Assembly (NCBI GenBank): GCA_027065695.1
Contig: JAMONP010000056.1
Span: 52,501 to 89,499, forward strand
Direction: 5' to 3'
DNA from: Desulfuromonadales bacterium
GTDB taxonomy: Bacteria; Desulfobacterota; Desulfuromonadia; Desulfuromonadales; BM103
Length of the DNA: 36,999 nucleotides
Made by a program: the position numbers and the translations under genes. The notes below the pieces were generated by a model. It searched no databases and was not told where the DNA came from. It worked only from the letters and a program-made list of their open reading frames with translations. Below, in pieces: positions 1 through 36,999 of the stretch. The stretch's first letter is position 1. The number at the start of each line of letters is the position of its first letter.

Positions 1-1347
1 ATACGCTTTGATCTTTCGATGCAAGTTAGAGCGTTCAATTTCAATTGCTTCCGCAGTACGTGAGATGTTCCAATCGTGCTCTTCCAGCTTCTGAAGCAGG
101 AATAACTTTTCAAACTCCTCTTTTGCGGTACGGAAGGTGTCAGCCAGCACGACTACTGATCCTTTACCCATGGCTGTTGGTTGATGCTTGTAGCTGATTG
201 ACTGGGGTAGCTGATTGCAAGTGATTGTAGAACCTGGTGACATAATCACTAGTCGTTCAATCAGGTTCTTTAGCTCACGTACGTTTCCAGGCCATGAGTA
301 GTTCTTGATTACCTGCATTGCTTCGTCATCCAGAGTTTTTGATTCACGGCTTTCTTTGCTACAGAAATACTCAAGAAAGTGGGTAGCAAGACGCGGAATG
401 TCAGCTTTACGTTCGCGCAGGGGCGGGACATGGAATGGGATGACATTGAGCCGATAATAGAGGTCCTCGCGGAAAGTGCCCTCAGCAATTTCTTTGTCAA
501 GGTCCTTGTTGGTTGCGGCAATTACGCGAACATCAACCTCAATGGTTTTGTTGCCACCAACTCTCTCAAATTTTCGTTCCTGCAGGATACGTAGTACTTT
601 GGCTTGAGTCTTCAGACTCATATCACCGATTTCGTCAAGAAAGAGTGTCCCCTGGTGGGCTTGATCGAACTTGCCACGGCGTTGGGTTGTGGCTCCGGTG
701 AAAGAGCCTTTCTCATGTCCAAAGAGCTCTGATTCGATCAGCTCTTCAGGTATTGCTGCGCAGTTTACCTCAACAAAGGGTTTGTTGGCTCTCTTCGAGT
801 TGAGGTGGATAGCGCGGGCGACTAACTCCTTGCCTGTGCCGTTCTCACCGGTAATGAGAATCCAGCCTGAGGTTGGTGCTGCGATTTTAATCTGCTCCTT
901 TAATTCCTTGATCGGCTTACTGTCGCCGATCATTTGATGTTCCTTGTTGATCTGCGCCTTGAGCTCGCGATTCTCTGCCACCAGCTGACCTACCTTGACT
1001 GCATTCTGAATGCAGAGCAGGACCTTTTCCAGAGAGAGCGGTTTTTCGATAAAATCATAGGCGCCCAGTTTGGTAGCCTTGACCGCCGTTTCGATAGTTC
1101 CGTGGCCGCTCATTATGACCACCAATTGGTCGGGATAAATATCACGGATCCTGGTCAGAGTTTCCATGCCATCCATATCGGGCATCCAGATGTCCAGCAG
1201 GATCAGGTCTGGTTTCTCCTCGCTGACTTTAACGATGGCGGCTTCTCCACTCTCAACTGATACCGGCGAAAGCCCTTCGTCCTGAAGAATCCCAGTCAGA
1301 CTATCACGAATACTTTTCTCATCATCAACGATCAGGATTGATTGCAT
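1..1347 (-). CDS. ntrX: Sigma-54-dependent response regulator NtrX (3' end beyond window)
   Basis: The frame is open from an ATG at 1347 to the window edge, so 449 residues are visible and the stop lies outside. Residues 1-120 are a receiver domain: DD at 8-9 and the phospho-acceptor D52 in LLDIWMPDMDG. A sigma-54 AAA+ domain follows, with Walker A GENGTGKE, the sigma-54 contact loop as GSFTGA (the usual form is GAFTGA), LFLDEIGD as Walker B, and the conserved YRLNV and WPGNVREL segments. The last visible residues (NISRTAEAIEIERSNLHRKI) are a Fis-type DNA-binding helix-turn-helix. The ATG is preceded by AGGGGAAAC, a fair ribosome binding site. The histidine kinase NtrY ends 66 bp upstream, so the two are very likely one operon and a cognate pair. 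NtrX regulators respond to nitrogen, redox or envelope cues in different bacteria. The specific targets here cannot be told from the sequence. Confidence 0.95.
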   Translation of the reverse strand, partial: MQSILIVDDEKSIRDSLTGILQDEGLSPVSVESGEAAIVKVSEEKPDLILLDIWMPDMDGMETLTRIRDIYPDQLVVIMSGHGTIETAVKATKLGAYDFIEKPLSLEKVLLCIQNAVKVGQLVAENRELKAQINKEHQMIGDSKPIKELKEQIKIAAPTSGWILITGENGTGKELVARAIHLNSKRANKPFVEVNCAAIPEELIESELFGHEKGSFTGATTQRRGKFDQAHQGTLFLDEIGDMSLKTQAKVLRILQERKFERVGGNKTIEVDVRVIAATNKDLDKEIAEGTFREDLYYRLNVIPFHVPPLRERKADIPRLATHFLEYFCSKESRESKTLDDEAMQVIKNYSWPGNVRELKNLIERLVIMSPGSTITCNQLPQSISYKHQPTAMGKGSVVVLADTFRTAKEEFEKLFLLQKLEEHDWNISRTAEAIEIERSNLHRKIKAY

Positions 1348-1413
1348 GTTTCCCCTGTCTATCTACTCTAAAGTGTATTCAGATGTGTTTGAATATAAGA
1401 GACTTACAACTTT

Positions 1414-3663
1414 CTAAGAGGCCTCTTTTGTTACTGGCAGTTCCACAATGAAATGGGTCCCCTGTGGTTCATTGTCGCGCACCCGGATATAGCCGTTATG
1501 GTCAGAGATGATCGTCGAAACAATAGCGAGCCCCAGACCGGTCCCAGACTTCTTGGTAGAGAAGTAAGGCTCAAAAAGCCTTGATTTGTCTTCAGGATGA
1601 ATGCCGCAGCCATTGTCACTGATTCTTAACGTTACCATGTCCAGATCTTTATTGTACGAGGTCTTCATAACGATTTTACCTTCACCATTAACTGCGGCAA
1701 CAGCGTTGTCGAGGAGGTTGATGATTGCCCGTTTGATCTGCTCCTGGTCCAAACTGAAAATAGGCAGATCAGGTTCAAGCTGCAGTTGGAAGTCAATCTC
1801 TTTGTGTCCCTCCTGAAAAAGCATAAGAGCTTCATTGAGAACATCATTGAGATTGTTGAGACTGGGGTTGCTGGCAGGCATACGTGCGAAACTGGAGAAT
1901 TCGTTGACCAGATTTTTCAAGTCATCAACCTGTTTAATGATCATTGTAGTGCATTCGTCAAAGACTGAGTCGTCATCAGCGAATCTGTCGAGATAGCGAC
2001 GTCGCAGGCGTTGTGCTGAGAGTTGGATCGGTGTCAGTGGGTTTTTGATTTCATGAGCGATGCGTCTGGCAACTTCACGCCATGCAGCCATCCGCTGTGC
2101 TTTAAGCAATTGGGTCAGATCATCGAAGACGATAACCGTACCCACAAACTCATCATTTTCATCTTTTAAGGTAGTGACATTGACCAGCAAAACAATCTTT
2201 GTGTCTCCTGCAGGAAGAGTAATCTGTTTGCGAATCGAGTCCTTGCCGGAAGCGATCAGTTCTTTGAGAACTCCCTTAATCATAGGCAGGTAATCAGGGG
2301 TTACAACGTCACGAAAATTACGTCCGATGATCTTTGGTGTTTTTAGCCCGAGCAGCCTCTCCGCTGATTTGTTGATGGTTGTAATATTGCCACGACTGTC
2401 AATGGATATGACTCCGGCAGTAACATTGGCAAGAACAATTTCCATGTAACGACGTCTTTGCTCAAGCTCAATATTGGATACTTGTAACTTGCGGTTGCCG
2501 CGACGAATAGCCTTTTGTCCTTTGCGTAAATCTGCTGTCATGGTGTTGAATGCTTCAACCAACGAACCCACTTCATCATCGCTATAACTGTCGAGAGTGA
2601 CATTCAGGTCTCCAGAAGCAACACGATTGGTCGCTATCGCCAAGTCTTGAATTGGTTCTGTAATGCTGCGGGCAAGATGGAACCCCGCCCAGGTTGAAAG
2701 GAAGATGATTACTAAGGCAATCAGGAGCAGGAAAAGAACGTACCCTTTCTGTATCTTGCTTTTGAGCAGTTTGGTCGATTTGTACTGTTCGAACGAACTG
2801 CTGATTTCCTTCATCTTGTTAACCAGTGAGTAGGGGACATAATAGTTGACGACGACCACTCCAACGACGTCATCCGGGTTCCAGTTTGAGTAGACCGGTA
2901 CAATCCCACGAATTAAATCGGCACGGCCTACCGGGCTGATGCGGGTAAATCGGTTGCCCTGCAGGGCTTCGCGGATGCTGTCTGAGCCAGGGTCTGTGAA
3001 CTCTGCCGCCGGAACCCGTGGATTAACAGCACGCACAAGTTCCTCTAAAGTCGCGGAGAAAACTTCAACTATACCTAGGTTGTATTCCTTTTGCTTCTGG
3101 TTAATAAGCCCTTCGAGAACGGGTAGATTGTCTTCGTTAAGCAATTTCTGCTCTTTAATCATTTGGGATATCTGCTCAGCATAGTAGAGTGCGTTGCTTG
3201 CTGAGTTCTTATAATATGTTTGTGCAACCTCCAGAGACTCTTTGAGAGATTCTTCAATCTGACTATTGAACCAGTTTTCAATGGAGTTGGTTATAAACCC
3301 GGCGGAAACAAAAAAGAGCAGCATTGTAGGAATTAGAGATAGTGCGATAAAGGCGAGAACAAGTTTGCTGCGTAGTTTCGCTCCGGGAAGCCCACGTCGT
3401 CGTTCAAGCAGAAGTTTGAAGATGTTACGCATAACTAGAAAAAGACAGAGGATGATCAGCAGAATGTTCAGGTTGATCAGTGCCAGAACGAGGATATTGC
3501 CGCTAAGGGGGATTTCTGTTGTCAGGTCGAAGAGTTGCGCCTGGTAGCGTAGTGACAGTGCAACAAGGCCGACAATAACCACGACGAGCAGCCACTCACG
3601 GCGGCGTTTCCGAGATTCTGTGTTCGGGGTGTTCGATGTCTTGGTCGTTTTTAGGTCAGGCAT
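1414..3663 (-). CDS. ntrY: Membrane sensor histidine kinase NtrY
   Basis: This is a 749-residue histidine kinase of the NtrY type. Hydrophobic segments near residues 25-45, 55-80 and 100-125 are followed by an extracytoplasmic region with no recognised ligand domain. A further membrane segment near residue 310 leads into a HAMP linker. A PAS-like domain (around residues 400-510) precedes the dimerisation domain, with the phospho-acceptor H537 in RIAHEIKNP. The ATP-binding domain shows the N box (NLLDNAVAAV), the G1 box (DNGCGI) and the G2 box (GTGLGLAIV). The domain order and multiple N-terminal membrane segments match the family. The response regulator NtrX follows 66 bp downstream, so it is the likely partner. 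The stimulus is not evident. Confidence 0.95.
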   Translation of the reverse strand: MPDLKTTKTSNTPNTESRKRRREWLLVVVIVGLVALSLRYQAQLFDLTTEIPLSGNILVLALINLNILLIILCLFLVMRNIFKLLLERRRGLPGAKLRSKLVLAFIALSLIPTMLLFFVSAGFITNSIENWFNSQIEESLKESLEVAQTYYKNSASNALYYAEQISQMIKEQKLLNEDNLPVLEGLINQKQKEYNLGIVEVFSATLEELVRAVNPRVPAAEFTDPGSDSIREALQGNRFTRISPVGRADLIRGIVPVYSNWNPDDVVGVVVVNYYVPYSLVNKMKEISSSFEQYKSTKLLKSKIQKGYVLFLLLIALVIIFLSTWAGFHLARSITEPIQDLAIATNRVASGDLNVTLDSYSDDEVGSLVEAFNTMTADLRKGQKAIRRGNRKLQVSNIELEQRRRYMEIVLANVTAGVISIDSRGNITTINKSAERLLGLKTPKIIGRNFRDVVTPDYLPMIKGVLKELIASGKDSIRKQITLPAGDTKIVLLVNVTTLKDENDEFVGTVIVFDDLTQLLKAQRMAAWREVARRIAHEIKNPLTPIQLSAQRLRRRYLDRFADDDSVFDECTTMIIKQVDDLKNLVNEFSSFARMPASNPSLNNLNDVLNEALMLFQEGHKEIDFQLQLEPDLPIFSLDQEQIKRAIINLLDNAVAAVNGEGKIVMKTSYNKDLDMVTLRISDNGCGIHPEDKSRLFEPYFSTKKSGTGLGLAIVSTIISDHNGYIRVRDNEPQGTHFIVELPVTKEAS

Positions 3664-3753
3664 AAGAATATCTGTTGATTTGCAATTTTAGGCGCAAAAT
3701 GGCCCTTATTGCAACCAAGAATACATCATAGACCGGTGATTACTGATTCTAAT

Positions 3754-3779
3754 AAAAAAGGCAGCCTGAGGGCTGCCTT
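3754..3779 (-). terminator. Rho-independent terminator of lpxC
   Basis: A perfect 9-bp inverted repeat (AAGGCAGCC and GGCTGCCTT) surrounds a TGAG loop. On the minus strand it is followed by a run of U from the AAAAAA at 3754-3759. It lies about 20 bp after the lpxC stop codon and before ntrY, so it should separate lpxC transcription from the ntrYX operon. Confidence 0.85.
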
Positions 3780-3801
3780 GATGTTGCCAGGAAGTGGATC
3801 A

Positions 3802-4737
3802 TTATACTTTGGCAAAAGCCAGGTCGGTTGCAAAAGTTTGTGGTGCCATTTGCAGTGCTTTTTGGAGATCATCCTCGCTGAATTCAAGCAGTTGCCAATT
3901 CTCAGGTGTATCAAGAATCTTCTGAACCAGTTGGTGATTAACATCGTGTCCTGCTTTGAAAGCACGGATATGACCAAGGATCGGGTAACCAAGTAAGCTG
4001 AAATCACCAATTGCATCAAGGATTTTGTGGCGAACAAACTCATCCTGGAAGCGAAGTCCTTCTGGATTAAGAATTCGTTCGTCATCAACAACAATAGCGT
4101 TATCCAAGGAACCCCCGCGAGCGAGGCCTGCTGCTTTAAGCATTTCAACGTCACGGAGGAAGCCAAATGTGCGTGCAGGTGCCAGGTCACGTCGGAAACC
4201 TGTAGCAGTGACCTTGGCTGAGCGCTGCTGCAACGCTATGCATGGATGTTGAAAGGCAATGTCAAAGGTAATGCGGAAGAAGCGAGAAGGGATGATACTG
4301 ACCCGTTTTTCGCCATCAATAACAGATATCGGTTTGCGAATGGCCAGGAATTTGCGGCCTTGTGGGTGGCAATATCTACCAGCCTCTTCGATGATTGAGG
4401 CAAAAGGTGCTGCACTACCATCCATAATCGGTACTTCTGGGCCATCGATGTCAATGTGCAGGTTGTCAACTCCATATGCAGAAAGCGCCGCCAGTAAATG
4501 TTCAACAGTTGAAACATGAACATCACCCTTGCCGATGACCGTTGCCATGCGAGTATCGACAACATTTGCGGCCGTTGCTTCTATAGCGACCGTATGATCG
4601 TCAACCTTACGGTGAAAGACGATGCCTACGTTAGCTTCTGCAGGACGCAACTTCATATTAATGCGCTGCCCGGTATGCAGGCCTATGCCTGAGATAGCTG
4701 TTGGACGAGCAATTGTTGTCTGGCAGATCAAAGTCAT
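3802..4737 (-). CDS. lpxC: UDP-3-O-acyl-N-acetylglucosamine deacetylase
   Basis: LpxC is the Zn-dependent enzyme for the first committed step of lipid A synthesis and marks a lipopolysaccharide-bearing Gram-negative cell. From the ATG at 4737 the protein has 311 residues (E. coli LpxC has 305). H80 in TVEHLLAAL, H237 and D241 in HKILDAIGDF match the zinc ligands of the family, and GHDVNHQ supplies the conserved C-terminal histidine. I chose 4737 over an in-frame start at 4779 because it gives the normal family N-terminus (MTLICQTTIA) and has AAGGA about 10 nt upstream. A terminator follows directly. The gene is the last of its minus-strand group, about 180 bp after ubiB. Confidence 0.96.
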   Translation of the reverse strand: MTLICQTTIARPTAISGIGLHTGQRINMKLRPAEANVGIVFHRKVDDHTVAIEATAANVVDTRMATVIGKGDVHVSTVEHLLAALSAYGVDNLHIDIDGPEVPIMDGSAAPFASIIEEAGRYCHPQGRKFLAIRKPISVIDGEKRVSIIPSRFFRITFDIAFQHPCIALQQRSAKVTATGFRRDLAPARTFGFLRDVEMLKAAGLARGGSLDNAIVVDDERILNPEGLRFQDEFVRHKILDAIGDFSLLGYPILGHIRAFKAGHDVNHQLVQKILDTPENWQLLEFSEDDLQKALQMAPQTFATDLAFAKV

Positions 4738-4961
4738 TATTTTGATGTCCTTCAATGTATGTAAATAAAAACGCACCAATGGTTAATGCAATTATCTTGC
4801 CAATAGAGATGAGCTCTTAAATGTCCGGAATTGCAGGAGTTACTCTTTCTCTTGCATAGCCTATGTTGCTACTGAGATATTATTAATACAACGAGTGTGG
4901 TAACTAGGGCACAGTCCGGGTTGACAGGTTGGATCAGGTTCTTGTTGAATTGAATAGACTC
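4738..4961. other. Intergenic gap between ubiB and lpxC
   Basis: About 220 bp without a gene. It should contain the lpxC promoter on the minus strand and the 3' untranslated end of ubiB. I see no convincing hairpin terminator or pair of promoter boxes. Confidence 0.5.
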
Positions 4962-6653
4962 CTATAAACGTCCTGATCGTAGGATACCTACTGCCAGCCA
5001 CAGACCAAGCAGGCCAGCTATAGAATATCCCAGTATTCCCAGTACGGGAAATCCAAAAAGCATGGGACCTTTGTCGATCTGCATGACCAGAGAGGAACCG
5101 ACAATCAGTGACCCGATGATAACGGCAAAAGAGACCCGGTTGCTGGAGCGGTCCAGGTCGGTTGCCAACTTGTCCAGACCGCGATGCTCGAGATCGATTT
5201 TGAACTGGTTGTGATTGATCCGGTTGAGGAATTTCTTGATGTCATTAGGCAGACTCTTGGCCAGTAATGAGTATGCTTGAATAATGCGGCCTGTTTGCGT
5301 GGCCACGTTTTTTGGGTTGTAACGTTCCAAAACCAGCCTGTTTACATAGGGCCGCATGTAGGAAACCATATTGAAGTCTGGATTAAGCTGGAGACCGACT
5401 CCCTCCATGACAATCAGAGCTTTGGCCAGCATCATGAAATCTGCAGGGAAATGGATACGATAATGTGTAAGAATCTCAATGAATTCTGAGAGGAGCTTGC
5501 CGACCTTGATGTCCTGTAAAACTATATCGTAGTAGTCATCGATAAAGTCATGCAGGTCGCGTCTCAGGTTCTTAAGGTCGGAGTTATCTGACAATTCTCC
5601 CGAGTAAAGCAATTGAGAAATGATACTGTCCACGTCTTTATTAAGCAGTGCCTGTAATAGGTCGATCAACTGATCTTTAAGGTCTTGACCGAGGTGACCA
5701 ACCATGCCGTAATCGAGCATGCAGATGACTTGGTCCGGAAGGATGAAAACATTGCCAGGGTGTGGGTCTGCGTGAAAAAGACCGAAGTCCAGAACTTGCT
5801 TGAGGAATGAGTCAGCACCACGGCGGGCAATTTCTTTGAGGTCATAGCCCTGTGCTGTGAGTTCGTCCAGTTCAGAAATCTTGATTCCAGGAACATACTC
5901 CATGGTCAGGACAATATCTCCGCTATATTCCCAGAAGATTTTTGGAATATAGACAGTTGAGCTGTCGGCAAAATTAGCAGCGAACCTATCAACAGTACGA
6001 CCCTCACGGGTAAAGTTCATTTCCCGCAGGATATTGCGGCGGAACTCTTTGACCAGCCCGACCGGATTGTACAGGGCAACAGTGGGTATATGCTGTTCAA
6101 TCAGATAGGCAAGACCCATCAGGACATCGATATCGGTTTCAACAATTTTGACAATACCTGGCCGTCGGACTTTAAAAACAACGTCTTCTCCGCTCTTTAA
6201 CTTTCCACGGTGAACCTGGGCAATACTGGCTGCAGCAATCGGTTGCTTGGAGAATTCAGCGAAAAGTTCTTCGGCCGGATAGCCTAGCTCACGCTGGATC
6301 TGAGCATTGACTTCATCGAGAGAAACAGCATGGACCTCATCTTGAAGTTTGCTGAATTCGTGGATGTACTCTTTGCCTAAAACGTCAGGGCGGGTTGAGA
6401 GCAACTGGCCAAGTTTGATAAAGGTCGGCCCAAGCTCCTCCATGGCCAGGCGTAAGCGTTGTGCCTGGCTGAGACGTTCCAACTCTTTAGGCATTTTGTT
6501 GAACGTGACAATTCGCTTGCCGAGTTCGAGGTAGTAATCGATGTTGAGTTGTTCGACGAAATGACCGAAGCCATATGTGATCAGAACCCCGAGAATGGTC
6601 CTGTAGCGACGGATTGTGCGGATATTTCGGTTGATGCGGAGAATTGGCAGCAT
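4962..6653 (-). CDS. ubiB: UbiB/AarF (ABC1) family atypical protein kinase
   Basis: 563 residues with the full UbiB/ABC1 signature. The family-specific KxGQ motif appears as FIKLGQLLSTRPD. An alanine-rich nucleotide loop appears as AAASIAQVH, with the lysine of VVFKVRRPG. The catalytic and metal-binding stretch is HADPHPGNV, followed by LDYGMVG. Two hydrophobic helices end the protein (about residues 505-560), as in UbiB proteins anchored to the inner membrane. UbiB-like proteins support isoprenoid-quinone or other lipid metabolism through an ATPase activity. No other quinone gene is nearby, and an anaerobic deltaproteobacterium would be expected to use menaquinone, so the exact substrate is uncertain. 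It lies 29 bp after a small coiled-coil protein gene and is probably cotranscribed with it. Confidence 0.92.
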   Translation of the reverse strand: MLPILRINRNIRTIRRYRTILGVLITYGFGHFVEQLNIDYYLELGKRIVTFNKMPKELERLSQAQRLRLAMEELGPTFIKLGQLLSTRPDVLGKEYIHEFSKLQDEVHAVSLDEVNAQIQRELGYPAEELFAEFSKQPIAAASIAQVHRGKLKSGEDVVFKVRRPGIVKIVETDIDVLMGLAYLIEQHIPTVALYNPVGLVKEFRRNILREMNFTREGRTVDRFAANFADSSTVYIPKIFWEYSGDIVLTMEYVPGIKISELDELTAQGYDLKEIARRGADSFLKQVLDFGLFHADPHPGNVFILPDQVICMLDYGMVGHLGQDLKDQLIDLLQALLNKDVDSIISQLLYSGELSDNSDLKNLRRDLHDFIDDYYDIVLQDIKVGKLLSEFIEILTHYRIHFPADFMMLAKALIVMEGVGLQLNPDFNMVSYMRPYVNRLVLERYNPKNVATQTGRIIQAYSLLAKSLPNDIKKFLNRINHNQFKIDLEHRGLDKLATDLDRSSNRVSFAVIIGSLIVGSSLVMQIDKGPMLFGFPVLGILGYSIAGLLGLWLAVGILRSGRL

Positions 6654-6682
6654 AGCGATGTCCGGGGCATCTCAGGGGATGT

Positions 6683-6976
6683 CTATTTCAGCTTTTTTTC
6701 CAGTTGGGCGACCTTTTTCTTCAGCTTGTCAAATTCTTCGTTGGTGACTACGCCCATACGTTCACAAGCTTTTTTGACCTCTTCACGTGCCTGCTCTTGC
6801 ATCTTCTCCTGGCTTTGGACTGCAGCTTCCTGAATTTTCTTCAGAAAATCCTTGCCTTCTTCTTCGCTTATGTTGAGCTTTTCGCGCAATTCAGACAGTA
6901 GTTCTTCTGCTTTTTTCTGCGTAAGGGTCATGGCTCCAACAGCTGTTAATAAGGTTTTTTCGAATAGTTCGATCAT
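6683..6976 (-). CDS. Small phasin-like coiled-coil protein
   Basis: 97 residues, highly charged. An N-terminal hydrophobic/amphipathic helix (IELFEKTLLTAVGAM) is followed by continuous heptad-rich helix with many K, E and Q residues to the end (FDKLKKKVAQLEKKLK). This layout matches the phasin-like family related to polyhydroxyalkanoate granule proteins (COG3937-like), often found upstream of ubiB/aarF in related bacteria. No catalytic motif is visible. The start at 6976 has an excellent ribosome binding site (AAGGAGG, 5 nt from ATG). It probably forms a transcription unit with ubiB. A role in granule binding is family-based, and there is no PHA synthase in the window. Confidence 0.8.
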   Translation of the reverse strand: MIELFEKTLLTAVGAMTLTQKKAEELLSELREKLNISEEEGKDFLKKIQEAAVQSQEKMQEQAREEVKKACERMGVVTNEEFDKLKKKVAQLEKKLK

Positions 6977-7019
6977 GATTGCCTCCTTGAGTTAAGGTTT
7001 TTGTGGCCGAAATGAAATA

Positions 7020-7025
7020 ATTATA
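7020..7025 (-). promoter_or_regulatory. Possible -10 box for the phasin-like gene and ubiB
   Basis: A perfect TATAAT hexamer on the minus strand lies about 45 bp upstream of the start at 6976, in the gap after the patatin gene. No good -35 box is seen at normal spacing, so this is a weak call. Confidence 0.3.
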
Positions 7026-7054
7026 TCAATATGTTAGCAGAGCAATGAGGCCTT

Positions 7055-8008
7055 TCAAGCTGTTTTGAGAAGATATTCGATCTCAGGTAGTGCGGCTCTT
7101 GTTGAAGCCTCTCCTGCGGCAATGATTTCTTCTGCACGATGAAACTCAAGCAGGGTGATTCCATCGAGTGGTGGTCTGAGAATCAGGTCATGCGGGCTTT
7201 GGTTCTGGTGCAGTTCATTGATAACATTTTCCATGATAGCGACGCTCTGGGCGCAGACACGGAAAATGTTCGGTGTCTTCAGGTTGGCTGGTTCATCATC
7301 GTGTGATTCCTCGGCCTCCTGACCCAGAGCGGAACGAAAAGCTTGCTCTATTCTGCGGGTACTGAAAAAGTCACGCCAGCGCTTGATGCTTCTGGAGCGT
7401 CCATGTTTGCTGGGCAGAAAAGCCTCCGGGGTTTGCTTGGTGACCGTTGGAATAGTACAAACGCCGATGATTTTTTCTGCTCCAAGATGGCTGGCAGCTA
7501 CAGTGGGTATAGGGTTGCAAAGGCCTCCGTCGACCAGGAAGCGTTGCCCAAAGCGGACCGGTGGGAAAATACCGGGAAACGCCAGGCTGGCGCGAAGTGC
7601 CTCAAGCAGGTCGCCTTGCTTGATAATAATGGCTTCGCCAGTGTTGATGTCAGTTGCAGTAACAGCCAGTGCCTGACGCAGATCCTTGAAATCTCTCGCC
7701 GGTAATACGTCTGCCATGAATGCAACCAGCTTTTTGCCGTCAGTTAATCCAGATGTTGGGAGAACCGGGTTAAGCAATCTGGCCATACTGCGCCAATCGA
7801 TTTCCAGTGCGACCTGCTCCATTTGCTCTACTGGTACTCTGGCGGCATACATGGCACCGACAAAGGCTCCTATAGAGGTCCCAGTTATTATGTCAATCTG
7901 GATATCGGCTTCTTCGAGGACCTTGAGTACACCGATATGAGCAAGGCCTCTGGCGGCTCCGCTACCCAGGGCAAGGCCCAGTATTGGTCTGGATCGTGAG
8001 TTGTGCAT
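7055..8008 (-). CDS. Patatin-like phospholipase (RssA-type)
   Basis: 317 residues. The N-terminus carries the oxyanion-hole loop (LGSGAARGLAHIGV), then the nucleophile elbow GTSIG, and the catalytic aspartate in VDGGLCNP. Together these give the Ser-Asp dyad of the bacterial patatin family, related to E. coli RssA. No signal peptide or membrane segment is visible, so a cytoplasmic or peripheral lipid acyl hydrolase is expected. The region after residue 190 is less conserved and contains a polar insert rich in R, E and D. Its gene follows queH by about 40 bp on the same strand, which suggests cotranscription without a clear functional link. Confidence 0.9.
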   Translation of the reverse strand: MHNSRSRPILGLALGSGAARGLAHIGVLKVLEEADIQIDIITGTSIGAFVGAMYAARVPVEQMEQVALEIDWRSMARLLNPVLPTSGLTDGKKLVAFMADVLPARDFKDLRQALAVTATDINTGEAIIIKQGDLLEALRASLAFPGIFPPVRFGQRFLVDGGLCNPIPTVAASHLGAEKIIGVCTIPTVTKQTPEAFLPSKHGRSRSIKRWRDFFSTRRIEQAFRSALGQEAEESHDDEPANLKTPNIFRVCAQSVAIMENVINELHQNQSPHDLILRPPLDGITLLEFHRAEEIIAAGEASTRAALPEIEYLLKTA

Positions 8009-8046
8009 AAGACAGGTTCCATTGGCAAGGAACAGGCAGTTGTCCC

Positions 8047-8586
8047 TCAGTTATTACTTCTGGGGTGGTACCGTTCCTTCTCTGAATAGATGCATCCGCA
8101 ATATTGTTGGCGGTAGAGGCCCATCTCCTTGGAAGTCTTGATCCCTTCTTGCCAGCCAATCCGGTAGTCTTCGTAAAGGAACTCAATGCCATAATGGTGT
8201 CCCAGTTCTTCACCCAGTTTGCGGATCAGTTCATGGCTCTGGTAGCGGGAATAGAGCAGGCTTGTGGAGAACGCATCATATCCTGAAGTCGCAGCATATT
8301 TTGCTGCCTGCTTAAGGCGTGACTGATAGCAATAGGTGCAGCGACTTGCTGGTTCAGTGGCAACCTGGGCCAGGAAGTCTTCGAGCAGGTACTCGTCTTT
8401 GTAGATGACCTGGAGATCACTGGCGGCAGCGAAATCTTCAACTGCTTGCAGACGACGGCGATACTCCTGGTAAGGGTGAATATTGTGGTTGAAAAAATAG
8501 CCACTGACGTCGTGCCCGGATTCACGTAAAATACGAATTGGGTAGATGGCGCAATTGGCACAACACATATGCAGTAGAACTTTCAT
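8047..8586 (-). CDS. queH: Epoxyqueuosine reductase QueH
   Basis: 179 residues. The N-terminal MCCANC motif (C8, C9, C12), the middle SRCTYCYQSRL and the later YCGC motif are the cysteine pattern of QueH (formerly DUF208), an Fe-S enzyme that reduces epoxyqueuosine to queuosine in tRNA as a non-homologous replacement of QueG. The length fits the family. It starts at 8586 with AAGG eight bases upstream. Neighbours give no further queuosine genes, which is common for this salvage-like last step. Confidence 0.93.
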   Translation of the reverse strand: MKVLLHMCCANCAIYPIRILRESGHDVSGYFFNHNIHPYQEYRRRLQAVEDFAAASDLQVIYKDEYLLEDFLAQVATEPASRCTYCYQSRLKQAAKYAATSGYDAFSTSLLYSRYQSHELIRKLGEELGHHYGIEFLYEDYRIGWQEGIKTSKEMGLYRQQYCGCIYSEKERYHPRSNN

Positions 8587-8639
8587 AAGACAAACCTTTT
8601 CTGAAACAGTGATTCCAATATTCTAATATGGTTAGGATA

Positions 8640-8677
8640 AAAAGGCTAGGAGCTTGTCCAACAGGCTCCTCGTAGCC
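8640..8677 (-). terminator. Hairpin terminator, member of a dispersed repeat family
   Basis: On the minus strand AGGAGCCTGT-TGG-ACAAGCTCCT forms a 10-bp stem (one G-U pair) extended by TAGGCT/AGCCT and followed by TTTTTA. It lies just after the stop of the 773-residue gene. Its stem resembles the repeat at 11204-11244 and 19403-19420. Confidence 0.75.
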
Positions 8678-8679
8678 TA

Positions 8680-11001
8680 TCACTTGAAAGCTCTTTCAGG
8701 TGGCAGACCCTGTTGCTTCCAGATCTTTCTGGCCAGCTTGATAGCAACCTGCCGGTGTGGTTCAAAACGACGGCACTCCCTTGTGAGATTATCCCAGAGG
8801 CGCTCCAGGTCAGAGCTGTAGCGCAAAACAATTTCTTCAAGGACAGGCTCCTCCTCTGGCAGGGAAACAGTTTTTTTCCCAGCATATGAAGCAAGGATCA
8901 GTGCTTCGGCAACAATCTTTCCTGAGACCTCGATGGTATGTGCATGGTTGATGGTTTGTAGTGATATCCGATCAAAAAATTCTTCGACAATCTCAAGCGG
9001 GCCAAGAAGATCATAACCTGTGAGACCAGGCCGGTAGATGTTCATCAAGTAGTGTTCCGGGAAGTGCGGGATGCCGTCAATGAATACTTTGGATGCAATC
9101 TGGTCGGCCTGTGCATTACTCTTCCGGCGGATTTTTGGTATATCAGAAATGATGTGAACAGAGCTTTCTGGCAGGTTTGGAACGGGTCCAAAAATACTGG
9201 CAAATTCCTTTTCCAGGAGTTCTTGCTCTGGCACGGTGACTTTGTTAGCTGAGCCGATCAGGCTCAGGTCAGAGAGAATAATCTCATTTGGTATTGGCAC
9301 TCCGAAGGTCAGAATGGCTTCTTTCACAGAGGCGAGTTCTGGTCGTGCTGACTGGTCGCTGCAAAGATCCCAAAGATATCTCCCCAGGTTCGTTTGTAGA
9401 AAAATAAAGGCACCCCAGGTTTGTGACTCCGGCCAATCCGGCCAATGACTGCCGACCACGGTTAATGCCTGGTTGCACAGAAGGTCTAGAACCTGCTCAC
9501 TGCCCTTTAGCCATACTTGTGTTGTTCCTGGTTTTTGTGAGGCCAGGATGTCACAAGGGATTTCGGTCTTTTGGTTGCCTCGATGTACATGAACAGATGT
9601 TATGTTTTTTGCGGAGCGAAGAAAATGTAGTGATTGCATTCCTGATTCAGAAATGAAGATCTCGATCAGGTGATAGCGTTCTGCGAGTAGAGTCCAGAGG
9701 GCCAAAATGCCAGGAGCACGATACCAGCTCTGTGGCAGAGTCAGTGAGAGGTTGTCAGATACCAAGCCGATCAGGTACAGCGCATCCCATAGCCAGACGG
9801 GAGTCTCGCGTGGCAGGTCAAAGCGTCGGGTTGGCCAGACCTGGCGTAACAGAATCAAGTTAGCGTCACGGTCTTTACGGTTTAGTTGTTGAGTGTCCTG
9901 CAGCAATGCAATGGCACCGGTTAAATTTCTTGTGGTATCTAATGATTGCAGGGTTTCAGAGTAGCGGTCGGTTGCTATTTGCTTTTGTAATGATGTTTTG
10001 AATGCCAACCCAGCAAGATATGCACGTGGTGCTATCAAAGAGCAGTTCTCTACAGGCGGAATAGGCTGGCAAGAAACACACAAATTTACCTCGTCAGTAG
10101 ACCATGGTAGACGCGTGGGTTTCAGGTCGAGACTACTCGCAGTTTCAGCCAGTAAAAGGTCGATAAAGCTTTCTGTATGCTCATAGCGATGCGGCCATCC
10201 TAACTGGTTGAGTCTACTGGCAAGATGATGTAAACGGACAGCATCTTCTTCGGCAAGAGGAGGTTCGCTGTCCTGGATATCAAGCCATGAAAGCTGCCCT
10301 TTGGTCAGGTCTGTAAGGGCATAACGGAAGGCAAATTCAAGCCTTTCCGGTTGCAGCCCTGGCGGTAGCCGTTCGTGCCATAGCAGGAAAAGCATACGCC
10401 ATAAACTCATCCAGGCTTTTTCCAGGGGGGCAAGCTCTACCCACTTATCTGCAGCTGTTTGCCCCGCTGCCATACGAGCACTGATTGTCAATCCCGGGGC
10501 CAGTTCCTGCAGGGTACGCAGGCAGAGGTTGGCGAAATAATGTATTGAGTGCTCTGCTCTGGGGGGGGCGCAGGTTACGGTAACTATTTTTAGCTGTTCG
10601 AGGAGCTCATCAAGGGTTTGCTGAAAGTCACTGGGGGTGACTTGACTTACAGGTGGTAGTGAAAAGGACTCTCGCAGGATCGGGTTTCCTGAAGTAATCT
10701 CCCAGATAGAGACCTCTTGTGCTGCCCAGGTTGTAAAATGCCCGAGACCCATGGCCTTGGATAGAGAGATCCCTTTGGCGAGAATCTGATCATTGATAAC
10801 GTCGGGCAACAGAATCATGCTGCCGGCCAACTGGCTGTCACGGTTGATCCAGAGAACCAGGTCAGGAACAAGAGTTCCCTGGTCAGTCAGAGTGTCTGGG
10901 CAGATTTCCAGCCTCTGAAAAGGCAGACGCTGTGATTCGAGACGTGTCTCAATCCAAGCGGCCAGTTGTTGCCGGAATTGTTGTAGCAGGATTGGATCCA
11001 T
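8680..11001 (-). CDS. Hypothetical protein of 773 residues
   Basis: I do not recognise this protein. It is soluble-looking throughout, with no signal peptide and no clear membrane segment. The N-terminal 110 residues are a mixed alpha/beta stretch (TLVPDLVLWINRD, then SIWEI) that loosely recalls a nuclease-like fold, but no catalytic set can be assigned. The middle is helical and rich in W, L and R. A CVSC pair occurs near residue 310. The C-terminal 100 residues are helical and basic. Its codon use and composition look like those of its neighbours. It stands alone, with a hairpin terminator after it and about 270 bp of repeat-containing DNA before it. The long uninterrupted frame and its fit between real genes make it a genuine gene. 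Confidence 0.8.
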   Translation of the reverse strand: MDPILLQQFRQQLAAWIETRLESQRLPFQRLEICPDTLTDQGTLVPDLVLWINRDSQLAGSMILLPDVINDQILAKGISLSKAMGLGHFTTWAAQEVSIWEITSGNPILRESFSLPPVSQVTPSDFQQTLDELLEQLKIVTVTCAPPRAEHSIHYFANLCLRTLQELAPGLTISARMAAGQTAADKWVELAPLEKAWMSLWRMLFLLWHERLPPGLQPERLEFAFRYALTDLTKGQLSWLDIQDSEPPLAEEDAVRLHHLASRLNQLGWPHRYEHTESFIDLLLAETASSLDLKPTRLPWSTDEVNLCVSCQPIPPVENCSLIAPRAYLAGLAFKTSLQKQIATDRYSETLQSLDTTRNLTGAIALLQDTQQLNRKDRDANLILLRQVWPTRRFDLPRETPVWLWDALYLIGLVSDNLSLTLPQSWYRAPGILALWTLLAERYHLIEIFISESGMQSLHFLRSAKNITSVHVHRGNQKTEIPCDILASQKPGTTQVWLKGSEQVLDLLCNQALTVVGSHWPDWPESQTWGAFIFLQTNLGRYLWDLCSDQSARPELASVKEAILTFGVPIPNEIILSDLSLIGSANKVTVPEQELLEKEFASIFGPVPNLPESSVHIISDIPKIRRKSNAQADQIASKVFIDGIPHFPEHYLMNIYRPGLTGYDLLGPLEIVEEFFDRISLQTINHAHTIEVSGKIVAEALILASYAGKKTVSLPEEEPVLEEIVLRYSSDLERLWDNLTRECRRFEPHRQVAIKLARKIWKQQGLPPERAFK

Positions 11002-11070
11002 GAGTTTTAAAGTAATTCTGGGAAGCTGTTGGACGATAGTCCGTATAGCCTCCTGGCATAGAAATAAAAA

Positions 11071-11091
11071 GGGCCGTCACCATGACGGCCC
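11071..11091 (-). terminator. Rho-independent terminator after ruvB
   Basis: A perfect 9-bp stem (GGGCCGTCA and TGACGGCCC) with a 3-nt loop, followed on the minus strand by UUUUU from AAAAA at 11066-11070. It lies downstream of the ruv operon and upstream of the 773-residue gene. Confidence 0.85.
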
Positions 11092-11203
11092 TCGGGGTGT
11101 ATCAGCAGGGCAAATTGCTAGAAGCACCCCCAATAAACTCAAGCTATCACAAGATTTGACCAGGTGACAAAGGAAATTCCACCACCAGTGGATATTTTAA
11201 CCT

Positions 11204-11244
11204 GGGAGCCTGTCCGACAATCCATGAATTGTCGGACAGGTTCC
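11204..11244. repeat. Long palindromic intergenic repeat
   Basis: A 17-nt arm (GGAGCCTGTCCGACAAT, 11205-11221) and its inverse (11228-11244, one G-U-compatible mismatch) surround a 6-nt loop CCATGA. No U-tract follows on either strand, so it is not a normal terminator. The left arm occurs again, almost unchanged, at 19404-19420, and a degenerate relative forms the terminator at 8640-8677. Confidence 0.8.
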
Positions 11245-11274
11245 TAAATCAGTTGAGCCCCCACGGACTCAGCT

Positions 11275-12297
11275 TCAGAAGAGAGTTTTTGGCTGAGAAG
11301 ATGCCCCGGGAGTGCGTCCCAAATGTGTATAGGCCTGATGGGTTGCCACGCGGCCACGGGGAGTCCGATTGATGAATCCCTGCTGGAGCAGGAAGGGTTC
11401 TATAACGTCCTCGATGGTATCCTTTTCTTCACCGATAGCCGCCGCCAGAGTGTCCAGGCCGACCGGGCCACCACTGAACTTGTCTATAATGGTTTCCAGA
11501 AGTAGCCTGTCCATCTGGTCAAAGCCAAGTTGATCCACTTCCAGACGGTCTAGTGCCTGGTTAGCCATGGCTTGAGTAATAGATCCGTCGCCATCAATTT
11601 CGGCAAAATCCCTGACTCGTCGCAACAGGCGGTTGGCTATGCGTGGCGTACCGCGGCTGCGACTGGCGATTTCGCCAGCGCCAGCTGCGTCGATAGAGAC
11701 GCCTAGAATACCTGAACTGCGCGTAGTGATTATTGCCAGTTCTTCGTGGGTATAGAATTCCAGCCGGATCAGAACGCCAAAACGGTCTCGTAATGGCGAA
11801 GAGAGTAACCCGGCGCGGGTTGTCGCGCCGACCAGGGTGAAGCGTGGGATATCGAGTTTGATTGTCCGTGCTGAAGGACCCTGGCCAATCATAATGTCGA
11901 GTTGGTAGTCCTCCATCGCCGGGTAGAGGATCTCTTCAACCACAGGAGATAGACGATGTATCTCGTCGATAAAAAGGACATCGCCTGGCTCCAGGTTGGT
12001 TAAAACGGCGGCAAGGTCGCCGGGCTTCTCGATAACCGGTCCCGATGTGCTTTTGATACTGACCCCCATCTCTGCAGCAATGATGTGCGCAAGAGTCGTC
12101 TTGCCCAGGCCAGGTGGACCGTAGAAAAGCACGTGGTCAAGCGATTCGCCGCGACCGCGGGCAGCAGCGATGAACACCTTGAGGTTCGCTTTAACTTTGT
12201 CCTGCCCGATGTATTCGGTGAGAACCTTTGGCCGCAGCGACAAGTCGTAAGAGCCGTCCTCTCCGGTTGTTTCAGCTGTAATCAAACGGTCTTCCAT
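11275..12297 (-). CDS. ruvB: Holliday junction branch-migration ATPase RuvB
   Basis: 340 residues, the usual RuvB length. Walker A is [11 protein letters not shown], Walker [11 protein letters not shown], sensor 1 GATTR and the arginine-finger region SPLRDRFG. The C-terminal winged helix runs to [12 protein letters not shown]. It drives branch migration together with RuvA at Holliday junctions. Its start lies 18 bp from the ruvA stop, and the order yebC-ruvC-ruvA-ruvB is the classical operon. The stop is followed by a palindromic repeat and then an intrinsic terminator. Confidence 0.98.
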
Positions 12298-12315
12298 AGC
12301 GTTCAGAACTGAAAG

Positions 12316-12918
12316 TTATCGGATCAGGACTTTCAGCGCTCCTTTAAGGACTTCTTCCATCGGCAGGTTCGGAGTCAGTTTCATATTCTCCAGAACCTTG
12401 CGGGCATGATTCTCTTTGTAGCCAAGATTGACCAGTGCGGAAATAACATCGTTAAGTAAATCACCGGCCGGAACACCGGTTGCTGACGAAGAATCAAGCG
12501 CCCCAGGGAGATCTTCAAGCGGGCCGACTTTGTCTTTCAATTCAAGGACCAGTCGTTCAGCGGTTTTTTTGCCGATGCCGGGCAGCCCGGTGAGACGTTT
12601 GACATCGCCTGTAGCTATTGCTCTTTTAAGCTCTCCTGCAGGTATGTGCGAGAGGATGTTGATTGCCACTTTTGGCCCGATGCCGGAAATCCCGATCAGA
12701 ATGACAAACAGGTTTTTTTCTTCCAGGCTCAGAAAACCATAGAGCAGCATGGCGTCCTCCCGAACATGGGTATGCGTAAAGAGGCTGACCTCGCCGGTTT
12801 CCGGGAGTGAATAGAAGGTTGATAATGAAATGAACAGCCGATAGCCAACACCGCCGACGTCGATGATAACATGATTGCTCGATTTATAAGCCAATGTGCC
12901 GCGAACCAAGGCGATCAT
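12316..12918 (-). CDS. ruvA: Holliday junction-binding protein RuvA
   Basis: 200 residues, close to E. coli RuvA (203). The N-terminal OB-fold begins MIALVRGTLA. Two helix-hairpin-helix motifs are visible (ISGIGPKVA and LPGIGKKTAERL), and the C-terminal RuvB-binding domain follows an acidic linker. RuvA tetramers hold the four-way junction and load RuvB. It lies between ruvC and ruvB with short gaps on both sides. Confidence 0.97.
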   Translation of the reverse strand: MIALVRGTLAYKSSNHVIIDVGGVGYRLFISLSTFYSLPETGEVSLFTHTHVREDAMLLYGFLSLEEKNLFVILIGISGIGPKVAINILSHIPAGELKRAIATGDVKRLTGLPGIGKKTAERLVLELKDKVGPLEDLPGALDSSSATGVPAGDLLNDVISALVNLGYKENHARKVLENMKLTPNLPMEEVLKGALKVLIR

Positions 12919-12952
12919 CTAAGGGTTACCCTCTATGTGAGTAATGATGCGT

Positions 12953-13456
12953 TTATTGCCGCCGACTGGAATTGCTGACGGCTTGTTTTAATGTTCGGCT
13001 GTTGGCGTGACAAATGGCAACAGCCAAGGCATCAGAAGCATCTTCCTGGGCAACTTCCGGCAGGTTTAAAAGAGCCTTAACCATGTGCTGTACTTGCTGT
13101 TTTCCGGCGTGTCCATAGCCAACAACGGCGCTTTTGACTTGCAATGCCGAATATTCATGAACCTCCAGGTTCAGATTCACGGCCGAGATGACCGCTGTAC
13201 CGCGGGCATGCCCTAGAGTTAGAGCCGCGCGCGGGTTTTTTGCCATAAAGACTTGCTCAATGGCAACAGCTTCAGGCGAAAACATCTTAAGAACCGAGGT
13301 CAGTCCGTCGTAGATGACTTTCAATCTGAGGGGCAAGGCGTCACTACTACGTGTTTTGATGATGCCGTTATCAACATGGCGCAAACGATTACCTTCAACA
13401 TCAATAATGCCGTAGCCGGTAATTCGGGTGCCAGGGTCTATTCCGAGGATTCGCAT
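12953..13456 (-). CDS. ruvC: Crossover junction endodeoxyribonuclease RuvC
   Basis: From the ATG at 13456 the protein has 167 residues (E. coli has 173) and begins [16 protein letters not shown] with the first catalytic aspartate at D7. The second acidic residue is in VAIEQVF and the last pair in [10 protein letters not shown]. RuvC nicks Holliday junctions processed by RuvAB. A GTG at 13519 would add 21 residues ([10 protein letters not shown]...) and overlap the yebC stop by 4 bp. I prefer the ATG because the family starts at the catalytic strand, although no strong ribosome binding site precedes it, so coupling from yebC remains possible. Confidence 0.95.
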
Positions 13457-13515
13457 ATAGTCTGTGGCGAGTAGCGCGTCGCGAGAAAAGCATGAAAAAT
13501 GTTCGCGCCACAGTG

Positions 13516-14259
13516 TCACATGATTTTAGCCAGCTCATCTTCGCTGATATCAAAGTTGGCGTATACATTCTGCACGTCGTCATTGTCCTCAAGTGCATCC
13601 ATTAATTTCAGCATAGTCTCCACAGATTTACCCTTGAGAGGCACCTGATTCTGTGGAATCATGCAGGTTTCAGCCACTTCCCACTGCAGGCCTGCTGCTG
13701 CCATGGCTTCCCGGACCTCGATGAAATCGGCGGGTTCGGTGATCACTTCGTAAACGTCACCTTCATCTTTAACATCTTCCGCCCCTGCTTCCAGGGCAAC
13801 CTCGAAAATCTGGTCGAAATCATTTTCTGCGGAAAAGGAAATCAGACCCTTGCGATCAAAGAGGAAGGCCACAGAACCACTGACGCCAAGATTACCACCA
13901 AGCTTACTGAAGATGTGACGCACATCAGCCACAGTGCGTGTACGGTTGTCGGTTAGAAACTCAACAATCAAGGCGACACCACCAGGACCATACCCTTCAA
14001 ATATGCCCTCTTCGTAATTGACACCATCCAGGTCTCCGGTGCCCTTTTTGATGGCCCGGTCGACGTTGTCTTTCGGCATATTGGCCTGTTTGGCCTTGTC
14101 GATAGCAGTGCGTAAGCGTGGGTTGGCGTCTGGGTCTCCGCCGCCAATGCGGGCAGCAACCGTAAGCTCTTTAATAACCTTGGTGAAAATCTTGCCGCGC
14201 TTGGCGTCTTGAGCGCCTTTGCGGTGCTTGATGTTGGCCCATTTGCTATGTCCGGCCAT
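13516..14259 (-). CDS. yebC: YebC/PmpR-type protein
   Basis: 247 residues with the family opening [23 protein letters not shown] and the conserved middle [15 protein letters not shown]. YebC/TACO1 proteins are now linked to translation of difficult proline stretches and were earlier called transcriptional regulators. Which role dominates here is not shown by the sequence. It is the first gene of the yebC-ruvC-ruvA-ruvB run, directly before ruvC. Confidence 0.96.
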
Positions 14260-14349
14260 TGCCTGACTCCTTAATTAGCGTCTGTCGTGTAAAATGAGGT
14301 TTATCCTAGCATAGAGACTTGACGAGGAACAAGGCTCCAGAGGAAACAG

Positions 14350-14376
14350 AGAGGCCGGCCTTATGGGCCGGCCTCT
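14350..14376 (-). terminator. Strong hairpin after the cytidylate-kinase-like gene
   Basis: A perfect 11-bp GC-rich stem (AGAGGCCGGCC and its inverse) with a TTATG loop lies 24 bp after the stop at 14400. The U-tract on the minus strand is poor (CTGTTTCCTCT), so termination may be partial. Confidence 0.65.
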
Positions 14377-14399
14377 TATAGAATCAGTACCTGCAGACT

Positions 14400-15227
14400 T
14401 TAATGCTCTGCTGGATTTGTTCGATATCCAATAGTCTGAATATTGTTTTGCAAACCTTTGATGCCTTCAACCGAACGGGCCTGCTTTTCTGCTGCCGTTT
14501 GCTCTTCGCTTGAGTGTACTTGTCCTGACAAGGTCACAACACCATCTTCAGCGTCAATTTCGAGTAAATAGGCATCGACATTGTTTGACGAAAGGATTGC
14601 TATCTCAACACGTTTACGCAGGACCAGGTCGGAGAGAATTTTCTTGCAGCTCGCCTTTATGCCTTCGAGGTTTTCGTCTTTGACACTGGCACAGATGACC
14701 TGAACAGCCATGTCTTCAGAAAGCCTTTGAGTGTTAATAGTCAGGTCGTAATTAACGCTGTCCTCCCAGTCCCGGTCAAAATAATACTTGATGAAGCCCG
14801 CTCTTTGTTGATCACTTTTGCGCACCAGGTAGTGTGCGCGATCCGGGTCAAGCCATTCACGCTCAGCCCAACGTTCGACCCGAACCTTGAAAGGTGCAGT
14901 AATACGGGTTCGCAGGACACTGTTGATGCTTTGGAGGAGATCCTGCCCACCACGGCCATAGATGACTACATTGCCTTGCAGCGCGGCTTCAAGAATAATC
15001 AGTTCAATCAGGTGGAGGTCCAGAAATTGTTTCGAGTCAAGAGTGTCGACAAAATGGGGAGGTTTCTCATCTGCCTGCTCCACGGCTTCAGGAGAGAGAC
15101 CATAAGTTTCGGCCGCCGCCATAATCGCTTCACCGTCGATCAGCCGATACCCCAATTGCTCAGCAACTTTGTGGGCTATTGGAATGCCGCCGCTACCCAT
15201 TTTTCGGGAAATCGTGATAATTGCCAT
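14400..15227 (-). CDS. Cytidylate-kinase-like protein with C-terminal BON domain
   Basis: 275 residues. The first 200 match the cytidylate kinase-like family (Cytidylate_kin2): MAIITISRKMGSGG with a modified phosphate-binding loop, GEAIMAAAE, then VIYGRGGQDLL and the YYF..W motif before LTINTQRLS. The last 70 residues form a BON-type domain (VDAYLLEIDAEDGVVTLSGQV and the following EQTAAEKQARSVEGIKGLQNN). BON domains usually occur in periplasmic or membrane-associated proteins, but no signal peptide is visible here, so this copy is probably cytoplasmic. Nucleotide kinase activity is unproven for this family. It is transcribed alone from a good promoter at 15264-15292. Confidence 0.88.
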   Translation of the reverse strand: MAIITISRKMGSGGIPIAHKVAEQLGYRLIDGEAIMAAAETYGLSPEAVEQADEKPPHFVDTLDSKQFLDLHLIELIILEAALQGNVVIYGRGGQDLLQSINSVLRTRITAPFKVRVERWAEREWLDPDRAHYLVRKSDQQRAGFIKYYFDRDWEDSVNYDLTINTQRLSEDMAVQVICASVKDENLEGIKASCKKILSDLVLRKRVEIAILSSNNVDAYLLEIDAEDGVVTLSGQVHSSEEQTAAEKQARSVEGIKGLQNNIQTIGYRTNPAEH

Positions 15228-15263
15228 GTGTCAACCTCGTCGTGTGTGATAAAAACTAGAGCA

Positions 15264-15292
15264 ATACTATCAGTTTAGCAGCAATCTGACAA
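15264..15292 (-). promoter_or_regulatory. Sigma-70-type promoter for the kinase-like/BON gene
   Basis: On the minus strand TTGTCA (15292-15287) and TAGTAT (15269-15264) are separated by exactly 17 nt, about 37 bp before the start codon at 15227. GAGGT lies just upstream of that ATG. Confidence 0.5.
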
Positions 15293-15412
15293 GCTTAAAG
15301 CCGCCCTGTTGCTCGTCAAAGGATGGTAGGAGTATTTAACCTGACGCAAAACGGCCCAATATGTAGCTGATATGTAACTACTCAGCACAATCTGAACTAT
15401 TGGTAAAATGAC

Positions 15413-15487
15413 TGTCATCCCCGAATGGTTTTATCGGGGATCCATCTTTTAAAGTCTGGATTCCCGATTACAACCTCGGGAATGACA
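15413..15487. repeat. REP-like palindromic element
   Basis: A 75-bp palindrome in the 290-bp gap between glpX and the kinase-like gene. Its outer arms are TGTCATCCCCGA and CGGGAATGACA, and its inner arms TCGGGGATCCA and TGGATTCCCGA. It can therefore fold as one long hairpin or two short ones. Intergenic elements with GTCATTCCCG...CGGGAATCCA arms occur in many bacterial genomes and are probably mobile or non-autonomous. The remainder of the gap shows only the promoter at 15264-15292. Confidence 0.8.
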
Positions 15488-15515
15488 ATCTTTAATTGCA
15501 ACCTGAACATTTACT

Positions 15516-16469
15516 CTAATATTTAGGCTTGAAATCAAAACTGTGTCGGGTTTCGATGAACCGGATGGTGCGGGTCTTGGAACGCATAACAATCGAGTGG
15601 GTTTCCGCACCGCCCGAGAAATAGCGAATGCCGCGCAGCAGGTCGCCGTTAGTCACGCCGGTTGCTGCGAAGACAACATCGCCACTGGCCATTTCATCAC
15701 ATTGATAGACTTTGTCAAAATCATCAATGCCCATACTTTTTGCCCGATCACGTTCCTCGTCGTTCATGAAAACCAGTCGTCCCTGCATGTCGCCGCCCAT
15801 GCATTTTAGTGCTGCTGCAGCAAGCACACCTTCAGGTGCACCGCCTATGCCGAGCAGCATGTCAACGCCGCTGCCTTCCACGGCTGCAGCGATGGCTGTG
15901 GCAACATCTCCATCAGTAATCAGGTGGATGCGTGCTCCTGCCTGGCGAATTTCTTCCACGATTTTGTCATGACGCGGGCGGTCAAGGATGACGACAGTGA
16001 GGTCTTCGATGTAACATTTCTTGGCATCGGCAACCCGTTGCAGGTTGGTCGTTGGTGAGGCATTAATGTCAATGAATCCCTTGGCGGTAGGTCCGACAGC
16101 AATTTTTTCCATATACATGTCGGGGGCATGCAAAAAGGAGCCCCTGCGTGCTAAGGCGATGGTTGCAATCGAGCCGTTGAGACCTTTGGAACAAATATTT
16201 GTGCCTTCCAGAGGATCAACTGCGATATCTACTTCCAGACCGTTGCCACGCCCAAGCTTTTCGCCAATATAGAGCATTGGCGCTTCATCCATCTCGCCTT
16301 CGCCGATAACGACAGTCCCGGATATTTCAATCGAATCCAGCGTACGGCGCATTGCGCCAGTAGCTGCTTCGTCTGCTGATATTTTGTCGCCTTTGCCAAC
16401 CCATCGACCACAGGCAAGGGCTGCGGCTTCAGTGACCCTAACCAGTTCCAGTGCAAGATTGCGATCCAT
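15516..16469 (-). CDS. glpX: Class II fructose-1,6-bisphosphatase
   Basis: 317 residues from the ATG at 16469, which has AGGAGG eight bases upstream and gives the family start MDRNLALELVRVTEAAA. Metal and phosphate motifs visible are VIGEGEMDEAPM and VDPLEGTN, followed by LDRPRHD and GIGGAPEGV. GlpX hydrolyses fructose 1,6-bisphosphate in gluconeogenesis. The frame stays open for 73 more codons upstream, but that extension is lysine- and threonine-rich, lacks family similarity and is not part of the protein. The gene appears monocistronic. Confidence 0.95.
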   Translation of the reverse strand: MDRNLALELVRVTEAAALACGRWVGKGDKISADEAATGAMRRTLDSIEISGTVVIGEGEMDEAPMLYIGEKLGRGNGLEVDIAVDPLEGTNICSKGLNGSIATIALARRGSFLHAPDMYMEKIAVGPTAKGFIDINASPTTNLQRVADAKKCYIEDLTVVILDRPRHDKIVEEIRQAGARIHLITDGDVATAIAAAVEGSGVDMLLGIGGAPEGVLAAAALKCMGGDMQGRLVFMNDEERDRAKSMGIDDFDKVYQCDEMASGDVVFAATGVTNGDLLRGIRYFSGGAETHSIVMRSKTRTIRFIETRHSFDFKPKY

Positions 16470-16676
16470 CCAAGGCCTCCTGATTTGCAGCCAGTTTTCG
16501 TATGGGAAAGCTGTCAAACAGCACTCAGCATGATGACAGTTTTTATGGGTAAAGACAAATCTTTTTAGGGGTGTAATGATATTGCTTTTTGAATATAATG
16601 GTCTAGGAAGCTGTCGGGTTTGATGCTTCTCATTTGCTTTTGTTGAACTCGATAGGTTTTTATTAAGAGGCATGTC

Positions 16677-17069
16677 ATGAAACGTCAATTTGGTTTCTTT
16701 TTTATTCTACTTCTGGTCGTGCTGCCGGTTTATGCAGATGCCGCTGTTGCACGTAACCTGACACCCGAGGAAGCGTCTTCTCTAATTGATCAACGCAAGG
16801 ATCTTTACCTGCTTGATGTACGCACTCTCGGAGAATACCAGCAAGTCAGGCTCGATGGTGCTCGGCTGATTCCAATCGATCAACTGGTAAAGCGGCTTGC
16901 AGAGGTGCCGAAGAATCGTCCGATCCTTGTTTACTGTGCCGTTGGCTCGCGCAGTGCTCAGGTCGTTAATTACCTGGCGCGGAAGGGGTATCCTGAGATC
17001 TACAATCTGTCTGGCGGAATATATTCGTGGGCGCAAAAGGGTTATCCGGTCTTGCAGGGTGGACCATAG
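16677..17069 (+). CDS. Exported rhodanese-like domain protein
   Basis: 130 residues. An N-terminal signal peptide (MKRQFGFFFILLLVVLPVYADA) is followed by a single rhodanese domain with LLDVRTLGEYQ and the active-site loop YCAVGSR, which has the catalytic cysteine. It is expected in the periplasm, where such domains bind or transfer sulfane sulfur or act in redox signalling. The ATG has AAGAGG about 6 nt upstream. It is followed after 6 bp by the phosphodiesterase gene, so the two are cotranscribed. A TATAAT hexamer at 16594-16599 could be its -10 box but lacks a clear -35. Confidence 0.9.
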   Translation: MKRQFGFFFILLLVVLPVYADAAVARNLTPEEASSLIDQRKDLYLLDVRTLGEYQQVRLDGARLIPIDQLVKRLAEVPKNRPILVYCAVGSRSAQVVNYLARKGYPEIYNLSGGIYSWAQKGYPVLQGGP

Positions 17070-17075
17070 CTAATC

Positions 17076-17801
17076 ATGATACGTCCCTTTATTTGGGCTC
17101 ATCGCGGGGCCTCATATCATGCTCCTGAAAACACCATGGCGGCATTCACTGCTGCTGTTGAGGGTGGTGCTGATGGTTTGGAGTTGGATATCCACCTGTC
17201 TCGCGACGGGGTTCCGGTTGTTATTCACGATGAGACGTTGGAAAGAACTACGGATGGCTGTGGGCCCGTTGCCGGGATGGCATTGCTGCAATTACAACAA
17301 CTTGATGCCGGTGGCTGGTTCTCCCCTGAGTTTTATGGAGAGCCACTCCCGGAACTTGAAGAGATCCTGAGGACTTTCAGTGGTAGACTGCGCCTTAACT
17401 TGGAGCTGAAAGAGTTTCATGCCGGGATGGCCGTACTTGAGTTGCTCAGCCAGTACCCATCTGCGGACATTGTTGTTTCTTCGTTCGATTATGATCTGCT
17501 TTATCGTTTGCGTTCTGTAGACGGTAACATACCGCTGGCTGTTCTTTTCGATTCAGGTGACTGGTGCCATGCAGTTAACCTTGCTAAGGAGTTGTCTGCC
17601 TGTTCCTTCAATCCTGGCGTAAACCTTGTGAACCGTCCTATGATCGCTGCCTGTGTGCAAACAGGTCTACCCGTATTTGTCTGGACCGTTGATGTGGCTC
17701 GTGTCGCCAGAAGTCTGGTCAGGGCTGGTGTCTCAGGGTTCTTCAGCAATGACCCAGCTGCTCTTCGATCGGCTTTTCGTCGTCTTGTCCCTGCGCCGTA
17801 A
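17076..17801 (+). CDS. Glycerophosphodiester phosphodiesterase
   Basis: 241 residues of the GDPD TIM-barrel family. The catalytic and metal motifs are HRGASYHAPENT at residues 9-20, ELDIHLSRDGVPVVIHDETL at about 40-60, and LELKEF near residue 110. The cytosolic form (UgpQ-like) is expected because no signal peptide is seen. It hydrolyses glycerophosphodiesters to glycerol-3-phosphate and an alcohol. It starts 6 bp after the rhodanese gene. Confidence 0.93.
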   Translation: MIRPFIWAHRGASYHAPENTMAAFTAAVEGGADGLELDIHLSRDGVPVVIHDETLERTTDGCGPVAGMALLQLQQLDAGGWFSPEFYGEPLPELEEILRTFSGRLRLNLELKEFHAGMAVLELLSQYPSADIVVSSFDYDLLYRLRSVDGNIPLAVLFDSGDWCHAVNLAKELSACSFNPGVNLVNRPMIAACVQTGLPVFVWTVDVARVARSLVRAGVSGFFSNDPAALRSAFRRLVPAP

Positions 17802-17867
17802 TCGACTCTTGTACTCCAGAGATCGCTGCGCTAAACTGCCCGCTCAATTTTGGAGACATTTAAACAA

Positions 17868-19031
17868 ATGACACAACAAATCCCCCCCCAAACCAATATT
17901 TCGCAACTGGCCGCATTGCTGCACAAGCAGGTTCAAACGGCAGGTGGAATCAGCTTTGCGGATTTCATGGCCCAGGCTCTCTACCATCCACAGTACGGTT
18001 ATTACATCGCGCCACGTGACCGGATCGGTAAGTCGGGAGATTTTTTTACTTCCAGCAGTGTCAATAGAATCTTCGGTCATCTGGTGGCACGTCAGTTGGC
18101 CCAGATGGCTGAGTTGCTCACTGCCGAAACTTTCCAGATTGTAGAACAGGGGGGTGGTGAAGGGCACCTGGCTCTGGATATTCTGGAGGCTCTGGCAGAG
18201 GAATCACCTGAACTCTACGCCAGATCAACCTATACCCTGGTCGAAGTCAGTCCGGACAATTGCCAGCGCCAGCGCCATAATCTTAATGCTCATGTCGGCA
18301 AGGTTACCTGGTGTGCTGAAAATGATTGGTCGATAACGTCTGGTTGCTTTGTTTCAAATGAATTGGTTGATGCCTTTCCGGTGCATGTTGTCGAGAAACA
18401 TTCCGGGGTAGTTCAGGAGGTTTTTGTCGTCAGTCACGAGGGTAGCTTTGCCGAGGAAGTGCGCGAGTCAACGAATCCTCGCCTGACTGAACACTTTGCC
18501 TGGCTGGGATGTGGACCCGTTGAAGGAAACCGGGCCGAGGTTAACCTGGTGGCTCCGGACTGGATGCGTCAGGTCGGTCAACGTATCGAGCAGGGTTTTG
18601 TGTTGACAATTGATTACGGCTATCCGGCTGAAGAACTTTATGCGCCTCATCGGCGGGCAGGCACTCTGATGTGTTACCACCGTCATCAGGCAGATGACAA
18701 TCCATACGAGAGTGTCGGCGAAAAGGATATTACAACCCATGTCGATTTTACTGCCCTGCGGAAGGCTGGCAGTGAAGCCGGGTTGGAGACGCTCTGGTTC
18801 GGTGAGCAGTATCGCTTTTTGCTGGGGCTCGGTTTTTTTGAAGAACTGCTTCGGCTGGAGGCTGCTGCATCCGATGAGAATGAGGCGCGTGCCCTGCGTT
18901 TGACACTGAAGAATCTGATTGTGCCGGAAGCCGGGATGGGAGAAACATTCAAAATGCTCATTCAGGGAAAGAACGTCGGCACCCCGGAATTGCTCTGCAA
19001 CCGGGCGATAGGATCAATCCCTTTTGTGTGA
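17868..19031 (+). CDS. SAM-dependent methyltransferase, MidA/NDUFAF7 family
   Basis: 387 residues from the ATG at 17868 (GGAGA 11 nt upstream; a TTG at 17850 is less likely). Motifs of the family (formerly DUF185) are [13 protein letters not shown] for the SAM site, [13 protein letters not shown], and [13 protein letters not shown]. The mitochondrial relative NDUFAF7 methylates an arginine in a complex I subunit. In bacteria the substrate is unknown. It is about 65 bp after the phosphodiesterase gene and on the same strand. Confidence 0.92.
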
Positions 19032-19067
19032 GAACGAGAGGTAGTTTTTTAATTACAGCCTCCTATG

Positions 19068-19097
19068 TTTACCAAAAGAATACAATTGTAGTATACT
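19068..19097 (+). promoter_or_regulatory. Promoter candidate for the NifU-like gene
   Basis: TTTACC (19068-19073) and TATACT (19092-19097) are separated by 18 nt, about 40 bp upstream of the ATG at 19139. Confidence 0.45.
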
Positions 19098-19138
19098 TTT
19101 GTCTGGCAAGAACTAAAAACTATAAGGAGAACAATTCG

Positions 19139-19360
19139 ATGAAAGAAAAGGTACAGGAAGTCCTGGAGCTGATTCGCCCTGCTTTGCAGGCTGATGGTGG
19201 TGATGTGGAACTGGTTGATGTCACTGATGATGGCATTGTCAGCGTTCGGCTGACCGGGGCGTGTGGTTCCTGCCCGATGTCTACCATGACACTGAAAATG
19301 GGTATTGAAAGAACTCTTATGGAGAAAATGCCTGAAGTCAAAGAGGTAGTCCAGGTCTGA
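19139..19360 (+). CDS. NifU C-terminal-domain Fe-S scaffold protein
   Basis: 73 residues, a complete single NifU-like C-terminal domain: the conserved [11 protein letters not shown]-type segment ([17 protein letters not shown]) and the cluster-binding CGSCPMS motif. Such small proteins transiently hold 4Fe-4S clusters for transfer to apoproteins. The ATG at 19139 has AAGGAGA 8 nt upstream, which decides the start over a longer frame from 19028. It has its own promoter candidate. Confidence 0.95.
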
Positions 19361-19402
19361 TTATCTACTGACTCACTAAAGATATTTACGGGGCACCGGA
19401 AT

Positions 19403-19420
19403 AGGAGCCTGTCCGACAAT
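19403..19420 (+). repeat. Copy of the GGAGCCTGTCCGACAAT repeat
   Basis: AGGAGCCTGTCCGACAAT is identical over 17 nt to the left arm at 11205-11221. The inverse arm is missing here, so this is a partial copy between the NifU-like and hemerythrin genes. Confidence 0.75.
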
Positions 19421-19444
19421 AAGGGTCGAAGCGAAAACCTGGAT

Positions 19445-19858
19445 CTATTCGCCTTGAGCGTTACCTTTATCTTTTGGTTGGGCAGTCATCGCCTTGTCAA
19501 CTACGCAAATATGGTTCTTCAGCCAGTCACGCAAAAAAGTCAGGGCTTGTAAGGAAATAGCCGCCTCACCATTGCGATGTCGCTTTTCCAGGTCGGCAAG
19601 CTTTGCCACCATCAACTCATGTTCCTGGATGTGTTTTTCCTGATCCGGGGCATCGCACCTGAGCATATAACGCTCTTCCTTGGCAAAGTGCATCTCTGTG
19701 TAATGTTTGAGCGCCGAGAAGATTGGCAAAAGAAGAGCACCACCGCTACCGTCCTGCATTGCTTCATAGAGGTCATTGATCAAGTTGACCAAACCCTTGT
19801 GGTCCTGATCAATTTCGACAATGCCGGTTTTGCAAGTATCATCCCAGACAAACAGCAT
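19445..19858 (-). CDS. Bacteriohemerythrin
   Basis: 137 residues from the ATG at 19858, preceded by AAGGAAGG. Di-iron ligands of the four-helix bundle are all present: H20 (DQDH), H57 and E61 (HFAKEE), H76 and H80 (HIQEH), H116 and D121 (HICVVD). It binds oxygen reversibly and may deliver, store or sense it in an otherwise anaerobic cell. The reading frame continues upstream but the preceding residues are unrelated. A 137-bp gap separates it from the DUF362 gene. Confidence 0.95.
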   Translation of the reverse strand: MLFVWDDTCKTGIVEIDQDHKGLVNLINDLYEAMQDGSGGALLLPIFSALKHYTEMHFAKEERYMLRCDAPDQEKHIQEHELMVAKLADLEKRHRNGEAAISLQALTFLRDWLKNHICVVDKAMTAQPKDKGNAQGE

Positions 19859-19995
19859 GTTAACCTTCCTTAAGTCAGCAAAACAAGGGATCAGTGTAGG
19901 AAATCTCTGCGCACTATATCTTAATATCCGGAAAATTAAAACACCGTTTTGCTTTTTTTGAAAATATTCGGCTGAAGTAGTTGGGGCATGTTGGG

Positions 19996-21165
19996 CTATT
20001 TGCTTTTGTGGCCGGATATGAAGTCGGATAGCCGCAACAATATTCCCTGACGTGTTGTGATTGCACCGTGAGGACAGAGTTCCTGGCAGCAGAAGCAGCG
20101 GATACAACGGCCATAATCAATCCTGACACCCTGAGATGCCAGAGCTCCTGCTTTGGTTGGATCCAAGGTCATTGCCTCTGGTGGACAATGAGTCACGCAA
20201 TGACCGCAGCGTTGGCAGGCCCGAGTGATCTCAGGTTGTGCAGTAATGGCATTCTTAAGGAGGTTTTTGACCGGTATCGGCAGACCGAAATTGATATCAG
20301 AATTCTTTGCGGGTCGGAAACGGCTTGTTTGTAATGATGCAAGGGGGACACCATGAAGTTTTAACTCTTTCAGGGACACACCCTGACGCCCGGTTTCTCT
20401 GGCGATTTTTTGCGTCCAAACGTTCTTCTCTGCAAGGCCGACCATGCTTGTGGCAACCGTATCAAGCGCCACAGGATGCGATGATGCGAGTAATGCACCA
20501 AGTTGTATTGGGTCACCATTGCCAGGGCCGTTGCCTTCCATGCCGACCACTGCGTCCATAATCGACAGGACCGGTTTGAATCGTTCAGAGAGTTCAAGTA
20601 GCATCAGGGCAAAGAACGCCTTGTCGGTTCCTGCTTGCAGATGCAGACGTACTTTACGCATGCCAACTACCAGTCCGAAAAGGTTCTTGACCGCACCGGT
20701 GTAGCCCATCATCTGGTGAGTCTTGAGCTTCGGCAGATTAATAATAACGTCTGTTTCCAGCGCCTCTCTGGCAACTTCAAGGTGGTGAAAAGTTCCGGCT
20801 TCCAAGCTGATCGGTACGGACTCCTCAAAGGGAGCAAAACGGACTCCCGTCTCCTCAACAACATCAAGAATACCGCATTTGCGGGCAACACTTTCTGGTT
20901 TCCCCAGACCGGGAGAGTCACCTACGCTCACATTGCCACCCGCACTCTGAACCAGCAGGATAACCTGGCGAACAATCTCCGGATGAGTTGTGACCGCCTT
21001 CTCAGGGGCTTTACCAGCAAGCAGGTTTGGTTTTATCAGGACATTCTGACCTGGTTTGACGTAGTGACCAATGCCGCCCAGAGGTTCAAGCAGGAGATGT
21101 AAGGCGTTCTGAACTCGTTCCGGGTCATAATCTTGAAGAGATTGCAGGGATACCGGCAGGTTCAT
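19996..21165 (-). CDS. DUF362 protein with C-terminal 2x[4Fe-4S] ferredoxin domain
   Basis: 389 residues. The DUF362 domain occupies the first 300 residues (VLIKPNLLAGKAPEKAVTTHP, VGDSPG, INLPKLKTHQMMGYTGAVKN). Two ferredoxin motifs at the end, CQRCGHCVTHCPP and CIRCFCCQELCPH, bind two 4Fe-4S clusters. The family is widespread in anaerobes but its reaction is not established. An electron-transfer or activating role is inferred from the clusters. Its start codon overlaps the stop of the lipase gene by 4 bp, so the two are translationally coupled. Confidence 0.93.
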   Translation of the reverse strand: MNLPVSLQSLQDYDPERVQNALHLLLEPLGGIGHYVKPGQNVLIKPNLLAGKAPEKAVTTHPEIVRQVILLVQSAGGNVSVGDSPGLGKPESVARKCGILDVVEETGVRFAPFEESVPISLEAGTFHHLEVAREALETDVIINLPKLKTHQMMGYTGAVKNLFGLVVGMRKVRLHLQAGTDKAFFALMLLELSERFKPVLSIMDAVVGMEGNGPGNGDPIQLGALLASSHPVALDTVATSMVGLAEKNVWTQKIARETGRQGVSLKELKLHGVPLASLQTSRFRPAKNSDINFGLPIPVKNLLKNAITAQPEITRACQRCGHCVTHCPPEAMTLDPTKAGALASQGVRIDYGRCIRCFCCQELCPHGAITTRQGILLRLSDFISGHKSK

Positions 21166-22007
21166 TTGTTGATGTTACTCAAAGCATCAATGACAGCCTG
21201 TAGCGAACGGGGATGGAAGAGCAGGGCAGTATGCCCCATGCCATCAAGCTCAATCTGTTGGACACCGTCCATTTTAGCCGACTCTGCTGGCAGGACGATA
21301 TTATCGTAACGGGTGTAAATGGAAATGGCCTGTGTCTCATCGGGCCAGGTGACGCCGTTGAACTTAAGGAGAAACGCAGAGCCCGGAAGAAGGTTTTTAC
21401 CCATGGTTGACAGGGCAAACGGTGCCAATTTAGAACCGTGATGTGGTGAGCCGAGCGTAACCATGCCATGCACATAAGCAGAGCCACCACGATTCTGGAC
21501 ATAGTTGCGGGCGATTATTCCGCCCATGGAGTGACCGACCAGAATGACCTTGTCAACTTTCAGCTTGATCCGCAGTTCATCAACTTTCCTGGCCAGACCC
21601 TCGGTCAGGGTTTCCAGATCCCGCCAGGGTGGAGTGTTGATACTGATGACCTGCTGATAGCCTGCAGAGCGCAATCGGTGTTGCAGCCAGAAGAGGCAAC
21701 TGCGATTCTGAAACAGACCATGCAGAAGAATGACAGGGGGGTGTACATCTTGCCCTGCGTCAGGAAGCTGTGGTTGCAGCCAACCGAATGGCCGTAGCAG
21801 AACCGTTAGAAGCAGGCAAGCTGTTTCCTCGACCAGAAGCCAGATGGCGATGCCGACACCACGGGTGGTAAAACGTCGGTCAATCAAGTCTGGCCGAGAA
21901 TTGGCTCGCTCATACCAGGCGATGGTGTAGCTCAACAGCACGGTCAGTGCGACCACGCCAATCGTGATTTTTATCAGAAGGAGCAAGATACAGAATAAAG
22001 TTGCCAT
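21162..22007 (-). CDS. Alpha/beta-hydrolase, lipase/PGAP1-like
   Basis: 281 residues. A hydrophobic N-terminal segment (residues 2-30) suggests a membrane anchor or uncleaved signal. The hydrolase core shows HGLFQNRSCLFWL for the oxyanion region, GHSMGG with the nucleophilic serine, LGSPHHGS, and a C-terminal GMGHTALLF with the catalytic histidine. It resembles triacylglycerol lipases and PGAP1-like esterases. The substrate is unknown. It overlaps the DUF362 gene by 4 bp. Confidence 0.88.
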   Translation of the reverse strand: MATLFCILLLLIKITIGVVALTVLLSYTIAWYERANSRPDLIDRRFTTRGVGIAIWLLVEETACLLLTVLLRPFGWLQPQLPDAGQDVHPPVILLHGLFQNRSCLFWLQHRLRSAGYQQVISINTPPWRDLETLTEGLARKVDELRIKLKVDKVILVGHSMGGIIARNYVQNRGGSAYVHGMVTLGSPHHGSKLAPFALSTMGKNLLPGSAFLLKFNGVTWPDETQAISIYTRYDNIVLPAESAKMDGVQQIELDGMGHTALLFHPRSLQAVIDALSNINK

Positions 22008-22196
22008 ACCTGGTAGATTATCTCATGCGATATGGAGTCGTCAATATGGATAAAGATGTAGAGGGATCGCCCCTGTTTCTCGGGGGCTGTCCCAAGTCCG
22101 CAAAGACACGGAGACTTCGAGGCTAGAGATTGTAGCTTTTTTTCTCCTCCTTCATACTGTATCCTGTTTTTGGGGCACTTAATCAAGGTGAAATTG
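22008..22196. other. Divergent intergenic region between lipase and xerC
   Basis: About 190 bp carrying the upstream regions of both genes. No convincing promoter pair or terminator is visible. AAGGTGA just before 22197 serves as the xerC ribosome binding site. Confidence 0.4.
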
Positions 22197-23087
22197 ATGC
22201 AGGCGTTAATTGAGAAGTTTTCCAGATATCTTTCTGACGAGCGCAATCTGTCGCCGCATACCAGGTCTGCGTATTTGCGAGACCTGGGCGAGTTTCAGGC
22301 CTTTCTCAAACGACACTGCGGCTCTGAACAGGTCGCCCTGGCCAGGGTTGACAGTTTACTGTTGCGGCGCTATCTCGCTGAATTGCATAAGCGCAACCAG
22401 AGGACTTCAATCGCTCGAAAGCTCTCTGCCCTACGGACATTTTTCCGTTATCTGGTTCGAGAAGGGTCTCTTGCCAGCAATCCCACCGAAGGTTTGTCGA
22501 CACCAAAGCTGAGTCGTTACCTGCCGAAAACACTTTCGGTTGACGAGGCCGCAGCTCTGATGGAGCGCGGTTATGGCAAGAGTTTACTGGATCTGCGTGA
22601 TCGCGCGATTGTCGAACTCTTTTATTCGAGCGGCCTGCGTGTCAGCGAATTGACCGGTCTTGATGTTGGCTCACTCGATTTACGTGAGAACCTCGTCCGT
22701 GTCCTCGGTAAAGGGCGCAAAGAGAGAATTGTGCCGGTTGGTCGTAAGGCGCGCGAAGCACTGCTTGCCTATCTCGAAGCGCGAGGTCTCCCTGGAGCAG
22801 AAGACCCTCTTTTCCTCAATGCCAGAGGCGGCCGTCTGACTCCCCGCAGTGTCCAACGCAACCTCAAAGCCCGTCTGATTAAAGCCGGACTGATCAAAGA
22901 TATCAGTCCTCATGCCCTGCGACATTCTTTTGCCACCCATCTGCTTGATGGCGGTGCTGATCTGCGTGCCATCCAGGAACTACTCGGCCATGCCTCACTT
23001 TCCACCACCCAGAAGTACACTCAGGTCAGTGTCGACCATCTGATGTCTGTGTATGATAAGGCTCATCCTCGTAGTAAGAAGAAATGA
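22197..23087 (+). CDS. xerC: Site-specific tyrosine recombinase XerC
   Basis: 296 residues from the ATG at 22197, almost the length of E. coli XerC (298). The N-terminal SAM-like core-binding domain is followed by the catalytic domain with R148 (SGLRVSEL), K172, H239 and R242 (PHALRHSFATH), H265 (LLGHASL) and the nucleophile Y274 (TQKYTQV). It resolves chromosome dimers at dif together with XerD, or both roles are played by one protein. No phage or integron genes lie next to it, so it is the housekeeping enzyme rather than an integrase. A TTG at 22170 is a less likely start. Confidence 0.92.
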   Translation: MQALIEKFSRYLSDERNLSPHTRSAYLRDLGEFQAFLKRHCGSEQVALARVDSLLLRRYLAELHKRNQRTSIARKLSALRTFFRYLVREGSLASNPTEGLSTPKLSRYLPKTLSVDEAAALMERGYGKSLLDLRDRAIVELFYSSGLRVSELTGLDVGSLDLRENLVRVLGKGRKERIVPVGRKAREALLAYLEARGLPGAEDPLFLNARGGRLTPRSVQRNLKARLIKAGLIKDISPHALRHSFATHLLDGGADLRAIQELLGHASLSTTQKYTQVSVDHLMSVYDKAHPRSKKK

Positions 23088-23129
23088 GGTCTGTGGCTGG
23101 AGACTGTGGACCGGTTAAATTTGCATAAA

Positions 23130-23180
23130 CGACTAAAGTGGTCATATTTGTCTTGACAGTCTGAGTTTAGTCGGTACACT
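23130..23180 (+). promoter_or_regulatory. Peroxiredoxin promoter with flanking inverted repeat
   Basis: TTGACA (23153-23158) and TACACT (23175-23180), 16 nt apart, form a good sigma-70 promoter about 50 bp before the ATG at 23231. Half-sites CGACTAAA (23130-23137) and TTTAGTCG (23166-23173) lie on either side of the -35 box as an 8-bp perfect inverted repeat. The left half-site is itself part of the imperfect palindrome GACTAAAGTGGTC. A redox-responsive repressor site (for example Rrf2/IscR-like) is plausible but not proven. Confidence 0.6.
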
Positions 23181-23230
23181 GGTGCACATAATTTGTCGTA
23201 ACTAATCAATGTCAAAAAGGAGATTTACTA

Positions 23231-23833
23231 ATGAGTGTACTGGTTGGCAAGCAAGCCCCTGATTTTATCGCAACGGCCGTTTTGGCTGACGGTTCCATGA
23301 AAGACGACTTCTCTCTCTCGGACTTTAAAGGCAAATATGTCGTTCTGTTCTTTTACCCACTCGATTTCACCTTTGTCTGCCCGACAGAGTTGATCGCTTT
23401 CAGCAAGCGCATTAAAGAGTTCGAAGATCGTGGTGTTCAGGTCATCGGCTGTTCAATCGATTCTCAGTTTACCCATGCCGCCTGGCGTAATACAGCTGTT
23501 GATGAAGGAGGTATCGGTGCGGTTACATATCCTCTGGTTGCTGATGTCAAACACCAGATCTGTCAGGCCTACGATGTTGAGTTCGAGGCTGCCGGGGTTG
23601 CCTTCCGTGGTTCTTTCTTGATCGACAAAGAGGGTACTGTCCGTCACCAGGTCGTTAATGACCTGCCGCTCGGCCGTAACGTTGACGAGATGCTGCGGAT
23701 GATTGATGCTCTACAGTTCACTGAGAATTACGGTGAAGTCTGTCCGGCTGGTTGGAACAAAGGTGACGACGGTATGAAGCCTGATGCTGCTGGGGTTGCT
23801 TCTTATTTGAAGGATAATTCTGATACGCTGTAA
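23231..23833 (+). CDS. Typical 2-Cys peroxiredoxin (AhpC/TSA family)
   Basis: 200 residues. The peroxidatic cysteine C50 lies in FTFVCPTE, the resolving cysteine C171 in GEVCPAGW, and a GGIG motif is near residue 93. It reduces hydrogen peroxide and organic peroxides using thioredoxin or a similar donor. The ATG is preceded by AAGGAGA. It is transcribed from its own promoter with an inverted repeat that suggests oxidative control, and ends at a strong terminator. Confidence 0.96.
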   Translation: MSVLVGKQAPDFIATAVLADGSMKDDFSLSDFKGKYVVLFFYPLDFTFVCPTELIAFSKRIKEFEDRGVQVIGCSIDSQFTHAAWRNTAVDEGGIGAVTYPLVADVKHQICQAYDVEFEAAGVAFRGSFLIDKEGTVRHQVVNDLPLGRNVDEMLRMIDALQFTENYGEVCPAGWNKGDDGMKPDAAGVASYLKDNSDTL

Positions 23834-23887
23834 ACTAGGGACGCGTTGCGAGGACCGCGGGACGCGTAAAAACAAATAGCATATAAG

Positions 23888-23922
23888 AAGAGGGCCGAAT
23901 GCTTGATGCGTTCGGCCCTCTT
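23888..23922. terminator. Bidirectional terminator between peroxiredoxin and surface operon
   Basis: A 12-bp perfect stem (AAGAGGGCCGAA and TTCGGCCCTCTT) with a short loop. It is followed by a T-rich run on the plus strand (CTTTCCTTT) and by TCTT on the minus strand. It lies between two convergent genes, so it can serve both. Confidence 0.85.
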
Positions 23923-23959
23923 TCCTTTGGTTTTATGATGTTGACCTTCTCGTCCCGGA

Positions 23960-26900
23960 TCATTGGTTAATCCACTTTGCTGCCTCACGAACCGATTGCT
24001 GATCAAATTTGGCACGGAAGCGCATGTAGGCACCCTGGGCAGTGTAACTGGCTGATGAGAAATCATCATCTTCAAAGCCGACAAGATTGTAGCCTAGACT
24101 GACCCAGATGTTGGTTACCGGTGAGTAGCCGACATCTGCCCCGGCGCTGTATTCGAATGTGTCACTGTTCCACGAATGCAGCACACTGCCATGCACGCCA
24201 ATATCCCAGCGTTTATTGATGTTGTAACGCGACTCGAAAGCAATCAGGTCGGTATAGCCGCTGTACGTTCTACCATCAAAATTATCTCGAACGTATTTCA
24301 CGCCGTAGTAGAACGACATCTGTAGTTTTCGATTGAGACGTAAGTTGGCATGCAGGTTGTTAACGATGCGCCAGTTGTTGTATTCCGTAGTGCTGTGATC
24401 CTCGCGGTCGAAGTAAAAATCGAGACGATGAAGGAGAATCCAGCGACTTTCTGTTGGACGATAGGCTATACCCATCCTGATATTACCATCCGTACGTCGC
24501 ACACCATTCGACACCTCGGAGATGAATGCGAGCGCCTTGGCTGCAACAGCAATACCATCCTGAGGTTCCACCACGATGTTAGTGCTGACTCCGTACCTGT
24601 CCTCATTATCGGCCTGGCGGGTTTCGAGACGGTTCCACCATGTCCATTTCTCTTTGCGATAGGTTGAACCGATGGACACCGAGGTAAAATCGTCGTCACT
24701 ACCCTGGGCGGCCGGTACATTATTGTTAAATTGATAATCTTGGTTAGATTTGATCGTGTAGCTGCGATCAAGAGATGCATCCACACTCCAGCTCTCATTG
24801 ATACGCCAGTTCTGGCCGAGACCAAAAATTGCAAAAACCCGCTGGCCATTTTCATTCATTTGTCTCTCAACCGTTGTGCGAATATCGCCGCCCTGCCACG
24901 GGGTAGCATTGAAGCCGAGACGGGTTCCTTCGGTGTTTTCCTTCTTACCCCAGGTAAATTCCTGCTCGGCAAACGCGCTGATCCATGGATTGATCTGGTA
25001 ATCGAGCCCCAGGATCGTGCGAGTCGGGTAGTCAACGTTCTTGTTTCTGCTGTTGAGCGATTGTTCGTGATCGGCGCGAAGATTCAGCTTGGTGTTGGCA
25101 CTAATCCAGTTTCCTCCTGCCAGAATTTGTTCACTACGCATGGTTGAACCTCTGCCCAAACGATCCTGCGCATGCCGGAAACCGCCATGGAGGCCGTAGC
25201 GCTCGGCCTGGTAGCTGGCAGCCAATTCGCCCACATCCCGTTTGTTGTCGCTGCTCATCACATCTTCATGATAAGCAAGGCCAGCCACTGAGAACTTAGG
25301 AGTGAGGTGGTAGAGGGCTTCTGCGCCGTACTTGCGAGTTCCACTTTCGCTGATATTCTGCTGACCAAGGCCGAAATGCTTGCCCTGTTCTTTGTAGTAG
25401 ACACGTGTTTTGATGCGATTGGCATCATGGCTGATCTCGGCCAGGTAAGCGTCGTCGGTCTCATCTTCGTCGTAGAATTCGTTTTTCGTTCTGGCGGCTT
25501 CGAGGTGCATAGTTGTTTGTGGTGTTAATTTGATGGTGGCGTCGGTCCCGTAAAGGTCGCCTTTGCCTGAGCCGCGTTCCTCGTGCACATAGCTGGCCCC
25601 AACTTCGATTTTCTGATCGAGCATCTTTACAGCTGCTCGACCGCCATAATTGAAGTTCTCATCCTTGGAATCAAAGGTCTCATAGCGCACGACAATGAAA
25701 GTTGGATTGAACTTGTCATCCTTACTCGGTACCGGTCGTTTAAAGAAGAGACTGCCATTATTATAGTCAATGTCGTAGTCGATGTGACGTTGCAAGGTCT
25801 GGGTGTCGATAATGACCTCGCTGCGGAAACGGTCGCGAGTCTCCAGGGTTACTTGCTCGGAGTTGATAACCAGATCTTTTTGCGTCAGGTAGTAGCGTCC
25901 TGAGGTGCCATCACCACGGATTTCATCCTTGATAAAGGCTTGCCTGGTGTCGGCAGCGAACATGGTGTAACTGAAGTTGTACGCCTGCATCTCCGATTTG
26001 AAGCCGCTCATGCTGCGGTTATAGCGGGAGAGCTCGGTTTGCGACAGTCCGGTATTCATGTCGCCGAACAGCGCGTAGAACTGTTCGCGCTCCAACTTGA
26101 TAAAGAGCTTGTGGGCGCTTGACGCCTCGTAGCCCTGGTAGGTGCCGTCTCCGTAGAGGGGATAGTAGGTGTCGGGATCGATGCTCTGGTAGAGGCTATC
26201 GCCATCTCGGTTCGTTTTGTCGGAGTCGTAGGCTACGGTCAATAGCCAATCACCCTTGATGGCACCTTTGGCGAAGAACTTTACCTTGCCATCATCATAG
26301 TAGTGCTCGTCTATGCCTGCTTCTTCGAGACTGACTTCATTGCCAGAGAAGGTGTTGTAGCCGAGGGTGCCTTCGGCGAAGCCGACCATAACCCAGTCGC
26401 GTGGGGCGGGTTGGAGCCATACCGGAATTTCTGCAAGGCCGTCTTCAAGGGGCAAGGTCAGCAGGGCTTCACCACTCTGTGGAGTTGGAGCCAAAAGGAT
26501 TCGGGCAATACCATCAGCGCCAATCCTGAATTTGGGTCGACCTTGTTCCGTAATCTCAGTATCAGTCTCGGCCATATCGAAGTAAGGACTGTATGGTGGA
26601 GTGACATCGAATTCTCCAAACATACCGGCACTGATCGGGTAGCCGTCACGATCAGTGAAACGGATCGCAATCACTGGCGGAGTGCGGCCATCGGCCAGCA
26701 ACTGTGATTGCTCGGGGAGAAATTCTGCAAAAGCTGGAGCGTAGGAGTAATGGACTATCTGAGTAATACGGTCCACTGTTTTTCCTTGAGCGTCAGTCAC
26801 TTGCAGCTCAAATTGATTGTCACCATCCTGGATGCCAATACCACGCCATTGGGTCAATGCCACGGTGCCTGCCGAGTTGACCATTGTCCCCTCAAAAGAG

Positions 26901-29899
26901 AGAGGACTGACTGCTTCGCCATCCTGGGTAAGAGTCAATTTTTGTCCTGGCGTGTGCTTGATAACAACCCTGATACTTGGAATGTCTGGAACGGAACCCT
27001 CTATTGGCCAAAGCCATTCGAGTCCAGCTTCTGCATGAGCGAGCCAGATTTCGTCATATTCGGGTTGCTCTTCGGACAATTCCGCATTAATGGGGATGAG
27101 GTTTTCGGCTCCAGGTTGCATACCCATGGTTGCTGCTGATTGTGGTCCACTATGATCTTTAACCAGGTCAAGAACCAAGTCACGATCAATTTTCTCGCCT
27201 TCGATGCGTATCTCAACCCGACGATTCAGGCTACGCCCAGCCTCAGTCGTATTGTCAGCCACTGGCTCTGTATCAGCCAGACCGGTCACCACGATCTCAG
27301 CAGGGGGCAGGTTTAGCTTGTCGCCAAGATAGCGGGCCACTATTTTGGCACGTGCCGAAGAGAGCTCATAGTTGTTAGCAAAAACATTGCGGCTGCGTGG
27401 AGTAATCTGCGTATTGTCGGTGTGCCCGATTACATAGAGTCGGTTGATTTTGTAATCCTGTAACTGCTCGGCAAGTTGATCGAAGAAAACCTTGTCGGCA
27501 GCAGAAAGTTCGGTAACAAAAATTGGGAAGTTGGGACGAACCTCAAAACGTGTGATTGGTGTGCGGGATTCCTCAATTTTTACCAGGAGCAGATTCTCAG
27601 CCATCGGCGTCCGCTGGTTTTTTTGTCCGGGTGCGTCAAAAGTTAGAACTGCCTTGGTCGGTAGTTCACCGAAGCCCTCGGTAGCTACCTGTGTCTGCAG
27701 GATGATTTCACCTTGCCAGCCAGCCTGTTGGCTATCGAGACGATAGGTCAGTACCGGCCCCCGTGTCTCCGGGTCGGGTGTGGCTTGGCCATTGAGTGTG
27801 CTTTGTCCGGGCTGGTAAGTGAGTCCTTGCGGCAGAATAACGCTAAGACGCAGATTCTCCAAGTTGACACCACCCACATTAATTGGCACGCGGAAGGTCG
27901 CACGTTCGCCAGAGAGTGAACCGGACAGTTCGATACTCACTTTTCCACGTGGCTTCGGTTTGAGATCGACATAGAAGTCGGCACGCCAGATGGTGCCTCC
28001 CTGCAAGTCGACGAATTGGGAGAAAGAGCGTCCGGCGAACTGGCTATTGTCTTCGCACGGCAGGACCTCATAAGCCGCTGGAACGGTGTCAAGATCAAGT
28101 TGTACGACGTGGATGCCCGGTTCGACACCTTCATAATGATAGCTGCCGTCGTTGTCAGTGATTACGTAGCTGCCATCTTCCAGGTAGATGCGGGCATTGG
28201 CCAAACCTTCCTTTTCGGTATCCGGGCTTTCACAAGCACCGATCATGACCCGGCCAAGGATAAAGGCCTGGTTACTGAGGAAATCATCTCTGACGACGAC
28301 TCTGGCGGTTGCCAGGTTCGAGGTTGTGCCGATCACATCTTGGGCGATGGCACGGTTGATTGCATCGCCGGTCTTTGCTCCGGCAGCGACTTCGACCACG
28401 TAGGTAAGCGTGACGTTCTGGCCAGCAGGGATGTCACCCAGGGTCATACTGAGGGCCCGACCATCTCTTGAGACGACCGGGTTGTCGGCTTTGCTGCCAT
28501 TGATCTCTAAAGAATCTTTCTGGTAATGGAAGCCGGTCGGCAGGTGGTCGTCGATTGTCACATCTGTTGCGATCCCGGAGCTGTTCAGGTTCTCCAGGGC
28601 TAGGGTGTATTGCAGGAAGTCGCCAATGGCGACAACCGCATGAGTGCTTTCTTTGCTCAGCCACAATCCAGATGCTGCAGGATCCGCAGGAATATCGACC
28701 CGGATGATCGGACCCGGGTTGATAGGAAAACCTCCGGCGAAGGAGGCTTGATCATCGATAGCGTACTGACTGCCGAATCGGTCGCGCAGGACATCCGCAG
28801 GAATTTGTGATGGTGTCCCGTATCCTGCAGGCGGCAGCACATCAAGTCGGTAGGTTCGACCCGGTTGAATGAGTGGAAAACGATAACCGCCGGTCGGAAA
28901 ACCGAAACTTGTATCACCGCTGGTGACCGTCGATGGATAACCGGGACTGCCGTCATCATAGAAGACCGTCGCCGGCTGTCCGGAGGTGACGTCGAACAGC
29001 GAGACCAGAGCACCGTCAACAGGTGCGCCACTGGCACTGTCGAAGACGAAACCGTAAGGGTCAATCAGGATATCGTCAAGCGATTCATCCTGGCTATCAC
29101 CCGTGTCGACGTAGTAGGCGTCGAGTGTACTGTTAGGTAAGATAGACAATATGCCGTTGCGCAAAACCTGGTTGCCAGATTCGGAGAGGACGTAACCAAG
29201 GAAAGCGCCGCTGTCGATGTCATCTTCGGTCAATAGCAGCAGCTCGTCATCACCGGTCTCCACAGAGGAGATTCTTATCAGAACCGTCTCACGTACTGTC
29301 GGGTCAATGTTCTGGTCCTGGTCCTCAAAGCTGATGTAGAAGGGGCTGCCGGCATGGTACTCCTTGGCCTTGATCAACGGCAGGGTATCCGGCATGCCGC
29401 TTGGCCCGACCGCTTGGAAAGGTGCCGGACTGGTCAAGTCGCCGCTGGTGCTGTAGGCGGTTGCCGGTACCGAAAGGGTTTGGCTCCCGGGCGGGTTTGT
29501 CGGCGCATACTGCAGGAACGTGATGGTTGACGGGGTCCGCTGCACCACAGTGGTGATGCTGACCAGGTTAGAGGTTGCAGTGTTTGTACTGTTGAAGGTT
29601 GCGGTTGCGATATTGTCGATCTGGGTGCCGGCAGGCGTTGCCGCAAAAGCGGCAAACGGCATGGCCAGCATCAACAGTGAAACGCAAAGGGTAAAGATAG
29701 ATCGGCTGAAACGACTCCGGCTTGGAGGTGGTGAAGTCGTCTCATTTGTGACGGCAGGCTGTCGTTCGCAACAGCCCGCCGCCTGCCCGATATATTCTGA
29801 AACATGGATGGTCGAGACGAACCTCTCCCCCACCCCGGCAGGGTTGCCGGAGTTTCTGGACGGCCTGAAGGCCGGGATGAGGGAAAGCAGTCTATGCAT
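23960..29899 (-). CDS. Giant DUF11/OmpA/beta-barrel outer-membrane protein
   Basis: 1979 residues. The order of parts is: an N-terminal leader; a signal-peptide-like segment at about 62-86 ending AAFA-ATPAG; an AGTxIxN motif; a first DUF11 domain at about 425-545; an SdrD B-like or carboxypeptidase-regulatory repeat (ITDNDGSYHYEGVEPG); a second DUF11-like domain; and an OmpA C-terminal domain at about 795-905 with HTDN, LSSARA and NRRVEI for peptidoglycan binding. After a further beta-rich part, the last 800 residues are aromatic, alternating beta strands of an outer-membrane barrel (from about WVMVGFAEG at 1166). The chain ends in a short helical tail (SVREAAKWINQ) rather than a terminal aromatic strand. 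It is the last gene of the five-gene operon. The ATG at 29899 has AAGGAA 12 nt upstream and is the only start that leaves the signal segment intact. Confidence 0.88.
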   Translation of the reverse strand: MHRLLSLIPAFRPSRNSGNPAGVGERFVSTIHVSEYIGQAAGCCERQPAVTNETTSPPPSRSRFSRSIFTLCVSLLMLAMPFAAFAATPAGTQIDNIATATFNSTNTATSNLVSITTVVQRTPSTITFLQYAPTNPPGSQTLSVPATAYSTSGDLTSPAPFQAVGPSGMPDTLPLIKAKEYHAGSPFYISFEDQDQNIDPTVRETVLIRISSVETGDDELLLLTEDDIDSGAFLGYVLSESGNQVLRNGILSILPNSTLDAYYVDTGDSQDESLDDILIDPYGFVFDSASGAPVDGALVSLFDVTSGQPATVFYDDGSPGYPSTVTSGDTSFGFPTGGYRFPLIQPGRTYRLDVLPPAGYGTPSQIPADVLRDRFGSQYAIDDQASFAGGFPINPGPIIRVDIPADPAASGLWLSKESTHAVVAIGDFLQYTLALENLNSSGIATDVTIDDHLPTGFHYQKDSLEINGSKADNPVVSRDGRALSMTLGDIPAGQNVTLTYVVEVAAGAKTGDAINRAIAQDVIGTTSNLATARVVVRDDFLSNQAFILGRVMIGACESPDTEKEGLANARIYLEDGSYVITDNDGSYHYEGVEPGIHVVQLDLDTVPAAYEVLPCEDNSQFAGRSFSQFVDLQGGTIWRADFYVDLKPKPRGKVSIELSGSLSGERATFRVPINVGGVNLENLRLSVILPQGLTYQPGQSTLNGQATPDPETRGPVLTYRLDSQQAGWQGEIILQTQVATEGFGELPTKAVLTFDAPGQKNQRTPMAENLLLVKIEESRTPITRFEVRPNFPIFVTELSAADKVFFDQLAEQLQDYKINRLYVIGHTDNTQITPRSRNVFANNYELSSARAKIVARYLGDKLNLPPAEIVVTGLADTEPVADNTTEAGRSLNRRVEIRIEGEKIDRDLVLDLVKDHSGPQSAATMGMQPGAENLIPINAELSEEQPEYDEIWLAHAEAGLEWLWPIEGSVPDIPSIRVVIKHTPGQKLTLTQDGEAVSPLSFEGTMVNSAGTVALTQWRGIGIQDGDNQFELQVTDAQGKTVDRITQIVHYSYAPAFAEFLPEQSQLLADGRTPPVIAIRFTDRDGYPISAGMFGEFDVTPPYSPYFDMAETDTEITEQGRPKFRIGADGIARILLAPTPQSGEALLTLPLEDGLAEIPVWLQPAPRDWVMVGFAEGTLGYNTFSGNEVSLEEAGIDEHYYDDGKVKFFAKGAIKGDWLLTVAYDSDKTNRDGDSLYQSIDPDTYYPLYGDGTYQGYEASSAHKLFIKLEREQFYALFGDMNTGLSQTELSRYNRSMSGFKSEMQAYNFSYTMFAADTRQAFIKDEIRGDGTSGRYYLTQKDLVINSEQVTLETRDRFRSEVIIDTQTLQRHIDYDIDYNNGSLFFKRPVPSKDDKFNPTFIVVRYETFDSKDENFNYGGRAAVKMLDQKIEVGASYVHEERGSGKGDLYGTDATIKLTPQTTMHLEAARTKNEFYDEDETDDAYLAEISHDANRIKTRVYYKEQGKHFGLGQQNISESGTRKYGAEALYHLTPKFSVAGLAYHEDVMSSDNKRDVGELAASYQAERYGLHGGFRHAQDRLGRGSTMRSEQILAGGNWISANTKLNLRADHEQSLNSRNKNVDYPTRTILGLDYQINPWISAFAEQEFTWGKKENTEGTRLGFNATPWQGGDIRTTVERQMNENGQRVFAIFGLGQNWRINESWSVDASLDRSYTIKSNQDYQFNNNVPAAQGSDDDFTSVSIGSTYRKEKWTWWNRLETRQADNEDRYGVSTNIVVEPQDGIAVAAKALAFISEVSNGVRRTDGNIRMGIAYRPTESRWILLHRLDFYFDREDHSTTEYNNWRIVNNLHANLRLNRKLQMSFYYGVKYVRDNFDGRTYSGYTDLIAFESRYNINKRWDIGVHGSVLHSWNSDTFEYSAGADVGYSPVTNIWVSLGYNLVGFEDDDFSSASYTAQGAYMRFRAKFDQQSVREAAKWINQ

Positions 29900-29935
29900 G
29901 GAAAATTTTATTCCTTGCGCGTCTCGGGTTAAGGG

Positions 29936-30979
29936 TTAATCGATAGTGACTTCGAAGCTGACTGTTTCTGTTGCACCGGTTGCAATTGTGGCGATAGTGC
30001 AGCGGATGTCGGTCACGGTAGCCGCAGCCGGTTCTGGTGTTTCCCAGGTTGCCTGGCTGTCAGTCGACCATTCCGGTGCGCCGTTGCAACTGGTAATCCT
30101 CACGTAGGTGGTCTGCGACGGGATCGAATCGGTGACGACGACGCTGGTTGCCGCAAAGACCGTGTCTCCATTGGTTACATCGATGTCGTAGGTTACGGTG
30201 TCGCCCGGGAGGTGGTAGCCCGAGGTGCCGTCAGTGGCGGTCTTGGCGACGCCGAGAGTTGCCAGGGTGGTGAAGATGCCGCTGTCCGAATGGAAGCCGT
30301 TGAGAGCAATGTCACCAGTTGCGGTGCCGGTGTCGTCGGCGAAGACGATCTCAGCGATTGTCGAGTCATTGCCGTCACTATCGGCAGCCAGCGGAGTGCC
30401 GCCGGAATCCGCTGCCGTGGCAATCAGACTGTAGGTCACAGTGTTGCCGCCTACGCCAGTATCGGTGGCGTCACCATTGCCGTTGGAGGTCGGTGTGTCA
30501 CCGACAATCAGGAACAGGGCGCTGTTGGAGCCGCTGACGTTGCTGATCTGTACCGGATTTGTGACCAGGGTATCCCCTGTATCGTAAGTGCCGTTGCCGT
30601 TGACATCGTTGTAGATGTGTATGTCGGTCATGGTAAAGTTGTTCTGGGCCGTGACTTCAGAGCTGAGGTTGAAGTACTCGGAACCGGCTGCGCTGTTGCC
30701 TTCGTTGGTGACGGTGAAAGGCAGGGCAAAGCCAGCGACTCCGGCGACCACATTGTTGTCACTGTTGTTGGTGACGATCGGCCGCACCTTGGTGTCTACT
30801 GCGAAGGTCTCGATGTTACTGGGGGTGGTCGTGGTGGTGCCGCCGATGGTAAACTCGACATTCGCCTGGTTGGAGATGGTCTGATCATCGGCGGTGCCGA
30901 GTGCCCAGACTGTGCTGGTGCTGAGTAGTACCATTGACGTAGCGATAAAAATCGCCAGCAGATTGATTCGTCTTCTCAT
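29936..30979 (-). CDS. Exported DUF11-type surface protein
   Basis: 347 residues from the ATG at 30979, chosen over an upstream frame because of its ribosome binding site (AGGAGAAATAATC) and a clean signal peptide (MRRRINLLAIFIATSMVLL to STVWA). The mature protein begins with TISNQANVEF, then beta-sandwich sequence with an EF-hand-like loop (DVNGNGTYDTGD), and ends in a DUF11 domain (PGDTVTYDIDVTN) whose final strand FEVTID is the C-terminus. DUF11 domains are Ig-like modules typical of large surface or adhesive proteins. It is fourth in the operon, with 36 bp to the giant gene and 150 bp after the gene at 31130. Confidence 0.85.
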   Translation of the reverse strand: MRRRINLLAIFIATSMVLLSTSTVWALGTADDQTISNQANVEFTIGGTTTTTPSNIETFAVDTKVRPIVTNNSDNNVVAGVAGFALPFTVTNEGNSAAGSEYFNLSSEVTAQNNFTMTDIHIYNDVNGNGTYDTGDTLVTNPVQISNVSGSNSALFLIVGDTPTSNGNGDATDTGVGGNTVTYSLIATAADSGGTPLAADSDGNDSTIAEIVFADDTGTATGDIALNGFHSDSGIFTTLATLGVAKTATDGTSGYHLPGDTVTYDIDVTNGDTVFAATSVVVTDSIPSQTTYVRITSCNGAPEWSTDSQATWETPEPAAATVTDIRCTIATIATGATETVSFEVTID

Positions 30980-31129
30980 GATTATTTCTCCTCTTTTGCT
31001 GTTTACAGTTTGCACTGGATCTGATAGACCAGAACTGGGGTTAATGTTTCTCCTTCTGTTTCCATCCATGTCGATAGCCTTCTTTGCGGTTTTCTTGCTT
31101 TGCGAACGTAATTATTTAGTCAGGTCTGG

Positions 31130-31654
31130 TTATTTGACCTGGGCCTGGAATTCAACCTGCTTGGTGACTCCTGCTGGCAGGGGGGGGCTGAACAACCAAC
31201 GAATATCGGTGTAGTCGGCCGGGGTAGCTGGCCGAGGTTTACCATCATCGCCGAGTACTTGCAGACGTTCGGGGCGGTCGAAATTCACGCCCCCGTTGAC
31301 CGAGAAGGTGATGGCGGTTTTTTCTGCAGTGGCCGCACTACTGACAAACAGCATGCTCGCCGGAATTGGATTGCTGACAGCGACGTTCTCTGCGGCACTG
31401 TCACTGTTGTTGGTAACGGTATTGACGAAGATCACCGTGTCGCCGGGCAGAACTTTGCTTGCCGGGATTCGCTGCACAACCAGACGGCCATCCTCAGTAG
31501 CAACCTTTGTTTCCACTACAGCTTGGGTGACGATGCTGACCGGACTGTCCTCTGCGGCGGCCAAGGTTACGCCCTGGAACAGCAGCGACATGGCCAGAAG
31601 TGTGAGCATCAGCCTTGTCGGCTGCGCTTGTGTAAAACGGATCGTTCGATTCAT
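31130..31654 (-). CDS. Small exported single-DUF11 protein
   Basis: 174 residues. A signal peptide (to LAAA, about residue 34) is followed by one DUF11-like domain: PGDTVIFVNTVTNNSD, NPIPASMLFV, then FSVNGG and DYTDIRWLF, ending in VEFQAQVK. Small proteins of this pattern are widespread in proteobacteria and unassigned in function. Its ribosome binding site GGAGG directly follows the TAG stop of the preceding gene (11-bp gap), so it is translationally tied to it. Confidence 0.85.
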   Translation of the reverse strand: MNRTIRFTQAQPTRLMLTLLAMSLLFQGVTLAAAEDSPVSIVTQAVVETKVATEDGRLVVQRIPASKVLPGDTVIFVNTVTNNSDSAAENVAVSNPIPASMLFVSSAATAEKTAITFSVNGGVNFDRPERLQVLGDDGKPRPATPADYTDIRWLFSPPLPAGVTKQVEFQAQVK

Positions 31655-31665
31655 ATTGATTCCTC

Positions 31666-32658
31666 CTAGTCGATGGTCACCTGGAAGGTGAGGGTTCGGG
31701 TTGTATTGGTCAGGTCACCAAGGTTGTAGGTGACAGCAAATTTTTCTGAATCGACCTGGTTCTCAATGAAGGTGCCTTCATCGGCGTCAACCGGGTCGGT
31801 GAGTGTCTTTGTGGTGCTGCCATCGAACAGGGTCATGCTGCCCGGCAGGTAAGTGGTGTATGCTGGAATCTGGTCACTTACGACCAGGCTAGTGGTGGTG
31901 CCTGTCACCTCAACCAGCACTGAATAGGTCAGGATGGCACCGGTGACCGGTTGGTCGCCGCCATCGGGGTCGTCGATCTTAACCGACTTGTTCAAGGTGA
32001 CCGTAGACTTGGTGATTTCATAGATACCGTTATCGCTTGCTCGGGCACCACTCGCACCGATGATCGCATGTGGATCGCCGGGAGATGCTGGCGGGAATAC
32101 TGTGCCCGGAGCGCCGCTGCCGGTCTCTGCGGCGGCGATTAAACGGCTGATCCCCAGGTCACCATCATTTTGTCCGCTAGGGATATCGTTGAAAACGAAC
32201 AGGTTAATGACATGGTCAGCTTCAAGAGTCGGCAGGTTGGTACTCGAATCGAATGGCTGGTCGATCCCCGGGTTGTAGCTGCCGTTGCCATTGGTGTCGA
32301 GGTAGATTGTCGGACTTTGTGGGTCAAGCTGGTCCCCGGAGATGGCATTGTCGATGGTAAGGTTGAAGGCTTCTGTACTGTTGCCGGTGTTGGCAAGCAG
32401 GAACGTGAGCATCTGGCCGGTGTCGCCCTCATGAACAATAATGTTGTTGGCATCCTGCCAGGTTAGAGTGAGGTCGAGGATCTCATTTACGGTAAAAGTC
32501 GCCAGGTTACTTAGCTTGTTAACTGGATTACCGTTGAGCATGGCGCTGACCTGTGCCTGGTTGGTGATCACTGTGCCGGCCGTAACGCCAACTGCCAGCA
32601 CGCTGGCGGGAAGTGCCAGGAGCAGTAGAGTACAGAGTATGATCAGGTGTCGTTTCAT
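31666..32658 (-). CDS. Exported DUF11-type surface protein
   Basis: 330 residues. The signal peptide ends in ASVLA, and the mature part starts AVGVTAGTVITNQAQV, the same N-terminal pattern as the gene at 29936 and the giant protein. A calcium-loop-like motif (DTNGNGSYNPGID) lies in the middle. The C-terminal DUF11 domain (VTGAILTYSVLVEVTG) ends with FQVTID as the last residues. No sortase motif or membrane anchor is seen. It lies between the first gene of the operon (15 bp) and the next (11 bp). Confidence 0.86.
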   Translation of the reverse strand: MKRHLIILCTLLLLALPASVLAVGVTAGTVITNQAQVSAMLNGNPVNKLSNLATFTVNEILDLTLTWQDANNIIVHEGDTGQMLTFLLANTGNSTEAFNLTIDNAISGDQLDPQSPTIYLDTNGNGSYNPGIDQPFDSSTNLPTLEADHVINLFVFNDIPSGQNDGDLGISRLIAAAETGSGAPGTVFPPASPGDPHAIIGASGARASDNGIYEITKSTVTLNKSVKIDDPDGGDQPVTGAILTYSVLVEVTGTTTSLVVSDQIPAYTTYLPGSMTLFDGSTTKTLTDPVDADEGTFIENQVDSEKFAVTYNLGDLTNTTRTLTFQVTID

Positions 32659-32673
32659 CTAAATGATCTGCCT

Positions 32674-34524
32674 CTATTGGATCCTCACCTTAAAGGTGAC
32701 AGTGAAACTGCTCGACGCGTTCATGGAGCCGGTTGGTACAAAACGGATATGGGTAACGCTGCTGTCTATCCCGGTACCGCCGTCGGTTGGCTGATAGCTG
32801 AAGTCACTGCCATCAGTTGAAAATTCCACATGGTCAGTGTTGTTATCGATAGTGATGTAATTCAGGGTCAGGCCGGTTGTTGCCGGGTTGGTCACAGTGA
32901 CCGCCGGTTCGGTTACTACCAGGTCAGTATTAGCCGGGACCGGGTCGGTCAGGATGATCGTATCGTTGTCAATGGCACGTGAGTCGAAGTTGTTGACGAT
33001 CAAGGTATAGCGGACGATCTCCCCCGGGATGTCGTAGCCGGTTGTGCCGATGTTTTGGGCCATCTTCACCAGAGTTACATTTGGTGGGATGGTGATTTCA
33101 AGAGTGTAATCCTCGACTTCACCGTTAGTTGCAGTGCCGCCTGGGGTAGCAGTTGTGATTGCGGCGTCGGTGGTCAAGCGGAACCGCGCGTAGGTTGTGC
33201 CACCGGGCAACCCTGAAAGGCCGCTCCAGGTCAAGGTTGTGCTGCCGTTTACGGTGCCGGTCGGGACATTTAGTGATGTACCTTCTGCGTTGTCAAAGAC
33301 GCCGTTGCCGTTGAAATCGATCCAGCCGAGCAGCTGGGCGCTGCTACCGGTAGTGTTGTTGACCGTTACGTCCACCGAATAACTGCTGTCCGTGGTGGAT
33401 AAGGGTGGGAAGCTACCAACCCCATCTTCATCGTCAGTGTCTGTGGTGTCGTCGCCGTCGGCAGTTGCTGTCGGTTGCCCGGTTACTTCGTTGTCCGGCA
33501 GAATGGCCCCGAGGAAGATGTTGTTGCTGATACCGTGGCGCGGCCCGCCGCTGGCGGTCAAAGTGCGATAGCTGTCGGGTGCGTCGCCGAAATCAAAACC
33601 GGGCATGGTGCCGGAGCTGAAGATCAGGTGGAAGAAGACGGCCGAGTCCCATAGTCGGTCACCGGCATCGGCGATAGCCGCTTTAACGTGGTAGCTTTGG
33701 CCGGGGACGACGTTGATTGACTGGTAAATATAGTTGGTCCAGCCGTCGAGCTCCAGATTGCTGTTGGTGGTGGCGACGGTGGCGTTGCCGCCGTTTAGAT
33801 TACCGTTGCTGTTGTCGGTGTAGTAGGCACTGTTGCTGAGGCTACCACACCGTGCTGCCGTGCCGTTAACCCCGATCACACCAGTGTTGACCCAGTTAAT
33901 GGAGGTCCGGTCGCCGCCCGGAGTTTTGGCAAAGTTTTCCGCATTGTTGGAATAAGGGCCCTTGATGCCTGGACCGCTGACGAAAATACCGGTGACATCA
34001 TTGTAGGCGGTGCAGACGTATTCCGGGAATTCATCCGAACCGAACTGGAACGGAATTGTCATGATCGGTAAAGTTGGAATAATGTCAAACTCTATGGCTA
34101 TGTATTCGCCGTTGGAGGTCTGACTTTCAAGCAGCATCATGTCGGCGTCGGTGACATTACCGCAGAGGGTATTTGTCCAGTTGGTCTGGTTGTTTGGAGA
34201 AACCATTGGGTCGGCTGGTTTGAGTGGGCCGGTGCTGAGAACGACTCCGCTGGGGTCACCGAGAACCGGTCCCGGTCCGGTCGGAGTCGTCCCCTGGCTG
34301 AACAGGCCGACTGCCTGGGTACGGTTAGCGCAACCGTTATTGACGATCACCATGTTACTGATGGTTACTCCTGCTCCTTGTAACGCAGCGGTGATCTGTG
34401 CGGTTGTCACGCCATCATTGGCGACGTCGTTGATGACAATGGCTTGAGATGTGGTCGGCGTCAAGACAAGGGTGAATGTCAGCAGAACCAGCAGCATTGA
34501 ATTGGTTAGATTTTTATATTTCAT
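32674..34524 (-). CDS. Choice-of-anchor L / GEVEDY / DUF11 exported protein
   Basis: 616 residues and the first gene of the operon. A signal peptide (to TSQA, residue 28) is followed by a choice-of-anchor L-type domain with the segment FQFGSDEFPEYVC and paired cysteines. A beta domain with FDFGDAPDSY and the calcium-loop-like WIDFNGNGVFD ends in GEVEDYTLEI, the signature of the GEVEDY domain. A DUF11 domain (PGEIVRYTLIVNN) finishes with FKVRIQ. These modules occur in large exported proteins. No known enzyme motif is present. Its leader of roughly 400 nt carries a GEMM-I riboswitch and an intrinsic terminator. Confidence 0.88.
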   Translation of the reverse strand: MKYKNLTNSMLLVLLTFTLVLTPTTSQAIVINDVANDGVTTAQITAALQGAGVTISNMVIVNNGCANRTQAVGLFSQGTTPTGPGPVLGDPSGVVLSTGPLKPADPMVSPNNQTNWTNTLCGNVTDADMMLLESQTSNGEYIAIEFDIIPTLPIMTIPFQFGSDEFPEYVCTAYNDVTGIFVSGPGIKGPYSNNAENFAKTPGGDRTSINWVNTGVIGVNGTAARCGSLSNSAYYTDNSNGNLNGGNATVATTNSNLELDGWTNYIYQSINVVPGQSYHVKAAIADAGDRLWDSAVFFHLIFSSGTMPGFDFGDAPDSYRTLTASGGPRHGISNNIFLGAILPDNEVTGQPTATADGDDTTDTDDEDGVGSFPPLSTTDSSYSVDVTVNNTTGSSAQLLGWIDFNGNGVFDNAEGTSLNVPTGTVNGSTTLTWSGLSGLPGGTTYARFRLTTDAAITTATPGGTATNGEVEDYTLEITIPPNVTLVKMAQNIGTTGYDIPGEIVRYTLIVNNFDSRAIDNDTIILTDPVPANTDLVVTEPAVTVTNPATTGLTLNYITIDNNTDHVEFSTDGSDFSYQPTDGGTGIDSSVTHIRFVPTGSMNASSSFTVTFKVRIQ

Positions 34525-34640
34525 GGTCTGCCTGTCTTAGCCGGTAAAGCCGATTGCGTAAAATTTACGTCACTTAGTTGCGGCGAATGGGGACAGTTAT
34601 TGTCAACATTGAGACCTTGCCGCATTATCTACCTGCCGCT
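34525..34640 (-). other. Leader between terminator and first surface gene
   Basis: About 115 bp between the attenuator terminator and the ATG at 34524. It should be part of the transcript when the terminator is read through. No further hairpin with a U-tract is seen, and the ribosome binding site is weak or hidden. Confidence 0.5.
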
Positions 34641-34683
34641 TTAAATAAAAAAAGCACCCGATTTCCTGGCTGAAATTGGGTGC
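34641..34683 (-). terminator. Riboswitch-controlled intrinsic terminator (attenuator)
   Basis: A 12-bp stem (GCACCCAATTTC and GAAATCGGGTGC in minus-strand order, one wobble) with a 6-nt loop, followed by TTTTTTTATTT. It lies between the riboswitch and the coding region, about 120 nt before the first gene. It is thus placed to stop transcription according to the aptamer state. Two direct copies of GTCCAGAC (plus-strand 34690-34697 and 34718-34725) lie between it and the aptamer. Confidence 0.8.
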
Positions 34684-34732
34684 CTATTGGTCCAGACCGT
34701 GGAGTCTTGCCGCGTTTGTCCAGACTTTTCGT

Positions 34733-34832
34733 CCCTCTTCGGCGGCTAGACTGACCGTAATAGTCTATAATTACGGCCCCTTGGCTCTGCGTCACCAGGT
34801 CTCCCTGGTTTTGCTCTTGTCGGAGAAGTTCA
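34733..34832 (-). ncRNA. GEMM-I cyclic dinucleotide riboswitch (probably GEMM-Ib, cGAMP-type)
   Basis: Read on the minus strand, ACAAGAGCAAAACC begins the aptamer. It is followed by a hairpin ACCAGG-GAGA-CCTGGT with a GNRA tetraloop, then the conserved GACGCAGAGCCA, and a third helix CCGTAAT/ATTACGG. The chain closes with GGTCAGTCTAGCCGCCGAAG. These are the landmarks of GEMM-I. Compared with the V. cholerae Vc2 aptamer (AGGGCAAACC), the equivalent here is AGAGCAAAACC. So the base aligned with G20, which contacts the ligand, is A. GEMM-I riboswitches with A at this site in Geobacter bind 3',3'-cGAMP. The first helix is imperfect (CUUC/GAAG plus mismatches), as often in this class. It lies in the leader of the DUF11/OmpA operon. 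Confidence 0.85.
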
Positions 34833-34936
34833 ATACAGTTTTTTCTTGATAATAACTTTTATCCCCTTGTTCGACCTGTAAGAAATTTGCAGCTTTGCAG
34901 TTACTACCCTGCATCTTTTGCATTTGTTGTGCCTTA

Positions 34937-34967
34937 ATTATAACTTGTATGGTGTTGATTTTGCCAA
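34937..34967 (-). promoter_or_regulatory. Candidate promoter of the surface-protein operon
   Basis: On the minus strand TTGGCA (34967-34962) and a perfect TATAAT (34942-34937) are separated by 19 nt, longer than the usual 17. Transcription would start near 34930 and make a leader of about 400 nt that contains the riboswitch. The IS element begins only 7 bp upstream of the -35 box. Confidence 0.5.
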
Positions 34968-34974
34968 TTTAATC

Positions 34975-34993
34975 AGGGTTTGCTGATAAATAC
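34975..34993 (+). repeat. Left terminal inverted repeat of the IS
   Basis: AGGGTTTGCTGATAAATAC matches the inverse of 36646-36665 at 11 of the first 12 positions. Confidence 0.75.
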
Positions 34994-35096
34994 GCAACCT
35001 GTTGAAAACATTAGACAAAGTTCGTTCTTTTGTGCTAATATGTGCAAGGAAAACAGGTGGTTAGCTTTAAAACCCTTGCACATAGGTGGTCAAAAA

Positions 35097-36611
35097 ATGT
35101 ATCGAACGACACCTGACAATCAATTGGCCTTTGAAGACTTCTACCTGCCTTTCGGTGGCAAGCTCAGGAGCGATAACCGCTGGGTTCTCCTGGCGCGTAT
35201 GGTTCCTTGGGACACCGCCGAGGCCTTTTATGAAAAACAGTTTGCTCAAAGCGGTCAAGGTGCTCCGGCCAAGCCTGCTCGTGTTGCTCTTGGCGCCCTG
35301 ATCATCAAGGAGCGCCTTGGTGTCAGCGATGAAGAAGCGGTGGAGCAGATTCGTGAGAACCCATATCTGCAATACTTTCTCGGGTTCCATGAATTCCGCG
35401 ACGAGGCACCGTTCGATTCGTCAATGTTTGTTCATTTCCGCCATCGCTTCAACCTGGATCAACTCAACCAGATCAATGAAGCGCTTGTCCGTGCCGAGCA
35501 AACAGAAGCCAAGCGTGATGATGAACCACCTCCCGAAGATGATGATTCGGATGGGAACACATCTTCAAAGAGCAACAACGGTAAACTGATTGTCGATGCG
35601 ACCTGCACTCCCGCTGACATCCGTTATCCAACTGACATCAGCTTGCTCAACGAAGCCCGAGAGAAGAGTGAGCAAATCATCGATATTCTTTTCGAGCCGC
35701 TGAAAGGTCAGCAACGCAAGCCGCGTACCTATCGAAAAAAAGCGCGTCGCCTGTTTTTGGCGTACAGCAAAAGTCGCAAGCGTTCAACACGGCAGATTCG
35801 TAAAGTCCTGGGTCAACAGTTGCGTTTTCTCAAACGTAACCTCAATACCATTGGACAACTTGCCGACCAGACGTCGCTTACCCTGCTTGATCGCCGTCAA
35901 TACAAGAACCTGCTGGTGATTCAGGAACTTTATCGCCAACAACAGTGGATGTATGAGAATCGCTGCCGTCGGATCAGCGGTCGGATTGTCAGTATCAGCC
36001 AACCACACGTCCGTCCGATTGTTCGCGGCAAAGCGTCTGCACCGACGGAATTCGGTGCCAAACTCTCAGCGAGCCTAGTCAATGGTTCCGTGTTTCTGGA
36101 TCGTCTTGACTGGGATCCTTTTAACGAGTCCGGTGATCTTATTGAGCAGATCAAAACCTATAAACAACGCTTCGGCTTCTATCCGGAATCAGTGCATTGC
36201 GATGCTATCTACCGAACACGTGATAACCGGCGGTTTTGCAAAAAATACGACATCAGAATGTCTGGGCCACCCTTGGGGCGTCCTCCGAAGAAAACCCCCG
36301 AGAACACGCAAGAACTGCGTAATAAAAAGCTCCAACAGCGCCAAGATGAACTTGACCGGATTCCCATTGAAGGGAAGTTTGGTCAGAGTAAACGCCGCTT
36401 CAGTTTGAACCGGGTCATGACCAAACTGGATGATACCAGTGAAACAGCCATCGCCATCGTCTTCATCGTAATGAATCTGGAGAAGTGGCTGCAAAAGCTT
36501 CTTTTTACTCTTTTATGGCGCTTGCGGCTATCGACAAAGTGGTCCTTACATGTCCTGCATACTTTTATGGGCCGTCTATTGTTGACCGGTCGCTCGTATT
36601 CGTTGGGTTGA
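35097..36611 (+). CDS. DDE transposase (DUF772/DDE_Tnp_1 type)
   Basis: 504 residues from the ATG at 35097 (AGGTGG about 8 nt upstream), opening MYRTTPDNQLAFEDFYLPFGGK. The N-terminal DUF772-type domain contains GALIIKERLGVSDEE and NPYLQYFLG. The catalytic triad is visible as D in IVDATCTPADIRYP, D in VHCDAIYRTRDNR and E in IEGKFGQSKRRF. No frameshift interrupts it, so the element may be active. A longer frame from 34980 would start inside the terminal repeat and is not preferred. The final 40 residues after MNLEKW are weakly conserved. Confidence 0.93.
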   Translation: MYRTTPDNQLAFEDFYLPFGGKLRSDNRWVLLARMVPWDTAEAFYEKQFAQSGQGAPAKPARVALGALIIKERLGVSDEEAVEQIRENPYLQYFLGFHEFRDEAPFDSSMFVHFRHRFNLDQLNQINEALVRAEQTEAKRDDEPPPEDDDSDGNTSSKSNNGKLIVDATCTPADIRYPTDISLLNEAREKSEQIIDILFEPLKGQQRKPRTYRKKARRLFLAYSKSRKRSTRQIRKVLGQQLRFLKRNLNTIGQLADQTSLTLLDRRQYKNLLVIQELYRQQQWMYENRCRRISGRIVSISQPHVRPIVRGKASAPTEFGAKLSASLVNGSVFLDRLDWDPFNESGDLIEQIKTYKQRFGFYPESVHCDAIYRTRDNRRFCKKYDIRMSGPPLGRPPKKTPENTQELRNKKLQQRQDELDRIPIEGKFGQSKRRFSLNRVMTKLDDTSETAIAIVFIVMNLEKWLQKLLFTLLWRLRLSTKWSLHVLHTFMGRLLLTGRSYSLG

Positions 36612-36645
36612 CCACGCGCCTTGTGCGACGCTGTAGGCCGCGAAT

Positions 36646-36665
36646 GTACTTATTCAGCAAGCCCT
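36646..36665 (-). repeat. Right terminal inverted repeat of the IS
   Basis: Read inward from 36665, AGGGCTTGCTGAATAAGTAC mirrors the left end at 34975-34993. Confidence 0.75.
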
Positions 36666-36767
36666 ATTTAGTAAGGCATAGTGGCAACATAACGTCTCAC
36701 CCCAGCCACACCCCTCGGCAGCTTGTCCTGATGCACTTGATGCGACGTTACCTCGATCCCTATCTGC

Positions 36768-36866
36768 TTAGCCTAAAGCCTCAATGATGCCCTCAGTATG
36801 CTTTCTAGCGGCCGGGTCGTCCTGGTCCTCAATGGTCACCGTGAATGTCAGATTGTATGTGCTCAT
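36768..36866 (-). CDS. Possible 32-residue small protein
   Basis: The ATG at 36866 has a good ribosome binding site (GGGAG, 6 nt away). The peptide begins MSTYNLTFTVTIEDQDDPAA and ends GIIEALG, with a beta-strand-like N-terminus, an acidic turn and an amphipathic helix. I do not recognise it. It could be a genuine small protein or a truncated remnant of a gene near the IS insertion. No neighbouring gene on this strand is visible within the window. Confidence 0.4.
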   Translation of the reverse strand: MSTYNLTFTVTIEDQDDPAARKHTEGIIEALG

Positions 36867-36936
36867 CACTTCTCCCTCACATATGGCGAACAGCTGACTT
36901 CGGATCCACTTGCCGATACCGAAGAACTCAACCACT

Positions 36937-36976
36937 ATGCACTAAAGTGCATAGGTTCCTTGGGGACTAAAGTCCC
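36937..36976. repeat. Tandem pair of palindromes with ACTAAAGT core
   Basis: ATGCACTAAAGTGCAT (36937-36952) and GGGACTAAAGTCCC (36963-36976) each have perfect arms around an AA centre and share the core ACTAAAGT. They lie 10 bp apart near the right edge, outside any gene. Paired palindromes of this look often belong to REP arrays linked with RAYT transposases. Confidence 0.6.
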
Positions 36977-36999
36977 TAATCTAGTTTAAAGTCCTCTGT

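Follow-up and report, generated by a model that had tools for sequence, protein, structure and literature searches.

What does the leader RNA upstream of a surface-protein operon in a Desulfuromonadales bacterium sense, and in which direction does it act on the operon? A preliminary description of the 36,999-nucleotide stretch analysed here (the window) assigned a minus-strand leader to the GEMM-I riboswitches and noted A at the ligand-specificity position. On this basis, the leader was equated with the GEMM-Ib riboswitches of Geobacter, and 3',3'-cGAMP was proposed as the ligand. The base at position 20 is the rule by which cGAMP riboswitches are called, so ligands may be mis-assigned where A20 stands together with G48 and a c-di-GMP-like P2. 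Furthermore, the characterised cGAMP riboswitches are described as activating genes (PMC6456294; PMC9262584), and a predicted repression of surface-protein genes would widen the reach of cGAMP.

A GEMM-I aptamer with A20 and G48

A covariance search, which had been proposed as a check, was run with cmscan on the whole window and gave a significant match to RF01051 (c-di-GMP-I, GEMM-I) at positions 34825–34738 of the minus strand, with a score of 49.3 bits (E = 7.3e-7) against a gathering cut-off of 35 bits. The match spanned 87 of the 87 model positions and was the sole Rfam match at the gathering threshold in the window. With P1 included, the aptamer covers positions 34734–34829 (minus strand); its score of 78.6 bits with our own model R1 is not independent, since the 25 GEMM-I copies from which that model was built include this one. 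The tetraloop-capped P2 hairpin and the other landmarks of the preliminary description were all present. At the level of sequence, these results confirmed the aptamer, at the coordinates given earlier, as a real GEMM-I member that is predicted to bind a cyclic dinucleotide.

The Vc2 numbering was transferred to the alignment by our own mapping. In the model, the counterpart of Vc2 G20 is an unpaired position just 5' of the GC at the P2 base; it is A in the window copy (34815, minus strand), in agreement with the earlier reading of the specificity position. Position 47 is A (34788), and position 92, the Watson–Crick contact to the ligand, is C (34742, minus strand). Position 48, a ligand-recognition position that is normally A, as in the Rfam consensus, is G in the window copy (34787, minus strand; local stretch GACGCAGAGCC). 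In a structural survey, G20, C92, A47 and A48 are named as key ligand-recognition nucleotides (PMC3764141). The base of P2 is G-C/C-G (5' GC, 3' GC). Thus the window copy has the full-length fold of RF01051, with its P3, C92, tetraloop-capped P2 hairpin and G-C/C-G P2 base, but differs from it in A20 and G48.

The host genome (3.39 Mb, 108 contigs) contains four GEMM-I copies, with A20 in the window copy and the contig 60 copy and G20 in the copies on contigs 14 and 89. GEMM-I was found in 22 of the 22 family genomes searched, with 2 to 38 matches each. The contig 60 copy (L147:7882–7971) is a second one with A20 and G48. Its platform was called OFF-type, and it precedes an ORF of 961 aa with YadA head repeats, cut by the contig end and also of a surface adhesin type.

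The orphan variant c-di-GMP-I-GGC (RF03167) shares the GEMM-I scaffold, and it was the family kept in short searches for the window copy (47.3 bits) and the contig 60 copy (55.7 bits). Both scores, however, lie below the cut-off of 59, and both copies have A20/A47 in place of the consensus G20/G47, where we read the GGC of the name as positions 20/47/92. Membership of the window copy in this variant is scarcely credible, and it was rejected.

The pocket differs from that of Geobacter-like A20 copies

The A20 riboswitches of Geobacter are described as cGAMP ON switches (PMC6456294; PMC9262584), and the Hypr domain structure reported in PMC6456294 comes from G. metallireducens. The fragment of the GacA construct 6d9m found its best genome matches in G157 (94%) and G156 (88%), and these two genomes together with G160 and G161 are probably Geobacter-like. 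A search of these genomes with RF01051 yielded 66 matches; 30 loci were fetched and contained 47 model matches, 40 of them distinct. All 29 A20 copies sampled had A48 and the P2 base 5' CU, with 3' GG opposite in all 28 distinct A20 aptamers. Moreover, 28 of the 29 copies were called ON-type, and the remaining one was without a terminator.

The window copy shares with the GEMM-Ib riboswitches of Geobacter (pgcA, pilM and Gm0970) the A20 and a genome with Hypr GGDEF enzymes. It differs from the A20 copies of the Geobacter-like genomes, which stood in for the pgcA, pilM and Gm0970 RNA sequences themselves, in having G48 rather than A48, a G-C/C-G rather than a C-G/U-G P2 base (GC/GC instead of 5' CU/3' GG), a terminator apart from the aptamer 3' end, and different target genes. 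The equation with Geobacter GEMM-Ib was thus not supported at position 48 and the P2 base, and by its sequence the window switch is not of the standard Geobacter type. A20 alone is therefore no proof of a cGAMP-selective switch here.

G48 accompanies A20 across the family and class

To sample the family, 80 further regions were taken from the best-scoring rows of a family-wide GEMM-I listing and searched, together with the earlier loci, with R1. This gave 145 matches, of which 137 were distinct; the set consists of best-scoring listed rows plus operon loci, is not random and contains related copies. Positions 20/47/48/92 were G/A/A/C in 84 copies, A/A/A/C in 30, A/A/G/C in 14, G/A/A/T in 8 and G/A/G/C in a single copy (L262), where a gap hides A20. 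After L262 was reassigned, G48 was present in 15 of the 45 A20 copies vs. none of the 92 G20 copies, and all 15 G48 copies had A20; as the copies are related, the Fisher value for this association is not a fair probability. The coupling of G48 to A20 suggests a tuning of the pocket.

In a class-wide pattern search of 277 genomes, 75 of the 84 tested A20–G48 matches showed P2 hairpin support, defined as at least 5 of 6 P2 pairs and a GNNA loop and applied to the 31-nt matches of the list. The supported sites lie in 39 of the 277 genomes. The nine matches that failed the hairpin rule include the operon copy of G012, which was nonetheless recognised by the model. The G20–G48 pattern matched in 66 of the 277 genomes, and none of the 30 loci fetched contained GEMM-I; three of the 71 strings in the list could close as a hairpin, one of them in the fetched locus L320, without GEMM-I.

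The P2 base 5' GC/3' GC is present in the window copy and in 14 of 15 A20–G48 copies from the family and operon loci, as well as in all 19 A20–G48 copies of the overlapping pattern set. Among the family and operon loci, it is also found in 25 of 30 A20–A48 copies and in 54 of 92 G20 copies, being the commonest type in the latter. Three A20 copies with a CC/GG P2 base, all called ON-type (L204:597–682, L234:937–1032 and L265:597–692), were observed in the window's own family, where they are a third A20 background.

These data bear on a promiscuous or mainly c-di-GMP sensor, in which A20 within a c-di-GMP-like P2 would add cGAMP binding and keep c-di-GMP binding. The P2 type shared with most G20 copies is consistent with it, as is the A20-type aptamer of Desulfobacca acetoxidans, which is described as having gained affinity for cGAMP at the cost of perhaps no more than a slight loss of c-di-GMP affinity (PMC9481103). 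That aptamer, known to us by description, is like the window copy a non-Geobacter case of A at the specificity position, but it lies in tandem with an AdoCbl riboswitch (PMC9481103). In addition, a protonated adenine allows cGAMP riboswitches to bind c-di-GMP, and selectivity is altered by mutations in the lower P2 (both as cited in PMC9262584). However, A20 is kept at 12 of 12 single-copy operon loci while G20 is commoner overall (92 of the 137 copies sampled), and the pocket tuning suggested by G48 also argues against a promiscuous sensor, which we consider unlikely.

The genome encodes Hypr-type GGDEF proteins

Diguanylate cyclases carry Asp at the selectivity position of the GGDEF domain. 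Of 11 GGDEF matches in the host genome, three (L011, L012 and L015) have Ser there. L011 is a REC-GGDEF protein of 471 aa whose best PDB match is 6d9m, the Geobacter Hypr GacA construct (6e-52), and 6d9m is also the best PDB match of L012. L015 has a GGDDF motif like that described for GSU1937 (PMC8835794); no motif was found in L013 with the pattern used. Three Hypr-type GGDEF proteins, predicted makers of cGAMP, are thus encoded, and because of them cGAMP is the likeliest ligand, though the aptamer may select poorly or bind something else.

Ser-type relatives of L011 (E < 1e-49) were present in 18 of 20 genomes chosen for the locus or for A20–G48 sites. The Ser-type relative in G007 has a stop codon inside the match, and G013 (71% complete) has another Ser-type protein in its place. 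As the GacA fragment was matched in 250 of the 277 genomes of the class (E 1e-45, counted without comparison of residues), the presence of Hypr proteins says little. In G095 (85% complete), a hairpin-supported A20–G48 site was observed, yet the best Hypr-domain match is Asp-type.

The aptamer precedes a conserved surface-protein operon

Five genes follow the leader on the minus strand: gene 1 (32674–34524; 616 aa, choice-of-anchor L and GEVED domains, mosaic), gene 2 (31666–32658; 330 aa, a DUF11-type repeat below its cut-off), gene 3 (31130–31654; 174 aa, DUF11), gene 4 (29936–31069; 377 aa, a DUF11-type repeat) and gene 5 (23960–29899; 1979 aa, DUF11 and OmpA domains). The domain matches of the five proteins bear out the surface-protein operon proposed earlier, and no cytochrome or pilus family was among them. 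Long relatives of gene 5 occur elsewhere in the order, and 117 of 136 genomes have a match, many of them sharing just a part of it, such as the OmpA domain. The intermediate genes have a similar order and size in several relatives.

The region upstream of the last-gene relative, or of a related first gene, was then scanned in 24 genomes. GEMM-I was found in 15 of them, the window's included (E 2e-22 or better), and was not found in G128, G103, G100, G087, G084, G104, G134, G023 and G047, the stretches of G087, G134 and G100 being short. In 12 of the 15 genomes, the single GEMM-I copy of the fetched stretch has A20, with G48 in 11 of the 12 and A48 in G130. The riboswitch locus is conserved, as judged from this distribution. 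Because the copies adjoining the operon are G20 in G022, G101 and G135, the ligand at the locus is not fixed; G022 and G135 also have A20 further upstream. G20 copies stood in place of A20 at the same operon in L182 and, in tandem, in L173 and L186. Two of these loci, L173 and L182, also have an A20 copy before a separate gene of ~466 aa that looks response-regulator-like by eye.

A sigma-54-type -24/-12 element, GGCACAACAAATGC (34920–34933, minus strand), conforms to the motif GGCAYN6TGC and would place the transcription start near 34909. In 11 of the 12 operon copies, the window included and G024 being the one without it, the motif begins 73–125 nt before the aptamer. As controls, 137 other GEMM-I copies contained it in 9 cases and 9500 random windows of 200 nt in 122. 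In the window alone it is weak, with 2 matches vs. 3.4 expected by chance. The conservation of the element at the operon copies supports a predicted sigma-54-type promoter before the riboswitch. A sigma-70 promoter at ~34960–34930 (TATAAT with a 19-nt spacer) was also considered as the main promoter and rejected; unlike the -24/-12 element, its TATAAT was not seen at this position in relatives.

Relatives have a predicted OFF-type platform

An intrinsic terminator with a U-tract was identified by folding at 34647–34685 (minus strand), with a stem at 34685–34652, a U-tract at 34653–34647 and a free energy of -16.8 to -17.9 kcal/mol. The strong terminator of the preliminary description is thus present, but not directly downstream as was claimed, since it begins ~48–50 nt after the aptamer. 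It was not listed by a simple consensus scan, probably because of an internal mismatch.

Expression platforms were called by a partition-function test with a threshold that we set. In relatives, transcripts cut before the 3' arm had the terminator 5' arm paired with CCGAAG at the aptamer 3' end and with the sequence immediately following the aptamer. By this test, 10 of the 12 operon copies were OFF-type (Cd1-like), while G024 had no terminator by the criteria used and the window terminator was unpaired with the aptamer. The A20–G48 platforms (n = 28) comprised 18 OFF, 7 ON, 1 unlinked (the window) and 2 without a terminator; the A20–A48 platforms 20 OFF, 7 ON, 3 unlinked and 0 without a terminator; and the G20 platforms 33 OFF, 32 ON, 15 unlinked, 11 without a terminator and one too short. 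When the terminator 5' arm and loop were shuffled, pairing was expected in 5.5 of the 19 A20–G48 copies with a separate terminator vs. 18 observed, and in 9.4 of 48 G20 copies vs. 33 observed. For A20–A48, 20 were seen vs. 10.1 expected of 23, so that the excess is modest. When the aptamer was forced, with just four pairs in P1, the pairing of the terminator 5' arm fell only in part in G016 (0.78 to 0.69), G014 (0.80 to 0.68) and G012 (0.67 to 0.59), with larger drops in G022a (0.79 to 0.27) and G020 (0.72 to 0.41). The same method called the Geobacter-like A20 copies ON, in agreement with the Geobacter experiments as described (PMC6456294; PMC9262584). The folding model predicts that ligand turns the operon OFF in most relatives.

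This layout matches the OFF layout described for Cd1 (PMC9262584), the c-di-GMP OFF riboswitch of Clostridioides difficile. Both have an antiterminator made of the aptamer 3' strand and the terminator 5' arm, and ligand should favour termination in Cd1 and, as predicted, in the relatives. The two differ in G20 in Cd1 vs. A20 here, and the window copy is without the aptamer–terminator pairing.

With the platforms in hand, we could weigh the reading of the leader as a cGAMP riboswitch of the Geobacter GEMM-Ib type, which would attenuate the operon as it does the exoelectrogenesis genes and most likely act as an ON switch. The A20, the terminator and the Hypr enzymes are all present, the characterised Geobacter switches are of the ON type, and 7 of the 28 A20–G48 copies were called ON. 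However, position 48 and the P2 base are unlike those of the 29 Geobacter-like A20 copies, the aptamer 3' end lies outside the terminator, contrary to our criterion for the ON type, 10 of the 12 operon platforms were called OFF, and no electron-transfer family was among the operon protein matches. A Geobacter-type switch is accordingly quite improbable at this locus.

The platform and first gene are probably replaced in the window

The window leader falls outside both platform types. Pairing of its aptamer 3' strand with the terminator 5' arm, as in the Cd1-type OFF layout, was 0.00, and the terminator 5' arm is not made from the aptamer 3' strand, as it is in the ON type. In folds, the aptamer 3' strand AGUCUAGCCGC (34742–34752, minus strand) can pair with GCGGCAAGACU (34703–34713, minus strand; also found by duplex search) instead of forming the aptamer. 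The resulting helix, 34752–34742/34713–34703, has -23.0 kcal/mol, a weak result in that 2.5% of 2000 shuffles were as good. In folds of the window leader, no way was found for this helix to block the terminator, and folding and duplex search gave no convincing antiterminator. Strands of the aptamer can form gapped duplexes with the terminator 5' arm of up to -13.3 kcal/mol, a value without shuffle control. No other Rfam family was found in the leader.

The stretch from the aptamer end to the start codon was matched in its own genome only (1 of 136), with no match in the 135 other genomes of the order. Furthermore, residues 14–482 of gene 1 share 67% identity with a protein from a Zetaproteobacteria assembly, and residues 466–616 share 78% with the end of the first gene of G013, which has 2125 residues. 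The first genes at the other 11 single-A20 loci have 932–2125 residues, vs. 616 in the window. No GEMM-I was found in 22 kb around the related Zetaproteobacteria gene (L057). The likeliest history is that the platform and the front of the gene were replaced while the promoter and aptamer were kept. The window switch may have become uncoupled, or it may follow a rule that we did not find, and regulation in this genome may be weakened or lost.

The best joint explanation, to which we give a probability of about 0.55, combines a sigma-54-type promoter, an A20–G48 GEMM-I aptamer most likely for cGAMP, OFF control in relatives and a replaced platform in the window. The promoter would drive a leader RNA consisting of the aptamer and the intrinsic terminator, followed by the five-gene operon. 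The aptamer would most likely bind 3',3'-cGAMP made by the Hypr GGDEF enzymes, and possibly some c-di-GMP. In relatives, the 3' strand (CCGAAG...) of the free aptamer is predicted from folding to pair with the terminator 5' arm and prevent termination; on ligand binding, the strand would be held in P1, the terminator freed and the operon switched off. In the window, promoter and aptamer would have been kept and platform and first gene replaced, with the aptamer–terminator pairing gone and the aptamer 3' strand able to pair with 34713–34703 instead.

A stronger statement, compatible with this joint explanation, is that the window leader is an uncoupled remnant, its aptamer intact and its terminator forming with or without ligand. 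The missing aptamer–terminator pairing, a leader unique among 136 genomes, the mosaic first gene and the IS5-family transposase gene upstream point to such a remnant, whereas the intact promoter element, aptamer and pocket positions speak for continued function. The alternative helix, moreover, would break up the aptamer fold and could act as a new switch, and the gapped duplexes offer the terminator 5' arm other partners in the aptamer. On balance, complete uncoupling appears somewhat unlikely.

Extending the joint explanation beyond the operon, A20–G48 GEMM-I may be a separate pocket variant across the class, which would reach its selectivity, for cGAMP or another nucleotide, by a route other than that of Geobacter GEMM-Ib and would often be of the OFF type. 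Upstream of this operon, it would join sigma-54 control to repression of giant surface-protein genes at high ligand, with some loci handed to c-di-GMP (G20). We put this forward tentatively, at less than even odds. A limited literature search found neither a position-48 GEMM-I variant nor a cGAMP OFF riboswitch.

The IS5-family transposase gene (34980–36611) lies upstream of the leader on the opposite strand, and the sigma-54 element is located between it and the aptamer. No terminal inverted repeats or ends of an IS element were found, and a second copy of the region was not found elsewhere in the genome. In six relatives (L184, L175, L169, L185, L171 and L174), a structured stretch that looks conserved by eye was observed between the terminator and the start codon, consisting of GACCAAAUUUGGC...UUUGGUC and a CACC/GGUG hairpin.
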